Positions 1-64,000 of a stretch of DNA of 64,000 nt are shown here, one piece after another. Numbering within the stretch: the stretch's first letter is position 1; the number at the start of each line of letters is the position of its first letter. The notes beneath the pieces were generated by a model that worked only from the letters and a program-made list of their open reading frames with translations, did not search any database and was not told where the DNA came from. The translations under genes were made by a program, and so were the position numbers. The stretch comes from Flavipsychrobacter sp. (GTDB lineage Bacteria; Bacteroidota; Bacteroidia; Chitinophagales; Chitinophagaceae): NCBI GenBank assembly GCA_016786565.1, contig JAEUVY010000049.1:57637-121636 (forward strand), read 5' to 3'.

Positions 1-1082
1 AGCCCTTTCTGCACCGGTATTTTATCTTGGTTTATCAGTTCGTAGTAGTTGTGCAGCGTCTTCTCGTTCTGCGCAAAGCCACCCGGGGTGGTGCTTATAG
101 ACGATACACCCAACCCTATCAGAATCTCGGTCTGTTGTGTGGTATAGCCCATGAAATTGCGGTGCAGCCGGCCCTCCTGCAGTGCCACAAACAGGTCATC
201 AGTATCCAGCGCGAAGTGGTCCATGCCTATGTCGCGATACCCGTTGGCTGTGAGCAATTGTTTGCCGGTCAGGTACAGTGCCAGTTTCTCGGCGGCACCC
301 GGCAGGTCATTCTCGTCAAACAGGCGCTGTCCGCGGCTTGTCCAGGGCACGTGCGCATAGCTGTAGAACGCTATCCTGTCAGGACGCAACGCTATCACTT
401 CATTTATCGTTCTTGTTATGCTTTCCAGTGTTTGGCGTGGCAGCCCATATATCAGGTCAAAGTTCACTGAGGTGTAGCCTATGGCCCGTGCGGTTTCGGT
501 AGCGCGTCGCACATTCTCCACCGGTTGTATCCTGTTGATAATGCGCTGCACCTCAGGGTCATTGTCCTGCACCCCATAACTCACCCGGCGGAAGCCAAGG
601 TCATACAGTGCCTGCAGGTGTTCTCTGGTAGTATTGTTGGGGTGCCCTTCAAAGCTGAATTCGTGCTGCTCGTGAATGATGGCGCTGTTCAGTATCGGTT
701 CCAGCAACTTACTCAGATTGGCAGGAGAGAAAAAGGTGGGAGTGCCACCGCCCAGGTGCAGTTCGCGCAGCACCGGCAGGCCGTCCATCAGGCCCACATA
801 CATTTGCCATTCCCGGTGTATGGCGTCTATATAGGCATCTTCTACACTATGATTGGTGGTGATCTTTTTGTTGCAGCCGCAATACGTACACAAGGACTCA
901 CAGAAGGGCAGGTGCAGGTACAGGCTGATACCACCCTTCCGGTTGTGAACACGGAAGTCGGCGGCAAATACCTTTTGCCACTGCGCCACATCCAGCCCGT
1001 CTTTCCAGCCGGGTACGGTAGGGTAGCTGGTATATCTTGGTACAGGTATATTGTATTTTTCTATTAATTGATCTTCGGTCAC
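1..1082 (-). CDS. hemN: Oxygen-independent coproporphyrinogen III oxidase (HemN), 3' end outside the window
   Basis: This is a radical-SAM enzyme that decarboxylates coproporphyrinogen III to protoporphyrinogen IX in haem synthesis. About 360 N-terminal residues are visible and the C-terminus runs off the window at base 1; HemN is usually near 455 residues. With GTG at 1082 as start, the HemN signature PRYTSYPT lies at residues 15-22 and the [4Fe-4S] cysteines C61, C65 and C68, followed by C70, in CESLCTYCGC. Further on are LHLGGGTPTFF, YGLPRQT, YSYAHVPW and GMDHFA, which separate true HemN from HemW. There is no suitable ATG, so GTG is chosen; TTG and CTG codons lie four to six codons further upstream in frame. 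A TAnnTTTG box (1098-1105) sits 15 nt before the GTG. It is divergent from scpB. Confidence 0.93.
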   Translation of the reverse strand, partial: MTEDQLIEKYNIPVPRYTSYPTVPGWKDGLDVAQWQKVFAADFRVHNRKGGISLYLHLPFCESLCTYCGCNKKITTNHSVEDAYIDAIHREWQMYVGLMDGLPVLRELHLGGGTPTFFSPANLSKLLEPILNSAIIHEQHEFSFEGHPNNTTREHLQALYDLGFRRVSYGVQDNDPEVQRIINRIQPVENVRRATETARAIGYTSVNFDLIYGLPRQTLESITRTINEVIALRPDRIAFYSYAHVPWTSRGQRLFDENDLPGAAEKLALYLTGKQLLTANGYRDIGMDHFALDTDDLFVALQEGRLHRNFMGYTTQQTEILIGLGVSSISTTPGGFAQNEKTLHNYYELINQDKIPVQKG

Positions 1083-1097
1083 GGTGTCTCTTTTCAG

Positions 1098-1105
1098 CAA
1101 AATTA
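1098..1105 (-). promoter_or_regulatory. -7 box of the hemN promoter
   Basis: The minus strand reads TAATTTTG, a full match to the Bacteroidota -7 consensus TAnnTTTG. It ends 15 nt before the proposed GTG start of hemN. No TTG at the -33 distance is visible. Confidence 0.45.
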
Positions 1106-1255
1106 GCCCCCCGGTGCGGGGTCCTGCATGACTGTTGTCATAACCAGCGGTGCGCACTGCGGTAATGCGGGTAATTGTGGTCAGTTTTGGCCGTTTTACC
1201 TATGTGGAGAACCCCATATCGGCAACCCGAGTTATACACATCTGTGCATTACTTC

Positions 1256-1288
1256 TTTGTGCAACGTTTCTAAGGTGTGGTACTTTCG
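1256..1288 (+). promoter_or_regulatory. Possible scpB promoter
   Basis: TTTG (1256-1259) and TACTTTCG (1281-1288) are separated by 21 nt. This resembles the TTG-N19-21-TAnnTTTG layout with one mismatch in the -7 box, 22 nt before the scpB ATG. Confidence 0.35.
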
Positions 1289-1310
1289 ATTGACAAAATT
1301 GCATAGCCGT

Positions 1311-1943
1311 ATGGATATAGAACAACTGATGCCCCATGTAGAGGCCCTTATATTTGCGAGCGAGCGTCCGCTCACGCAGATCGAGATGACCGAAGTATTG
1401 GGCCAGGCGCTTGATACTGTGATAGAGGCTGAGCGTATTGCTACTTGCCTCGAGGCTATCCGCGAGAAGTATGATGCGGATTACTATCCTTTTCAGCTTC
1501 GAGAGATAGGCGGCGGATACCAGTTCCTTACCAAGAAGGCTTTCCACAAGACTGTATTGCAGCTCAATGGCGAAAAGCACATCAAAAAGCTGTCTACAGC
1601 AGCTATGGAAACGCTTTCTATCATTGCCTACAAACAACCGATCACAAAGAGTGAAATTGAATATATCCGTGGTGTAAGTGCTGACTACAGCATCCAGAAA
1701 TTGCTGGAAAAAGAGCTGATCGTCATCGCTGGCCGCAACGAAGAGATGGTAGGTAAGCCGCTCATCTATGCTACCTCCAAGAACTTCATGGATTACCTCG
1801 GCATCAACTCACCGGCTCAGTTGCCACAACTGAAAGACATCACAGACATGCAGATCGTGATGCCTACCAGCGGTCAGGAAGCAGTTCCTGCCGACGCGCA
1901 GGGTCTGGTTCTGGAGCCAACCGAACTGAGGCAAGCTTCTTAA
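1311..1943 (+). CDS. scpB: Segregation and condensation protein B (ScpB)
   Basis: ScpB is a non-SMC subunit of the bacterial condensin SMC-ScpA-ScpB, which compacts and separates chromosomes. The 210-residue product has the paired winged-helix layout: an N-terminal helix region beginning LMPHVEALIFASERPLT, then the hallmark stretch around ETLSIIAYKQPITKSEIEYIRG and the end of the second winged helix near LLEKELIVIAGR. The last 40 residues are a low-conservation tail. The frame is open upstream to 1128, but ATG 1311 is chosen because the conserved family alignment begins here and a promoter-like pair (1256-1288) lies just before it. A strong terminator follows at 2012-2039. No scpA is visible in the window. 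Confidence 0.93.
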   Translation: MDIEQLMPHVEALIFASERPLTQIEMTEVLGQALDTVIEAERIATCLEAIREKYDADYYPFQLREIGGGYQFLTKKAFHKTVLQLNGEKHIKKLSTAAMETLSIIAYKQPITKSEIEYIRGVSADYSIQKLLEKELIVIAGRNEEMVGKPLIYATSKNFMDYLGINSPAQLPQLKDITDMQIVMPTSGQEAVPADAQGLVLEPTELRQAS

Positions 1944-2011
1944 TTGGTGCCGAATCAGCCTAAAACAAGAGAATTAGTAAGTATCAATACAGAATTACAA
2001 ATTCACAACCC

Positions 2012-2039
2012 GCCGCTCCTAACCAGAGCGGCTTTTTTT
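2012..2039 (+). terminator. Rho-independent terminator of scpB
   Basis: GCCGCTC (2012-2018) pairs perfectly with GAGCGGC (2026-2032) around a 7-nt loop and is followed by seven T. Confidence 0.85.
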
Positions 2040-2084
2040 ACCCCGCCATTCAAACCCTCAATTATCAACACTAAACAAAATATG

Positions 2085-2092
2085 TACATTTG
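2085..2092 (+). promoter_or_regulatory. -7 box upstream of the M28 peptidase
   Basis: TACATTTG is a perfect TAnnTTTG match, 16 nt before ATG 2109. No clear -33 TTG is seen. Its position argues against the in-frame ATG at 2082, which overlaps the box. Confidence 0.45.
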
Positions 2093-2108
2093 TAAAACAA
2101 ATGATCTT

Positions 2109-3770
2109 ATGGCAATCTGTCGTTTCACAATTTGTCTTGCCCTCGCGGGTGTTTTATTTCAACCTGCAGCAAATGCGCAGCGCAAATCTGATGAACAGCT
2201 CATTCAGCAGCTCAAAAATGACATCGGCTATCTGGCTTCAGACGCGCTCGAAGGCAGGCGCACCGGCACCCCCGGCGAACTGAAAGCGGCCGAATATATT
2301 GAAAAACGTTACCAGGAAATGCGGGTGGCACCTTATAAAAACACCTACTTCCACCCCTTTCGCTTCACTTATGGCAAGGAAGTAGCGCCAACCACACGCA
2401 TTGTGATCAATGGAGTGGACGTAAAAACGAACGACAATTGTTTCCCGTTCCCGTTCAGTGCCAATAAAAAAGCCTCCGGAGATATTCTGCCCGATGTTAT
2501 GGAGCAGGGTAGTGCCTGGATGATGCCACTGTACGCAAGTCAGGAAGAGGCAGATAACCCGCATTTCGATGCAGAGAAGGCTGCATTCGACAAGTGTCGT
2601 GAGGCCGCCAAACAAGGTGCCACAGCCGTTATTTTGTTTGATGGATACGGCAGTAAGTATGCCCCCACTTTCAACAGCCAGTCTATATATGAGACAGTGA
2701 CGGTGCCCGTTGTATTTATGGGAAACAAGGTTTGGAAAAAACTCGTTGTGGACCGCCAGGCAAACAAGGGTGCTGTAACCCTGTCTCTGGATATAGATAT
2801 TACGAAAACTGAACGTAGTGGCAATAACCTTGCAGCTTATATCGATAACAATGCTGCCTATACGGTTGTGCTGGGCGCTCACTACGACCACCTGGGTTAT
2901 GGCGAGGACCACAACAGCCTTCATGCCAATGCCGCCAAAGAACATCTGGTGCATCATGGTGCCGACGACAACGCCAGCGGCACTGCTGCCCTTCTGGAAA
3001 TGGCCGGACGCATCAAGGCTAATAAGAAGTTGCGTCACTATAATTACCTTTTTGTCAATTTCTCCGGCGAGGAGCTGGGGCTGTTCGGTTCAAAGGCATT
3101 CGTGAAACAAGAGGGCCTCGATAGCAACAAGATCGCCTATATGCTCAACATGGACATGGTGGGTCGCCTCAACGACAGTACTCATGCACTTACTGTGGGT
3201 GGCATCGGCACATCTCCTTCATGGGCCGATGTGGTGGCAATGGCCGGTCCCGACTTCAAAGTGGTTATCGACAGCGCGGGTGTGGGTCCGTCAGATCATA
3301 CCAGTTTTTACAATGCGGGTATCCCCGTGCTGTTTTTCTTCACAGGCACGCACAAAGACTACCACAAGCCATCTGACCTGCCCGGGGCTGTCAACTATCA
3401 GGGCGAAGTGGACGTGCTGAAGTATGTGACACGCGTGGTAGAGAAAATGGATAAAGAACAGAAACCCCGCTATCTGGTGACCAAACAGGCAAGTGTAGGA
3501 AAGACCCGTTTCAAGGTATCCATGGGCATCATGCCAGACTATACCTTTGATGGGGGCGGCGTAAAGGTTGATGGTGTTACCGATAACAAGCCTGCGGCTC
3601 GTGCCGGTGTCAAAGTGGGCGACATCGTTATTCAGCTGGGCGATAACAAGGTAACAGGTATGCAAAGTTACATGGAGGCACTGGGTAAGTTTGGAGCAGG
3701 CGACAAAACTCAGGTAACTGTGAAGCGCGATGGAAAAGAGGTTGTGTTACCGTTGGAATTCGTTAAATGA
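2109..3770 (+). CDS. Secreted M28-family zinc aminopeptidase with PA and PDZ domains
   Basis: This is a predicted exported metallopeptidase of 553 residues. A signal peptide (about residues 1-23, ending ANA|Q) supports the start at 2109 rather than the ATGs at 2082 or earlier. The protease-associated (PA) region lies around residues 90-240, followed by the M28 domain with the expected two-zinc ligands: H258 (GAHYDH), D286 (GADDNASG), the catalytic pair E321-E322 (SGEELG), D349 (NMDMVGR) and H419 (DYHKPSD). The C-terminus is a PDZ domain (AARAGVKVGDIVIQLGD). This signal-PA-M28-PDZ order is common in Bacteroidota and probably degrades peptides in the periplasm or outside the cell. Substrate specificity cannot be read from the sequence. 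Confidence 0.9.
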   Translation: MAICRFTICLALAGVLFQPAANAQRKSDEQLIQQLKNDIGYLASDALEGRRTGTPGELKAAEYIEKRYQEMRVAPYKNTYFHPFRFTYGKEVAPTTRIVINGVDVKTNDNCFPFPFSANKKASGDILPDVMEQGSAWMMPLYASQEEADNPHFDAEKAAFDKCREAAKQGATAVILFDGYGSKYAPTFNSQSIYETVTVPVVFMGNKVWKKLVVDRQANKGAVTLSLDIDITKTERSGNNLAAYIDNNAAYTVVLGAHYDHLGYGEDHNSLHANAAKEHLVHHGADDNASGTAALLEMAGRIKANKKLRHYNYLFVNFSGEELGLFGSKAFVKQEGLDSNKIAYMLNMDMVGRLNDSTHALTVGGIGTSPSWADVVAMAGPDFKVVIDSAGVGPSDHTSFYNAGIPVLFFFTGTHKDYHKPSDLPGAVNYQGEVDVLKYVTRVVEKMDKEQKPRYLVTKQASVGKTRFKVSMGIMPDYTFDGGGVKVDGVTDNKPAARAGVKVGDIVIQLGDNKVTGMQSYMEALGKFGAGDKTQVTVKRDGKEVVLPLEFVK

Positions 3771-3792
3771 TCCTGATTGAATGATAAATGCA

Positions 3793-3820
3793 ATAAAGGC
3801 GGCCAAACGGTCGCCTTTAT
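3793..3820 (+). terminator. Hairpin terminator after the M28 peptidase gene
   Basis: A 12-bp stem (3793-3804 with 3809-3820, one G-T wobble) closes an AAAC loop 22 nt after the stop codon. No long T-run follows. Confidence 0.6.
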
Positions 3821-3843
3821 CATTTCCGCCACTAGCGGACACA

Positions 3844-3876
3844 AAAAAATAAACCACCCGCAGAGCGAGTGGTTTT
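3844..3876 (-). terminator. Terminator of the small lipoprotein gene
   Basis: On the minus strand an AACCACTCG / CGGGTGGTT-type hairpin just after the stop codon runs into a T-rich tract (ATTTTTTTGT). The arms have an A-rich 5' and a T-rich 3' side, so it may also work on the plus strand. Confidence 0.6.
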
Positions 3877-3900
3877 ATTTTCTTTTGCTTTAAGAACTAA

Positions 3901-4128
3901 TTACTTAGTTGCAGGAGCAGCAGGTGCAGCTTCAGCAGCTGGTGCAGCAGCAGCAGCAGAGTCAGCAGGAGCAGCAGCTGGTGCAGCTTCAGGAGCTGGT
4001 GCAGCTTCAGCAGCAGGTGCTTCAGTTGTTGCAGGAGCTTCAGTTGCAGCTTCGTTGCTAGAGCTACCGCATGATGCAACGAACAGACCCATTGTAAGAG
4101 CGAATACGCTCAGCTTTACTAATTTCAT
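3901..4128 (-). CDS. Small Ala/Pro/Glu-rich lipoprotein
   Basis: The product has 75 residues. It has a clear lipoprotein signal (MKLVKLSVFALTMGLFVASC, lipobox VASC with the lipid-modified Cys at residue 20). The mature part is almost entirely Ala, Pro, Glu and Thr (repeats of EAPA / EAAPA). There is no domain, and function is unknown; such low-complexity lipoproteins may act as spacers between envelope layers. The coding DNA is a run of GCA/GCT triplets, including five GCA in a row near 3944-3958, so length variation by slippage is plausible. A dedicated terminator (3844-3876) and an A-rich leader support a real, separately transcribed gene. Confidence 0.75.
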   Translation of the reverse strand: MKLVKLSVFALTMGLFVASCGSSSNEAATEAPATTEAPAAEAAPAPEAAPAAAPADSAAAAAPAAEAAPAAPATK

Positions 4129-4196
4129 AACTTTTGTTTTTTAGATGGTTATGCATGTTTATACGGGTTTGGGAAAAAGGTAACCCCCGTTTTTCT

Positions 4197-4214
4197 GATA
4201 TTTTTAAAAATATC
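4197..4214. repeat. Perfect 18-bp AT-rich palindrome
   Basis: GATATTTTTAAAAATATC is a perfect inverted repeat in the divergent region between the lipoprotein and the aldehyde dehydrogenase. It could be an operator or simply AT-rich DNA. Confidence 0.4.
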
Positions 4215-4365
4215 TTTAATTATATTGTAAATCAATTAGTTGTAGTGAAAAATAATTTTCAGAAAAATCGGTTACCCGGCCTCGATCCTGAGTTCACACA
4301 GCCATTCAGGGGCCCGTTGCTACCCTTTTTAGGCCATTTACGGCCATTGTCACGATACATACACT

Positions 4366-4373
4366 TACTTTTG
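4366..4373 (+). promoter_or_regulatory. -7 box directly before the aldehyde dehydrogenase start
   Basis: TACTTTTG matches TAnnTTTG and leaves only 4 nt (CAGC) before ATG 4378, so transcription would start at or next to the start codon. The nearest upstream TTG (4347-4349) is 16 nt away, shorter than usual. Confidence 0.5.
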
Positions 4374-4377
4374 CAGC

Positions 4378-5835
4378 ATGAATCTTAATGCTCCCGCTCA
4401 GATTGCCAATTATATAGGTGGCGCACTCGTCGCTCCCGTTGGTGGCAGGTACATACCAAATATTAATCCTGCCACAGGGGAAACTTACAGTCAGACCCCC
4501 GACAGCGACCTGCAGGATGTAGAAGCTGCGGTAGCTGCCGCAAAGGCGGCATTCCCGGCATGGAGTGTCACTCCCGCCGAGGAGCGTTTCCGTTTATTGA
4601 ATCGTATTGCCGAACTGATCGATGCAAATCTGGATGCACTGGCGCTTGCCGAGACCAATGACAATGGCAAGCCGCTCTCACTCAGCAAAAGGGTAGATAT
4701 TCCCCGCGCCTCCAGCAATTTCAGGTTTTTCGCCACCGGCATCATGCATTTCAGCACCGATAGCCATAATATGGAGGATAAGGCCATCAACTACACCCTG
4801 CGTCAGCCGGTGGGCATAGTAGGCTGCATCTCTCCGTGGAACCTGCCTCTCTATCTTTTTACATGGAAGATAGCCCCCGCATTGGCTGCCGGCAATTGTG
4901 TGGTGGCAAAACCAAGCGAGGTTACACCCATGACGGCCTACCTGCTCAGTATTATTTGTCAGGAAGCCGGGCTGCCCGCCGGTGTGCTCAACATATTGCA
5001 CGGCACAGGTCCCGGTTGCGGATCGGCAATGGTAGCCCATCCGTCCATTAAGGCAATTTCATTTACTGGCAGTACCCGCGCCGGTCGCGATATAGCTGCA
5101 ACTGCGGCGCCCATGTTCAAGAAAATATCTCTGGAGCTGGGCGGTAAAAACCCCAACATCATTTTTGCCGATTGCGATTGGGACAAGATGATGCGCACCA
5201 CCATACAATCTTCTTTCAGCAATCAGGGGCAGATATGCCTGTGCGGTAGTCGCATTCTGGTAGAAGAGAGCATCTATGAAAAATTCAAGGAAGAGTTTAT
5301 TGCCCGGGTGAAGAAACTTACCGTTGGCGATCCGCTCGACGAAAACAGCAAACAAGGCGCAGTGGTTAGTAATATGCACTTCGACAAGGTGCGTAGCTGC
5401 ATCGATCTCGCACTTCAGGAAGGGGGTAAGATCCTTACCGGAGGAAATGTAGTGAAATTATCAGGCCGCTGCGAAAATGGCCTGTTCATAGAGCCAACTG
5501 TTATAGAGGGGCTCGGTGCCAACTGCCGCACCAATATGGAAGAGATCTTTGGCCCGGTCGTTACATTGCAGTCTTTTAAAACAGAGGACGAAGCACTGCA
5601 GCTTGCCAATACCAGCGATTACGGCCTTTCCGCAACCATCTGGACACAGGACATCAGCCGTGCTAACAGGGTAGCTGCCAAAGTCGGTAGCGGCATTATA
5701 TGGGTCAATTGCTGGTTACTGCGCGACCTGCGCACGCCTTTCGGCGGTTTCAAGAACAGCGGCGTGGGCCGCGAAGGCGGCTGGGAGGCACTCCGCTTCT
5801 TTACCGAACCCAAGAATGTATGTATCGAATTATAA
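4378..5835 (+). CDS. Aldehyde dehydrogenase, 2-aminomuconate/2-hydroxymuconate semialdehyde type
   Basis: This is an NAD-dependent aldehyde dehydrogenase of 485 residues. Catalytic residues are visible: N155 (SPWNLP), E253 (LELGGKN) and the nucleophile C287 (GQICLCGSR). The motif NCWLLRDLRTPFGG near the C-terminus and CLCGSR are typical of 2-aminomuconate semialdehyde dehydrogenase (kynurenine route of tryptophan breakdown) and of XylG/DmpC-type hydroxymuconic semialdehyde dehydrogenases. The first is more likely in Bacteroidota, where kynurenine-pathway genes are common, but no other pathway gene lies nearby, so the substrate is inferred. ATG 4378 sits 4 nt after a -7 promoter box. A perfect 15-bp terminator begins inside the stop codon. 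Confidence 0.85.
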   Translation: MNLNAPAQIANYIGGALVAPVGGRYIPNINPATGETYSQTPDSDLQDVEAAVAAAKAAFPAWSVTPAEERFRLLNRIAELIDANLDALALAETNDNGKPLSLSKRVDIPRASSNFRFFATGIMHFSTDSHNMEDKAINYTLRQPVGIVGCISPWNLPLYLFTWKIAPALAAGNCVVAKPSEVTPMTAYLLSIICQEAGLPAGVLNILHGTGPGCGSAMVAHPSIKAISFTGSTRAGRDIAATAAPMFKKISLELGGKNPNIIFADCDWDKMMRTTIQSSFSNQGQICLCGSRILVEESIYEKFKEEFIARVKKLTVGDPLDENSKQGAVVSNMHFDKVRSCIDLALQEGGKILTGGNVVKLSGRCENGLFIEPTVIEGLGANCRTNMEEIFGPVVTLQSFKTEDEALQLANTSDYGLSATIWTQDISRANRVAAKVGSGIIWVNCWLLRDLRTPFGGFKNSGVGREGGWEALRFFTEPKNVCIEL

Positions 5836-5870
5836 AACAAACGGTCGCCTTTAAAGCGACCGTTTGTTTT
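5834..5870 (+). terminator. Terminator of the aldehyde dehydrogenase gene
   Basis: A perfect 15-bp stem (5834-5848 with 5856-5870) has a 7-nt loop and ends in GTTTGTTTT. The stem starts within the TAA stop codon. The following 175 bases to 6045 hold no gene, only a weak GGTGCC/GGCACC hairpin (6010-6030) that could end ribD transcription. Confidence 0.85.
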
Positions 5871-6045
5871 ACGGGTATTGCAACCAATCTTTAAAATAGG
5901 GTAAACAGGTTACTGTCCGTTAATCATTTAATCGTTTTAAAGAGATGGGTTTACAGGTCAGTTAATCTTCACACGCCTTTATAGACGGAAACTTACCTGC
6001 AAACCGTTGGGTGCCTTCCATACCGGCACCTGAATAAGCCTCTGT

Positions 6046-7122
6046 TTATAATTCCATACCTTCTACATACCTGAAGCCATGATAGGAATTTACGTACAGC
6101 CTCAGTGTGTCCGGGCCTATTGGTTGCTCCATTTCAGGTGCTATCCCTGACAACGATGGTGCAGATAGTCCGGTGCTCATCTTCGTTGCACCTGTTATCA
6201 CTCTTGCCTCGTCCCACAATCCGCTTTCTACAAAGCTGTTCAACAAATGAGCCCCGCCTTCCACTATCAGTGAGGTCAGATGGGCGTCATAAAGCCGGTC
6301 CATCAGTTCCTGCAGCTTATCGCCCGACGATAGTTTTATATAATGAATATTCCCCTCCACGGTCTCTTCGCGGTCATTAAGTATCCATGTGGCGGCTGCG
6401 TCATCAAACAGGTGGTGCGTTTTGGGAAGTTGCAGCTTTCTGTCAAACGCTATACGCAATGGGTGGCGTCCTTCCACCATGCGTGGTGTCAGGCGTGGGT
6501 TGTCGTTCAGTGCGGTAGTATAGCCCACCATTATCGCCGCTTCTTGCGTCCTCCATTTATGCGACAGCATCAGGCTGTCATTCGAGCTGATGGTTACAGG
6601 TTGCCTGTCGGCCGTGCCTATGAATCCGTCCTCCGATTCAGCCCACTTCAATATTACATAGGGGCGTTTGCGGGTATGAAACCCGAAGAAGCGCCTGTTC
6701 ATCCACAACCCCTCCGCCTCCAGCAAATGCGTGGCCACATCAATACCTGCTTCTTTTAGTATTGCTATCCCCTTGCCGTTCACCCGGGCAAACGGATCGG
6801 TATTGGCCAAAACCACTTTTTTTACCTTTTCATGCACCAGCAGGTTGGCACAGGGAGGTGTGAGGCCAAAGTGGGCACACGGCTCCAGGCTCACATACAT
6901 GGTGCTGCCCGGTATAAGTGAACGGTCTTCCGGCTTTACCGATGCGATACAGTTCACCTCGGCATGCGGGCCACCATAATAGTGGTGGTAACCTTCGCCT
7001 ATCACGCGGTCGTTGTGTACCAGCACTGCCCCTACCATGGGGTTGGGGCTCGTGTGACCCTTAGCCTGTTCTGCCAGTTGCAGGCATCTTCTCATGTATT
7101 TTTCATCGTCTTCCCGCCACAT
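6046..7122 (-). CDS. ribD: Bifunctional riboflavin biosynthesis deaminase/reductase RibD
   Basis: RibD performs the second and third steps of riboflavin synthesis, deaminating and then reducing the pyrimidine product of GTP cyclohydrolase II. The 358-residue protein has an N-terminal zinc deaminase domain with H53-A-E55 and the cysteines C82 and C91 (PCAHFGLTPPC), preceded by SPNPMVGAV. The C-terminal reductase domain (residues about 150-358) shows the start LKWAESEDGFIG and the NADPH-binding EGGAHLLNSF. Length and domain order are normal. It is a single gene here; other rib genes are not in the window, and no FMN riboswitch was recognised upstream (7123-7311). Confidence 0.95.
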   Translation of the reverse strand: MWREDDEKYMRRCLQLAEQAKGHTSPNPMVGAVLVHNDRVIGEGYHHYYGGPHAEVNCIASVKPEDRSLIPGSTMYVSLEPCAHFGLTPPCANLLVHEKVKKVVLANTDPFARVNGKGIAILKEAGIDVATHLLEAEGLWMNRRFFGFHTRKRPYVILKWAESEDGFIGTADRQPVTISSNDSLMLSHKWRTQEAAIMVGYTTALNDNPRLTPRMVEGRHPLRIAFDRKLQLPKTHHLFDDAAATWILNDREETVEGNIHYIKLSSGDKLQELMDRLYDAHLTSLIVEGGAHLLNSFVESGLWDEARVITGATKMSTGLSAPSLSGIAPEMEQPIGPDTLRLYVNSYHGFRYVEGMEL

Positions 7123-7311
7123 AAAGATGATATTGTGTGAATGTTAGCACAAGGTAAGCAACCGACGTCTTATAAATTATGTTGGTTGTCAGTATCAATT
7201 GATGCCCTTCAATTGGTGCAAACGCGGTGATTTTGATTATTTTTACGCCTTGGTAATATAATAACGTCCAGAATTTATAAACTTTTATTATATTGCAATT
7301 CGTTTATACTT

Positions 7312-10300
7312 ATGAATAAAAACTGTGCTATGAAGAACGTGCTCCTTGCCTTCCTGCTACTTTTTGCCACCTATGTCAATGCTACCCCCACACCGCCGCT
7401 ATCCCCGGTCACCGGTACCTACTCCGTATGTACGGGTAGCACCACGGCATTGGGGCATGCTACATCCGGTGGAAGCTGGAGCAGCAGCAACACTGCAGTA
7501 GCAACAGTCAATCCTACCACAGGTGTGGTGTCGGGTGTCGCAGCCGGAACTGCGGATATTACTTATACGCTTGGTGTTGATTTTGCTTCAGCGACCATCA
7601 CAGTAAATGCAAGTCCTTCTCCGATTGTGGGTAGTGACGCATTTTGCGACGGAACATCAACAATCTACACAAGCACGCCATCCGGCGGCACCTGGAGCAA
7701 CCTTTCACTGGGCACGGTGTTTAGCATTGATACGTCTACCGGCCTTGCAATCGGTGTAAGTCCGGATACCACAACTTTGATATACAAGCTCTCTAATACA
7801 TGTAGTGTTACGAAACTTGTAACTGTGATTCTGGGACCTGCTCCCTCCATTACCGGACCCGATAATATTTGCATGTCAGTTAATGCGACGTTGAGCAATT
7901 TTTATGGTGGCGGCGTTTGGACCAGTAGCGATCCTGCGGTTGCAACAGTGGGTAGTTCTTCCGGAACTGTTTCAGGTGTCGCAGTTGGTACAGCAGGTAT
8001 TACTTACACACTTTCTACCGGATGTACTTCTGCTAAAGTCGTTACTGTTGGTGTAATGCCGGCAGCCATTACAGGTACAACAACAGTTTGCGAGGGTGCC
8101 ACTACACCATTGTCAAGTACTACATCGGGCGGCTCCTGGACCTCCGGTATTCCTTCTGTAGCATCGGTCGATGCAGTGACCGGTGTTGTTACCGGTGTGA
8201 GCGCTGGGGTTGTGGTTATCACGTATTCCGTAGGTGCTTGTTCAGTTACGTCACTTGTTACAGTTAATGCGCTACCATTTGCGGGTGGCATTTTGGGTTC
8301 CGATAACGTTTGCCTCGGCGATACTACTGTACTTTCCAATGGCACGGCTGGCGGCACATGGGCTTCTTCCGATGCTTCAGTAGCTACTATCAACGCAGCA
8401 GGCACTGTTACTTCTGTTGCGGCAGGTACCACACTTATTTCCTACACAGTTACCAATACTTGCGGTTCAGCAACAACTACACTTTTGTTTACGGTCAATA
8501 CACTCCCCGCTGCAGGTACCATCACCGGCAACACGCCTGTTTGTGTGGGTAGCACCCGTGCATTGGGCAATGTGGTGACGGGTGGTGTATGGGCTTCTGC
8601 AAACCCTTCTGTTGCCACCATCGGCACGTCGGGTATCGTCACCGGTGTGGCCATGGGTATTGATACTATTTCCTACACAACAACAAATGCGTGCGGAAGC
8701 ACTACCATCACAGAGATCGTAACGGTCGATCCGCTTCCTGCGGCAATCGTTGGCGCTTCTACTGTTTGTAACGGAATGGACCTCACAATGACCAACGACA
8801 GCGCAGGTGGCACTTGGAGTGGTACTTCGGGCGTTGCGGTAGGTTCGGCAACAGGTGTCGTAACCGCTGTCGCGTCAGGCACTGCAACTATCTCCTATAC
8901 ATTGGCTACCGGTTGTTATGTTACAAAGGCGGTAACAGTTGCAACAAGTCCTAAGATCATTACAGGAACAAAAAATATTTGTCAGGGTGCAACGGTTACA
9001 CTTACCGACACTACCACTGGCGGAACTTGGAGTACAGCCGATGCCAACATCTCAGTGGGCAGCACCACCGGTGTTGTATCCGGCATTACTCCGGGTACAG
9101 CAACAGTCAGCTACACTATTTCCAATGGTTGCTTCCGCACGGCGACTGTGACGGTCAATATCTCTCCCGGACCTATCGTTGGCGACTCAACAGTTTGTCG
9201 CTTACTCACAACCACCTGGACGAATTCAGTTCCGGGTGGCACATGGAGCAGTAGCAACCCTGTGTTGGCGCGCGTTGGGTCAACTACTGGTGTGATAACC
9301 GGTATGGGTACAGGTACAGTTCTCATCACATACCGCATGCCCGGTGCTTGTATCGTGTTCGATACCATCAGGATACTCACCGCGCCTCAGCCCGTTACCG
9401 GAACACTTACTTTGTGTGAAGGTGCTACCACTACGCTCAGCAGCACTACCTATGGTGGTGTATGGATCAGCGGCAACACATCTGTCGCGGCAGTAGTTTC
9501 TCCCACCGGCGTTTTAGGTGGTGTTGCTGCCGGAACTTCAACAGTTTCTTATGCACTCGGCAATGGCTGCTTTAAGTCTGCAGTAGTAACGGTGAATCCG
9601 TTGCCTATAGCTATCACAGGCGTCGATCAGGTTTGCGCGGGTAGCAACATTACGCTCAGCACGCCTACAACCGGAGGCTTATGGTCTGCTTCCACATCAG
9701 CCGTAACGGTTGGTTCTGCAAGCGGCATAGTCACCGGCGTTTCTGCGGGTGTTGCCACGGTCACCTACCGCATAGCGGCAACAGGTTGTCGCCGCACAAT
9801 GATCGTTACTGTTAATCCGGTTCCGTCATCTATTACCGGCACATCAACTGCATGTGTGGAAGGTACAACTTTGTTTTCAAGCACGCCACTCACAGGTAGT
9901 TGGTCAAGTTCCGATACCACTATCGCCACCGTAGGTAGCGCTGCCGGCTTGGTTACCGGTGTCGCTCCTGGGTCAGCGCGTATCACTTATACATTGCCTG
10001 TTACAGGCTGTTTCAGAACAGCCCCTGTTTCAGTAAATCCTTTGCCTGCAGAAATAACCGGTCCCGATAGTGTTTGTGTAGGTGTTTCCGTTTCACTCGC
10101 AAGTACCACAAGCGGTGGTAGCTGGACAAGCAGCAATGCTGCAGTAGCCACAGTGGGCACATCAGGTAGTGTTACAGGTGTTGCTTCCGGCACTTCGGCT
10201 ATCAGCTATACACTGCCGCTCACCGGTTGTGCAAGGGTTCATGTTGTTACTGTGAATGACCTTCCTTACCCTGGTTTGCTTTCATCTCCATATAATGTTT

Positions 10301-11232
10301 GTCAGTCGGGCACTATGACAGTGATTGCTACTGTGTCCGGTGGTACATGGTCGGCCACTACAGGAAATGTTTCAGTGGCTGCAACCGGCGTGGTGTCAGG
10401 CATCACTCCCGGCCTCGATACCATCAACTACAACGTTACAGGTGTGTGCGGGATCAGCACAGTGCGCCAGCACGTCACTGTCGATCCGTTGCCCGATCCG
10501 GGTGCCATCACCGGCAGTTTCGGTATGTGCATCGGTGGCTCTACTTTGCTCGGTAAAACTATTACCGGTGGAGTTTGGAGTACAACAGGCACATCTGTTG
10601 CTACGGTTGCCGCAACCGGCGAGGTGTCGGGTGTTGCTCCGGGTACTGCTGTGATCTCGTACACGCGCACCAACTTGTGCGGTTCTTCCAGTGCAACTGT
10701 TGAGGTAACTGTTCATGCGCTTGCGGTTGCAGGTTCTGTTACCGGTATTGACAGTATTTGTATCGGCGATACTACTGTGATGGTCAACTCTGTTGGTGGT
10801 GGTGTTTGGCTAAGCAATGCCGATTGGATTGCCAAGGTCTTCAATGCTTCAGGTATCGTTGAAGGTTTGTTCCCGGGTAAGGCAGATATCATGTATGTAG
10901 TATCTAATTCCTGCAGCTCTGATACGGCACGACATACAATTGTTGTGAAGACACAGCTGGAGTGCGAGACCGGAGTAGCAGGCGTAGAGCATGCAACACC
11001 AAACTTCCGTTTGTACCCCAACCCGGCTACAGCCTCTGTAAATATCGAATCAGGTTCTGCAGGCGTCCTTGAAATTTATGCGCTCGACGGACGAATGGTG
11101 AAGTCTGTGAAGGTGGAAGGTCGCTCGGCTGTTATCAGCCTTTCTGACAGCCTTGCGGCCGGCGTTTATATGTGTCGCTTCACAGGTACCGATGGTAGCA
11201 TCAATGCGGTGCGTCTGGTGTTGGAACCATAG
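7312..11232 (+). CDS. Giant secreted Ig-like repeat protein with T9SS sorting domain (16 repeats)
   Basis: The product has 1306 residues: a signal peptide (about 1-25, ATYVNA|TP; a second in-frame ATG at 7330 would also give a good signal), then 16 tandem modules of about 73 residues, then a type-A T9SS sorting domain starting at RLYPNPATASVNI. Each module follows the pattern ITGxxxVCxG...GGxW(S/T)SS...ATV..TGVVxGVxAGTxxITYTL..GC...VTVNPLP, close to bacterial Ig-like group 2 (BIG2) folds. Nearly every module has one Cys near its start and one near its end, suggesting a disulfide per domain. It is probably exported through the outer membrane and anchored or released; adhesion or matrix roles are guesses. 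The protein at 42461-47389 uses the same repeat. Confidence 0.9.
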   Translation: MNKNCAMKNVLLAFLLLFATYVNATPTPPLSPVTGTYSVCTGSTTALGHATSGGSWSSSNTAVATVNPTTGVVSGVAAGTADITYTLGVDFASATITVNASPSPIVGSDAFCDGTSTIYTSTPSGGTWSNLSLGTVFSIDTSTGLAIGVSPDTTTLIYKLSNTCSVTKLVTVILGPAPSITGPDNICMSVNATLSNFYGGGVWTSSDPAVATVGSSSGTVSGVAVGTAGITYTLSTGCTSAKVVTVGVMPAAITGTTTVCEGATTPLSSTTSGGSWTSGIPSVASVDAVTGVVTGVSAGVVVITYSVGACSVTSLVTVNALPFAGGILGSDNVCLGDTTVLSNGTAGGTWASSDASVATINAAGTVTSVAAGTTLISYTVTNTCGSATTTLLFTVNTLPAAGTITGNTPVCVGSTRALGNVVTGGVWASANPSVATIGTSGIVTGVAMGIDTISYTTTNACGSTTITEIVTVDPLPAAIVGASTVCNGMDLTMTNDSAGGTWSGTSGVAVGSATGVVTAVASGTATISYTLATGCYVTKAVTVATSPKIITGTKNICQGATVTLTDTTTGGTWSTADANISVGSTTGVVSGITPGTATVSYTISNGCFRTATVTVNISPGPIVGDSTVCRLLTTTWTNSVPGGTWSSSNPVLARVGSTTGVITGMGTGTVLITYRMPGACIVFDTIRILTAPQPVTGTLTLCEGATTTLSSTTYGGVWISGNTSVAAVVSPTGVLGGVAAGTSTVSYALGNGCFKSAVVTVNPLPIAITGVDQVCAGSNITLSTPTTGGLWSASTSAVTVGSASGIVTGVSAGVATVTYRIAATGCRRTMIVTVNPVPSSITGTSTACVEGTTLFSSTPLTGSWSSSDTTIATVGSAAGLVTGVAPGSARITYTLPVTGCFRTAPVSVNPLPAEITGPDSVCVGVSVSLASTTSGGSWTSSNAAVATVGTSGSVTGVASGTSAISYTLPLTGCARVHVVTVNDLPYPGLLSSPYNVCQSGTMTVIATVSGGTWSATTGNVSVAATGVVSGITPGLDTINYNVTGVCGISTVRQHVTVDPLPDPGAITGSFGMCIGGSTLLGKTITGGVWSTTGTSVATVAATGEVSGVAPGTAVISYTRTNLCGSSSATVEVTVHALAVAGSVTGIDSICIGDTTVMVNSVGGGVWLSNADWIAKVFNASGIVEGLFPGKADIMYVVSNSCSSDTARHTIVVKTQLECETGVAGVEHATPNFRLYPNPATASVNIESGSAGVLEIYALDGRMVKSVKVEGRSAVISLSDSLAAGVYMCRFTGTDGSINAVRLVLEP

Positions 11233-11262
11233 TATAGGACTCGTTTCTAAAAAAGATATCCC

Positions 11263-11294
11263 CAGCCTCTGCACTTGTTGCGGAGGCTGTTTTG
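11263..11294 (+). terminator. Terminator of the 16-repeat T9SS protein gene
   Basis: CAGCCTCTGCA (11263-11273) pairs with TGCGGAGGCTG (11279-11289) with one wobble and a 5-nt loop, followed by TTTTG. Confidence 0.75.
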
Positions 11295-11323
11295 CTTTGG
11301 CAAGATTTGTTTTCGGAATAGGT

Positions 11324-11331
11324 TACTTTTG
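11324..11331 (+). promoter_or_regulatory. -7 box directly before the GH3/serine hydrolase start
   Basis: TACTTTTG matches TAnnTTTG and is followed by only 5 nt before ATG 11337. Upstream TTTG motifs lie 14 and 24 nt away, neither at the ideal spacing. Confidence 0.5.
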
Positions 11332-11336
11332 TTTTC

Positions 11337-14300
11337 ATGAGGATTTTTGCAGGCAGTTCATTGTTATTGGTACTGCTTTTTATGATTTTACCTGGTGCCG
11401 GGTTTGCCCAGTCGTCTGCGCATCGTAGCCGGCAAAGTGAGTTGGCGCTCAAGAATATTTGGGTGGACAGTGTGTACGCGCAGCTCAATATGGAAGAGCG
11501 CATTGGTCAGATGATGATGGTCGCCGCATATTCAGGTGGTAAGAACTACAACGAAGAGCGTATCACCGACCTGCTGAACAAACATTATGTTGGAGGGCTC
11601 ATCTTTATGCAGGGTGGCCCCGGCCGTCAGGCTTTGCTCACAAACAAGTATCAACATTTGGCGCAGGTGCCGCTACTCATAGCCATGGACGCCGAGTGGG
11701 GTGTTGGCATGCGTCTCGATAGTATCAAACCCCTGCCCCGGCAAATGATGCTGGGTGCAACACGCGATACAGGCCTTGTATATAAAACAAGTGCTGCCAT
11801 TGCCGCGCAATTCAGAAGGTTGGGCATGCACATGAATTTCGGCCCCGATGTCGATGTAAATAACAATCCAGCCAATCCCGTTATCAACTCTCGTGCCTAT
11901 GGCGAGGACAAGGTATGGGTGGCGCGCCTGGGTAGGGCTTATGTGCGTGGTTTGCAGCAGAATGGCATTATGGCTTGTGCCAAACACTTCCCCGGTCACG
12001 GCAATACAAGTGTCGATTCGCACAACGATCTGCCGGTCATTTCCCGCACCATCCCCCAGCTCGATTCGGTTGAATTATATCCCTTCCGCCAGATGGTTGC
12101 TGAAAAGGTAAAGGCGGTGATGGTAGCCCATCTTGAGGTGCCCGCACTCGACACCGAAAAGCATGTGCCTACAAGTCTGTCCTACAACGCTATCACGGGC
12201 CTGCTCAAGGAGAAACTCCGTTTTACCGGGCTGGTCATTACCGATGGTCTCAACATGCAGGGCCTAACCAAATACTTCGATCCCGGTGAGTCTGAATTAC
12301 GCGCATTTATGGCCGGAAACGACATTATGCTGATGCCGCAGGATGTGCCTGCTTCGATCGCGAAGATCAAAGCCGCCATTGAAGCCGGTGCGGTGCCGGA
12401 GACACGATTAGAGATTTCTGTGAAGAAGATATTGGCCGCCAAGTACGAGGCGGGTCTTACTGAGGTGAAAGACGTAGATCCTGAGAATATCGTCCGCGAT
12501 CTGAATCGTGATGTTGATAGTATGCGCAGTCGGGTGGCACGTGCCGCTATTACAGTGGTGAAGGACGACAATCAGATCCTGAAGAAGATCAATGAGAATA
12601 TGCGCATTGGCTACGTCGGTATCAATGCGTCAGAGACCACTCCGCTGTACGAGATACTGCAGGATAGGTTCGATAACGTAAAAGCAGGTTGGTTGCCAAA
12701 GGGCACGCGGGTCGATAGTGTTCAGCGTCTGTTGGAGAGCCTCTCTCGTTATAGCACCGCAATAGTAGCCATACACAACATGAACTTCACTCCCGGCAGT
12801 AACTATGGCCTTAGCGACGAGGCAATTGCGTTTCTGCAGCAGGCCGGTTGCATGAAGAATGTGATGATCGTAGTCCTCGGTAATGCCTATGCAACTCAGT
12901 ATTTCTGTGGCGCAGGCTCCGTGATGGTGGCTTACGAAGACGACACACTCACCGAAAAGGCTGTTGCCAACATTCTGCTGAAGAAGGCAAAGGCAAAAGG
13001 AAAAATGCCCGTAACAGCCTGCTCTGATGGACAGAGTATATGTCCGTCCCCGTTCAAACTGCGTACAGTGCTAAAAGAACCTTCATCTACGTTGCAGCCC
13101 GTATTGCCAGCATTTGCCGGCGTGGTGGAGCCTGATGCGCTTTCACGTCTGGACATGTTCATGGCACGCTGCATTGCCGATGGGGTCTTCCCCGGTTGCC
13201 GTGTGTTGGCCGCAAGAAACGGCAACATCTTTTACGACCGCGCTTTCGGATACCTGGACTACAACAAAAACAAACCCGTCGATACCAATACCATTTACGA
13301 CGTAGCATCCTGCACAAAGGTGCTTGCCACCAACATATCGGTGATGCGGTTGTACGAACAAGGTAAGCTCAGTCTGGACAAAACAATTGGCGACTACCTG
13401 CCGCAGGCGCGTGGCACCAATAAGGCCGACCTGAAGATCCGCGACCTGCTCCTGCATCAGGCGGGCCTCAAGGGTTGGATACCATTCTTCAAAGACGTGG
13501 TAGACAGATCGGGTAAGATACGCCCCGAGTTGGTGAGCAGTATATCTAAACCCGGCTACACAACGCAGCTCGCAGCCAATGTCTTCATGCGCAACGATTA
13601 TATAGACACTATGTGGGCCGCCATCTACGACAGCAAACTCGACAATGCCGGCAAGATGGTTTACAGCGACCTCGACTTCTTTTTCCTGGCAGCTATCGTC
13701 AAAGAGATCACCGGCAAAACTGTTGACAAATACGCTGAAGACGAGTTCTACAAGCCATTGGGATTAAAGCGCACACTCTACAATCCGCTCACGAAGTTTG
13801 ACGTAAAAGAGATTGCTCCTACCGAGATAGAAACAGGCTTCAGGCAAGGCATTATTCAGGGTTATGTGCACGACCCTGGTGCTGCTATGCTGGGCGGTGT
13901 GGGCGGCCATGCGGGCCTGTTCTCAACTGCCAAAGATGTTGCGGTCATCTTCCAGATGCTGCTGAACAAGGGCACTTACGGAGGTAAACGCTACTTCAAA
14001 CCGGAGACCGTAGATCTGTTCACTGCCTATGGCAGCAAGCTCAGCCACCGCGGACTTGGTTTTGACAAGGCGCTTCCTAAAGAAGACAACGGCGGTGGTG
14101 CCGGCGACCGATGGAGTGCGCTCACATTCGGTCATCAGGGTTTCACGGGTACTTGTGTTTGGGCCGACCCTGCCAGTGGTGTGGTGTTTGTGTTCCTGTC
14201 AAATAGGGTGCATCCTTCAGGTAGTAATACCAAGATCAACAAGCTGAGCGTGCGCACTGTTGCACAGGACTATATCTACGAATCACTGGGCATCCCCATC

Positions 14301-14348
14301 AACACACAACGCGGCGAGGTCTACAAGGTGCAGGTAGGCGATAAGTAA
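11337..14348 (+). CDS. GH3 beta-N-acetylhexosaminidase (NagZ-like) fused to a beta-lactamase-fold serine hydrolase
   Basis: The 1003-residue exported protein has a signal peptide at residues 1-24 (GFA|Q). Residues about 45-390 form a glycoside hydrolase family 3 domain of NagZ type: KHFPGHG (216-222) with the NagZ-specific D227-S-H229 acid/base pair, and nucleophile D303 in VITDGLNMQG. A GH3 C-terminal-like region follows. Residues about 620-990 are a class C/serine hydrolase domain with S658-C-T-K661 (SxxK), Y776-S-D (YxN-like) and H933-Q-G (in place of KTG). NagZ removes N-acetylglucosamine from muropeptides, and the second domain may act on peptides or esters of the same material, so a role in peptidoglycan recycling is likely. 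This fusion is known in Bacteroidota. Confidence 0.9.
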   Translation: MRIFAGSSLLLVLLFMILPGAGFAQSSAHRSRQSELALKNIWVDSVYAQLNMEERIGQMMMVAAYSGGKNYNEERITDLLNKHYVGGLIFMQGGPGRQALLTNKYQHLAQVPLLIAMDAEWGVGMRLDSIKPLPRQMMLGATRDTGLVYKTSAAIAAQFRRLGMHMNFGPDVDVNNNPANPVINSRAYGEDKVWVARLGRAYVRGLQQNGIMACAKHFPGHGNTSVDSHNDLPVISRTIPQLDSVELYPFRQMVAEKVKAVMVAHLEVPALDTEKHVPTSLSYNAITGLLKEKLRFTGLVITDGLNMQGLTKYFDPGESELRAFMAGNDIMLMPQDVPASIAKIKAAIEAGAVPETRLEISVKKILAAKYEAGLTEVKDVDPENIVRDLNRDVDSMRSRVARAAITVVKDDNQILKKINENMRIGYVGINASETTPLYEILQDRFDNVKAGWLPKGTRVDSVQRLLESLSRYSTAIVAIHNMNFTPGSNYGLSDEAIAFLQQAGCMKNVMIVVLGNAYATQYFCGAGSVMVAYEDDTLTEKAVANILLKKAKAKGKMPVTACSDGQSICPSPFKLRTVLKEPSSTLQPVLPAFAGVVEPDALSRLDMFMARCIADGVFPGCRVLAARNGNIFYDRAFGYLDYNKNKPVDTNTIYDVASCTKVLATNISVMRLYEQGKLSLDKTIGDYLPQARGTNKADLKIRDLLLHQAGLKGWIPFFKDVVDRSGKIRPELVSSISKPGYTTQLAANVFMRNDYIDTMWAAIYDSKLDNAGKMVYSDLDFFFLAAIVKEITGKTVDKYAEDEFYKPLGLKRTLYNPLTKFDVKEIAPTEIETGFRQGIIQGYVHDPGAAMLGGVGGHAGLFSTAKDVAVIFQMLLNKGTYGGKRYFKPETVDLFTAYGSKLSHRGLGFDKALPKEDNGGGAGDRWSALTFGHQGFTGTCVWADPASGVVFVFLSNRVHPSGSNTKINKLSVRTVAQDYIYESLGIPINTQRGEVYKVQVGDK

Positions 14349-14369
14349 GTACGTTGACTATATTAAATT

Positions 14370-14407
14370 GAACGGGGCTGTTGTGATAACAGCCCCGTTC
14401 TTGTTTT
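14370..14407 (+). terminator. Terminator between the GH3 fusion and aminopeptidase P genes
   Basis: A perfect 13-bp GC-rich stem (14370-14382 with 14388-14400) is followed by TTGTTTT. It lies between convergent genes and probably works for both. Confidence 0.85.
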
Positions 14408-14420
14408 ATCTCCGGTGAGA

Positions 14421-15710
14421 TCAGCGTTTCATCACTGTTTCTATTTCGTCGGTTGTTATTGGTATGCCCTTGAAGAGATCCACATTGCCGGTCTTGGTGA
14501 TCCAGATGTTGTTCTCAATGCGGATACCCATTTGTTCTTCTTCTACATAGATGCCGGGCTCTATAGTGAACAACATTCCCTCTTTTACTGCATCGGTGTA
14601 AGAACCTACATCATGTACCACAAGGCCCAGGTGGTGCGAAACACCATGGTAGAAGTACTTGCGGTAAGCCGGGTTGGCCGGATCCTGATTCTTGATGTCT
14701 GACTTGGAGATGAGCCCTATTTTCAGCAGTTGCTTCTCCATTTCGGCGTTGATGCTCTTCACATAATCCTGGAACAGGATGCCCGGTTTCAGTATGCTCT
14801 TGCCGTGGTTGTGTACTGCAAGGCACGCATTGTACACCTCCTTCTGGCGCTTGGTGAACTTGCCATTTACCGGAATAGTGCGCGTGAGGTCGGCATTATA
14901 GTTGCCATACTCTGCACCAAAGTCCATCAGCAGCAACTCGCCGTCCTTACATACCTGGTTGTTCTCTTCGTAGTGCAGCGTGCGTGCCCTGTCGCCCGAT
15001 GCGATGATGCAGCCATAGGCATGCCCCGTGGCCCTGTTGCGCAGGAACTCGTGTGTGATCTCTGCTTCTATCTCATACTCCATCACGCCCGGCTGCACAA
15101 ACTTCAGTACCCTGTCAAGCGCCTTGCCGGTTATAGCAATGGCCTGCTTTGTTACCTCTATTTCTTCCTTGGTCTTTATAGCCCGAAGCTCCTTCATTAC
15201 TTTGGCAGCACGTTCGTAGTTGTGCAGCGGGTACTTCTTCATCAGCTCCTGTACGAACAGAAGGTCTGTGCGGGGAAGTTCGGTATCAAGGCGGTTGTGC
15301 TCGTTGCTGTTCAGGTACACATAGTCGGCCGAGTTCATCATCACCTGTATCATGGCATCAAAGCCATCCAGCCACTGCACATTGGCAATGCCCGATATGG
15401 CTGTTGCTTCTTCTTTACGCAGTTTGTGGCCTACCCATTTTTCCAGCAGTTCATTGGGGCGCAGCAGCACCAGCACTTCCCTCATGCTCTTATCCGGATT
15501 GTCGGGGTACAGCACTACGATGGTTTTCTCCTGTACTATGCCCGACAGCCACATCACATCGGCATCGGGTTTGTAACCGTAAGTGCCGTCACCACTCTTC
15601 GGAAAGGTGGGGCTGGCCGGGAAGATGGCAACAGAGTTGGGCTTCATCTTCTTGATAAAGCGCTGCCTGTTCTGTTCATACAACTTGGAAGGAATCGGTA
15701 GATATTTCAT
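14421..15710 (-). CDS. pepP: Xaa-Pro aminopeptidase (M24B, aminopeptidase P)
   Basis: This is a cytosolic dimetal peptidase that removes an N-terminal residue preceding proline. The 429-residue protein has an N-terminal AMP_N domain (about 1-135, beginning MKYLPIPSKLYEQNRQRF) and a pita-bread catalytic domain. Metal ligands are visible: DFGAEYGNYNADLTRT (two Asp), the His in the HHLGLVVHD segment, and the two Glu in TIEPGIYVEEEQMGIRIENN. The ATG at 15710 is preferred to an in-frame ATG 16 codons upstream because the AMP_N domain starts there. Bases 15711-15926 to gcvH hold no further gene. Confidence 0.93.
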   Translation of the reverse strand: MKYLPIPSKLYEQNRQRFIKKMKPNSVAIFPASPTFPKSGDGTYGYKPDADVMWLSGIVQEKTIVVLYPDNPDKSMREVLVLLRPNELLEKWVGHKLRKEEATAISGIANVQWLDGFDAMIQVMMNSADYVYLNSNEHNRLDTELPRTDLLFVQELMKKYPLHNYERAAKVMKELRAIKTKEEIEVTKQAIAITGKALDRVLKFVQPGVMEYEIEAEITHEFLRNRATGHAYGCIIASGDRARTLHYEENNQVCKDGELLLMDFGAEYGNYNADLTRTIPVNGKFTKRQKEVYNACLAVHNHGKSILKPGILFQDYVKSINAEMEKQLLKIGLISKSDIKNQDPANPAYRKYFYHGVSHHLGLVVHDVGSYTDAVKEGMLFTIEPGIYVEEEQMGIRIENNIWITKTGNVDLFKGIPITTDEIETVMKR

Positions 15711-15926
15711 GATCCTGATTTGATATTTAATACTGTGAAGGTAGCAATGAAAGCGCACTACTAAAAGTTAAGAACGTGGTTTTATGATACAGGTCACCCG
15801 TTTTTCACCCTTTTGTGTGGTAGTCTGTTATTACTGACATCAATTCTGTTATTTTTTGGGCCTGCTGCGCCAGGGTATTCCCTTTTTCTGTTTTTTATTC
15901 TATTTTTATGCCAAAATCAATCAACA

Positions 15927-16307
15927 ATGGAATTTCCTGGCACATTACGTTACACGAAAGATCACGAGTGGATCAAAATTGAAGGCAATACCGCAACTGT
16001 AGGTATTACAGATTTCGCGCAGAAAGAACTGGGCGACATCGTATTTGTGGACATCAGCTCGGTTGGTAAGCCATTCGGCGCCAACGATATTTTCGGTACC
16101 GTAGAGGCTGTTAAAACCGTTTCTGATCTGTATCTGCCGGTTGCAGGCACTATCACTGAGGTGAATGGTGACCTCGAGGCAAATCCTGAGAACGTGAACA
16201 AAGATCCATACGGTTCAGGCTGGATGGTGAAAATGACCGTTGACAATCCTGCTGACGTAGACGCGCTGCTCGATGCTGCTGCTTACCGCCAGCTGATCGG
16301 TGAATAA
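15927..16307 (+). CDS. gcvH: Glycine cleavage system H protein
   Basis: GcvH is the lipoylated shuttle protein that carries the aminomethyl group between the P, T and L proteins of glycine cleavage. The 126-residue product has the family start RYTKDHEWI, the lipoylated lysine K63 in [13 protein letters not shown], and the ending NPYG-like [11 protein letters not shown]. It runs at the family's usual length. Its stop codon overlaps the next start as TAATG, so it is translationally coupled to the VanZ-like gene. No gcvT or gcvP is nearby, and no glycine riboswitch is recognisable upstream. Bacteroidota often have gcvH beside vanZ. Confidence 0.96.
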
Positions 16308-16705
16308 TGAATAGCATTTTCCTGCCCGGTTCGGGCTATAAGAAACAGGCAAGGTTCATAGCGATGCTATGGACCTTGCTCGTTTTTATGGGCTGCCTGT
16401 ACCCGGGGCGCGAGTTGCCCCATGTGGATGTGCCGCTGATAGATAAGTGGACTCATTTCGTGATGTTCGGGTTATTTGGGTTTCTATGGTTGTGCGCCTA
16501 CCCTGAGGGCGGTGTGCGCAATAGGTTAAAGTGGTTTGTGATCGCTGTTGCGGTGGGTGGTGTCACCGAGTTGCTGCAGGGGCTGCTCACCTTCCTCGGG
16601 CGCAGCATGGATATAATGGACATAGTGGCCGATGCCGTGGGCGCATTGCTGGGTGTGGGCCTGTTTGCCGCCGGGGCAGCATGGGCACGCAGCCGAACTA
16701 CCTGA
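16307..16705 (+). CDS. VanZ-like family membrane protein
   Basis: This small integral membrane protein has 132 residues and four predicted membrane segments (about 17-33, 48-63, 74-90 and 108-127). It contains the VanZ-family conserved DKWTHFVMFGLFGFLW and ELLQ...GRSMDIMDIVADAVGALLG. VanZ confers low-level teicoplanin resistance in enterococci, but most homologues, including this one next to gcvH, have no proven role. It starts within the gcvH stop codon (TAATG) and its last 8 bases overlap the end of the convergent DUF721 gene. Confidence 0.85.
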   Translation: MNSIFLPGSGYKKQARFIAMLWTLLVFMGCLYPGRELPHVDVPLIDKWTHFVMFGLFGFLWLCAYPEGGVRNRLKWFVIAVAVGGVTELLQGLLTFLGRSMDIMDIVADAVGALLGVGLFAAGAAWARSRTT

Positions 16706-16979
16706 TCACTATCTCTTCTACCACCCTTTCGTTGAAGTACTCGTTGATGCGGACAATGAGTTGTTCCTTGCCCATTTGCAGTTCCTGCTTCAGCGGGGCC
16801 ACATCGGTATAGATGGTGAGCGTCTTGTTGTTCATGTTCACCGAGCGGGTGTACTTGGCAATGGTCTTTCCCGTGATCGCTTCCCATTCCTGGCTCATGC
16901 GCAGGGCTATCACCTTGGGTTTCCAGTGCGACCGCTCCATGAGCAGATTCAGTGCTTCTCCTATACTATACTGGCTCAT
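16698..16979 (-). CDS. DUF721 (DciA-like) protein
   Basis: The 93-residue product begins MSQYSIGEALNLLMER and has W..ITGKTIAKYT...LTIYTDVAPLKQEL, the core of the DUF721 family. Members of the family (DciA) load the replicative helicase in many bacteria; the short Bacteroidota form is usually annotated only by domain. It starts inside the stop codon of the gene upstream (TAATG at 16977-16981) and lies downstream of gyrB, a replication-related setting. The start is fixed by that overlap. Helicase loading is an inference from the family. Confidence 0.8.
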   Translation of the reverse strand: MSQYSIGEALNLLMERSHWKPKVIALRMSQEWEAITGKTIAKYTRSVNMNNKTLTIYTDVAPLKQELQMGKEQLIVRINEYFNERVVEEIVIR

Positions 16980-17659
16980 TACTTCTTGATCTTAACTACT
17001 GAGATAGAATAATCGGGGAGGGGGATGAAGAGGTTGGGGTTCTTGCCCAATACCATCAGCTTGTCGGCAGAGAATACCTGCTGGTGCTCCTCAGGAAAAT
17101 CGATGGAGGCTATCTTGTATCCGTATGGTTTCAGCAGTCCGTCGAACTGGGCTGCGAAGTCGCTTTTGTCCATTACATACTTGGCCATCTTGGCATAGAA
17201 GTGTACTTCCGATACCTCAGAGCCATCAAAGAGGGTAGTGGTCTGCTTGAGGTTGGTAGCCTTCTTCACGTAGTCGTTCCAGTCGGTAGAGTTGGTGTAG
17301 ATGTCTATGAGTTTGTTGGACAGATCGGCATAGGGCAGCAGGTTGAATGAAAAGCTCGATAGGTTCAGTTGGCGTTTCTGCATGGCGGCATCCATCATCT
17401 TTTTGATGTGGGGCAGCTCGTCGGCAAACGACAATTTGAGTGATTCCGGTTCTTCGCCCAGCTCGTCGGCAACGGGCTGGTACACTGCCTGATGGCGCAT
17501 GCCGCTGCCCTGCACGAACGAACGATACACGGTAAGCGTCTTCACGCCTGTGGGCAGCTTCTCCTTCACGGTGAGTGTGGTCTTGGTAGAATCTACCGTT
17601 ATCTGCGCCACACTGCTGAACGCTACCAGAGAGAACAAAAGAACAAGTAAGTTTTTCAT
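16979..17659 (-). CDS. Exported protein of unknown function
   Basis: I do not recognise this 226-residue protein. It has a signal peptide (MKNLLVLLFSLVAFSSVAQ|I), which supports ATG 17659 over an ATG three codons upstream. The mature part is mixed alpha/beta with no membrane segment and no cysteine, so it is probably periplasmic. It is separated from gyrB by a terminator (17701-17729) and is coupled through TAATG to the DUF721 gene, so the two are probably co-expressed, although one product is exported and the other cytosolic. Confidence 0.75.
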   Translation of the reverse strand: MKNLLVLLFSLVAFSSVAQITVDSTKTTLTVKEKLPTGVKTLTVYRSFVQGSGMRHQAVYQPVADELGEEPESLKLSFADELPHIKKMMDAAMQKRQLNLSSFSFNLLPYADLSNKLIDIYTNSTDWNDYVKKATNLKQTTTLFDGSEVSEVHFYAKMAKYVMDKSDFAAQFDGLLKPYGYKIASIDFPEEHQQVFSADKLMVLGKNPNLFIPLPDYSISVVKIKK

Positions 17660-17700
17660 GTAATGCAAATATCGATATTTAGAGGGACAAAATAAGATAA

Positions 17701-17729
17701 AAAACGGCCGGTGAATCTCCGGCCGTTTT
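17701..17729 (-). terminator. Terminator of gyrB
   Basis: AAAACGGCCGG (17701-17711) pairs perfectly with CCGGCCGTTTT (17719-17729). The minus-strand reading ends in TTTT, 22 nt after the gyrB stop. Confidence 0.85.
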
Positions 17730-17751
17730 GTGTGTTGTATCTGTAAAGATC

Positions 17752-19731
<1,980 letters not shown>

Positions 19732-19867
19732 TTATAAGAAATTTATGTGGACTGCACCGGCAATAGGTCGTGTCAGGAGGCGTGTAGCTTTCCGTTGCGG
19801 CACTACCGGATCTGCAGTTGATTGTTCGTTACAAATAATCGCTATTTGACGGAATTTGCGAACCTTA

Positions 19868-19898
19868 CAAAGATAACCTGAATGCCCCTCTCTGACAA
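19868..19898 (-). promoter_or_regulatory. gyrB promoter (full -33/-7 pair)
   Basis: On the minus strand TTG (19898-19896) and TATCTTTG (19875-19868) are separated by 20 nt, the ideal TTG-N19-21-TAnnTTTG arrangement. Transcription would begin near 19861. Confidence 0.65.
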
Positions 19899-20137
19899 CT
19901 TAATTAATAACATGTGGTGGATAAAAAACTGCATCCAAGACTTGCATTTTGTCGCCAACACATTGCATAATTAACTGCTGCTTGCGCGCCGATGTGCTGC
20001 GCAGGTGCCCGATATTTTTTCTTATTTGCCCGTTTGGGTCGCGTTTTCTCGTGATCTTGTAGATTTATATTGATAATCAATTAGTTAGTGAAATGTTGTT
20101 GGGAGTTTGAACCCAAGGGTGAGCAAAAAATTGCGCA

Positions 20138-20157
20138 CCTGCCTGCCGGCAGGCAGG
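20138..20157. repeat. Perfect 20-bp GC-rich palindrome
   Basis: The inverted repeat is centred on GCCTGCCGGCAGGC and extended by CCT/AGG on each side. From memory, palindromes of this form recur in intergenic DNA of various Bacteroidota, so it is probably a dispersed repeat rather than an operator. Only this copy was seen here. Confidence 0.6.
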
Positions 20158-20161
20158 AAAC

Positions 20162-20223
20162 CTGCGCAGTTGCTTCTCATTTACTTCCCACTTGCTTCCC
20201 AAAAACTGCGCAGTTGCTTCTCA
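20162..20223. repeat. 18-bp direct repeat, two copies 44 bp apart
   Basis: CTGCGCAGTTGCTTCTCA occurs at 20162-20179 and again at 20206-20223. The second copy is preceded by CCCAAAAA. The function is unknown. Confidence 0.6.
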
Positions 20224-20460
20224 CCCATTATCCTAAAAATATTACTAAAAAGTATTATTTAATATTGCCTTTCTGATCTTACATCAAGTTACGCCGGAAG
20301 GGTGGAAAATAGAAGGTGAAAAATCTGTGATACCGCGAAAAGTGCGGTATGGTAAAAAGTTACTGAGGCAAGTGGGAAACACTTGCCCCAAATATTGACC
20401 ATTCGCAGATCAGGAGATCTGCCACCGCTGCGACGTAGTCGGAGACATACGCCGAGCTGG

Positions 20461-20490
20461 GAGTCTCCCCGCTTTTTCTGCGGGGGACTC
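20461..20490 (-). repeat. REP-like palindrome A
   Basis: The minus strand carries the core GAGTCCCCCGC-AGAAAAA-GCGGGGAGACTC, an imperfect stem-loop. It is closely related to copy B over about 54 bp (20460-20513), including the flank GCCGACACCC...ACCGAGGGC, and has the same stem as copies C-E in the opposite orientation. Confidence 0.75.
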
Positions 20491-20649
20491 GCCGACACCC
20501 GCATACCGAGGGCATCCCTTTCCCGAAATATCTGTTTTAATAAATGTGGCAGCGCATGCCGCATACTGTTGGGAATATGATAGTTTTGTTCAAATTAAAA
20601 TTGTTCGAAATTTAATATTTTTCCTAATTAAATAATATCACAATAAAAT

Positions 20650-21771
20650 ATGAAAAAAGTACACTTAATAATCGTTCTATTTGTCGCGATGCTAGCGGCA
20701 TTCAGTTCCTGCAATAAGAAAAAGGAAGAATCGCAGAAGATAAGCCTTGAGAAACTGGGCAATGGAGACCTGAAACCGTCTGTATATGGCATAAGAGGAT
20801 TTAATAAAAAGGGTGCTCCCATCGTTCACCATAGTTTGAATTACCTGTATGAATGGGACGGGACGGCCAAAACTTTCAATAAACTGGGAGGGATAATACC
20901 CAATCCGGCTCAGGCCGCAAACGGACGAATTGTACAGGATGCCCTGGGCAATTACTACTATCATTCGGGAAGTCAGGGTGATGTCTTTATGTTGAATAAG
21001 GCAACCAACCAGTGGGATACTGTGGCAATAGCGCCGGGGTATAAAAACCAGATGATCGCCAACACAAACGGCGACATTCTGGTGTACATAAACAACACCA
21101 CTATTGGTGGGGGCCAGAGCTACTATAAAAAATCTGCTTCGGCTAATAATTGGGTAAAGGTGGTTGATGTTCCTGCAAGCAGCAGCCAGCAAACCGCACC
21201 GCAGTTTTTAAGTAATGACGGTCGCGCGTTTTTTCCGGTTTCAGCCAGTGCAAGCAGCGCTATCGACGGATCGGGATTGTATAATGACGTGGTGTTAAAT
21301 ACCAATACCGGCGCGTTTGAAGTGTTTTATGATAAAGCCGACCCCGACAATCTGGGAGTGCTTGCCGCATACAATTACGAAGGGTTCAACAGTGACTACA
21401 CATCGCCCAATGGCGACTTTTATACACTGGTGCCGGCATCTGTCGGGGCTAAGACCGCTCTGTATAAGATCAGTTCTAAAACGCTGCCTGCTAAGTTTGT
21501 AAAAGTGACTGAGTTCTCTCACCCACCTATTGAAAGCGGTAGTTACGTGACCATACGTGGCTGTAAAGTAAACGAAATGACAGGTGTTATAAAGTACAGG
21601 TCCAGTTGCCAGTTGGGGTCATCATCGCACAAAAATCTTGGTGTGTCTAAAACATCATCTACCGAGTTGACCATGCTGCAGCATGATGGTGTGCAGAATG
21701 AGCTGATAGCCGGTCCTGACGGAACAGTGTATGTTCTGGAATGGGAGGGTTATCTGTACCAGTGGAACTAA
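20650..21771 (+). CDS. Predicted lipoprotein of unknown function
   Basis: The 373-residue product has a lipoprotein signal (MKKVHLIIVLFVAMLAAFSSC, lipobox FSSC), placing it in an envelope membrane. The mature part has short repeated beta-rich units (for example GRIVQDALGNYYYHSGSQGD, NTNGDILVYI, SPNGDFYTLV and GPDGTVYVLEWEGYLYQW) that resemble blades of a beta-propeller. No family could be named. It sits between two REP-like palindromes (A and B) and has its own terminator at 21852-21886. Base composition is more AT-rich than the neighbours, so it may belong to the accessory DNA of this region. Confidence 0.75.
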   Translation: MKKVHLIIVLFVAMLAAFSSCNKKKEESQKISLEKLGNGDLKPSVYGIRGFNKKGAPIVHHSLNYLYEWDGTAKTFNKLGGIIPNPAQAANGRIVQDALGNYYYHSGSQGDVFMLNKATNQWDTVAIAPGYKNQMIANTNGDILVYINNTTIGGGQSYYKKSASANNWVKVVDVPASSSQQTAPQFLSNDGRAFFPVSASASSAIDGSGLYNDVVLNTNTGAFEVFYDKADPDNLGVLAAYNYEGFNSDYTSPNGDFYTLVPASVGAKTALYKISSKTLPAKFVKVTEFSHPPIESGSYVTIRGCKVNEMTGVIKYRSSCQLGSSSHKNLGVSKTSSTELTMLQHDGVQNELIAGPDGTVYVLEWEGYLYQWN

Positions 21772-21851
21772 AATTTTACGTTCAGTTCGGGAATTTGACG
21801 CGGCTCTTGAAGGCTCTTTCGATACCTTGATTTGACGATATAAAAATGCTG

Positions 21852-21886
21852 AAGGGAACATATTGCCACAACAATATGTTCCCTTT
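21852..21886 (+). terminator. Terminator of the 20650-21771 lipoprotein gene
   Basis: A perfect 14-bp stem (21852-21865 with 21872-21885) has a 6-nt loop and is followed by TCTTG. Confidence 0.8.
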
Positions 21887-21949
21887 CTTGTTTTCTGTAC
21901 GGCTGTAATTCTTGATGGTGTTGCATACTACGGAAGTTCCGTCCTCGGT

Positions 21950-21979
21950 GAGTCTCCCCGCTTTTTCCGCGGGGGACTC
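21950..21979 (-). repeat. REP-like palindrome B, upstream of the RAYT
   Basis: The minus-strand core is GAGTCCCCCGC-GGAAAAA-GCGGGGAGACTC, with flanks matching copy A on one side (21980-22001) and, on the other, the ACCGAGGACGGAA tail that resembles AACGACGACGGAA of copies C-E. It lies about 100 bp before the RAYT start, in inverted orientation to the downstream copies. Confidence 0.78.
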
Positions 21980-22078
21980 GCCGACACCCATGCACCGAGG
22001 GCTGATCTCGGCACCCTACGTTGAACTAATTACATGTTCTGTTCGCTGCCCCCGATTATGCGTTATCTTTATTCAACT

Positions 22079-22672
22079 ATGCCTGTAAATAAAGAGCACA
22101 TATTCGATAGTGGCATTTATTTCATCACCTTCACTAACTATAATTGGATTCCCCTATTCCATATCACCAACGGATACGACATCGTTTATAAATGGTTTGA
22201 TACACTTAAAGCGGCCGGTCACAGCGTACTCGGGTACGTAATAATGTCCAATCATGTCCATGCATTGATAGGATACAAAAGCAGCACCAGGAGCATCAAT
22301 ACACTGGTTGGCAGCGGAAAGCGTTTCATGGCATATGATATCGTAGAGAGGATTCAAAAGGCGGGAAACAGTCTCTTGCTGAAAACGCTTGAAGAAGGCG
22401 TGAAACCATCTGAAAAGCGGAGAGGGAAACTACATGAAGTATTTAAGGATTCATTCGACATAAAGCTATGTCGGACGTATAAATTCGTGCAGCAAAAGTT
22501 GGACTACATCCATTCAAATCCTGTGAGTAAGAAATGGTCGCTTGCTGCAGACCCCACTCTGTACGAACATTGTTCCGCAAAGTTTTATACCACCGGCACA
22601 CAAGGCGTATACAATGTGGCTCATGCAAATGATTGGATATTTGAAAACTGGATCGAACTACCGACAGAGTAG
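22079..22672 (+). CDS. REP-associated tyrosine transposase (RAYT, Y1/HUH family)
   Basis: This single-strand DNA transposase-like protein is related to IS200/IS605 TnpA and acts on REP palindromes. The 197-residue protein has the start IYFITFTNYNWIPLF, the HUH metal motif H59-V-H61 in YVIMSNHVHALIGY, and the catalytic tyrosine Y143 in KLDYIHSNPVSKKW. ATG 22079 is chosen because the family fold begins at about residue 10 and a weak -7 box (TATCTTTA, near 22064) precedes it; an earlier ATG at 22034 adds 15 atypical residues. The gene is bracketed by REP-like palindromes: B upstream in inverted orientation and C, D and E downstream. Its last 16 codons are included in a 125-bp tandem duplication (22625-22872). 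The protein looks intact. Confidence 0.9.
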   Translation: MPVNKEHIFDSGIYFITFTNYNWIPLFHITNGYDIVYKWFDTLKAAGHSVLGYVIMSNHVHALIGYKSSTRSINTLVGSGKRFMAYDIVERIQKAGNSLLLKTLEEGVKPSEKRRGKLHEVFKDSFDIKLCRTYKFVQQKLDYIHSNPVSKKWSLAADPTLYEHCSAKFYTTGTQGVYNVAHANDWIFENWIELPTE

Positions 22673-22704
22673 GGCGGCAGCAGCTTCGGTACCTTCATCT
22701 CGTC

Positions 22705-22734
22705 GAGTCCCCCGCAGAAAAGGCGGGGAGACTC
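22705..22734 (+). repeat. REP-like palindrome C
   Basis: The core GAGTCCCCCGC-AGAAAAG-GCGGGGAGACTC lies 32 nt after the RAYT stop codon, inside duplication unit 1. It could also act as the transcription terminator of the RAYT. Confidence 0.8.
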
Positions 22735-22829
22735 AACGACGACGGAAACGCAAATGACTGGATATTTGAAAACTGGCTAGAACAACCGGCAGAGTAGGGC
22801 GGCAGCAGCTTCGGTACCTTCATCTCGTC

Positions 22830-22859
22830 GAGTCCCCCGCAGCAAAATCGGGGAGACTC
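22830..22859 (+). repeat. REP-like palindrome D
   Basis: Same core as C with changes in the loop and right arm (AGCAAAATCGGGGAGACTC), inside duplication unit 2. Confidence 0.8.
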
Positions 22860-22896
22860 AACGACGACGGAAGGGTAGCACGACTAAGGAACTTCC

Positions 22897-23511
22897 TCAC
22901 CCCCAAAGTTTTATCAGTTTGGATGCATCGGTTCCATTGGAAATTGTACTCTTTTCAAATCCGCGATTCTTGATCTGTGCAATATGGGCAGAAACTAATT
23001 CTTTAATGTTCTCAGGGACATTATTGTTCTTCATTGTCACAGACAGAGGGTTGTTTCTGATAGAGTGGGTGCGGCTGCTCTCTGTAAAGAAATAGAATCC
23101 CGCATGAGTAACAGAATTTGATTCGACAGTAATATCAATGTACGCTAAAGCCGGAAATCCATCGATGTGCCCGAAAACGCATTCCTGACTGTAAACGAGC
23201 CAAACGTTGTTGTGCAGTAGCGCTTTTGAGTAAATGCCGTTGTCGAACAGATCATAACTCAGCAAATGTCTTGTGAGTCGCCGCTCCTTGTAAAAGGCAT
23301 ACTGATTGGCAAAAAGCCTGACGAGGAAATTCAATAAAGCAAGGATTGCCAGAACAATCATAGTAACGTTCATTTCCTCTGCAATTTCATTTGCCGGCAA
23401 GGCATTTGAGCGTAGTTTCAGATAATAAACGCCGCAAAGGGTACCCCAAACGAGTACTGAAAAAATGAATTTGTAGAGGATCTTCAGGCGATTGATCTTA
23501 AGAAATTCCAT
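22897..23511 (-). CDS. Membrane protein of unknown function inside the REP array
   Basis: I do not recognise this 204-residue protein. It has two hydrophobic segments (about residues 9-31 and 47-65), then a soluble domain of about 135 residues with beta-rich stretches (NNVWLVYSQECVFGHIDGFPALAYIDITV). The layout suggests an inner-membrane anchor with a cytosolic domain of a YcxB-like or PH-like kind, but this is only a resemblance. It is AT-rich compared with the flanks and sits between an intact REP (D) and a half REP (23575-23588), so it appears to be a passenger or insertion in the repeat array. Confidence 0.65.
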   Translation of the reverse strand: MEFLKINRLKILYKFIFSVLVWGTLCGVYYLKLRSNALPANEIAEEMNVTMIVLAILALLNFLVRLFANQYAFYKERRLTRHLLSYDLFDNGIYSKALLHNNVWLVYSQECVFGHIDGFPALAYIDITVESNSVTHAGFYFFTESSRTHSIRNNPLSVTMKNNNVPENIKELVSAHIAQIKNRGFEKSTISNGTDASKLIKLWG

Positions 23512-23574
23512 TTGCAGATTTCATGTAAGATAAGGGGCTTTTTGTTTCCTACCCCTATTTCAGCGCCGGCACAC

Positions 23575-23588
23575 AAGCGGGGATACTC
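23575..23588 (+). repeat. Half REP palindrome
   Basis: AAGCGGGGATACTC, followed by AACGATGACGGA, equals the right arm and tail of copies C-E. The left arm is missing. This suggests a repeat unit cut by insertion or deletion next to the 22897-23511 gene. Confidence 0.65.
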
Positions 23589-23599
23589 AACGATGACGG

Positions 23600-23711
23600 A
23601 GATATTTGGAAACTGGCGCGAACTGATGGCAGAGTAGGGCGGCAGCAGCTTCGGTGCCTTGATTTCGTCGAGTCCCCCGCAGAAAAGGCGGGGAGACTCA
23701 ACGACGACGGA
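23600..23711 (+). repeat. Third copy of the RAYT-tail/REP unit (REP E core at 23670-23699)
   Basis: It begins GATATTTGGAAACTGGC and ends with the intact REP and ACGACGACGGA, so it matches units 1 and 2 from the RAYT tail onwards but with more substitutions. A short extra copy of GACGACGGA follows (23714-23725). Confidence 0.8.
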
Positions 23712-23725
23712 TAGACGACGACGGA

Positions 23726-24099
23726 ACAGGAGATATTCCACCTCACAAGCCCCCCAAACTATTTTCTGTGACACTACAGAAAACGCACTATCATAGAATT
23801 TTCTTCTTGTTGTGTTTAGCAGTCGCGGCTACCTTTAGTATAGGAGCCGGTGGGGCGGTGCTTTCCCTTTAACACGAGCGAAAAACCGGCGGGAGATTTT
23901 TGGGAGTTTCTAATGACGTGAGAGTTTTATAAACAAATGAGGATCAGGTGAAAAATGGATAAATAGTGGGTGAGGAATTTTTTTTAAAATGGGAGTTTTG
24001 GGCCTGGAACCATGCTCGCCACCGGGTGAGAAAAATGCCGATTGGGGATGCAGTGTTGATGACGGGTAGGGCGGATTCAGCCGTTTCGCTCAAATAATG
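23726..24099. other. Intergenic stretch without recognisable genes
   Basis: About 370 bases between the last REP remnant and the promoter of the vWA gene contain no open frame with protein-like features and no clear structure. Confidence 0.5.
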
Positions 24100-24107
24100 T
24101 ACGTTTG
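24100..24107 (+). promoter_or_regulatory. -7 box of the vWA gene
   Basis: TACGTTTG matches TAnnTTTG, 15 nt before ATG 24123. No TTG at the right distance is seen. Confidence 0.45.
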
Positions 24108-24122
24108 TGCTACGAGTTGTAC

Positions 24123-26297
24123 ATGCGGGTCAAGATATTAATTACACTATTTATTGCGTTGGCGGTCTCATTTGGCGGACGTGCCCAGTCGGGAGGCGGA
24201 AGGGAAGTGACGTCCCGTATCCTGATCTTGTTGGATAAGTCGTCCAGTATGATCAATACATGGGATGGCGGACGGAAGAAGTCGAAGGTGGCGGACGAGA
24301 TAGTGCTACGCATTATGGACAGCGTGTACAAGGTGAACCCCGATGTGGAGTTTTCGCTGCGTGTATTCGGCCATCAGTCTACGGTGGACGAGAATAACTG
24401 CCGCGACACCAGAAATGAGGTGCCTTTTCGCCGAGATAACCGCCTGCAGATGGAGTACAGGTTGGACGATATTCAGCCACTTGGTGTGACCTCTATTGCC
24501 TATGCCCTGCAGGAAGCTGCCGATAACGATCTGGTGGATGTGGCCCATAACGCTTACAGCATTATACTGATAACGGACGGTGGCGAAAGCTGCGGTGGTG
24601 ATATATGCGCTGTGATGGCGAAACTGGCGGCAAGTAAGGTGTTCTTCAGGCCTTATATAGTGAACCTGGAAAGCTCGATGCAGTTGCGCACGGCATATGC
24701 CTGTATGGGCGACTATCTGGAGGTGACCCGCTATGGCGACATGCCGGGGGCGGTGAGCAAGATAGTGAACGCCTTCAGGCCGGCGATCAACGTGAATCAG
24801 AAGACGTATACAGAGGTGAAGGAAGTGGCTGCAACCGCGCCCACAGTGATGAATGTGACCATCCCGGTTATAAAAGTAAAAGACACGGTGGTGCACAGTG
24901 TGGACCCTTCCAAGGGACTGCAACAGATAGCACCGGTGGTGCCGGTGATACGCTTTTTTGCCATAGACGCGCTGGCGGTGGCCAAGCCTGTGAAGGTAGC
25001 AGTGCCGCCGTTTGTGCCAATGACGCAGGACGAAGAACCGGAGGCGCCAACGAAGGAACCAACATTTGCCGTGACAAGGGTGACACCGGCTATGCTGCGG
25101 ACACTGACAATGCCCGCACCGGTGAGCCAGCAAGCCAAACCCACGACAGTAGGGCGTTTTGAGCCAAGGATAGAAGAAGAGGTGCCGGTGCGCCCTGCAC
25201 CCGAGGCCATAAGCCGGTTGGTGGCTGCGCCCCCGCGCACGCTGGTGAAGGTGACGCAGGGTTTTGTGCCTGTGGATATGGTGAAGGTGGGTCGCTATGA
25301 ACCCGTGATAGTGGAGGAAGTGCCACCACGGCCGGACCCGATTTCCATAGCCCGACTGCAAACACCACCCAAGCGACTGATCAATTTGTTTGTGCTGGAT
25401 GGCGATGGATCGATACTGAGGCCACGCAAGGTGCCGCCTATGCCACCGCTGAAGTTTGACGATGCGCCTGCCGCGAAACCTGCCGCAAAGCCGGTGGCGG
25501 GTACACCCAAGCCGTTGCCGGGCAAGCCTGCTGAGTTCAAGGTGGAGACCGAAGACGCGGAACAGACTACTGTGCAGATCTACTTTACTAACGGCAAGGG
25601 TAAGTTCTACACGACCACGCCGCAGATTATGCTGCTGGACCCGTATACAGGCGATATGGTGAAGCGTTTTTACCGCATGGTGGATGGTGACGGAAACCCT
25701 GATCCGCAACTGAACATTCAGCCGGGTACGTACAATCTGACCTTCTCGGAGTCGAGGAACAGGGTGGTGAACAACCTGGTGATAGAGCCGAACAAGAAGA
25801 ACAAGGTATATATAGTGGTGAACAAAGCCAGTCTGACGTTTGAGTATGTGGGCGCGCCCAACAGGCCGGTGAAGGAGTTCAGCGCGGTGGTGACACAGCG
25901 CAACCGCGCCAACGGCACCATCACACAACAGAAGTGTACGGACAGGCTGGAGTATGAACCAGAGAACTACCACGTGGAGATCAACACATTCCCGCTGGAC
26001 ATACGCAACATAGACCTGGACTTTGACGAAAGCGTGATCCGCATACCGCAGCCGGGTTTTGCCAAGTTTGTGGCCGAAGAGGGTATGAACAGTGTGACGC
26101 TGTATGAACAGTTTGGCGATAAGTACCGTTCGTTCTACACGCTGAAGCTGAGCGACCCTGCTGCCAAACACCTGCAGATACAGCCCGGCAAGTATGAGGC
26201 GCACTACCACAAGGGCCCCGGCGGACCCAACGCATCGGAGAAGGTGGTGACCTTCCTGATAAAGGCCACTGAAGAAACCGTGATAGAACTGAAATAA
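24123..26297 (+). CDS. Exported von Willebrand factor A domain protein
   Basis: The 724-residue protein has a signal peptide (residues 1-22, GGRAQ). Residues about 30-215 form a vWA domain with the metal-ion-dependent adhesion site: DKSSS (DxSxS), VTSIAYAL (Thr) and ITDGGES (Asp). A long Pro-rich linker (about 240-470) contains two copies of a motif VGR(F/Y)EP.I.EEVP.RP. A beta-rich C-terminal region (about 480-724) includes two segments of the type IQPG(T/K)Y, resembling repeated carbohydrate-binding or PEGA-like folds. It is probably periplasmic or surface-bound and binds protein ligands through Mg2+. Its stop overlaps the start of the next gene (TAATG). Confidence 0.8.
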   Translation: MRVKILITLFIALAVSFGGRAQSGGGREVTSRILILLDKSSSMINTWDGGRKKSKVADEIVLRIMDSVYKVNPDVEFSLRVFGHQSTVDENNCRDTRNEVPFRRDNRLQMEYRLDDIQPLGVTSIAYALQEAADNDLVDVAHNAYSIILITDGGESCGGDICAVMAKLAASKVFFRPYIVNLESSMQLRTAYACMGDYLEVTRYGDMPGAVSKIVNAFRPAINVNQKTYTEVKEVAATAPTVMNVTIPVIKVKDTVVHSVDPSKGLQQIAPVVPVIRFFAIDALAVAKPVKVAVPPFVPMTQDEEPEAPTKEPTFAVTRVTPAMLRTLTMPAPVSQQAKPTTVGRFEPRIEEEVPVRPAPEAISRLVAAPPRTLVKVTQGFVPVDMVKVGRYEPVIVEEVPPRPDPISIARLQTPPKRLINLFVLDGDGSILRPRKVPPMPPLKFDDAPAAKPAAKPVAGTPKPLPGKPAEFKVETEDAEQTTVQIYFTNGKGKFYTTTPQIMLLDPYTGDMVKRFYRMVDGDGNPDPQLNIQPGTYNLTFSESRNRVVNNLVIEPNKKNKVYIVVNKASLTFEYVGAPNRPVKEFSAVVTQRNRANGTITQQKCTDRLEYEPENYHVEINTFPLDIRNIDLDFDESVIRIPQPGFAKFVAEEGMNSVTLYEQFGDKYRSFYTLKLSDPAAKHLQIQPGKYEAHYHKGPGGPNASEKVVTFLIKATEETVIELK

Positions 26298-26740
26298 TGG
26301 ACCGATCTCCGCTTGAAATAAGTATAGTGACCCTCTCGTCGCCTGAGTATGCGGAGGTGTTTGCCCTGCGCGACGAGGTGCTGCGCAAGCCGCTGGGCAT
26401 GTCGTTGAAAAATGACGACCTGAGCCGTGATGCTGTGGATGTAATATTTGCCGGAAAGATGGATGGCAAGGTGGTGGTATGCCTGATGCTGCACCACAAA
26501 AATGATGAGCTGGTGCAACTGCGCCAGATGGCTGTATATGACGCCTGGCAAGGCCGCGGGCTGGGCCGGCAACTGGTGGAAGCGGCCGAGCAGTATGCCC
26601 GCGAAAAGGGATACCGCACACTGGTGCTGCATGCCCGCAAGAATGCCATGGGCTTTTATGGAAGCATGGGTTATGGTGTGGTAGGAGATGAATTTACGGA
26701 GGTGGGTATACCGCACTACATAATGGAAAAGGCGCTGTAG
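26297..26740 (+). CDS. GNAT-family N-acetyltransferase
   Basis: The 147-residue protein uses acetyl-CoA to acetylate an unknown amine. The acetyl-CoA-binding motif is seen in LRQMAVYDAWQGRGLGRQLV (Q-x-x-G-x-G form), followed by the LVLHARKNAMGFYGSMGY segment typical of motif B. ATG 26297 overlaps the stop of the vWA gene by one base (TAATG), implying coupled translation, although no functional link is obvious. It ends 6 bp before the convergent gene at 26747. Confidence 0.85.
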   Translation: MDRSPLEISIVTLSSPEYAEVFALRDEVLRKPLGMSLKNDDLSRDAVDVIFAGKMDGKVVVCLMLHHKNDELVQLRQMAVYDAWQGRGLGRQLVEAAEQYAREKGYRTLVLHARKNAMGFYGSMGYGVVGDEFTEVGIPHYIMEKAL

Positions 26741-26746
26741 CGGCTA

Positions 26747-28081
26747 CTATTTTTTGCCCTGTTCGGTGCCGCTTTTATCGTTCTTTTCGGCAGGAGTTTC
26801 TTCGGTGTCTTTTTTCTTTTTCCTGTCTTTGCGGTCTTTTTTCTCCTGCTCTTTTTTCTGTTTTTCTTTTTCAGCCTCGCGGTCGGCAGCTAACTTTTCT
26901 TTTGCCTCCTTATCCTTTTCTTCGTCTTCCTTCATCTGATCTTCAAACACACTTTCATCGACCCTGCCTGAGCGGCCACGATCGAGGATGGCATCGAGTG
27001 TTTCTATCTTGCCCTTGGGTGTGCCCGTCTGGTGCAGTTCCACATCGAAGCCGTTCTCCTCGGCATTGGTCCACGCGCCCACATAGTTTCGCCCGGTGAG
27101 GGTGAGCTCCATGAGGCCCTGCGCGGTCTCATCTTCAATGATCCACTTGCCTTCCTTGTTCTGCGTGATCTCGAGTTTCAGGTATCGTTTGTTCTCGCCC
27201 AGCTTGTAGAGGCCGTCGTATTGCTGCGGCTTGCCGGGTATGGGTTTCATGTAGCGGACATAGAGTTTTATGGGTATCTCATTGTCCATAAGCCCTTCGT
27301 AGTACTTGCGGTCCACCACCTCTTTGCGCATTTCATCTTCTTCGGGGTCTTCCTGCTTTTTGATGAGGAGCGAACCTTTGTCTGACGTATCGGCGGCAGC
27401 GAGCGAGTCGGCGACGGCAATGCTGTCGACGCTTACAGTATCGGGGTGAGCGGCCTTCCACTCCAGCCACGCCTGCTCTTCGATCTCTCTGCGCCTGAAC
27501 TCGTCGATCGATTTAGCCTGAAGAACATTTACCAACTGCCCGCCGAAGAACTGCCCTTTTATCTTCTGTATCTCGGTGACCGATATGCAGAACATGACAC
27601 GGTTGAACACATCGGTGACGAACATGTAGCCGTGAAAACGTTCGGGGGCTATGTGGTCGTAGCCTATCAAAGCCCTTGTGGGGTCTTGTTTCCGCAGTTC
27701 GTAGCGCGCCATGGTGACACGGCTCCACTGTATGCCTGAGTCCTCGCCCTTGGACAGCACATTGCAGAAGCCACCTATGATACTCTTGTTATAGAGCGGG
27801 TCGAACTCGATGAGCACCTGTGGTTTTTCCTTAAGGTTGTTGAGTTCTTTCTGGGTCTGGGGGCTTTTGTCGGTATTGTGCATGACCATGCTCCACAGGG
27901 TATCGAACGGAGGGAAGAGGTCGTAATAGCCGGCGGTGTCTTTGTGTTGCAGGCAGGCTACGAGTTTGTACATCAGTTCGCCCTCGGTCTTGGGCCACTG
28001 TCGTTTTGGTTTGCGCCAATACTGCGCCGAGGCACAAGTGCCTGCAAGCAATACCAGCAATAGCAAAACGACGCGTTTCAT
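26747..28081 (-). CDS. Exported protein of unknown function with Lys/Glu-rich tail
   Basis: The 444-residue protein has a signal peptide (MKRVVLLLLVLLAGTCASAQ|Y). The N-terminal two thirds are globular and unrecognised. The last 80 residues are almost wholly charged (EDEEKDKEAKEKL..., EKQKKEQEKKDRKDRKKKKD), probably a helix or disordered tail that could bind polyanions or peptidoglycan. It lies 55 bp downstream of the polysaccharide deacetylase gene on the same strand and may share its transcript. Confidence 0.75.
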   Translation of the reverse strand: MKRVVLLLLVLLAGTCASAQYWRKPKRQWPKTEGELMYKLVACLQHKDTAGYYDLFPPFDTLWSMVMHNTDKSPQTQKELNNLKEKPQVLIEFDPLYNKSIIGGFCNVLSKGEDSGIQWSRVTMARYELRKQDPTRALIGYDHIAPERFHGYMFVTDVFNRVMFCISVTEIQKIKGQFFGGQLVNVLQAKSIDEFRRREIEEQAWLEWKAAHPDTVSVDSIAVADSLAAADTSDKGSLLIKKQEDPEEDEMRKEVVDRKYYEGLMDNEIPIKLYVRYMKPIPGKPQQYDGLYKLGENKRYLKLEITQNKEGKWIIEDETAQGLMELTLTGRNYVGAWTNAEENGFDVELHQTGTPKGKIETLDAILDRGRSGRVDESVFEDQMKEDEEKDKEAKEKLAADREAEKEKQKKEQEKKDRKDRKKKKDTEETPAEKNDKSGTEQGKK

Positions 28082-28136
28082 TCACTACAAAAGAACGATA
28101 AAGTTAGCGAATGCTTGTGAATAGGCTTTGGGGGGC

Positions 28137-28859
28137 TTAGTGACGGTGGCCGGTGGTGTTGAGGAGGTCGCCAACGGAAGTGACTTTGTAGCCCTGCGCC
28201 TGCAGCGAGTGCAGGATGCGGGGAAGCGCGCTGAGCGATGCGGAAACGCTATCGTACATGGTGTGCAGGAGGATGATGGAGCCGGGCTGTACATTGCGGG
28301 CGGTAAACTGCACGAGGCTATCGGTGTGGAAGCGGAGGGAGAGATCGAGGTCGGGTGCAACATCCCACAGAACGGTATGGCGGTTGGTCTGGCTGAGGTA
28401 CCAGGGCAGGTAGAAGAGTTTGGTGCCGAACGGGGGGCGGAAGCGGATGGTGCCTTTGTAGCCCATCGCGCGGATGATGCTGTCGGTACGTTCAACCTCG
28501 GACCGGATGAAGGCCGGAGACCGGAAAATGAGTGCCTGATGAGACCAGGAGTGGTTGCCGATCTCGTGTCCGGCGGCAATGATGCGCGCTGTTCTTTCGG
28601 GTTCCCGGCTCATTTCGGTGCCGGTGAGGAAGAAAGTAGCCTGAATGCCCGCCCTTGCAAGGATGGCGAGCACGCTATCGGAGGCCGGGCCGGGGCCATC
28701 GTCGAAAGTGAGGGCGATGGCGCGTTGCTGTGTGGGGATATGGTGGTGAAAGGCACCCCTCCACTGCCAGTTGCGAAGGTGGGCTATATGCAGCAGAGCG
28801 GGCTTGGCCAGGGCTATGACGAAGATGACGGTAACCGCGAAAAACAGCCGTTTCAGCAT
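28137..28859 (-). CDS. Polysaccharide deacetylase (NodB domain, CE4)
   Basis: The 240-residue protein has an N-terminal membrane anchor (about residues 4-21) and a NodB deacetylase domain. Motif 1 is TFDDGP with the catalytic Asp and metal Asp, motif 2 is HSWSHQ (His-x3-His), motif 3 is RPPFG, and the C-terminal motif is near SIILLHTMYDS. It probably deacetylates peptidoglycan or an exopolysaccharide at the outer face of the inner membrane. The start at 28859 matches the anchor; the frame is open further upstream, but that segment overlaps the divergent promoter region of the mutase gene. Confidence 0.88.
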   Translation of the reverse strand: MLKRLFFAVTVIFVIALAKPALLHIAHLRNWQWRGAFHHHIPTQQRAIALTFDDGPGPASDSVLAILARAGIQATFFLTGTEMSREPERTARIIAAGHEIGNHSWSHQALIFRSPAFIRSEVERTDSIIRAMGYKGTIRFRPPFGTKLFYLPWYLSQTNRHTVLWDVAPDLDLSLRFHTDSLVQFTARNVQPGSIILLHTMYDSVSASLSALPRILHSLQAQGYKVTSVGDLLNTTGHRH

Positions 28860-28926
28860 TGTGCAGGAAGATTCTAAGAATAAAGGTAATGTGTAATGTT
28901 GATAGCGTATGAAACGGCTCATTTCG

Positions 28927-28934
28927 TACCTTTG
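28927..28934 (+). promoter_or_regulatory. -7 box of the fused mutase gene
   Basis: TACCTTTG matches TAnnTTTG, 27 nt before ATG 28962. The nearest TTG (28899-28901) is 25 nt upstream, slightly too far. Confidence 0.5.
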
Positions 28935-28961
28935 CACCCTGTTATAAACGGAATATATAAT

Positions 28962-31900
28962 ATGGCGTACGCTCTAAAGAATAAGATACGTTTGGTTACT
29001 GCGGCATCGTTGTTTGACGGTCATGATGCATCTATCAATATCATGCGTCGCATATTGCAGTCGAGCGGGGCGGAGGTGATCCACCTGGGGCACGACCGCA
29101 GTGTGAAGGAAGTAGTGGACTGCGCGATACAGGAAGACGCGAATGGCATTGCTATCACGTCATACCAGGGAGGGCATGTGGAGTACTTCAAGTATATGTA
29201 CGATCTGCTGAAAGAGGCAGGTTGCGGACATATAAAACTCTTTGGCGGCGGCGGCGGTGTGATTCTGCCCGACGAGATCAAGGAACTGCACGAGTACGGT
29301 ATCACACGTATCTATTCGCCGGATGATGGCCGCGCCATGGGTCTGCAGGGTATGATAGATGACCTGCTGGAGAAATGCGACTTCCCGACGGGCAATCAGC
29401 TGAACGGCGAAGCAGGCCATTTGAAAGAGCGTGATGTGAAGTCGATAGCGAGGCTGATATCGGCAGCGGAGAATTACCATGACCTGCCCGAAACACAGGC
29501 TGCGCTGAAAAAAGTGAAAGAAGTAGCGGCAGCATCCAAGGTGCCGGTGCTGGGTATAACGGGTACAGGTGGCGCGGGCAAGAGCTCACTTGTAGATGAA
29601 GTGGTGCGTCGTTTCCTGCTGGACTTTAAAGACAAACACATTGGTATCATATCAGTAGACCCGTCTAAGAGGAAGACCGGAGGTGCCTTGCTGGGCGACA
29701 GGATACGTATGAACGCCATACGCAACGACAGGGTGTATATGCGCTCTATGGCCACGCGCCAGAGCAACCTTGCGGTGTCTAAGCACATACATGACGCGGT
29801 GGACATACTGAAGGCTTCCAATTTTGACTTCATTATTCTGGAGACTTCGGGTATTGGTCAGAGCGATACGCAGATCACCGACCATTGCGACCTGAGCATG
29901 TATGTGATGACGCCTGAGTATGGCGCTGCCACACAGCTGGAGAAGATTGACATGCTGGACTTCGCGGATATTGTTGTGATCAATAAGTTTGACAAACGCG
30001 GCGCTATGGATGCACTGCGTGATGTGAAGAAACAATACCAGCGCAACCATAAGTTGTTTGATAAGAACGCCGACGACATGCCGGTGTTCGGTACAATAGC
30101 CTCTCAGTTCAACGACCCGGGCACTAACACCATGTACAAGACCCTGATGGATATTGTAGTGGCAAGGACAAGCGCGCCATTGACATCGAACTTTGAGATA
30201 ACGGGCGAGATGAGCGAGAAGATCTACATCATTCCGCCGAACCGCACGCGTTACCTGAGTGAGATATCGGAGAATAACCGCAACTACAATTCATGGGCAA
30301 CGTCTCAGGCCGGGATAGCGCAGAAGCTGTTCGGTATCAGGAAGACGATAGAGACTGTGCAGGCAATGGATGCCGACGATAAGGACAGGCTGGTGAAGAC
30401 ACTGGAAGAAGTGTATGCAAAGACACAACTGGAGCTGGACCCTAAGAACAATGTGTTGCTGGAACAGTGGGAGAACAAGAAGAAAAACTATACTGACGAA
30501 TATTACGTATTTAAGGTGCGCGACAAGGAAGTGAAGGTGAAGACCCACTCTGAATCTTTGTCGCACCTGCAGATACCAAAGGTTGCTGTGCCACGTTATG
30601 AGGCATGGGGCGAGATACTGAAATGGGCGTTGAATGAGAACTTCCCGGGTGAGTTCCCGTATGCATCGGGTATCTATCCGTTCAAGCGTGTGGGCGAGGA
30701 CCCTGCGCGTATGTTCGCAGGAGAGGGTGGCCCTGAGCGTACCAACAAACGTTTCCACTACGTATCGCGCGGAATGCCTGCGAAGCGCCTCAGTACTGCG
30801 TTTGACAGTGTGACGCTGTATGGTCAGGATCCTGATCACCGTCCGGATATATATGGTAAGGTGGGTAACTCGGGCGTGAGTGTTTGTTGCCTGGACGATG
30901 CCAAAAAACTGTACAGTGGTTTCAATCTGGCAGACCCGATGACATCAGTATCGATGACCATCAACGGGCCGGCGCCTACCATGACAGCGTTCTTTATGAA
31001 CGCCGCCATAGATCAGCAGTGCGAACTGTATATCAAGGCGAATGGTCTGGAAGAGGAAGTGAACAAAAAGATCGATGCCATCTTCGCGGCCAAGGGATTG
31101 CCAAGGCCATACTACAACTCGGGCGGAGGTAAGACTGTGTTGCCGGAAGGTAATGACGGTCTGGGCCTGATGCTGCTGGGTGTGACGGGTGACGAAGTGC
31201 TGCCACGCGATGTATATGAAGACATAAAGACACGCACACTGAGTTCGGTGCGCGGCACCGTCCAGGCGGACATATTGAAGGAAGACCAGGCGCAGAATAC
31301 CTGTATCTTCTCTACAGAGTTCTCTCTGCGTGTGATGGGCGATGTGCAGCAGTATTTCATTGACAAGAAGGTGCGCAACTTCTATTCGGTGTCCATAAGC
31401 GGCTACCATATAGCAGAGGCCGGTGCCAACCCTATATCGCAGCTGGCATTCACGCTGTCTAACGGTTTCACGTTTGTAGAGTACTACCTGAGCCGTGGTA
31501 TGAACATCGATGATTTTGCGCCGAACCTTTCGTTCTTCTTTAGTAACGGTATCGATCCGGAGTATAGTGTGATAGGCCGTGTGGCGCGTCGCATCTGGGC
31601 CAAGGCAATGAAGCTGAAGTATGGCGGTAACGAACGCTCGCAGATGCTGAAGTACCACATTCAGACATCGGGCCGCTCGCTGCATGCGCAGGAAATAGAC
31701 TTTAACGACATCCGCACAACGCTGCAGGCGCTGTATGCGATATATGACAACTGTAACTCGCTGCATACAAACGCTTATGACGAGGCGATCACTACGCCTA
31801 CCGAAGAAAGTGTACGCAGGGCAATGGCGATACAGCTCATCATCAACAAAGAGCTGGGCCTGGCGAAGAACGAGAATCCGCTGCAGGGATCATTCATTAT

Positions 31901-32351
31901 AGAAGAGCTTACTGATCTGGTGGAAGAGGCTGTGCTGGCTGAGTTCGACCGTATAACAGAGCGTGGCGGTGTGCTGGGTGCCATGGAGACCATGTACCAG
32001 CGTGGCAAGATACAGGAAGAGAGTCTGTACTACGAAACACTGAAGCACACAGGCGAGTTCCCGATCATTGGTGTGAATACCTTCCTGAGCTCTAAGGGTT
32101 CGCCAACGGTGATACCATCGGAGGTGATACGCTCTACTACAGAGGAGAAGGAGTTTCAGATAGCTACGGTTAATAACCTTTGGAAGCGCAGCGAAGACAA
32201 GAGCGCGGAGATGCTGAAGCGTTTGCAGCATACCGCCATCCAGAACGGTAACATCTTTGAAACGCTGATGGATGTGGCCAAGTATTGCTCGCTGGGACAG
32301 ATCACCAAGGCACTGTTTGAAGTGGGTGGACAGTACCGCCGCAATATGTAA
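28962..32351 (+). CDS. icmF: Fused isobutyryl-CoA mutase-type enzyme (IcmF)
   Basis: This is a B12-dependent acyl-CoA mutase fused with its own G-protein chaperone, 1129 residues. Order: cobalamin-binding domain (residues about 8-140, base-off ligand H21 in [10 protein letters not shown]); MeaB-like GTPase with P-loop GTGGAGKSS (about 200-208), [16 protein letters not shown] and NKFDKRG; then the TIM-barrel substrate domain to the C-terminus. Two substrate-selecting positions match isobutyryl-CoA mutase rather than methylmalonyl-CoA mutase: F585 (RMFAGEG) and Q778 (DQAQNTC), where the latter enzyme has Tyr and Arg. It therefore probably interconverts isobutyryl- and butyryl-CoA, or isovaleryl- and pivalyl-CoA, in branched-chain acyl metabolism. 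Database entries often call such proteins methylmalonyl-CoA mutase. Confidence 0.92.
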
Positions 32352-32381
32352 TCAAGTTACCCGAAAGGGTATAGAATAAAG

Positions 32382-32410
32382 AAGGGGCTGCAACCATGTT
32401 GCAGCCCCTT
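32382..32410. terminator. Bidirectional terminator between icmF and yicC
   Basis: A perfect 13-bp stem (32382-32394 with 32398-32410) has a 3-nt loop between convergent genes. Runs are T-rich on the plus side (TTTACTTTG) and AT-rich on the minus side. A small TACCC-GAAA-GGGTA hairpin precedes it at 32358-32371. Confidence 0.85.
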
Positions 32411-32430
32411 TACTTTGTGTATTACCTTAT

Positions 32431-33306
32431 TTAGAGAATGTTGAGGATCTGTTCTTTTGCTTTTTCCAGTTCGTCTTTCATGTTGATGACGATCTGCTGT
32501 ATCTCGGCGTGGTTGGCTTTTGAGCCGAGTGTGTTTATCTCGCGGCCTATCTCCTGAAGGATGAAGTTGAGCTTGCGGCCAATGGCCATGTCGTTCTCTT
32601 TCACCGTATTGTTGAAGTATTCGCAGTGCTGGCGCAGGCGTATCTTTTCTTCGGAGAAGTCCATGCGCTCCAGGTAGTAGATCATTTCCTGCTCGAAGCG
32701 GTTGGGGTCTATTTTCTCCTTACCGGCCATGTCTTCCAGCCACTGATTGATGCGGGTGCGGATGCGCTCTATACGATCTGGCTCCAGCGGCAGTATCCTG
32801 TTGTGGAGTTCGTCTATGTTGTTGATGCGGGTGGTGATGTCGCGGAGGAGCGCTTCGCCCTCGTGCTGGCGGTGCAGCATAAGGTCTTCGGCAGCGCGAA
32901 CGATCACTTTTTTTACCTGTTCCCATTCTTCGTCGGGCAGCATGTCAGAATCGGGGGCTACCACCTCTGGCATACGCATGAGGGTAGACAGCACATTGTC
33001 TTCGGGTACGCCCGTTTGCTGCGCTATCTGCTTCATGGCATTGTAGTAGAACACAGCCAGATCGGTGTTCACCACCATAGGCTTGGATGCGCCTTCCTGT
33101 TTCACCGTGATGGTGAGATCTACCGTGCCACGCATGAGGATGTTGGCAAGCATGGAGCGTATATCGAGTTCCCACGAACGAAGGATGGGCGGTAGCTTGG
33201 TGTTGAGGTCGAACTGTTTTCCGTTCAGGGCTTTCATTTCCACCACTACCAGTCGTTGGTTGATGGTCTCTTCGGCCCTTCCGAAGCCGGTCATTGAGTA
33301 TAACAT
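32431..33306 (-). CDS. YicC/YloC-family endoribonuclease
   Basis: The 291-residue protein begins with the family signature MLYSMTGFGRAE and ends in the DUF1732 region with EKIRLRQHCEYFNN and LNFILQEIGREINTLGSKAN. YicC of E. coli is an RNA-cleaving enzyme linked to small-RNA turnover and stationary-phase survival. In many bacteria yicC stands before gmk; here no gmk follows. Length is normal. Confidence 0.92.
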   Translation of the reverse strand: MLYSMTGFGRAEETINQRLVVVEMKALNGKQFDLNTKLPPILRSWELDIRSMLANILMRGTVDLTITVKQEGASKPMVVNTDLAVFYYNAMKQIAQQTGVPEDNVLSTLMRMPEVVAPDSDMLPDEEWEQVKKVIVRAAEDLMLHRQHEGEALLRDITTRINNIDELHNRILPLEPDRIERIRTRINQWLEDMAGKEKIDPNRFEQEMIYYLERMDFSEEKIRLRQHCEYFNNTVKENDMAIGRKLNFILQEIGREINTLGSKANHAEIQQIVINMKDELEKAKEQILNIL

Positions 33307-33436
33307 AATGTATTTCTTTACTGCAAGATGGCGACAAAGGTCGTGATAAAAAAATGCGTTTGCCGGCTTTTGTGGAAAAAGATTGTAAAATCATCTTAAT
33401 TCGGCAAAAAAGCGGTGGAGCGGGTTCTAATTTGGT

Positions 33437-33444
33437 TATTTTTG
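33437..33444 (+). promoter_or_regulatory. -7 box of the envC-like gene
   Basis: TATTTTTG matches TAnnTTTG, 12 nt before ATG 33457. No -33 TTG is seen at the proper distance. Confidence 0.45.
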
Positions 33445-33456
33445 TCCGTATCGCAT

Positions 33457-34812
33457 ATGCGTTCTATTGTCCTCTTCATATTGTTGTTTTTGTCGTTTGC
33501 GGCCGATGCGCAAACCCGTGAGGTGATATACCCTCCGAAGGATACTTTGCTGGCACGACGCAAGCAGATAATGGCCGCTATTGAGGAGACCGAGAGGGAG
33601 CTGCAGGCGATAAAAAGCGACAAACAGGCCACTATTGGTCAGTTGCGGGCGTTGCAGAGCAAGCTGGCCGATCGTCAGCGGTTGATAGGTAACATCAATG
33701 ACGAACTGGGTGAGATAGACAGGGATATCCGTAATTCATCGAAAGAGGTGATGACGCTGAAGCAGAAGTTGGAACAGTTGAATACCCGCTATGCGCAGTC
33801 GCTGCGCTACTCATACAGTACCCGCAGTTCGTATGACATGCTGGCGTTCCTTTTCTCGTCGCGCGACTTTAACGAAGCCATGCGACGTATGAAGTACCTG
33901 AAGAAGTTCAGGGATTTCAGGAAGTACCAGATGCAGCAGATAACGCACACACAGGTGCAACTGAAGCAGAAGATAGGTGTGCTGAGCGAAGAAAAGACCA
34001 AAAAAGACCAGGTGTTGAACGCGCAGGTGCAGCAAAAGCAGATATTGCAGCGCGAAACCGAGCAGACCAACCAGGTGGTACAGGACCTGAAGACCAAGGA
34101 AAGTAAGCTGCTGGCTGATATAGAAAAGAACAAAAAGGTTAATGCGAGGATCAACAAAGCCATCAGTGACCTGATAGAGCGTGAGATGGCTAAAGCTGCA
34201 AAGGCAGCGGAGGCTGAAGCCAAGAAGTCGGGAATAGAGGTAAAATCAGCCGGAAAAAGTAATATCAAGTCCAGCTCGGGTGGTGGTCCGGATGTTGCAG
34301 TGAACGAGGTTCCGAAAACTACAACAGCCCGTGCAAGGGCCGAGGTATCGTTGATGCTGACCCCTGAAGATGTGGAGCTTGCTGAGAATTTTGAAGGTAA
34401 CAAGGGTAAAATGTACTGGCCGGTTGAAAAGGGCTACATCATAGACCGTTTTGGTGTGCATCCGCACCCATTATATCCGAAGGTTAACATCGAAAATGCC
34501 GGAGTGGACATACAGACTGATGAAAATGCCCGCGTGCGTTGTGTGTTCAATGGAGTGGTGACGAGTGTTTTCTCGGTAACCGGGTCGAGCTGGATAGTAA
34601 TGGTACGCCACGGTAACTACTGTACCGTATATAATAGTCTTGCATCAACGTCAGTACGAGTAGGTGATGAGGTGAAAGCTAAACAGGTTATCGGCAGCGT
34701 CTCGAAGAATGACGAAGGCGTGCCTTTTGTGAACTTCCAGATCTGGAAGTCTAGTGGAAAGAAAGACAATATTAAGCTGAACCCTGAGCACTGGTTAGGT
34801 AAAGCGCGCTAA
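33457..34812 (+). CDS. EnvC-like murein hydrolase activator with degenerate LytM (M23) domain
   Basis: The 451-residue exported protein has a signal peptide (1-19, ADAQ), a long coiled coil (about 25-260, with repeated Lys/Glu/Gln heptads) and a C-terminal M23/LytM domain (about 320-451). The M23 zinc site is lost: the first His of HxxxD is N347 (ENAGVD, with D351 kept) and the HxH motif is N426-F-Q428. This matches EnvC and NlpD, whose inactive LytM domains switch on N-acetylmuramyl-L-alanine amidases at the division site. Coiled coil plus degenerate LytM therefore favours an amidase activator over an active endopeptidase. ATG 33457 is chosen from the signal peptide and the -7 box just before it. 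Confidence 0.88.
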   Translation: MRSIVLFILLFLSFAADAQTREVIYPPKDTLLARRKQIMAAIEETERELQAIKSDKQATIGQLRALQSKLADRQRLIGNINDELGEIDRDIRNSSKEVMTLKQKLEQLNTRYAQSLRYSYSTRSSYDMLAFLFSSRDFNEAMRRMKYLKKFRDFRKYQMQQITHTQVQLKQKIGVLSEEKTKKDQVLNAQVQQKQILQRETEQTNQVVQDLKTKESKLLADIEKNKKVNARINKAISDLIEREMAKAAKAAEAEAKKSGIEVKSAGKSNIKSSSGGGPDVAVNEVPKTTTARARAEVSLMLTPEDVELAENFEGNKGKMYWPVEKGYIIDRFGVHPHPLYPKVNIENAGVDIQTDENARVRCVFNGVVTSVFSVTGSSWIVMVRHGNYCTVYNSLASTSVRVGDEVKAKQVIGSVSKNDEGVPFVNFQIWKSSGKKDNIKLNPEHWLGKAR

Positions 34813-34821
34813 TGGCCTGCT

Positions 34822-35196
34822 TTACGGCAGCTTGAAGTGCGGATTTCTGATGATGCCGAGCAGGTTCCCCCATGGGTCTTTTACGGTAGCTACGATCACT
34901 CCATCGCCCACATCAGTAGGTTTTTCAATGGGCATTGCGCCCGCGGCAATCAATTTATCATAAGCACTTTCAGCATCATCCACGCCCCAGTAGGCAGTGG
35001 CGGCGGGTCCTTTGTGGGTCTGTGCGGCATCCAGCGGGTGCAGCCCCAGTTCGTAGCCACCCACATTGAAGCCCACATAGAATGGCTCGTCGAAATAGGG
35101 AGTGATGCCGAACACATCGCTGTACCATGCTTTTGCCTTTTGCAGGTCGTGCGTAAAGTAGATAACGGTGCGAAGGCCGAGGAGTGAGACAGACAT
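34822..35196 (-). CDS. VOC-family protein (glyoxalase/dioxygenase fold)
   Basis: The 124-residue protein has two beta-alpha-beta-beta-beta modules. The first starts LRTVIYFTHDLQKAKAWYSDVFG and the second contains VATVKDPWGNLLGII, both hallmarks of the vicinal oxygen chelate fold. Family members include glyoxalase I, ring-cleaving dioxygenases and antibiotic-binding proteins. The exact reaction cannot be told. It is convergent with the EnvC-like gene, 9 bp away. Confidence 0.85.
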   Translation of the reverse strand: MSVSLLGLRTVIYFTHDLQKAKAWYSDVFGITPYFDEPFYVGFNVGGYELGLHPLDAAQTHKGPAATAYWGVDDAESAYDKLIAAGAMPIEKPTDVGDGVIVATVKDPWGNLLGIIRNPHFKLP

Positions 35197-35282
35197 AGGA
35201 GGAGGTTTCTTACAAAGCTAAGACATTGACCGGTGACAGTTGCGTGCCGCAAGGTTGTATCTTTACGGAAACAAATGTGGTT

Positions 35283-37537
<2,255 letters not shown>

Positions 37538-37566
37538 TACATTCAACAATAGCAAACAAAAAAATC

Positions 37567-38430
37567 ATGCGGTCACGTATCTTATTTTTACTGGTTACTT
37601 CTTTCCTCGTTTTTTCGTGCGCGCAGACACGTATAACGGAACACAAAGAGTGGGGCGCGTTTTTTGAGAAGCAAGGCATCAAGGACGCATGCTTCATTAT
37701 GCGTGATAATAACCACGAAGCGATACACTACTATAACAAGGAAAGAAGCACGGCAAGGATGATGCCGGCATCTACGTTTAAAGTGCTCATATCGCTGATA
37801 GCGTTGGAGACGGCGGTGGCACCTGATGACCGACTGGTTATAAAATATGACAGCACCGATGGCGGCAGGCCTGAATGGCAACACGACATGGATATGCGCG
37901 AGGCCCTGAAGACAAGCTGTGAGTGGTATTACAGGAAGTTGATAGCCCGCATAGGCGCTGAAAAAATGCAGCATTACATAGACACCATCAGGTATGGCAA
38001 TATGAACATTTCGGGCGACCTTACCCGTTGCTGGGTAAATGACTCGCTGCAGATAACTGCCGATGAGCAGGTGGGCTTCATCAAGCGTCTTTATTTCGCA
38101 CAGTTGCCCGTATCGGAACGTAGCCAGCGCATAGTAAGAGATCTGATGCTGCACGAAAATGAGCCGGGATACAAGTTGTATTACAAAACGGGTACCGGCA
38201 TAAAAAATGGCAAGGCCATCTATTGGGTGACGGGTTTTGTGGAGCGCGTGCAGAAGGTGAAAGAACCGAAGGGTTCTATGAACAAGTCGGACGAGCGCAA
38301 CTACCCTTATTTCTTCTCTTCAAATTTTGAGATGCCCGAGGCGGATAGCTCCAAGAACTGGTATGAGACGCGCATAGCCATTGTGAAAGATGTGCTGCGC
38401 AGTTATGGTGCCATACCCACCACCAAATAG
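37567..38430 (+). CDS. Class D (OXA-type) beta-lactamase, probable lipoprotein
   Basis: The 287-residue exported serine beta-lactamase family protein has the class D motifs: S69-T-F-K72 (in MPASTFKVLISL), Y143-G-N145, K207-T-G209 and W156. The SxV motif is atypical, S117-C-E119 rather than S-x-V. A lipoprotein-like signal ends at C18 (VFSCAQ). Class D enzymes hydrolyse penicillins, oxacillin and sometimes carbapenems, but some relatives are signalling or inactive proteins, so the resistance role is untested. It lies 29 bp after pyrG, with no mobile-element marks, and so looks chromosomal and native. Confidence 0.87.
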   Translation: MRSRILFLLVTSFLVFSCAQTRITEHKEWGAFFEKQGIKDACFIMRDNNHEAIHYYNKERSTARMMPASTFKVLISLIALETAVAPDDRLVIKYDSTDGGRPEWQHDMDMREALKTSCEWYYRKLIARIGAEKMQHYIDTIRYGNMNISGDLTRCWVNDSLQITADEQVGFIKRLYFAQLPVSERSQRIVRDLMLHENEPGYKLYYKTGTGIKNGKAIYWVTGFVERVQKVKEPKGSMNKSDERNYPYFFSSNFEMPEADSSKNWYETRIAIVKDVLRSYGAIPTTK

Positions 38431-38505
38431 CAGCACGTTCAGCGGCAGTGATGTGTTTGTTTCATTTTCATTGATTTTTTTATATTTTACAGGCAAACAC
38501 GTTCT

Positions 38506-39534
38506 ATGCAGTTCAGTGCACAACAGATAGCAGGCCTCCTTGGCGGAGTGATAGAGGGCAACCCGGAAGTTACCGTAAGTAAACTCTCGAAGATAGAAGA
38601 AGGAGTACCCGGTTCTATTTCGTTTCTCGCCAATCCCGTTTATACCCACTACATCTATACCACGAATGCATCGCTGGTGATAGTGAACAAAGATTTTGTG
38701 GCCACGGGTCCTATCAGTTCAACGCTCATAAGGGTGGAGAGTGCCGCGGCGGCATTCGCCAAGCTGCTGGAGATGTATAACCAGGTGAAGCTGAACAAGA
38801 CGGGAATCTCCAAACAGGCCTACATATCTGAAACTGCCACAGTGGGCACCAACATATATGCAGGTGAGTTTGCTGTAGTTAGCGACAATGCCCGCATAGG
38901 CAACAACGTAAAAATATATCCTCAGGTGTACATTGGCGACAATGTGACCATTGGCGATAATACCACCTTGTTTGCAGGTGTGAAGATCTATTCTGATTGT
39001 GTGATAGGCGCGAACTGTATCATACACTCCGGCACTGTGATAGGCAGCGATGGTTTCAGGTTTGAGCCGCAGAACGAAGAAGGCCAGCGCAAGGTGCCGC
39101 AGATCGGCAACGTGATCATAGAGGACGATGTGGAGATAGGTGCCAATTGTGCCATAGATCGCGCTACACTGGGATCTACCATTCTGCGTAAGGGCGTGAA
39201 GTTTGATAACCTGATACACATAGCCCACAATGTGGAAGTGGGTGAGAACAGCTATCTGGCAGCATGTAATGTGGTGGCCGGGTCTACCCGCATAGGCAAG
39301 AATTGTATGTTTAGCGGGCAGGTAGGTATAGTGGGTCATCTGCAGATCGCGGATAACACTATCATCACCGCGCAATCGGGCATATCAAAAAGCATTACCA
39401 AGCCAGGCGAGGTGTACATGGGTTCTCCTGCATTTGATGCCAATAAGTACCGCAAGGCATACATTCATTTCAGAAACCTGGACGGGCTTGCGCAACGCAT
39501 AGACAAGCTGGAGAAGCAGTCTAAAGGTCAGTAA
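38506..39534 (+). CDS. lpxD: UDP-3-O-acylglucosamine N-acyltransferase LpxD
   Basis: LpxD adds the second 3-hydroxyacyl chain in lipid A synthesis. The 342-residue protein has an N-terminal uridine-binding domain ([21 protein letters not shown]) and a left-handed beta-helix of hexapeptide repeats (about 110-310, e.g. [16 protein letters not shown]). The catalytic His is H241 in [13 protein letters not shown]-terminal helix follows (about 315-340). Usual length. Its last 7 bases overlap the end of the convergent gene at 39528. This copy is not in a bam-lpx cluster. Confidence 0.95.
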
Positions 39535-40325
39535 GAGATACGGATGGTGTGATAGTCGAGCGCACCTGCATCTGTAGCGTCTATGCCGAACAGATCGGTA
39601 GCGGCGCCGTGGTTGACTGCTATTTCCAAAAAACCGAGTTTATTAAAACGGCACAAAGGCGACTGTAGCGGCACATCGCTGTAGTGGTTGCTGATGGCAC
39701 TGATAAGTCCGCTACGGAAGGTGCGTATGCGGAACGGGCGGCCGCTTGTGTGTTGGTCGAATTCTTCCTTTCTCAGATTCAGTACAAGATTGTTGTAGCG
39801 GTCGCGGCGAAGTATGCGGCACGCGATGCCCACAGGTGTGACCTGCGGCGCGGGCAATGGCGGTAACATGTAGGGAGCCACAGGTGTGAATGAATCGGTT
39901 GCGCCGGTCTCTATTGCTTCCATTGCATTGATAGCTTCCTGCAGCCACTTGTCGGTACTATAAGGCCGGGAGAAGCGGGCTATTAGCAACGCATCGGAAG
40001 GGGCAAACCCTGACGGCATGCCGGACAGGATGCCATTGTCGGGCAGAATGAAGTAGTGCCCACCGTGCATGGCCAGTAGCAACGCAGGCGGATTTTCTTT
40101 GTCCATGAACATACCCGTGAGCACCACATGTATGGTGCCTGAGGGGTAGCTGTAGCAACTATCGGCAAGCAGGTAGCCGGTCTCGCGCCGGTCGTGCCGG
40201 GGCACATGGTGGCAGATGTCTGTAACAAGCGCATGAGGCATACGTTGTGTGATGGCCGCTTTGATGCGAGCCACTGAACCATCGCGGGTGCCGAGATCGG
40301 ACAGAAGTGTGATGATGCGTGCCAT
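39528..40325 (-). CDS. SAM hydroxide adenosyltransferase family protein with altered active site
   Basis: The 265-residue protein belongs to the DUF62/fluorinase superfamily: it starts [22 protein letters not shown] and has YPSGTIHVV and [11 protein letters not shown], matching family segments. Typical members hydrolyse S-adenosylmethionine to adenosine and methionine with an Asp-Arg-His triad in which the Asp and Arg belong to a DPGVG..R motif. Here that motif is replaced by [12 protein letters not shown], so the triad is incomplete. Some Bacteroidota relatives, as far as I recall, also vary here. It starts inside the stop codon of the TPR gene (TAATG). Confidence 0.82.
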
Positions 40326-42352
40326 TACCGTCCCTGCAGCATAGCGTAGTATGCCGGATCTATTTGTTTAAAGCCAAGAGATAAAGCCTGTTGCACATCC
40401 TGCAATGCGGCTACCCTGTTGCCCTGTTGGGTGTAGCAGTAAGAGCGCGCGTAGTAGATCTCGCCCAGTTGCGGGTTGATACGCAACGCGTTCTCGAAAT
40501 CGCGCATGGCCTCGTCGCAACGTTTGAGCCTGTGCAACAGACGGCCGCGGTTGAGGTAGGGCGCATACATATCGGGGTTCTGCGACACTGCTATGCCATA
40601 TTCTTTCAGTGCCGAATCGGGCATACGCATCATATCGTAGAGGTTGCCGAGGTTGCTATGGGCCTCGGGGAAGTGATAGCGGTAGCCGATGGCATTGCGG
40701 AAGCAGATGAACGAAGAATCGGGTTGACGGGCGATGGCGTAGATGATGGCCAGACCGAGGTAGGCATTGGCGTTGCCCTCTTTGTTGTTCAGTTTCAGTC
40801 CGTCGTAGTAATAGACGCGTGCTTCCTCAAACCGGTTTGCCGCACGGAAAAGTTCGCCCAGCGATACGCGCGGATTGGCGAAGTTGGGGTCGAGTTCTAT
40901 GGCACGCTTCAGCAGCGAGTAGGACGAGTCGAAATAGATCTTTCTTTCCTGTTCGTTCACACTCTCGTTGAAGAGATTGAAGTATTGAAAGCCCAGGTTA
41001 TTGAACGCGTTGGATGCCTTGGGTTGTTTTTCGATTTCGTCGCGCCACAGGCTGGTGGTGTCATACCATGCCTTGCAGCGTTCGGTGGTCTGGAAGCCGA
41101 GGTAGAGAGAATAGGCTGCGGTGACCGCCAGTAGTAAATTGCCGGTAGTGCGGTTGGCACCTTCTTCAAAGAACGTAGAGATAGCATAACCCGCCATAAA
41201 GAACAGGCCCATGTAGGGAATGTAGGAATAGCGGTCGGCAACAATGGCACCACCCACCGGAATGAACTGCAGCAGCAGGGCGATATTGACCAGGAAGAAT
41301 AGAGAGCCGAACACCACCACCTTGTTCTTTCTGAAGTACCACACGAGGGCTAAGATGCCCAATGCAATGAGCGGATAGATGTAGTAATAGCCGGGCAGTG
41401 CGCCATTATCCTTTGACGGGTAGGGGTAGAAGCAACTGAGCCCCAGTGGCGCAACAGCCTTCCACAGGTAGGTGATGAAGGCATAACCGCCCAGGCCTAT
41501 ACGCTCTATGAAGTTGAACGAAACGTATTTAGTCTCCAGCGAACCGAATGACTTCTGGTCTATCATGGACCTGATGCCGAACGCTACCGAGATAGCGAGC
41601 AACGGCAGCTTCTCCAGAAACATATTCTTGTTCCATTCGTTGCGCTCGTAATAGTCAATGAGCAGCAGTACCAGCGGCAGCGTCACCGCTACCGGCTTTG
41701 ACAGCAGAGAACATATGAAAAGCACGATGACGCCCGCATACCATAGTTTTTTGTTGCTGCCCGCGGCGCGCAGGTAGTATAGATGCGCAAGACATGCAGC
41801 CATGTAAAAGGTGCCATACAGCACATCTTTGCGGCCGGCCAGCCATGCTACAGATTCTACGTGCATGGGATGAAGACCAAACAGCACAGCGGTAATGGCG
41901 GCTGCTACGGTGCGTTGTGTGAGCGCTTTGGTGAAGAAGTAAACAAGCAGTGTAACAACTATGTGCAGCAATACGCTGTCCAGGTGATACAGCCACGGTT
42001 CCAGCCGCACAAAGCTATATTCTATGGCATAGCTGAGAATGGTAAGCGGGTGATAGTTTCCCATGATGGGGGTGGTGAAGATCTGCTTCAACCCTTCACC
42101 CGAAAGGTCCTTAATGAGGGCATTGTCACGGATGTAGCCCGGATCGTCCCAGTTGGTCAGCAGGTTGTTGGTGCTGGTCTTGTAGAACAGCCACGTAACG
42201 AGCGCGATGGCACCGGCAATAAAAAACTGCAACCGCCTGCCCGAGAAAAACGGAGCAGAGGGTGTGGCTGATCTTGTGTTGTCGTTTTGTGGTCTTGGTC
42301 GGGCGGGTGCCTGTTGGTTGGGCACCACCTGCCTTGGTTTGTTTTTTGCCAT
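40325..42352 (-). CDS. Polytopic membrane protein with TPR tail (GT-C/TMTC-like)
   Basis: The 675-residue protein has a Pro-rich cytosolic N-terminus (1-40), then about ten to twelve membrane segments (about 45-430). The first outer loop has the Asp pair NWDDPGYI and the region HPMHVESVAWLAGRKDVLYG, as in GT-C glycosyltransferases and TMTC/O-mannosyltransferase-like proteins. The C-terminal part (about 440-675) is a run of TPR repeats (e.g. AHSNLGNLYDMMRMPDSALKEY). It may transfer a lipid-linked sugar to exported proteins, with TPRs binding partners. It is coupled by TAATG to the SAM-hydrolase-like gene. Confidence 0.83.
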   Translation of the reverse strand: MAKNKPRQVVPNQQAPARPRPQNDNTRSATPSAPFFSGRRLQFFIAGAIALVTWLFYKTSTNNLLTNWDDPGYIRDNALIKDLSGEGLKQIFTTPIMGNYHPLTILSYAIEYSFVRLEPWLYHLDSVLLHIVVTLLVYFFTKALTQRTVAAAITAVLFGLHPMHVESVAWLAGRKDVLYGTFYMAACLAHLYYLRAAGSNKKLWYAGVIVLFICSLLSKPVAVTLPLVLLLIDYYERNEWNKNMFLEKLPLLAISVAFGIRSMIDQKSFGSLETKYVSFNFIERIGLGGYAFITYLWKAVAPLGLSCFYPYPSKDNGALPGYYYIYPLIALGILALVWYFRKNKVVVFGSLFFLVNIALLLQFIPVGGAIVADRYSYIPYMGLFFMAGYAISTFFEEGANRTTGNLLLAVTAAYSLYLGFQTTERCKAWYDTTSLWRDEIEKQPKASNAFNNLGFQYFNLFNESVNEQERKIYFDSSYSLLKRAIELDPNFANPRVSLGELFRAANRFEEARVYYYDGLKLNNKEGNANAYLGLAIIYAIARQPDSSFICFRNAIGYRYHFPEAHSNLGNLYDMMRMPDSALKEYGIAVSQNPDMYAPYLNRGRLLHRLKRCDEAMRDFENALRINPQLGEIYYARSYCYTQQGNRVAALQDVQQALSLGFKQIDPAYYAMLQGR

Positions 42353-42411
42353 GCACCCTAAAAATACTTTAAGATGTTGATTGTAAAAAATGCAGCCTCC
42401 CCCTAAACAAA

Positions 42412-42439
42412 GATGGCTGCCCTTTCCGGGGCAGCCATC
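42412..42439 (-). terminator. Terminator of the second giant T9SS gene
   Basis: An 11-bp stem GATGGCTGCCC (42412-42422) pairs perfectly with 42429-42439 around a 6-nt loop. The minus strand continues TTTGTTT. Confidence 0.8.
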
Positions 42440-42460
42440 GTAAAAATTGTGGTAACTGAA

Positions 42461-45400
42461 TTATTGTTTTACCAGCTTCTGCACCTTCAGTTGGTGACCG
42501 TCGCTGTCCAGTATAGACACGAGGTACAGGCCGTTGGCAAGACCGGCGATGTTCACCTCATGCGCATCGGCCACATCGGCAACTACCTTTCCGTCTACAG
42601 TTGAGATAACCGCGCGTACAGAGACCGGAGATTCGATGAATACCGTTTCGCTGGCCGGGTTAGGGAAGATGACGATGTCTGACGGTTTCAGATCGGCGAT
42701 ACCTGTTGTAGTGTTCAGTACATACACAGCGCTCATTGACTGACAGCCATTGGTGTCGGTAACGGCCACTTTGTAGTTGCCCGGACCTGTAGATGGTGTC
42801 ATGTAAGAGGTGGCACCCGGAATAGCTACGAGGTTCTTATACCACTGATAAGTGATATAGTAGTTGCCTGTTCTGAGGGCAGTGCCTGTGAAGCTGATCG
42901 GAGGATCCGGCAGTGGCACCTGCGAAACAGCGATAGGCGCGGTTGACGCAGTGCAGCTCGATGGCACCGATATAGTGCATGAGTAGTTGCCCGGTGTGGT
43001 AGCGCTGTAGGTAGGGTTGGTTGCTCCTACAATGGCACTGGTGTTGAAGTACCACTGATAGCTGATAGCGTAGCCAAGCGTTGAAGCGCTTGTAGAAAGG
43101 AGCGCGCTGCCGCCCCAGCAGAATTTAGCAGGTGTAAGCGCGATCACTGAAGGAGATGATACAACATCTACAGTAGTGTCGGCATGTGTCATGTCGGTGC
43201 AACCGGTGGTTATGTTGGTGACACGCACACGGTAGCCACCTGTGGTGTTGGCGATGTACACCGCATTAGTAGCACCTGTAATGGCAACACCATTGCGGTA
43301 CCACTGATAATTGAAGCCCGGAGCAGCAGACAGTGATACGATACCGCCGCTGCAGAAGATGCGCGGACCACCCGGGGTGATGGTAACATTCGGCAGCGGA
43401 TTTACAGTGATGATGCTGTTTGCGGTAGTGGTGCTGCAGCCTGATGTATTGGAGACAATGCAGTAGTATGTCTCTGCAGAAGTAACTGTGTATGAAACGG
43501 AGGTAGCACCTGCGATAGCGCCGGCACTGTTGTACCATTGGTAGGTATATCCGGTGCCTGCATCAGCCGTAAGTGTAACGCTGCTGCCATTGCAGATAGT
43601 GAGCGGACCTGAAGCACTTACCACACCGCCCGGTGCCGCGAGTACGGTAATGGTCTCTGGGGCAGACATTGCCCAGCATCCTGAACTGTTGGTGACGCGT
43701 ACACGGTAGGTACCCGCTGTAATGGCGCTGTAGGTGCTGGTTGTGGCACCGCTTATCGCAACGCCGCCCAGCTCCCACTGGTAGGTAAGGCCCACGCCTG
43801 TGTTAGCGTTCATTGTAACAGGAGTGCCTGCGCATGTGGTGGTAGACCCACCCGGAACAGTGATCGTTGCTGTAGCCGGAATTACTGTTACACCCACCGG
43901 TGAAGACAGTGTTGCGCAACCCGCAGTTGCCGAAACACGAACACGGTAAGTGCCCGCCGTGCCGGTAGTGTAGATAGATGAAGTAGCACCTGTGATGAGT
44001 GTCGCACCGTTGTACCACTCATATGTAACACCCGGAGAGGTGGTAGATGTGAGTGTTACGAAGTCGCCGGGACACAGCACTGTATCGCCTATGATGGAGA
44101 CAATAGCTGTTGGTGCGGTTGTTACCGTTGCTACTGTTGTAGTGAGACAGCCGGTAGGCAGTGTGTAGGTAATAATGGTCGTTCCTGTGGCAATGCCCGA
44201 AAGCACACCCGATGTGCTGCCTATTGTGCCTGCAGCCGCGTTGCTGCTGCTCCATGTACCACCTGTTGATGGGTTGGTGAGTGTAACGTTGGTAGCAGGG
44301 CAAAGCGTGGTAGAACCACCGATAGTGCCAGGCAGCGGATTGACTGTTATGTTACGCGCACGGATACAACCATTGACTGGGTGCGTGTAGGTAATGGTAG
44401 CGGTGCCTGCGTTATTGCCCGTCATTACGCCTGTGGCAGAGCCGATAGAGGCATTGGTGGCGTTGCTGCTGGTCCATAAGCCACCGGTAGGCGTGGAAGT
44501 GTAGGTTACAGTTGCACCTACGCACAGGGCGTTTGTGGTGGGGGTGAATGCCGCAGGGCGTGCGTTAACGGTAATCACTGTTGTACGGATACATCCCACC
44601 GCGCTTGTATAAGTGATGGTAGTAGTGCCGGCGCTCAGGCCCGTTACCACACCGCCGCCGTTAACAGTGCCTGAGGCCGGTGTGCTGCTGCTCCATGTAC
44701 CGCCCGGAGGTGTTGATGACAATGTAGTGGTGGAGTTTTCGCATACTGTGGTGACGCCTGTGATGACACCGGGCAGGTTGTTCACCGTAACAGTGAGTGT
44801 TTCGAAACAGCCGTTGGCAGTGACGTAAGAGATGGTAGTTGTACCTGCGGCGATACCCGTTACAACGCCTGTTGCGTCAATAGTACCGGCAGCAGTGTTG
44901 CTGCTGCTCCAGGTGCCGCCTGCGGTTGTATTGGCAAGCGCAGTTGTTTGGCCTATACAAACCGATGGTGAACCGGTTATGACTGCCGGTGAGGCGATAA
45001 CGGTTACAATACGTGATGCAGAACAGCCTGTGCCGATGGTATAAACGATATTGGTAGTACCAACAGTGAGACCCGTTACCAGGCCGGTAGCATTAACTGT
45101 GCCTACTGCAGTGTTGCTGCTGCTCCATGTGCCACCGGCGCTGCTATTTGTCAGTGCGGTGGTCCGTCCGGTGCAGACAGTTGCAGTGCCTGCAATGGCA
45201 GGAGGAGGCGGTGCTACTGTTACTACAATAGTGCGCCTGCAGCCTGTAGCAAATGAATAGCTGATGGTGGTGGTGCCTGTTGAAATGCCGCCCACAATGC
45301 CGGTGGCAGCACCCACGGTACCTACAGCCGGTGTGGAAGACTGCCACGTTCCGCCGGCAGAGCTACTAAGTGTAATTGTGAGACCGATGCAGACCGATGG

Positions 45401-47389
45401 AGTGCCGGTGATAGGTGCCGGAGTTGGGTTCACTGTTACTGTAATGGTGCGGAAACAACCCGATGGCATCATGTAGGTGACTGATGAAGTACCTGCGGAG
45501 ATGCCGGTGAATACGCCTGTTGCCGTATCTATGGTGCCTACTGCAGGAGCACTGCTGGACCACGAGCCGCCTGCAAGTGCATTGGTAAGCGTAGTGGAAG
45601 ACTCAACACATACTGTTGGTGTGCCGCCAATGCTCAATGGCTGAGCATTTACAGTGATTGTCAGCGTAACCATACAGCCTGTTGATATCTTGTAAGTGAT
45701 AAGCGCAGTACCCGCCGAGTTGCCGATAAGCAGACCGGTACCGGATACGCTTGCAACAGATTCGTTGCTACTGCTCCAGAAACCACCCGGTGTGGCACTG
45801 GATAGCGGTGTGCTGGCACCCTCGCATACGGTTGGTGTGCCTGTGATGGCTGATGGAAGCGGGTTGATCGTTAGCTCAATGGTAGAGATGCAACCGGCCG
45901 GAGTGGTATAGCTGATGAGCGGATTTCCCGCGCCAACGCCTGTGGTTATACCTGTGGTAGGTACAACAGTGGCCAATAAAGTGCTGCTTGAGCTCCAAGT
46001 GCCGCCCGGTACCGCGTTTGAGAAGGTGGTCACATCTCCGATACACATCATCGGGAATCCTCCGATAGATGCTTTCGGGTTGACTGTAATTGTTCTTGTA
46101 GAAAAACAACCGGTAGGAACACGGTATGTGATCATTGTTGTACCAGCACTTATACCCACAACCAGGCCGGTAGTGGAACCCACCGAAGCAACAGAAGGGT
46201 TGGAGCTGCTCCAGGTGGCACCTGCAACTACAGGTGGTGCAACACTGAGCGCGATGGTGTCGCCGAAACAAACCATAGAAGGACCGGTAATAGGAGGAGG
46301 AATAGGTGTCGGATTCACTGTTACCACCGCAGTCACTACACACGTGCTTACAGTGTAGGTAATGGTGGCTGTGCCGGATGTAACGCCTGTAACAATACCT
46401 GTGCCCGGTGCTACTGTAGCGACAGAAGGAGTTGAACTGCTCCATACGCCGCCGGGGAACGGATGACTGAGTGCGGTAGTAAGGCCTACACAGGTGCTGA
46501 GTCCGCCTTCAATTTCAGGGCAGGTCAGTGATACTGTGAAGTTGTCGAAGTAAGCGTTTTGTACGTCTGGTATGAGGCTCGTGTAGAGGACACTATAGTT
46601 GCCATAAAAACCAAAGTGAGTTGCGGCAGTACCGGTAAAGGTTGCATCAACAGCAGACCCTATCAGTGTTGATACGCCTGTAGATGGATCGGAGAATCCT
46701 CCCGGGCCATCATCGCGTAGGTACATGCGCCAGGTATCAGAAAGAGGATCGTAAAGTATCCGCACGCTGGCGTAGTTGGTAGCAGCTACCAGGGCCGAGG
46801 TGGGAGTTGAAATGATGGGTGTTACAGACCCTGTAAGGCCACCCGTGAAACGAACAAGCTGTAAGCCCGACGGCGCTGTAGGATTGTAAATGACCGCATA
46901 ACCCGATCCTGTACTGCGCACATCAGCGTCGGTGGATGTAAGCACCACTGCGGCTTCGTTCTGGCCTGCAAGGAATCCTGTAGTGGGCGTGCTGGTCCTG
47001 ATGTTGAACGTCCAGTTTACCACCTCAGTATTGGATGCGAGTGTAGTGTTGAACGGTGCGGAATAGCCTGCAAGCGGAGCCGTGGTATAGGCATAGCCGT
47101 TATTGGTGGTTCCCAATACGTTGGCTACACTCACCCATGCGGCCAGTATATTATCGGTGAGGATCGCGGCACCAACAGGACCGCCTATCTGTGTTCCCGC
47201 TGCACTGCCCGGCAGCACGTCGCTGCTGGCAGAAACATGAGTAAAAGTGAGCGAAGGCGTACCGCCCGGAAAAGGAGAAAGCCCCCCTATACCCGGAAAC
47301 GCATTGGTGTAAACAACTGTCTGTCCGTATGTGTTCAGTGCCAGAAATGAACATACAGACAGGATAGAAAATAGTAACAATTTCTTCAT
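42461..47389 (-). CDS. Giant secreted protein with concanavalin-like head, 11 BIG2-like and about 6 Ig-like repeats, T9SS sorting domain
   Basis: The 1642-residue protein has a signal peptide (MKKLLLFSILSVCSFLALNTYGQ). ATG 47389 is preferred to one ten codons upstream because the signal peptide starts there. Residues about 25-285 form a beta-sandwich region like concanavalin/LamG (AVIYNPTAPSGLQLVRF, DPLSDTWRMYLRDD). Then come 11 modules of about 72 residues of the same kind as in the 7312-11232 protein (VCxG...GGTWSSS...ITYT..GC), followed by about six modules of another Ig type marked by TYQW(Y/E) and GTYRVRVT. The C-terminus is a T9SS type-A domain (VIFPNPASETVFI). It is likely a cell-surface adhesin or matrix protein; the ligand is unknown. 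Confidence 0.9.
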   Translation of the reverse strand: MKKLLLFSILSVCSFLALNTYGQTVVYTNAFPGIGGLSPFPGGTPSLTFTHVSASSDVLPGSAAGTQIGGPVGAAILTDNILAAWVSVANVLGTTNNGYAYTTAPLAGYSAPFNTTLASNTEVVNWTFNIRTSTPTTGFLAGQNEAAVVLTSTDADVRSTGSGYAVIYNPTAPSGLQLVRFTGGLTGSVTPIISTPTSALVAATNYASVRILYDPLSDTWRMYLRDDGPGGFSDPSTGVSTLIGSAVDATFTGTAATHFGFYGNYSVLYTSLIPDVQNAYFDNFTVSLTCPEIEGGLSTCVGLTTALSHPFPGGVWSSSTPSVATVAPGTGIVTGVTSGTATITYTVSTCVVTAVVTVNPTPIPPPITGPSMVCFGDTIALSVAPPVVAGATWSSSNPSVASVGSTTGLVVGISAGTTMITYRVPTGCFSTRTITVNPKASIGGFPMMCIGDVTTFSNAVPGGTWSSSSTLLATVVPTTGITTGVGAGNPLISYTTPAGCISTIELTINPLPSAITGTPTVCEGASTPLSSATPGGFWSSSNESVASVSGTGLLIGNSAGTALITYKISTGCMVTLTITVNAQPLSIGGTPTVCVESSTTLTNALAGGSWSSSAPAVGTIDTATGVFTGISAGTSSVTYMMPSGCFRTITVTVNPTPAPITGTPSVCIGLTITLSSSAGGTWQSSTPAVGTVGAATGIVGGISTGTTTISYSFATGCRRTIVVTVAPPPPAIAGTATVCTGRTTALTNSSAGGTWSSSNTAVGTVNATGLVTGLTVGTTNIVYTIGTGCSASRIVTVIASPAVITGSPSVCIGQTTALANTTAGGTWSSSNTAAGTIDATGVVTGIAAGTTTISYVTANGCFETLTVTVNNLPGVITGVTTVCENSTTTLSSTPPGGTWSSSTPASGTVNGGGVVTGLSAGTTTITYTSAVGCIRTTVITVNARPAAFTPTTNALCVGATVTYTSTPTGGLWTSSNATNASIGSATGVMTGNNAGTATITYTHPVNGCIRARNITVNPLPGTIGGSTTLCPATNVTLTNPSTGGTWSSSNAAAGTIGSTSGVLSGIATGTTIITYTLPTGCLTTTVATVTTAPTAIVSIIGDTVLCPGDFVTLTSTTSPGVTYEWYNGATLITGATSSIYTTGTAGTYRVRVSATAGCATLSSPVGVTVIPATATITVPGGSTTTCAGTPVTMNANTGVGLTYQWELGGVAISGATTSTYSAITAGTYRVRVTNSSGCWAMSAPETITVLAAPGGVVSASGPLTICNGSSVTLTADAGTGYTYQWYNSAGAIAGATSVSYTVTSAETYYCIVSNTSGCSTTTANSIITVNPLPNVTITPGGPRIFCSGGIVSLSAAPGFNYQWYRNGVAITGATNAVYIANTTGGYRVRVTNITTGCTDMTHADTTVDVVSSPSVIALTPAKFCWGGSALLSTSASTLGYAISYQWYFNTSAIVGATNPTYSATTPGNYSCTISVPSSCTASTAPIAVSQVPLPDPPISFTGTALRTGNYYITYQWYKNLVAIPGATSYMTPSTGPGNYKVAVTDTNGCQSMSAVYVLNTTTGIADLKPSDIVIFPNPASETVFIESPVSVRAVISTVDGKVVADVADAHEVNIAGLANGLYLVSILDSDGHQLKVQKLVKQ

Positions 47390-47509
47390 GACTCGATTTT
47401 TTGTCCGTCCAACAAGCAAGATAAGAAATATATCTGCAGAGTGTACAAAAAACCAAATATCACTATGTAATACAGAGAATTGGGGGTGTATTAACGGTCT
47501 GTTATATGT

Positions 47510-49429
47510 TTATTTTATGCTATTGTGCCATTTTCCGAGGCAAACGAGCCGCCACGGCACGAAGCTGAAAGGTGCTTTTCCGTCGGCAATTGCCTGCACA
47601 TGTGCCAGGGTCTTTTCCCTGTCCAGCAGATGACCGAACTTGTCGCAGGTATCTGCTACGCCCCGCAGGAACCACTCGCGTCCGTCGCCCTTCAGCCATA
47701 CCTCTTCGGGGGTCACAAAGCCCATTTTGTCTTTTCTGCCCGATATGGCAGGCGGCAGCACATTTGTCATTGCCGATCGCAGGATGGCCTTACGGGTGCC
47801 GTTCTTGTAAACAAAACGCTCGGGCAATCCCGTGGTGAATTCTACCAGACGATAATCCATAAATGGAGTGCGCGACTCCACGCTCCATGCCATAGAGTTG
47901 CGGTCTTCGTAGCGCAGCAATGCCGGCAGCGGCTCCATATACAGTTGGCGCAGGAGGTTGGCCTGCAGCGACAGCGCAGGCTGGTCGTGTAGCGTTGTGG
48001 GTTGCGCGGGGCGCAGCCAGTCGGCCATTTCCTTGCCAATGCGGCCGCCGGTATTCAGTTTAGCAGCATTCAGCAGGAAACCTACCGGCCAGCGGCCATG
48101 TTCTTTTTTATAGTTGGTTGCCTCATCTATCAGCGCGCCTATTTTCATTCCGCGCATCAGGCCGCTGTAGAAGGAGATGTCATTACCTCCGTAACCCGCC
48201 AGTTGCTCATCAGCACCCTGTCCGTCCACCATTACCTTCAGGCCGGCATCGTGGCTGGCTTTAAAAACCGCCCATTGGCTGAACTGTGAGGTGCTTCCGT
48301 TGGGCTCATCCTGGTGCCATATGAACTGATCGGCCTGTTCAAAAAGGTCGTTGAACTTGGGGAAAGTGCGGTGCGAAGTGGCATTCGTCTGTTTGATGAC
48401 CTCCTGCGCAAACTTCCACTCGTCATACTTGGCCTGTTCGTAGCAGGCAGTCACTGTTTCCTGTCCGGCAGTTTCGCCGCGGTCCTTAAGCAATTGGGCA
48501 ACGAGGCATACGATGCTTGATGAGTCGAGCCCGCCCGACAGGCAGGAACCCACCGGAACGTCAGACCTGAGGCGAACATTGACCGCATCAGTAAGTATCT
48601 CGCGCAGCTTATTGGCAGCTTCATCATACCCTCTGGTCCATTTTTTTGGCTGCAGCGTGTACCATTTATGCATTGTGAACGCGTGCGCGTTACCGTTTAG
48701 ATCAATCTTCAGGTAATGACCCTGCGGCAGGTATTTCACAGCGGTATCAAAGGTGCTATCGTTATAATCTACCGCACCCGAGGCCAGATATTGCCTCACC
48801 GCATCATCGTTCAGCGAAAGACTGTAGCCGGGCGCCGTCCGTATCTGTTTTATTTCAGATGCCAGATACAGGCAGTCATCGCCCTTGTAGTAATAAAGAG
48901 GTTTCACACCAAAGCGGTCGCGAGCGGCGAATAACTCGTTCTTTCTGTAGTCGAGCAGTACGAAGGCGAACATGCCGTTGAAGCGATGCAGGCATTCGGG
49001 GCCCCATTGTTGCCAGGCATGCAATATCACTTCGGTATCGGAACGGGTAGCAAATGAGTGCCCCAGTTTTATCAGCTCTTCCTTTATTTCGAGGTAGTTA
49101 TAGATCTCTCCGTTGAAGGTGATGGCCAGTCCCGCGGGGTCGAAGCGCATGGGCTGATGGCCTGCAGGAGACAGGTCCAGAATTGACAACCTGCGGTGGC
49201 CGAAGCCTACTTTGAAGCTTTTGCCGGGTTGCAGAGTAGGGTATTTCCAGTGCTCGTGTGTGGAGGCTGCTGTGTCGGCACCCGCCCAGATCACCGGTTC
49301 TTCGCCGGGTGCCCATGTCAGCATACCTTCGTCATCGGGACCGCGGTGGCGTATAATAGTACTTGCCGCCATCAGGTGTTCTGATCTCGTTCTGGTTCCG
49401 TTATTGACTATCGATAGTATTCCGCACAT
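47510..49429 (-). CDS. asnB: Asparagine synthetase (glutamine-hydrolysing)
   Basis: AsnB makes asparagine from aspartate with glutamine and ATP. The 639-residue protein begins M-C2-GILSIVNNG, with the nucleophilic Cys2 of the class II amidotransferase, and has RHRGPDDEG and FNGEIYNYLEI. The synthetase domain carries the pyrophosphate loop SGGLDSSS. Many paralogues of this length in Bacteroidota and Firmicutes sit in surface-polysaccharide clusters and modify sugars or peptides. Here it is divergent from a sugar nucleotidyltransferase and a glycosyltransferase, so such a role is possible. The 189-bp divergent region holds the hddC-like promoter. Confidence 0.92.
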   Translation of the reverse strand: MCGILSIVNNGTRTRSEHLMAASTIIRHRGPDDEGMLTWAPGEEPVIWAGADTAASTHEHWKYPTLQPGKSFKVGFGHRRLSILDLSPAGHQPMRFDPAGLAITFNGEIYNYLEIKEELIKLGHSFATRSDTEVILHAWQQWGPECLHRFNGMFAFVLLDYRKNELFAARDRFGVKPLYYYKGDDCLYLASEIKQIRTAPGYSLSLNDDAVRQYLASGAVDYNDSTFDTAVKYLPQGHYLKIDLNGNAHAFTMHKWYTLQPKKWTRGYDEAANKLREILTDAVNVRLRSDVPVGSCLSGGLDSSSIVCLVAQLLKDRGETAGQETVTACYEQAKYDEWKFAQEVIKQTNATSHRTFPKFNDLFEQADQFIWHQDEPNGSTSQFSQWAVFKASHDAGLKVMVDGQGADEQLAGYGGNDISFYSGLMRGMKIGALIDEATNYKKEHGRWPVGFLLNAAKLNTGGRIGKEMADWLRPAQPTTLHDQPALSLQANLLRQLYMEPLPALLRYEDRNSMAWSVESRTPFMDYRLVEFTTGLPERFVYKNGTRKAILRSAMTNVLPPAISGRKDKMGFVTPEEVWLKGDGREWFLRGVADTCDKFGHLLDREKTLAHVQAIADGKAPFSFVPWRLVCLGKWHNSIK

Positions 49430-49554
49430 GGACTAAGGCTGTTTTCCGGTGCCCAAATTACTGCTTAATTCCGTGAGTTGTGAGCCCTTATGACAGGTGA
49501 GCCGTTTATTTGAACCGTTACGCGTATGGTAAATCGTAATATTCAGGCGCTTAC

Positions 49555-49584
49555 TTGCTGTAACACAACTACTTTCTACATTTG
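49555..49584 (+). promoter_or_regulatory. Promoter of the nucleotidyltransferase-glycosyltransferase operon
   Basis: TTG (49555-49557) and TACATTTG (49577-49584) are separated by 19 nt, a full consensus pair, 34 nt before ATG 49619. Confidence 0.65.
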
Positions 49585-49618
49585 TGGCGGTTTCGTACCA
49601 GCACAATAATCAATAATA

Positions 49619-50317
49619 ATGGAGGTAATAGTATTAGCCGGTGGATTGGGTACACGTCTTCAGGGTGTCATAGGGGAAGCCCCCAAGTGTATGGCGCCTG
49701 TGAACGGGAGACCCTTCCTTGCGTACATATTTGAGTATCTGACCCGGCAGAAGTGTGTGCGGGCTATTTTGTCCCTCGGCTATAAACATCAGGTGGTGTT
49801 GGATTGGCTGGCCCATCAGGACCTGCCCTTTGTGGTGGATACGGTGATAGAGCACGAGCCGCTGGGCACGGGTGGCGGCATCAGGCTGGCTATGGACCAG
49901 GCCGTGGCCGACAATGTAGTAGTGCTGAACGGTGATACGATGTTTGATGTACAATTGTCTGAAATGATGGCCGATCATCTGGCGCATCATGCAGGCACTA
50001 CCCTTGCCTTGAAGAAAATGTACCATTTCGACAGATATGGCGTCGTGAACGTAGGGGCAACCGGAGTGGTGGCTTCTTTTGAAGAAAAGAAATTCAGAGA
50101 GGAGGGGCTCATCAACGGAGGTGTTTACATCATAGACCAGCGTTTCCTGCACGCGAAACACCTGCCGCACAAGTTCTCGTTTGAGAAAGATTATCTGGAG
50201 GAGTTTGCAGATGAACATACATACTACGGCCACATCTCTGAGGGCTACTTTATAGACATAGGCATACCCGAAGATTATGAGCGGGCGCAAACTGACTTTA
50301 AAAACATATTCGGATGA
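49619..50317 (+). CDS. Sugar-phosphate nucleotidyltransferase (HddC-like)
   Basis: The 232-residue protein is of the NTP-transferase fold. It starts with the signature EVIVLAGGLGTRLQ...PKCMAPVNGRPFL and has VLNGDTMFDV (metal Asp) and GYFIDIGIPEDYERA. These features are closest to D-glycero-D-manno-heptose 1-phosphate guanylyltransferase (HddC) and related mannose-1-phosphate guanylyltransferases. It therefore probably activates a heptose or hexose for surface glycans. It overlaps the next gene by ATGA (50314-50317), a coupled pair with a glycosyltransferase. Confidence 0.85.
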   Translation: MEVIVLAGGLGTRLQGVIGEAPKCMAPVNGRPFLAYIFEYLTRQKCVRAILSLGYKHQVVLDWLAHQDLPFVVDTVIEHEPLGTGGGIRLAMDQAVADNVVVLNGDTMFDVQLSEMMADHLAHHAGTTLALKKMYHFDRYGVVNVGATGVVASFEEKKFREEGLINGGVYIIDQRFLHAKHLPHKFSFEKDYLEEFADEHTYYGHISEGYFIDIGIPEDYERAQTDFKNIFG

Positions 50318-51450
50318 AGATAGCCATACTGGGTACCGCGCATCCGTTGCGTGGCGGTCTTGCCGCTTTCAATGAACGCCTTGCCTACCAGTTGCAGCAG
50401 CAGGGGCATCAGGTGACCATCTGGTCATTTTCGTTGCAGTATCCGTCGTTTCTGTTTCCGGGAAAGACACAGTTTACAGATGAGCCCGCACCAAAGGGAT
50501 TGGACATACGCACTACGGTCAATTCTGTGAACCCGCTGAACTGGGTGTCAGTTGGTTCGGCTATGAACAAAGAGCGGTACGATCTGGTTATTGTAAAGTT
50601 CTGGCTGCCCTTTATGGGCCCCGCATTCGGCACCATTCTGCGCAGGGCCAAACGTAACGGAAAGACGAAAGTGTTGTGTGTCGTTGACAACATCATCCCG
50701 CACGAACACAGGCCGGGAGACAAACAATTTACCAACTACTTTATTGGTGCGGTAGACGCGTTTGTGACCATGAGCAAGGATGTGCTGAAGGATGTGAAGA
50801 CGTTCACCAACAAGCCGTCTTTCTTTACACCGCATCCTATTTACGATAGTTATAACGAACCTGTATCTAAAGAAGAGGCATGCCGCAAGCTGGGTCTGGA
50901 CCCTGCTAAAAAGTACATGCTTTTCTTTGGCTTCATAAGGGAATACAAGGGGCTAGACTGGTTGCTGCAGGCCATGGCCGATGAGCGCATCATACGTTCG
51001 GGTGTGGAGCTGATAGCCGCCGGTGAGTATTACAACAAAGACGTAGAGACGGCCAACAATGCCATCATTGCGCAGTTCGATCTCGCAAAACGCGTGCATA
51101 TGGTGACCGACTTTATTCCCAACAGCGAGGTGCGTTATTATTTCTGCGCGGCCGATCTGGTGGTGCAGCCCTACAAACATGCCACACAAAGTGGCATCAC
51201 GCAGATAGCCTTCCATTTTGGAAAGCCCATGGTGGTAACCAATGTGGGCGGACTGGCCGAGGTGGTGCCCGATGGCAAGGTGGGATTTGTAGCTGAGCCA
51301 GATCCGGCATCTATAGCAGACGCTATCATGCGTTTTCAGCAGCCTGATGCACTGCCCGGTTTTGAGCAGAACATTGCCGACGAGCGCCGGAAGTACTCGT
51401 GGGACACATTTACAGAAGTATTGATGAAGGCTGTTGCAGCCGTTAAGTGA
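50314..51450 (+). CDS. Glycosyltransferase family 4-type protein
   Basis: The 378-residue protein has the GT-B fold. The N-terminal half begins KIAILGTAHPLRGGLAAFNERLA (the GG loop), and the C-terminal half has MLFFGFIREYKGLDWLLQA and a donor-binding end SGITQIAFHFGKPMVVTNVGGLAEVV. It transfers a sugar from a nucleotide donor, most likely made by the partner gene in the ATGA-overlap operon, to a surface glycan. Linkage and acceptor are unknown. bioA follows after 30 bp, and whether it is co-transcribed is unclear. Confidence 0.88.
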   Translation: MKIAILGTAHPLRGGLAAFNERLAYQLQQQGHQVTIWSFSLQYPSFLFPGKTQFTDEPAPKGLDIRTTVNSVNPLNWVSVGSAMNKERYDLVIVKFWLPFMGPAFGTILRRAKRNGKTKVLCVVDNIIPHEHRPGDKQFTNYFIGAVDAFVTMSKDVLKDVKTFTNKPSFFTPHPIYDSYNEPVSKEEACRKLGLDPAKKYMLFFGFIREYKGLDWLLQAMADERIIRSGVELIAAGEYYNKDVETANNAIIAQFDLAKRVHMVTDFIPNSEVRYYFCAADLVVQPYKHATQSGITQIAFHFGKPMVVTNVGGLAEVVPDGKVGFVAEPDPASIADAIMRFQQPDALPGFEQNIADERRKYSWDTFTEVLMKAVAAVK

Positions 51451-51480
51451 TAACGACCCCGGTTAAATAATTTGTAGCGT

Positions 51481-52764
51481 ATGGCGTCTATTTCTGAAAG
51501 AGACAGCAGGGTGATATGGCATCCGTACACACCCATGAAGATATGGCCCGAGGCGATAGCCATAACGCGTGGCGAGGGTGCCTACCTGATAGATGAACAT
51601 GGGAACCGCTATCTGGATGCGGTATCGTCCTGGTGGGTGAATCTGCACGGACACAGTCATCCGTATATAGCAGAGCGTGTGAGCGAGCAACTGCGCAGTA
51701 TGGAGCATTGTATGTTCGCGGGCTTTACACACGAGCCTGCAGTGGCCCTCGCCGAGCGTTTGCTGGAGATACTGCCCGGTCCCATGAATAGGATATTCTA
51801 TTCTGATAATGGATCTACGGCGGTGGAGGTAGCTATAAAAATGGCCCTGCAGTATTTCATTAATACCGGCAATCCCAGGAAGCGCATTGTGGCTTTAGAA
51901 AATGCCTATCATGGCGACACCTTTGGAGCCATGGCGGTAAGTGGCCGCAGCGTGTTCAATGCCACTTTCTCTGACTATCTGTTCGATGTTTCATTTGTGC
52001 CCTTTCCCTATCCGGGTAAGGAGGCAGAGAGTGTAGAAGCCCTGCGCACGCTGCTTTCAGCGGGTGATGTGGCCGCATTTATTGTGGAACCAATGATACA
52101 GGGATCGGCAGGCATGTATATGTACGGCGCCGATGTGCTGGAGCAGTTTTTTGCACTGTGCAAGGAATACGGCACACTCATCATAGACGATGAAGTGATG
52201 ACGGGATTCGGCAGGACCGGCCCGCTCTTCGCTGCCGACAGATTAGCTACCGGCCCCGATATGGTGTGCCTTTCCAAAGGACTGACAGGCGGCACTATGC
52301 CCATGGGTATCACTGCGGCAACATCAAAAATATTCGACGCATTCTGGGATGATGACCGTTCCCGTATGTTGTATCACGGTCACTCATTCACGGCCAATGC
52401 TACAAGCTGTGCGGCATCGCTGGCCAGCCTCGATCTGTTGCTGGCAGATAGCTGCACTGAGGCGCGTGCCATGATAGAGGCCGCGCACACAGGTTTTGCG
52501 GCAGCCATGCGCGCGCACCCTATGGTGGCCGATGTGCGCCACACAGGCACCGTCATAGCATTAGAGATTAATGCCGGTACTACGTCTTATCACAGCAGTA
52601 TCCGCGACAGAATGTACCGTTACTTCCTGTCGCGCAATGTGATATTGCGCCCGCTGGGCAACATTGTGTACATATTGCCGCCGTATTGTATCACGAAGGA
52701 GGAACTGAATTATATCTATACCTGCATCACCGATTTTCTCAGTGCTGAAGCAGGAACTCAATAA
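51481..52764 (+). CDS. bioA: Adenosylmethionine-8-amino-7-oxononanoate aminotransferase
   Basis: BioA makes 7,8-diaminopelargonate in biotin synthesis, using S-adenosylmethionine as amino donor. The 427-residue fold-type I PLP enzyme has WHPYTPM near the start, SSWWVNLHGHSHP, the AYHGDTFGAM segment, IIDDEVMTGFGRTG, and the PLP lysine K266 in CLSKGLTGG. Usual length. No other bio gene is visible; in Bacteroidota the bio genes may be scattered. Its last 26 bases overlap the 3' end of purN on the other strand. Confidence 0.94.
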   Translation: MASISERDSRVIWHPYTPMKIWPEAIAITRGEGAYLIDEHGNRYLDAVSSWWVNLHGHSHPYIAERVSEQLRSMEHCMFAGFTHEPAVALAERLLEILPGPMNRIFYSDNGSTAVEVAIKMALQYFINTGNPRKRIVALENAYHGDTFGAMAVSGRSVFNATFSDYLFDVSFVPFPYPGKEAESVEALRTLLSAGDVAAFIVEPMIQGSAGMYMYGADVLEQFFALCKEYGTLIIDDEVMTGFGRTGPLFAADRLATGPDMVCLSKGLTGGTMPMGITAATSKIFDAFWDDDRSRMLYHGHSFTANATSCAASLASLDLLLADSCTEARAMIEAAHTGFAAAMRAHPMVADVRHTGTVIALEINAGTTSYHSSIRDRMYRYFLSRNVILRPLGNIVYILPPYCITKEELNYIYTCITDFLSAEAGTQ

Positions 52765-53302
52765 CCCTGGGGAAGTAATAATGCTCCAGTTGGTGGATGC
52801 GCGCCGCCAGTGAGTCGGGCGTGTCGCCGGCAACTACCGGGCAATGTGCCTGTACGATGGTATTCCCTTCATCGTAGGCTTCGTTCACGTAGTGTATGGT
52901 GATGCCTGATTCCGGTTCTCCGGCAGCAATCACTGCTTCGTGAACGTGATGGCCATACATGCCTTTGCCACCGTATTTAGGCAACAATGCAGGGTGAATA
53001 TTGATGATCTTATCAGGGAAGGTAGTCGTCATTGTCGCCGGTATCTTCCAGAGAAATCCGGCCAGTACGATCAGCGTAGGGTTGTGCGATTGCAGGGTAG
53101 CAACGAACTCAGTACTCTGAATGGACTGTTTGTCTATCAGCAGGGTGGGGATGTTCTCTCTTTCTGCGATCTTCAGTACGCCCGCCTGTGGTTTGTTGCA
53201 CACTATGAGCGACACACGTGCTTTGCCGTTGGCCTTGAACCAGTTGATAATAGCGGCAGCATTGGTGCCCGCGCCCGACGCGAAAATGATAAGATTGTCC
53301 AT
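52739..53302 (-). CDS. purN: Phosphoribosylglycinamide formyltransferase
   Basis: PurN transfers a formyl group from 10-formyltetrahydrofolate to GAR in purine synthesis. The 187-residue protein begins NLIIFASGAGTNAAAII and has the catalytic Asn and His in KIINIHPALLPKYGGKGMYG, with the matching Asp around YVNEAYDEGNTI. Length is normal. ATG 53302 overlaps the stop of the DUF4199 gene (TAATG). Its end overlaps bioA by 26 bp. Confidence 0.95.
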   Translation of the reverse strand: MDNLIIFASGAGTNAAAIINWFKANGKARVSLIVCNKPQAGVLKIAERENIPTLLIDKQSIQSTEFVATLQSHNPTLIVLAGFLWKIPATMTTTFPDKIINIHPALLPKYGGKGMYGHHVHEAVIAAGEPESGITIHYVNEAYDEGNTIVQAHCPVVAGDTPDSLAARIHQLEHYYFPRVIEFLLQH

Positions 53303-53841
53303 TATTCGAATACGGGTTTCGACTTTTTCATGATAGCGGCAACGATAAGACCGAATACACAGTCGCGCACAATGAGGCCGGCCCATGCCAGCGGATCAAA
53401 GCGCATTGCGCCTGCCGAATCCTTGTCCATTGTTTTCAGCATTTCATCGATCCTGTCGTCAGAGAGCCCCGACTGTTCTATTTTCTGACGTGCGGCTTCC
53501 AGTACTTTTTCGGCAAAGTGCGGATCTATGTAGTTCATGAATACCCAGTTGTAGATATAGGTCATGCTACCGGCTACCAGCAGTATCACGAAAATGGTAC
53601 CGAACAGTTCTTTGAACTCTATGAAACCACCGTTTGTCTTGCGGATCATTTTGGCCATGATGCCCAGAATGATGAAGTACAATACATAGTTCACCATAGA
53701 CATAATGCCAAACAGCGTTACCTGCTGTGCCACCGTAAGGTTGGAAATAGTGCTGAGGATGATGTAAATAAGCCCCAGTACCACGCCATATATAGCACCT
53801 GTCTTGTTTCTGGCCGAACGGGACATTGTAATGTCTTCCAT
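53302..53841 (-). CDS. DUF4199 membrane protein
   Basis: The 179-residue protein has four predicted membrane segments (about 16-36, 44-62, 82-104 and 153-170) and matches the Bacteroidota-restricted DUF4199 family by its layout and the segment GGFIEFKELFGTIFVILLVAGSMTYIYNWVF. Function is unknown. It sits between the pseudo-dihydroorotase (1 bp gap) and purN (TAATG overlap), so it is in the same transcript. Confidence 0.8.
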   Translation of the reverse strand: MEDITMSRSARNKTGAIYGVVLGLIYIILSTISNLTVAQQVTLFGIMSMVNYVLYFIILGIMAKMIRKTNGGFIEFKELFGTIFVILLVAGSMTYIYNWVFMNYIDPHFAEKVLEAARQKIEQSGLSDDRIDEMLKTMDKDSAGAMRFDPLAWAGLIVRDCVFGLIVAAIMKKSKPVFE

Positions 53842-53842
53842 A

Positions 53843-55111
53843 TTAGTTGTTGATGTGTAGTTTGTTATTGTTGAGAATGCCTATCACCGAACCCTGCAGC
53901 GTTTTGCCGAGGAACGGATTATTGACACCCATTGATCTTTTCTTATCGGCCTGCAGCGTGGTGCTGCCGCTTGTGGTGAACAACGTGAGGCTGGCCTCGC
54001 TGCCCTTGGTGATGCTGCGCTCCGGCAGACCAAAGATATCTCTTGGTATCAGGCTCATAGCCGTCACCAGACGATCTATACTGCAACTGTTTTTCAGGGT
54101 GTCCCAAAGGATGTTGTACGCCAGTTCCTGAATGGCCATGCCGTCAGACGAGTACTCATATTCCTTAGCCTTGGCGTCCCATTCATGCGGCGCATGGTGG
54201 CTGGCAATACAGTCTATGGTTCCGTCTTTCAGTCCGGCTATCAGCGCTTTTCTGTCGCTTTCGGCGCGCAGTGGCGGCATTACCTTGTAGGCGCTGCTGT
54301 ATCCGCGTAGTGCTTCGTCGGTTAGTGCCAGATGGTAGGGCGTCACAGAGCAAGTAATGCCCAAACCTTCAGCCTTGGCCTTTTTGATCATGGCCAGAGA
54401 TGCTGCTGTGGTGATGCCTGTGAGGTGCAGTCGGGAGTTAGTGTAGCGCACCAGCTCTATGTCGCGATACACCATTAGCGTTTCGGCAATGGCGGGTATA
54501 CCTGCCATGCCCAGCGCAGTAGATACCGGACCCTCATTCATGAGGCCACCTGCCGAAAGAGCGGCATCAATAGGAATCTCTATCATGGTGCCGTGGAAGG
54601 CGGTGATGTATTCCAGTGCCTTCAGCATCAGCCCCGGATTCTGCACCGGCTTCCAGCCGTCAGAGAATGCCATGGCGCCATGCATGCGCATGTCCATCAT
54701 CTCTGCCAGTTCTTTTCCTTCGGCATTGCGGGTGGCAGTGCCTATGGGGTGCAGATTCACCGCGTGGCCTGCAGCCCTGCTCAGTACATATTGTATACTC
54801 GATTTTGAACTGAGGGCAGGTTGCGTATTGGGTGCCAGCAACACATCGGTGAAGCCTCCCGCTGCTGCCGCCGAAAGACCGGTAGCTATTGTTTCTTTAT
54901 GTTCCGTTCCCGGTTCTCTGTAATCGGCAAACACATCTACCCAGCCCGGGCTCACGCACAGGTCTTTCGCCTCCACCACCGCATCGGCCGATGTCTTGAT
55001 GGTGGCAGCTATCCTGGTGATCACTCCTTCCTCTACCAAAAGGTCCACCACCTTATCGTGATGGTCCGATTGTGTATCTATTACCCTGGCTTTGCGAATA
55101 TGTACCTGCAT
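53843..55111 (-). CDS. Dihydroorotase-family protein lacking metal ligands
   Basis: The 422-residue amidohydrolase-fold protein is usually annotated as PyrC. The family's HxH metal motif (normally DxHxHLREPG) is VDVFADYREPG here, so both His are replaced (F61 and D63), and the late DHAPH region reads SHHAPHEWD. The dihydroorotate-binding Arg-Glu-Pro-Gly is kept. It is therefore probably catalytically inactive, like the pseudo-dihydroorotases that support aspartate transcarbamoylase; an active dihydroorotase should exist elsewhere. Similar substitutions occur in other Bacteroidota PyrC-like proteins as far as I recall. It is in an operon after the BatA-like gene (45 bp gap). Confidence 0.87.
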   Translation of the reverse strand: MQVHIRKARVIDTQSDHHDKVVDLLVEEGVITRIAATIKTSADAVVEAKDLCVSPGWVDVFADYREPGTEHKETIATGLSAAAAGGFTDVLLAPNTQPALSSKSSIQYVLSRAAGHAVNLHPIGTATRNAEGKELAEMMDMRMHGAMAFSDGWKPVQNPGLMLKALEYITAFHGTMIEIPIDAALSAGGLMNEGPVSTALGMAGIPAIAETLMVYRDIELVRYTNSRLHLTGITTAASLAMIKKAKAEGLGITCSVTPYHLALTDEALRGYSSAYKVMPPLRAESDRKALIAGLKDGTIDCIASHHAPHEWDAKAKEYEYSSDGMAIQELAYNILWDTLKNSCSIDRLVTAMSLIPRDIFGLPERSITKGSEASLTLFTTSGSTTLQADKKRSMGVNNPFLGKTLQGSVIGILNNNKLHINN

Positions 55112-55156
55112 GACTTTGAATTGAACGTATTATGTCTCAGCATTGGTCCGGAGCGA

Positions 55157-57196
55157 TCACGTAGTGTATGCGCCGGATATTTTGGTTCTGGTGAGCAGGA
55201 ATGTTTCCAGCCCCAGCATTATAAGCGATAAAATTACACAAACTTTCCAAAGCGGGAAGTTGAAGTCGGGCCCGCTGCCCGCAAGGGTGCCGCCATCGGT
55301 TATGGTCATCCACTTCACATTCTTTCCTTTCCATTCCTTTTGCAGGGCGGCAATGTCGCGGAAAGCCGGTATTGATTCGCTTTTGTTTTGGTTGAGTGCC
55401 ACCTGAGTGGTGTCGCTGCCGGTAGCAGCCAGCACATAGAAGCCCGGTTGCTGCACCGCCTGACCTACGTACACATCTATACCGGCGCCATTGGGTTTCT
55501 GCGGCGGAATGATGTCGGCATCCTTGCCTATTACATGCAGTGTATTCCTTTCGCTCACGTTGGATAGCGCCAGATAGGTAGGGGCTTTAGAACCTGCAGC
55601 AACTGCAAAAACACTGCCGCCACCGTTCTGTGTAGCCATCAGGTACAGGAAGGGGGTAAAGAAATAACTGCCCGGAAAGTTGCCCGATTGAATGTCGGCA
55701 GACGTAGCGCAGATGTACAATTGTCCGCGTCCGGGCGTGTAGCGTGCCAGCAGCGGGTCGCCGTTGCGAAAACCAAGCACGGTCTGCTGGTTCGCGCTCA
55801 GGTCGGCATTGATCACATAGTGCCAGTTGGCCACAGGAAGCTGCACATTGTCCGGAATCTGCTCAAACAGATCCTTTACCAGCGCGCTGCCTTGCTGCAG
55901 CAGACTGGCGGTCTGCATGGCTGTGTCTATTCCAGCGAAGGTGATACCACCCGTCAGCTTCAAGCCCTCGTTGAACTGTTGCAGATTGTTGGTGCGTCCC
56001 GGAAAGATGCAGATGGTCTGGCCGTTCTCCAGCGCCTCGGCCATCATTTTGCCCATCGTTTCGTCTATGCGGGTAACACCGTTCAGTATAATGAGGTTGT
56101 ATTGTTTGCGGTCGGCAGGTATTGCCGAAACTTCGGCCTGATTGAGGCGGAAGCCGTTGTATGCTCTGAAAGACGCCTGTATATATGGGTTCAGCGGTCC
56201 TTCGTTCAGCACCAGCACCGACAGATTGGGTGCGCAGCGTGCCGCTATACGGAAGGTATCGTCAAAACGCTGGTAGGCATCGTTTAGTGTCAGCGATATC
56301 TGCTGCCATCCCGTCCCGCTCACCTGAAAGTTCAGTGTGTCGGTACGTTCGGTGCCATCAGAGTAGTCGAGCGATGCAGCGCTTTTCACCTGGCCGTTCA
56401 CAGAAAGATTCAGCACAGGATTCTCCTTCGGCGCCTTGCCCGCACTACGGGTGTGTACTACCACATAGTTGCTTCTTTCGGCCTGCAGTACCGGAGTGGT
56501 AAGGTAGGCGGTATCTATATAAATGTTCTCAACCGTTTCGGGCTGAACAGGCAGACCGTGGAACGTGATATGTTCTGTAAGTTCCTTGGGCGGTGCGGTA
56601 GCAAAGCCACTCTGCTGGAAGTCGGAATAGTAGTACAGGTCAGCATTTTTCGAACTTTCGTTCTGCAGGATGGTCTGCGTCATTGCCATCACCTTGTTTA
56701 CCGCGCCCGGCGTGGCCGATAGTTCCACGGCCTGTATCTGCTCATACACCTTGTCGGCCGGTTCGGCATGAAAGGTGGTGGGTTTGTCGTTGGTGAGCAG
56801 CACAAACTTCGTACCCGGTTTTGCGGCACGTACTTGTTTGGCAGCAGCCTCTTTCGCTATCTCCAGCAGCGAGCGGGCACCTTTTTTCGCACCCATACTG
56901 TTCGAGTTGTCGAGATACACCACCTGCAGACGAGGATCGGTGCTGTTGCCTTCGCCGTTGTTGAAGAACGGCTGCGCAAAAGCAAGTATCAGGCAGGTAA
57001 GGAACAGAAGACGCGTGGCCAGCAGGGCTTTGTATCGTATCTGCGACTGTTTGCGGCTGTTGAGTTGAATGTTTCTGAGAAAGCGGGTGTGAGGAAACAA
57101 TACCGTTTTGTACTTACGGAGATTGAACAGATGTATCAGCACCGGAATGACCAGCGATACACCGGCAACAAGGAACAACGGATATAGAAAACTCAC
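55157..57196 (-). CDS. BatA-like aerotolerance/vWA membrane protein
   Basis: The protein has 679 residues from a GTG start at 57196. The N-terminal BatA domain begins SFLYPLFLVAGVSLVIPVLIHLFNLRKYK with membrane segments at about 3-22 and 57-74, followed by a vWA-like domain (about 90-260) whose metal site is VYLDNSNSMG (DxSxS). A long periplasmic region follows, and a last membrane segment near residues 650-668. The GTG is chosen because the family starts there and a full promoter lies immediately upstream (57202-57233); a frame opening at 57280 would cross that promoter. Conserved in Bacteroidota just before this dihydroorotase; its role is unknown. Confidence 0.85.
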   Translation of the reverse strand: MSFLYPLFLVAGVSLVIPVLIHLFNLRKYKTVLFPHTRFLRNIQLNSRKQSQIRYKALLATRLLFLTCLILAFAQPFFNNGEGNSTDPRLQVVYLDNSNSMGAKKGARSLLEIAKEAAAKQVRAAKPGTKFVLLTNDKPTTFHAEPADKVYEQIQAVELSATPGAVNKVMAMTQTILQNESSKNADLYYYSDFQQSGFATAPPKELTEHITFHGLPVQPETVENIYIDTAYLTTPVLQAERSNYVVVHTRSAGKAPKENPVLNLSVNGQVKSAASLDYSDGTERTDTLNFQVSGTGWQQISLTLNDAYQRFDDTFRIAARCAPNLSVLVLNEGPLNPYIQASFRAYNGFRLNQAEVSAIPADRKQYNLIILNGVTRIDETMGKMMAEALENGQTICIFPGRTNNLQQFNEGLKLTGGITFAGIDTAMQTASLLQQGSALVKDLFEQIPDNVQLPVANWHYVINADLSANQQTVLGFRNGDPLLARYTPGRGQLYICATSADIQSGNFPGSYFFTPFLYLMATQNGGGSVFAVAAGSKAPTYLALSNVSERNTLHVIGKDADIIPPQKPNGAGIDVYVGQAVQQPGFYVLAATGSDTTQVALNQNKSESIPAFRDIAALQKEWKGKNVKWMTITDGGTLAGSGPDFNFPLWKVCVILSLIMLGLETFLLTRTKISGAYTT

Positions 57197-57201
57197 GGCG
57201 G

Positions 57202-57233
57202 CAAATATAGTGGAATAGGCAACTACAGCAAAA
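57202..57233 (-). promoter_or_regulatory. Promoter of the BatA-like/pseudo-PyrC/DUF4199/purN operon
   Basis: TTTTG (57233-57229) and TATATTTG (57209-57202) on the minus strand are separated by 19 nt. The -7 box ends 5 nt before the GTG start, predicting a leaderless or almost leaderless mRNA. Confidence 0.65.
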
Positions 57234-57343
57234 GTTAAAACATATTGTAATGTGGTGTATCTGGTGGGCGTGCAACCCATGCGCTGTTGTTACAAAAATG
57301 CAAATCACCCGCAGCGGGTGACCACCCCCGCCGGGCACGCGGC

Positions 57344-57351
57344 TACATTTG
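57344..57351 (+). promoter_or_regulatory. -7 box of the TonB-type receptor gene
   Basis: TACATTTG matches TAnnTTTG, 17 nt before ATG 57369. No -33 TTG at the right place. Confidence 0.45.
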
Positions 57352-57368
57352 GTTCATAACATTTAACC

Positions 57369-59822
57369 ATGAGCAAACGACTGATCTTTCTGTTTTCGAT
57401 CTCCCTTCTTTTAGCGCTTAAAGTAGCTGCAAAGCCCGCCGGTATTGGGGGGCGCGTCATTGACGCATCCGGCCAACCTGTATCTCTGGCCAGTGTCCTT
57501 CTGCTGTCCGCAACGGACTCTTCCCTTGTCAGTTCCACCCTCACCGACCAAAAGGGGGAGTACGATCTCACCCCGTCTCCGGCAGGCAGTTACTTGCTGC
57601 GGGTGTCTTATATAGGATACAACGACAATATATCTGAGCCTTTTCTGTGCGATGGTCATGCCGTTATCCGGCCCGATGTCATTTTGTCTTCATCAGGCAA
57701 GGCGCTGGCCGAGGTCTCGGTGCGGGCATCTAAACCCTTTGTAGAGGTGCATGCCGACAAGTTGGTAGTGAACGTGGAGAACAGCATTGTGAACGCCGGG
57801 TCCAACGCGCTGGAGGTGCTGACGCGGTCGCCCGGTGTGTACGTGGACAATAATGACAATATCCTCTTCAAAGGGCGTCCCGGTGTCACCATCATGATCA
57901 ATGGAAAGATACAGCCACTGTCAGGTCAGGAACTGGCAGAAATGCTGCGCAACCTGCCGGCAAATTCTGTAGAGGCGATTGAGCTGATCTCCAACCCATC
58001 GGCAAGATATGATGCCGCAGGTAGTGCGGGTATCATCAACATCCGTTTGAAGCGCAACAAAAAGAAAGGCGTGAACGGATCGGTGAATGCTGCCTATGCA
58101 CAAGGTGTGTACCGGAAGATGAACGGAGGCTTCAATCTTAATTACCGCAACAAAAAGGTAAGCCTGTTCGCCAACTACAACCACAGCGACCGTCAGGGGT
58201 TCAACGATCTGAAGCTTGACAGGAATTTCTTCAATGGCAACACCTTTGCCGGTGCATTCATTCAGGACAATCAATACCTGTATAATGTGCTGTCAGACAA
58301 TGGAAGTCTGGGCCTCGATTACAGCTTGTCGTCGCGCACCACAGTGGGTATTGCCGCTACGGGCGAAACAACTTCCTTCAAGCGCACGGGTTACAACTAC
58401 TCCCGTATCATCGATTCGGCAACCGGTCAGCAGCTCAGCCATTTTGTGACGGAGAATGCCGCGCCTAATATCTGGAGCGGGCGCAGTGTAAATCTGAATC
58501 TGAGACACAAATTTGACAGCGCAGGACGATCTCTTTCGGTTGATGCCGACTACGCGGGTTATCCCGGTAGTGGCACACAGGACTACACAACGAATTACTA
58601 CAACGACCTGCCCGATGGTTCGTCAGTGCTTTCGGGCAGGTTGCCGGCAGTATTCCGTGGCGATCTCACAGGGCTCACACAGATACGGTCGCTGAAGGCG
58701 GATTATGCTACACCTCTCTTCAAGGGGGCAAAGATGGAGCTGGGTGCCAAGACCAGCTATGTTACCTCCGACCACGATCTGGCATTTTTCAACTACCGTT
58801 CGGCTACATGGATCACCGACAGCCAACGCACAAACAATTTCAAGTATCGCGAGCATATATTGGCCGCCTATGCCAACGGAAACATGGACCGCGAAAAATG
58901 GAGCGCGCAGGTGGGCCTCAGGTGGGAGCAGACTATAGCCAGCGGTGATGCCGTATCTCCTGCAAAAGACTCTTCGTTCACGCGCAGGTACGGGCAGTTG
59001 TTTCCGTCCTTCTCAGTGCAGCGGCATCTTACGTCAACGCATGATATTGGTCTGTCGCTCAGCCGGCGCATAGAACGTCCCAATTATGATCAGCTCAACC
59101 CCTCAACCTACTACCTCGATCCCACCACCTACAAGGCGGGTGATCCGTACCTGAATCCTGCCTTGTCTTACAACGCCGAGCTGTCGCATGTCTTCAGGCA
59201 GCGGTTGGTCACCACACTCAGCTACGCCTACACTTCATCGCCAATTGTGGAGGTGATACAGCCCAGCGCTACCGAGAGTCGTGTTACGGTTCAGACACAA
59301 AAGAACCTTTCGGGTCTGTCGTGGTATGGGGGCAGTGGTGCTTACCAGTTCAGGTTCGCTAAATGGTGGAGCAATACCACCAACTGCAATGTGTATTACG
59401 CGCACTACAACGGCAACATAGCCGGCACGCCGCTCAGCAAGGGTAGGGTGTCGTTCGACATAAATACTTCCAACAGTTTCATTCTACCTAACGACTGGTC
59501 TGCCGAATTGGGTGGCAACTATCACGCACCGCAGCAATACGGATACATGGTAGACAAGCCCACCTGGATGGTGAACTGCGGTGTGCAGAAAAACCTGTTC
59601 GATAAGAAAGCAACCATAAGGCTGAATGCTACAGACCTGTTCTGGCGCGGATACCCGAGGGCAACATCGGAATATACCGGGTATAAAGAATCGTTCGTTG
59701 CACGGCGCGATACCCGCCAGGTGGCATTGTCGGTTACATGGCGTTTCGGTACCCGTTCACAATCGCAGCAGCGCAGCGGTGGTGCCGAGGACGAAAAGCG
59801 CAGGGTAGGTCAGGGTGCCTGA
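57369..59822 (+). CDS. Outer-membrane beta-barrel (TonB-dependent receptor-like) protein
   Basis: The 817-residue protein has a signal peptide (1-21, KVAA|KP) and a CarboxypepD_reg-like domain (about 25-105, IGGRVIDASGQPVSLASVLLL). A plug domain follows (about 115-225, with SPGVYVDNNDNILFKGRPGVTIMINGK and ISNPSARYDAAGSAGIINIRLK), then a 22-strand-type barrel of the OMP_b-brl_3 family ending near KESFVARRDTRQVALSVTWRFG. It would import an unknown ligand or act as a surface porin. No SusD partner follows, so it is not a classical Sus pair. A moderate terminator lies at 59874-59905. Confidence 0.9.
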   Translation: MSKRLIFLFSISLLLALKVAAKPAGIGGRVIDASGQPVSLASVLLLSATDSSLVSSTLTDQKGEYDLTPSPAGSYLLRVSYIGYNDNISEPFLCDGHAVIRPDVILSSSGKALAEVSVRASKPFVEVHADKLVVNVENSIVNAGSNALEVLTRSPGVYVDNNDNILFKGRPGVTIMINGKIQPLSGQELAEMLRNLPANSVEAIELISNPSARYDAAGSAGIINIRLKRNKKKGVNGSVNAAYAQGVYRKMNGGFNLNYRNKKVSLFANYNHSDRQGFNDLKLDRNFFNGNTFAGAFIQDNQYLYNVLSDNGSLGLDYSLSSRTTVGIAATGETTSFKRTGYNYSRIIDSATGQQLSHFVTENAAPNIWSGRSVNLNLRHKFDSAGRSLSVDADYAGYPGSGTQDYTTNYYNDLPDGSSVLSGRLPAVFRGDLTGLTQIRSLKADYATPLFKGAKMELGAKTSYVTSDHDLAFFNYRSATWITDSQRTNNFKYREHILAAYANGNMDREKWSAQVGLRWEQTIASGDAVSPAKDSSFTRRYGQLFPSFSVQRHLTSTHDIGLSLSRRIERPNYDQLNPSTYYLDPTTYKAGDPYLNPALSYNAELSHVFRQRLVTTLSYAYTSSPIVEVIQPSATESRVTVQTQKNLSGLSWYGGSGAYQFRFAKWWSNTTNCNVYYAHYNGNIAGTPLSKGRVSFDINTSNSFILPNDWSAELGGNYHAPQQYGYMVDKPTWMVNCGVQKNLFDKKATIRLNATDLFWRGYPRATSEYTGYKESFVARRDTRQVALSVTWRFGTRSQSQQRSGGAEDEKRRVGQGA

Positions 59823-59873
59823 TAAGATATTTCCCGCCTCCAATTAGCAAGTGAGCTGTATCTGTTACAGCGC

Positions 59874-59905
59874 AGCCTCCGGTCTCTGTCCAACAGCCGG
59901 GGGCT
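59874..59905 (+). terminator. Probable terminator of the TonB-type receptor gene
   Basis: AGCCTCCGG (59874-59882) pairs with CCGGGGGCT (59897-59905), one wobble, 14-nt loop, followed by TTTTC. Confidence 0.5.
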
Positions 59906-59917
59906 TTTCTTTGTCTG

Positions 59918-60259
59918 CTATGGATTATTCAGAAATGACTCTACTTCTGATTTGAGGGTTGGTAAATGTCGCACTATGATTCCCCAGATCACTTCGTCAG
60001 AAACTGTATCATAGCCATGGATGATCCTGTTACGTGTATCCACAATTTTCCGGGAACTTGTGAACGTCAGCGTACTATCAGAATTAAGTATCCGGTTCAT
60101 AGCCTCACCAATTATTTCCAGGTTGCGCTCAACCGCCCGCTTGGTTTTGAGGCTTGAACTGTACTCATTGAAGTCTCTCCTTGGTCCGTCAAAATAGCTT
60201 TCGATCTCATTGATCGAATTGAGGATATCCTAGAGCCAGGTCTTTGTCTCAGTTCGCAT
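59918..60259 (-). pseudogene. HEPN toxin (HepT-like) interrupted by an in-frame amber codon
   Basis: This is the HEPN half of a MNT/HEPN toxin-antitoxin pair. Reading from ATG 60259, which overlaps the antitoxin gene by 11 bp, gives MRTETKTWL, then TAG at codon 10 (60232-60230), then an uninterrupted frame of about 103 codons with the HepT features AVERNLEIIGEAM and the ribonuclease motif RNRIIHGY, which fits Rx4HxY exactly. No ATG, GTG or TTG occurs between the stop and codon 46. The rest is intact, so the mutation is recent, a sequencing error, or suppressed. HEPN proteins are RNases held inactive by the MNT partner, so losing the toxin is tolerable. Confidence 0.8.
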
Positions 60260-60551
60260 AAACTACTTGGCGGGAGTTGTTTATGTTCTCTTTGAAGAAT
60301 GGGTTTCTTATCGCGGTCTCCTCTATCAGGTCTACAGGCCTTTTTAAAACCTCTTCCAGCGAGAATTTGAGATCAAAGTAGTTGTCAGCGTAATCATTGA
60401 CGGGCATTTGTGCGAAGTCGACGATCATGTCTACATCGCTTTGTTCGTTGAACTTGGCAGACAATACGGATCCGAACGCATAAAGCCGTTTGACTTTATG
60501 CGTCGCGCAAAGCTGCCTGATTTTGTCTATATGTTCGTCAATGATGGACAT
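60249..60551 (-). CDS. Minimal nucleotidyltransferase antitoxin (MntA-like)
   Basis: The 100-residue MNT-domain protein has the signature GS-x10-DxD in YAFGSVLSAKF...SDVDMIVDF, with the fold's later acidic residue near RPVDLIEE. MntA antitoxins AMPylate the tyrosine next to the Rx4HxY motif of the partner HepT and so block its RNase activity. It starts 21 bp downstream of the gltX stop on the same strand and overlaps the HEPN reading frame by 11 bp, the standard order. It appears intact while the toxin is broken. Confidence 0.88.
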   Translation of the reverse strand: MSIIDEHIDKIRQLCATHKVKRLYAFGSVLSAKFNEQSDVDMIVDFAQMPVNDYADNYFDLKFSLEEVLKRPVDLIEETAIRNPFFKENINNSRQVVYAN

Positions 60552-60572
60552 ATACGTTTATGCTAAGATAAA

Positions 60573-62105
60573 CTATAATTGATTAGGCAACAATTGTTCC
60601 AGTGCCTGATTGATGCGTTTCAGTGTTTCTTCCTTGCCTATCAGTTCTGCAATGGCAAAAACACCGGGGCCATATTTACCACCCACCAGCATAATGCGGA
60701 ACGGCAGCATCAGTTCTCCTTTCTTCAGGCCATGTTTTGTAGCGTGTTCGTTGAAGGAAGCCTCCATGTCGGCCTGGTTCCAGGTAGACGCGTTGGTCAG
60801 CTCTGCAGCCCATGCCGCGAAGAATTGCTGCTTTTGGTCGTTCCATTTTTCCAGAATCGCACCTTTCTCTCTCAGCTCAGGCGTTTCAAAGAAGAAGTGG
60901 CCCTGCTCCCAGAAGTCGGGCAGCAAGGTGCAGCGGTCTTTTATCAGACCCACTACTTTCACCAGCAGTTCTTTGTTGGTCACCACGCCTCCTTCTACAA
61001 TGAAGGGCCATGCAAGTTCTGCAAGTGTTTCGTTGTCGGTCTTCTGTATATATTGATGGTTGAACCACTTAGCCTTTTCAAAGTCAAATTTGGCACCGCC
61101 TTTGTGCACGCGTTCTATCGAGAATTTGGCTATCAGTTCCTCCATCGAGAAGAGTTCCTGCGCGGTGCCGTCGTTCCAGCCCAGCATAGCCAGCATGTTC
61201 ACAAAAGCTTGCGGCATAAAGCCCATTTCGCGGAAGCCGCGTGTCTCTTCGTTCGTCTTGGGGTCGGTCCAATTCATGGCAAACACCGGGAAGCCCAGCC
61301 TGTCGCCATCGCGTTTGCTCAGTTTCCCGTTTCCGTCCGGCTTCAGTATCAGCGGCAGGTGCGCCCACTGTGGCATGCGGTCTTTCCAGCCCAGGTATTC
61401 CCACAGCAGCACGTGTACCGGTGCGCTTGGCAGCCATTCTTCACCGCGGAATGCGTGTGTGATCTCCATCAGGTAGTCGTCTACCACCACAGCCAGGTGG
61501 TAGGTAGGCATCCCGTCGGCTTTCAGCAGCACTTTGTCATCTACCAGCGAGCTGTCGAAGCTGATCTCACCGCGTATCATGTCGGTGAGGGTCACCGTTG
61601 TATGCTCAGGCATTTTGATGCGCACCACATAAGGCGTGCCTTCAGAGATGAGGCGGGCGGTCTCTTCCTGACCCAGCGTCAGTGAGTTGCGCATCAGCAT
61701 GCGGGTATTATGGTCATACTGGGCGTTGGTATATTCGTCTTTGCGGTGGTCTTTCCGCATCTTTTCAATTTCTTCAGGCGTATCAAAGGCGTAGTAAGCA
61801 TGTCCCGAATCCAGCAGCATCTGCGCGTAATGGTGGTACATTTCTTTGCGCTCGCTCTGGCGGTAGGGGGCAAAAGGGCCTCCCTTCAGCGGGCTTTCGT
61901 CCGGTTCCAGTCCGCACCATGCCAGGCAATCCATTATATATTTTTCGGCACCCTCCACAAAACGGGTCTGGTCGGTATCCTCTATACGCAGGATAAACTC
62001 ACCCTTGTTGGCACGTGCAAATAAATAATTATATAATACAGTCCGCACACCACCCAGGTGAAGGCCACCCGTAGGGCTCGGCGCAAATCTTACTCTTACT
62101 TTCAT
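60573..62105 (-). CDS. gltX: Glutamyl-tRNA synthetase
   Basis: GltX charges tRNA-Glu. The 510-residue class I synthetase has the HIGH-type motif PSPTGGLHLGGVRTVLYNYLFA (HLGG form), FILRIEDTD, and the KMSKS-type loop GKLSKRDGDRLGFPV. The C-terminal anticodon-binding helical domain is complete. ATG 62105 is the family start and lies 5 nt after a -7 box. The MNT antitoxin gene follows after 21 bp and may be read on the same transcript. Confidence 0.97.
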   Translation of the reverse strand: MKVRVRFAPSPTGGLHLGGVRTVLYNYLFARANKGEFILRIEDTDQTRFVEGAEKYIMDCLAWCGLEPDESPLKGGPFAPYRQSERKEMYHHYAQMLLDSGHAYYAFDTPEEIEKMRKDHRKDEYTNAQYDHNTRMLMRNSLTLGQEETARLISEGTPYVVRIKMPEHTTVTLTDMIRGEISFDSSLVDDKVLLKADGMPTYHLAVVVDDYLMEITHAFRGEEWLPSAPVHVLLWEYLGWKDRMPQWAHLPLILKPDGNGKLSKRDGDRLGFPVFAMNWTDPKTNEETRGFREMGFMPQAFVNMLAMLGWNDGTAQELFSMEELIAKFSIERVHKGGAKFDFEKAKWFNHQYIQKTDNETLAELAWPFIVEGGVVTNKELLVKVVGLIKDRCTLLPDFWEQGHFFFETPELREKGAILEKWNDQKQQFFAAWAAELTNASTWNQADMEASFNEHATKHGLKKGELMLPFRIMLVGGKYGPGVFAIAELIGKEETLKRINQALEQLLPNQL

Positions 62106-62110
62106 GGCGC

Positions 62111-62143
62111 CAAAATTAGTCCGAAATCGCCAATCGGGGTCAA
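62111..62143 (-). promoter_or_regulatory. gltX promoter
   Basis: TAATTTTG (62118-62111) matches TAnnTTTG and leaves 5 nt to the gltX ATG. A TTG lies 22 nt upstream (62143-62141), one base beyond the usual spacing. Confidence 0.5.
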
Positions 62144-62246
62144 TAATACATATTGTATACGTTTGGTATGTTTCTATGGGTCATGTAAGGGTAATTTGCT
62201 ATTCGATATCTTGGCAGAAAACGTTCGGAAAAACGAAAAGTTTCCC

Positions 62247-62254
62247 TATCTTTG
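62247..62254 (+). promoter_or_regulatory. -7 box of the tRNA-Trp/secE/nusG transcript
   Basis: TATCTTTG matches TAnnTTTG. A TTCG (62224-62227) lies 19 nt upstream as a weak -33. Transcription would start near 62260, about 45 nt before the tRNA. Confidence 0.6.
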
Positions 62255-62265
62255 CAGCGTTCCGC

Positions 62266-62297
62266 AAAAAGTCAAAAGGATTTTCTTTTGACTTTTT
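62266..62297 (+). other. Perfect 13-bp hairpin at the 5' end of the tRNA-Trp/secE/nusG transcript
   Basis: AAAAAGTCAAAAG (62266-62278) pairs perfectly with CTTTTGACTTTTT (62285-62297) around a 6-nt loop. It begins within about 10 nt of the predicted transcription start, and its 3' arm ends in five T. It could be an attenuator-like terminator, a 5' stability stem or a processing signal. Confidence 0.7.
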
Positions 62298-62304
62298 GAT
62301 TTAT

Positions 62305-62375
62305 ACGGGCATAGTTCAATGGTAGAATAGAGGTCTCCAAAACCTTCGATCGTGGTTCGAATCCGCGTGCCCGTG
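62305..62375 (+). tRNA. tRNA-Trp (anticodon CCA)
   Basis: The 71-nt cloverleaf has acceptor ACGGGCA/TGCCCGT (62305-62311 with 62368-62374), D arm GTTCAATGGTAGAAT, anticodon stem GAGGT/ACCTT with loop CTCCAAA, and T arm with GGTTCGAATCC. The discriminator base is G at 62375; the CCA tail is not encoded. tRNA-Trp just before secE-nusG is the usual place in Bacteroidota. Confidence 0.95.
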
Positions 62376-62399
62376 CAAACTTGACCTTCGGGTCACTTT

Positions 62400-62457
62400 G
62401 GTTAATTGGACAGTAGGTATATCCGGGTCTGACCCGAATCCTGTTGTCCTGTTAACC
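62400..62457 (+). other. Long nested stem-loop between tRNA-Trp and secE
   Basis: Four successive helices pair: GGTTAA (62400-62405) with TTAACC (62452-62457); GGACA (62408-62412) with TGTCC (62445-62449); AGG (62415-62417) with CCT (62440-62442); CGGGT (62424-62428) with ACCCG (62432-62436). The interior loops are small. A short UUCG tetraloop hairpin (TGACC-TTCG-GGTCA) precedes it at 62382-62395. It is probably an RNase cleavage structure that separates the tRNA from the mRNA, or a regulatory leader. Confidence 0.75.
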
Positions 62458-62487
62458 ACTTAACATTTAACCTTTTAACTGAAACAA

Positions 62488-62685
62488 ATGAGCAAATTAG
62501 GCAGTTACGTTCAGGAGGCATATGATGAGTTATTACACAAGGTTAGCTGGCCGTCATGGGACGAGTTGCAGCAGACCACCATCATCGTGCTTGCAGCCCT
62601 CGGTCTCGTCACAGTTGTGATCTGGGGCATGGACATCGCTTCAGAGGCTACTCTGAAATTCGTTTACAACATACTCGGTAATTAA
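62488..62685 (+). CDS. secE: Preprotein translocase subunit SecE
   Basis: SecE is an essential inner-membrane part of the SecYEG channel. The 65-residue single-span form has the conserved amphipathic helix AYDELLHKVSWPSWDELQQTT followed by one membrane helix (about 31-48). Size is normal for Bacteroidota. It lies 2 bp before nusG, the usual partner. Confidence 0.96.
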   Translation: MSKLGSYVQEAYDELLHKVSWPSWDELQQTTIIVLAALGLVTVVIWGMDIASEATLKFVYNILGN

Positions 62686-62687
62686 TA

Positions 62688-63278
62688 ATGGAAACCATGA
62701 GTGAAGCAGTAATTACTCCGGACCAGAAACCGGCTCCAGATACCAAGTGGTACGTGATCCGCGTGGTAAGTGGAAAGGAAAGAAAGGTGAAGGAGTATCT
62801 TGATAAAGAAGTAAAGATCAATAATTGGTCTAATTCTGTGGTTCAGGTACTGTGCCCGGTAGAAAAAGTGTTTAAAGTGCAGAACGGCAAAAAAGTACTG
62901 CGCGAAAAAACGCTCTTCCCCGGTTACATACTCCTCGAAGCTAACGACGGCAAACTGACCGATGACATCATCCATACTGTAAAGAATGTTACGGGTGTTA
63001 TCCATTTCCTCGGTAAAGAAAATCCCACAGCCCTTCGTAAATCTGAAGTGAACAAGATGTTCGGTAAGATGGACGAGGTGAGCGAGCAGGGTGTAACCTA
63101 TGCCGAACCATACATCGTTGGTGAGACCGTTAAGATCGTTGACGGACCTTTCAACGACTTCAATGGTACTGTGGAAGAGATCAACCAGGAGAAGAAGAAA
63201 CTAAAGGTGGTAGTGAAGATCTTCGGTCGCGCTACACCGGTGGAACTCAACTACATGCAGGTAGAAAAGATCGCCTAA
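62688..63278 (+). CDS. nusG: Transcription termination/antitermination factor NusG
   Basis: NusG binds RNA polymerase and links it to Rho or to the ribosome. The 196-residue protein has the NGN domain ([19 protein letters not shown], and [14 protein letters not shown] with the RNA-polymerase-binding region) and a C-terminal KOW domain ([37 protein letters not shown], ending [12 protein letters not shown]). ATG 62688 follows the secE stop by 2 bp; a second ATG three codons on is also possible. A classical terminator follows at 63302-63332. Confidence 0.97.
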
Positions 63279-63301
63279 ATACACAATTATCATATTTCCC
63301 G

Positions 63302-63332
63302 GACCGCATCTTACTGATGCGGTCTTTTTTTT
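63302..63332 (+). terminator. Terminator of secE-nusG
   Basis: GACCGCATC (63302-63310) pairs perfectly with GATGCGGTC (63316-63324) around a 5-nt loop, followed by eight T. Confidence 0.9.
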
Positions 63333-63390
63333 ACGCTCAGTTATAGCCCTATAGATTTGTGCCCCGTGTTTTGCAATAATTTTGAGCGGA

Positions 63391-64000
63391 ATGACGAACC
63401 ATAGACGATCAGCAGTACTGCCTCATTTACCTGTCGAAAGTTGCCCGGCAAATGTTTTTGTAAAAAATCTGCTTTCTCGCTGCCGGAAGGGGGAGAGCGA
63501 TCCGTCTATCGTCATCATGAACAGTGCTGCCGAAGTATCGTCTGTACTCAAAAGCATGTCGCCCTTCCTGCCATCAGAATTGGCGCTGGGGCAGCTGTCT
63601 GCTGCCGAGCGCTCTATGTCCGATGTTAGTTTTCGCTATGCGGTAGTGTACAAAGATGGTCGTCCGTTACTGTTCAGCACCTTTCAGGTATACACACTTA
63701 CCGCACGCAACTTCAATCTCCACCGAGAGCGCACTTTCGTGAAGCACATATTGGGACTGTTTCTCGACCTGCGTCGCATAAAGGTTGTGGTATCGGGTAA
63801 TGCACTTCGCACCGATATGCCTTGCTTCTGCTATGATCATAGCGAGCTGCCTGCAGGTCAGGCGCTGGAGCTGGTAGCATCCATTGCCGATACCATTGCC
63901 GACCGGGATGAGGCCTGTGCTGTGATACTGACAGGAACCGGAAATGCAGGCGCAGCCACACAACGCAAGCTCGCCACATTGGGCTATCAGATGCCGTGGG
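63391..64000 (+). CDS. Unknown protein, 3' end outside the window
   Basis: An open frame from ATG 63391 runs through the window's right edge (at least 203 codons). The translated part has a mixed fold with segments such as SFRYAVVYKDGRPLLFSTFQVYTL and ...IKVVVSGNALRTDMPCFCY...AVILTGTG, with a GNAT-like flavour (beta-rich core followed by LELVASIADTIADRDEACAV). I do not recognise a named family with confidence. An in-frame ATG 42 codons on (at 63517) is an alternative start. It is separated from nusG by the terminator. Confidence 0.7.
   Translation, partial: MTNHRRSAVLPHLPVESCPANVFVKNLLSRCRKGESDPSIVIMNSAAEVSSVLKSMSPFLPSELALGQLSAAERSMSDVSFRYAVVYKDGRPLLFSTFQVYTLTARNFNLHRERTFVKHILGLFLDLRRIKVVVSGNALRTDMPCFCYDHSELPAGQALELVASIADTIADRDEACAVILTGTGNAGAATQRKLATLGYQMPW

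Follow-up and report, generated by a model that had tools for sequence, protein, structure and literature searches.

Co-duplication of the end of a RAYT transposase gene with its adjacent REP is not a local oddity: judged by sequence comparison, it is real and recurs across species at both gene ends. It is described here from a window of 64,000 nt, the whole stretch of Flavipsychrobacter sp. DNA that was analyzed, in which a RAYT gene is followed by three repeated units, and from related RAYT loci of other genomes. What is new is a variant of REP/RAYT behavior, not a new kind of system.

The RAYT gene of the window and its repeated units

The features of the locus are as follows (positions in the window).

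20461..20513, minus strand: further REP copy, 91% identical to the upstream REP over 53 nt (blastn of 21901-22060 against 19001-21900)
21937..21998, minus strand: upstream REP (REP_L), in opposite orientation to the downstream REPs and forming the RAYT's left terminal inverted repeat (inverted-repeat search, hairpin)
22079..22672, plus strand: RAYT gene, Y1 HUH endonuclease-like (open reading frame, NF047646 match, invariant alignment columns)
22625..22749, plus strand: unit 1, the RAYT's own 3' end, consisting of the last 48 nt of the gene, a spacer and a REP
22686..22747, plus strand: REP of unit 1 (REP_R), forming an inverted repeat with REP_L
22750..22872, plus strand: unit 2, a tandem copy 93% identical to unit 1, with the tail frame intact up to the stop codon
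22897..23511, minus strand: open reading frame of 204 aa between units 2 and 3, outside the repeat
23572..23600, plus strand: 3' half of a further REP, joined straight to the tail of unit 3
23600..23712, plus strand: unit 3, consisting of the last 37 nt of the RAYT tail, the spacer and a REP (23651-23711)

The RAYT protein matched the NCBIfam family NF047646 (REP_Tyr_transpos) with an E-value of 1.1e-15 and 57.8 bits, below the curated cut-off of 80, and a Pfam search of the protein returned no family at E 1e-3. An HxH motif is located at residues 74/76 and a tyrosine, Y158, within YIHSNP (numbering of the 212-aa open reading frame from 22034); H74, H76 and Y158 are invariant across an 8-sequence alignment of relatives. 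The start codon is most likely at 22079 (MPVNK...), which corresponds to column 16 of the relatives' alignment. Among the best 80 of 418 relatives, the closest named ones belong to Chitinophagaceae.

REP_L forms three inverted repeats with the downstream REPs (61-62 nt, 81-85% complementary), and the outer edge of REP_R at 22747 is both the end of the inverted repeat and the outer breakpoint of the duplication (offset 0). The further REP at 20461..20513 lies ~1.4 kb upstream in the same orientation as REP_L. Downstream of the gene, the preliminary description had recognized three units of tail codons, spacer and REP, and these were confirmed at 22625-22749, 22750-22872 and 23600-23712, the second and third being 93% and 91% identical to unit 1, respectively. 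The 93% applies to 22625-22747 against 22750-22872; for unit 3 the 91% applies to the matching part alone (111 nt), and 23590-23712 is 84% identical when taken in the register of units 1 and 2. Translation also upheld the statement that the tail of unit 2 can still be read to its stop (A-N-D-W-I-F-E-N-W-L-E-Q-P-A-E-stop), and the tail of unit 3 reads I-F-G-N-W-R-E-L-M-A-E-stop. The junction of the partial REP at 23572-23600 with unit 3 is of the same REP-to-tail type as the junction between units 1 and 2. An origin of the units as an assembly artefact is argued against by the divergence of the copies (7-16%) and by the repetition of the pattern in other species. The stretch CCGGCACACAAG at 23566-23577 was considered as a RAYT gene fragment and rejected, as it resembles the REP loops of other loci.

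At E 1e-3, neither Pfam nor NCBIfam has a match to the 204-aa open reading frame between units 2 and 3, and homologues, only 22-29% identical, were found in 3 of the genus's 34 other genomes. An empty-site comparison in these three genomes matched none of its neighboring genes in the window. The reading frame may have inserted into the array, or unit 3 may have moved beyond it.

Recurrence and breakpoint geometry of the duplications

Related RAYT loci were gathered by protein similarity alone from Chitinophagaceae and other Bacteroidota, using a family sample of 394 genomes drawn evenly from a larger group and the best 80 of 418 relatives. Removal of duplicates by identical gene stretches left 93 non-redundant loci; those cut by contig ends were kept, which can only lower the counts. 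A direct repeat comprising a partial gene end and DNA outside it, with the other copy outside the gene, was found in 24 of the 93 loci, in line with the earlier suggestion that co-duplication of the RAYT tail bears on how the family amplifies. A slightly different criterion also yielded 24 loci, with the 3' end duplicated in 16, the 5' end in 12 and both in 4; these include L117, a copy of the whole element (98% over 782 bp). Duplications confined to the flank were present in a further 21/93 loci. When the same test was applied to neighboring predicted open reading frames of at least 100 aa, several of which overlie the RAYT arrays themselves, 16 of 363 were positive (Fisher p = 8e-9 versus 24/93). 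Duplicated sequence touched the 200 nt upstream of the gene in 47% and the 200 nt downstream in 35% of the 43 loci that had 2.8 kb on both sides, and 0-5% beyond 2 kb. Gene-end duplication was found in 1 of 21 distant RAYTs, taken from the same genomes, versus 23 of 91 related loci (p = 0.04); the distant set had stood at 0/20 before L045 (33% identity, tail duplication) was moved to it from the 93, and L043 had been in both sets.

Most of these events look independent, because the copies at any one locus share 82-100% identity, against a median pairwise identity of 52% among the RAYT proteins of the 24 loci, and the inner breakpoints differ. A few pairs of loci (93%, 88% and 81% protein identity) might share one event.

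Breakpoints were compared at 44 locus-sides for which the REP edge was defined independently by the inverted repeat of REP_L and REP_R, with each locus side represented by its shortest duplication spanning the REP. The outer breakpoint lay at a median of 0 nt from the outer edge of the REP, within 5 nt in 25/44 and within 10 nt in 29/44; in 9/44 it overshot the edge by more than 20 nt. Most of these nine belong to multi-copy arrays, the others including L045 (95 nt) and L156 (22 nt). The inner extension was variable, with a median of 50 nt, and often ended inside the gene; head units ended 40-45 nt into the gene in 6 of 12 loci. Duplications extended inward only at 26 locus-sides, outward only at 2, in both directions at 7 and in neither at 9 (binomial test of 26 versus 2, p = 3e-6). 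Read on the strand that carries the tag 5' of the hairpin, the break is just outside the tag, the hairpin is retained, and a variable stretch follows 3' of the hairpin. On this strand the three bases before the inner breakpoint are T-rich (55 T in 38 trinucleotides, compared with 37 +/- 5 after shuffling; 0/2000 shuffles), and the three bases after it are not. Part of this T-richness may be microhomology with the T-rich tag, because local alignment runs through such an overlap.

Since the REPs are inverted around the gene, units at the 3' end carry the last codons of the RAYT and units at the 5' end the first. The preliminary description had treated the gene tail as the special part of the unit, a view that does not hold: the same kind of co-duplication affects the 5' gene end and flanks that are purely non-coding, so the unit appears to be a REP with the DNA on its gene-facing side, in which the codons look like passengers.

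Origin of the units

The reading that we favor, at a probability of about one half, is that the repeats of the window are local duplications of a REP and its gene-facing flank, likely made by the RAYT itself through nicking at the outer edge of the REP and rejoining within the terminal part of the gene. The nick would fall at the outer edge on the strand with the TTCCGTC-like tag 5' of the hairpin, leaving a 5' end covalently attached to the catalytic tyrosine; a 3'-OH within the gene end would then accept the strand or prime synthesis, and the array would grow by whole units. Spread to other sites with codons attached would be only occasional, the usual dispersing form being the REP alone. 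A fixed outer edge, a variable inner end, the involvement of both gene ends and the repetition of whole units are consistent with an enzyme cutting at the edge of the REP and joining that end to nearby DNA. The RAYTs also have the residues needed, which counts for duplications of their making: in a regular-expression search of the 93 loci, an HUH-like motif was present in 92 and YxHxN in all 93. For TnpAREP of E. coli, cleavage at CT located 5' or 3' of the REP and strand transfer have been reported, and both strand transfer and priming of synthesis from a 3'-OH are discussed in the parts of that work consulted (PMC8266576).

Replication slippage or template switching from the REP hairpins, with the RAYT uninvolved and the gene ends copied merely as neighbors of a hairpin, is an unlikely but serious alternative. 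Hairpins destabilize DNA and lead to slippage or template switching with no transposase involved, and the flank-only duplications in 21/93 loci are consistent with such a cause. Likewise, the dispersed REP of L206, which has no RAYT in its 1.1-kb stretch, has undergone a duplication of 99 bp bounded by the same type of edge; this fits action of a RAYT in trans and equally a purely structural cause. The asymmetry of the breakpoints (26 inward-only versus 2 outward-only) argues against slippage, as a plain stall should show no preference for the distal side of a hairpin once that hairpin has been copied. Inverted repeats are, furthermore, present at 13 of 20 distant RAYTs that are free of such duplications (a set of 20 that excludes L045).

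The extra units could instead derive by decay from older, complete RAYT elements, if a second copy that landed or was duplicated beside the first lost its interior by deletion to leave tail-REP or head-REP. Whole elements do occur side by side (L117 and pairs in G184, G221 and G116), internally deleted REP_L-head-tail-REP_R forms were found 2-4.5 kb from a RAYT in G459 and G460 and as L073 in G041, and the ends of an element would account for the fixed outer edge. We nevertheless consider this origin improbable for the units: head and tail pieces are not complementary parts of one gene (in L132 the head is 41 nt and the tail 150 nt of a 588-nt gene), 20 of the 24 loci have only heads or only tails, and short units follow one another head to tail without gaps in L106, L119, L134 and L121, where an 81-bp unit is repeated every 81 bp. 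Strict nested insertion of one element inside another was rejected for the same lack of complementarity between head and tail pieces.

Two of these deleted forms have a distinct layout. L192 (G459:C1:252500-258000) contains at 1188-2008 two tandem internally deleted mini-elements, each made up of REP_L, gene head, gene tail and REP_R, preceded by an extra REP_L-head unit and situated ~1.5-2.3 kb past an intact RAYT. In L194 (G460:C33:4500-11500), REP_L-head is fused directly to tail-REP_R at 5361-5677, forming a MITE-like derivative with ~81% similarity to the intact RAYT, which lies at a distance of 4 kb.

Copies elsewhere were sought in six genomes, namely the window's own (G000) and G290, G459, G460, G461 and G462. 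In G000 (3.82 Mb, 133 contigs), the spacer GGGCGGCAGCAGCTTCGG occurs exactly three times, all at the RAYT locus of the window. A blastn search with unit 1 gave 12 matches, consisting of the three units and nine tail-less REP matches, seven of them on other contigs; this search reports the best piece per match only and alone would make all tail-bearing copies look local. The sequence of one REP on another contig (C110) indicates that it belongs to a fourth, degenerate codon-bearing unit: it is preceded by 39 nt with 79% identity to the RAYT gene end and spacer (blastn, E 5.5e-7 in 1.1 kb), and 14 of the last 18 coding nucleotides agree with the RAYT. The blastn match is the independent evidence for this copy, because C110 was included in the alignment behind sequence model R1; the E-value of 1e-24 obtained with R1 was therefore discarded as proof, C110 being among the four copies from which the model was built. 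In C110 (40343-40475), a 19-nt insert separates the spacer from the REP. A weaker candidate at C55:26044-26147, which was not used in building R1, matched this four-copy model at E 4.8e-5 and shares GAGTAGGGC across the stop codon with the RAYT units; it is a possible fifth codon-bearing unit. The remaining G000 matches consist of the REP, or of the REP and part of the spacer.

Across the six genomes, codon-bearing units lie on the contig of the RAYT and at most ~4.5 kb from it, except for C110, perhaps C55, G459:C15 and matches in G461. The G459:C15 exception is a second RAYT element with 78% similarity. In G461, 11 of the 63 matches outside the RAYT locus, at scattered sites, extend into a stretch alignable to the tail of the RAYT (of 78 first-look candidates 40 were scored, and nine stretches were inspected, eight of them away from the RAYT locus); this stretch is identical to the tail at 18/28 positions and may come from another RAYT. 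L205-L212, on several contigs of G461, form a dispersed REP family in which a conserved stretch starting from ATCTATAAGCAGCTTTAG precedes the hairpin. The other dispersed matches in the six genomes are REPs, or REPs with spacer, and codon-free. Dispersed REPs share the edge seen in the local duplications: seven of the nine tail-less matches in G000 stop no more than 2 nt from it (at query positions 120-125 of 125, compared with 110 and 119 for the remaining two), as do 4/6 in G290 and 1/1 in G462.

The preliminary description had set a mobile unit against local expansion and proposed a search of the genome and its relatives for the spacer and REP. That search did yield a codon-bearing copy away from the RAYT, in C110, but the exact spacer was confined to the three local units and the dispersed REPs were mostly codon-free. 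The two alternatives have turned out to be compatible, as nearly all codon-bearing copies are local and one of the four clear copies in G000 lies elsewhere, with C55 as a possible weaker fifth. That a REP with the RAYT tail is the standard mobile unit, the local units being dispersal landings near home, is very improbable, for although C110, possibly C55 and the 11/63 matches in G461 would suit it, the other dispersed matches in the six genomes are codon-free, save for the paralogous element in G459:C15, and the G461 stretch, at 18/28 identical positions, may belong to another RAYT.

Relation to known REP systems

The locus resembles RAYT/TnpAREP REPtrons (Y1 HUH enzymes related to IS200/IS605) in having a single gene with inverted flanking REPs, dispersed REPs, an HUH motif and a catalytic tyrosine. 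Inverted REPs flank the RAYT of the window, and inverted flanks were detected in 77/93 related loci at E 0.05 and in 37/93 by a stricter test. The core GAGAC is inverted around the gene in 68/82 downstream and 61/82 upstream flanks, compared with 16 and 13 after shuffling (250 nt per side, 93 RAYT loci). The window REPs lack a GTAG tag ahead of the hairpin; read on the strand that has the tag 5' of it, they begin with TTCCGTC, and GTAG occurs solely at the RAYT stop codon, on the opposite side of the hairpin. Despite CGTC at the outer end, the predicted hairpin, with a stem of ~16 bp and a loop of 7 nt, differs from that of CGTC-tagged REPs (8-9 bp stem, 4-5 nt loop). Nor are the units REPINs, as all three have the same orientation and one REP each; the only inverted REP pairs are those that enclose the gene and those of the internally deleted elements in other genomes. 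Unlike in the window clade, duplication of a gene end with its REP is not described in the consulted parts of the papers on REPtrons (PMC2817692, PMC3686654, PMC8266576, PMC3733652, PMC6006769), and no report of such co-duplication was found in the portions consulted of the literature searched, which covered few subscription journals.

In mechanism, the closest parallel to the proposed process is that of IS200/IS605 elements, which, as outlined in PMC8266576, cut outside a subterminal hairpin, make a second cut at a distance and transfer the strand. In contrast to these elements, the second end would here be a variable site in the gene in place of a fixed right end, and the products are mostly in cis.

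Tandem REP or REPIN clusters reiterated together with flanking DNA have been described (Di Nocera 2013, PMC3733652; Bertels and Rainey 2011, PMC3116915), and the same papers, in the parts consulted, place a REPIN cluster beside each of three RAYTs of P. fluorescens SBW25. The window clade shares this reiteration with flanking DNA but differs in that the flank is mostly gene-facing, starts from a fixed outer edge and includes transposase codons at either end. TIRYT/TIRtron elements comprise a RAYT-like gene with ~60-nt terminal inverted repeats, further copies of which form dimers or clusters at other sites (PMC3733652, section 16). Long terminal inverted repeats are likewise present around the gene of the window, and GGGGAGAC in its REP fits GGGGWSAS, a motif stated for some TIRs only; unlike in TIRYT, however, the motif is present in just 8/82 downstream and 5/82 upstream flanks of the clade, and its repeats form genuine hairpins. 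Quentin et al. 2018 (PMC6006769) describe a subclass 2.6 of Bacteroidetes proteins with NH[LIV]H, WQ and YIH[QN]NP and 'atypical secondary structures' that flank the genes and have copies elsewhere. Compared by description only, the window RAYT is similar in host phylum and structured flanks with copies elsewhere, and its motifs, SNHVH and YIHSNP, are near but not identical; the description consulted makes no mention of gene-end duplication.

REPs beside a RAYT have been inferred to mutate and then multiply, a process termed 'orthoswitch' in the section consulted of PMC3686654. We tentatively suggest a one-ended transposition in cis by the RAYTs of this clade, in which they would cut the outer edge of the REP and, on the opposite side of the REP, a T-rich site of flexible position, re-insert the REP and all DNA in between at the REP edge and so build arrays beside themselves; these arrays, including the RAYT's own first and last codons, may be a nursery in which spare REPs diverge before they spread. 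If REPs are first copied locally as REP and gene-facing flank, the copied codons would be a natural tracer of the source RAYT end and of the cut positions. The birth of REPs and the cut sites of RAYTs could then be read from genome sequence, and exact oligonucleotide substrates would be defined, which bears on the amplification of REPs and on the origin of new variants.
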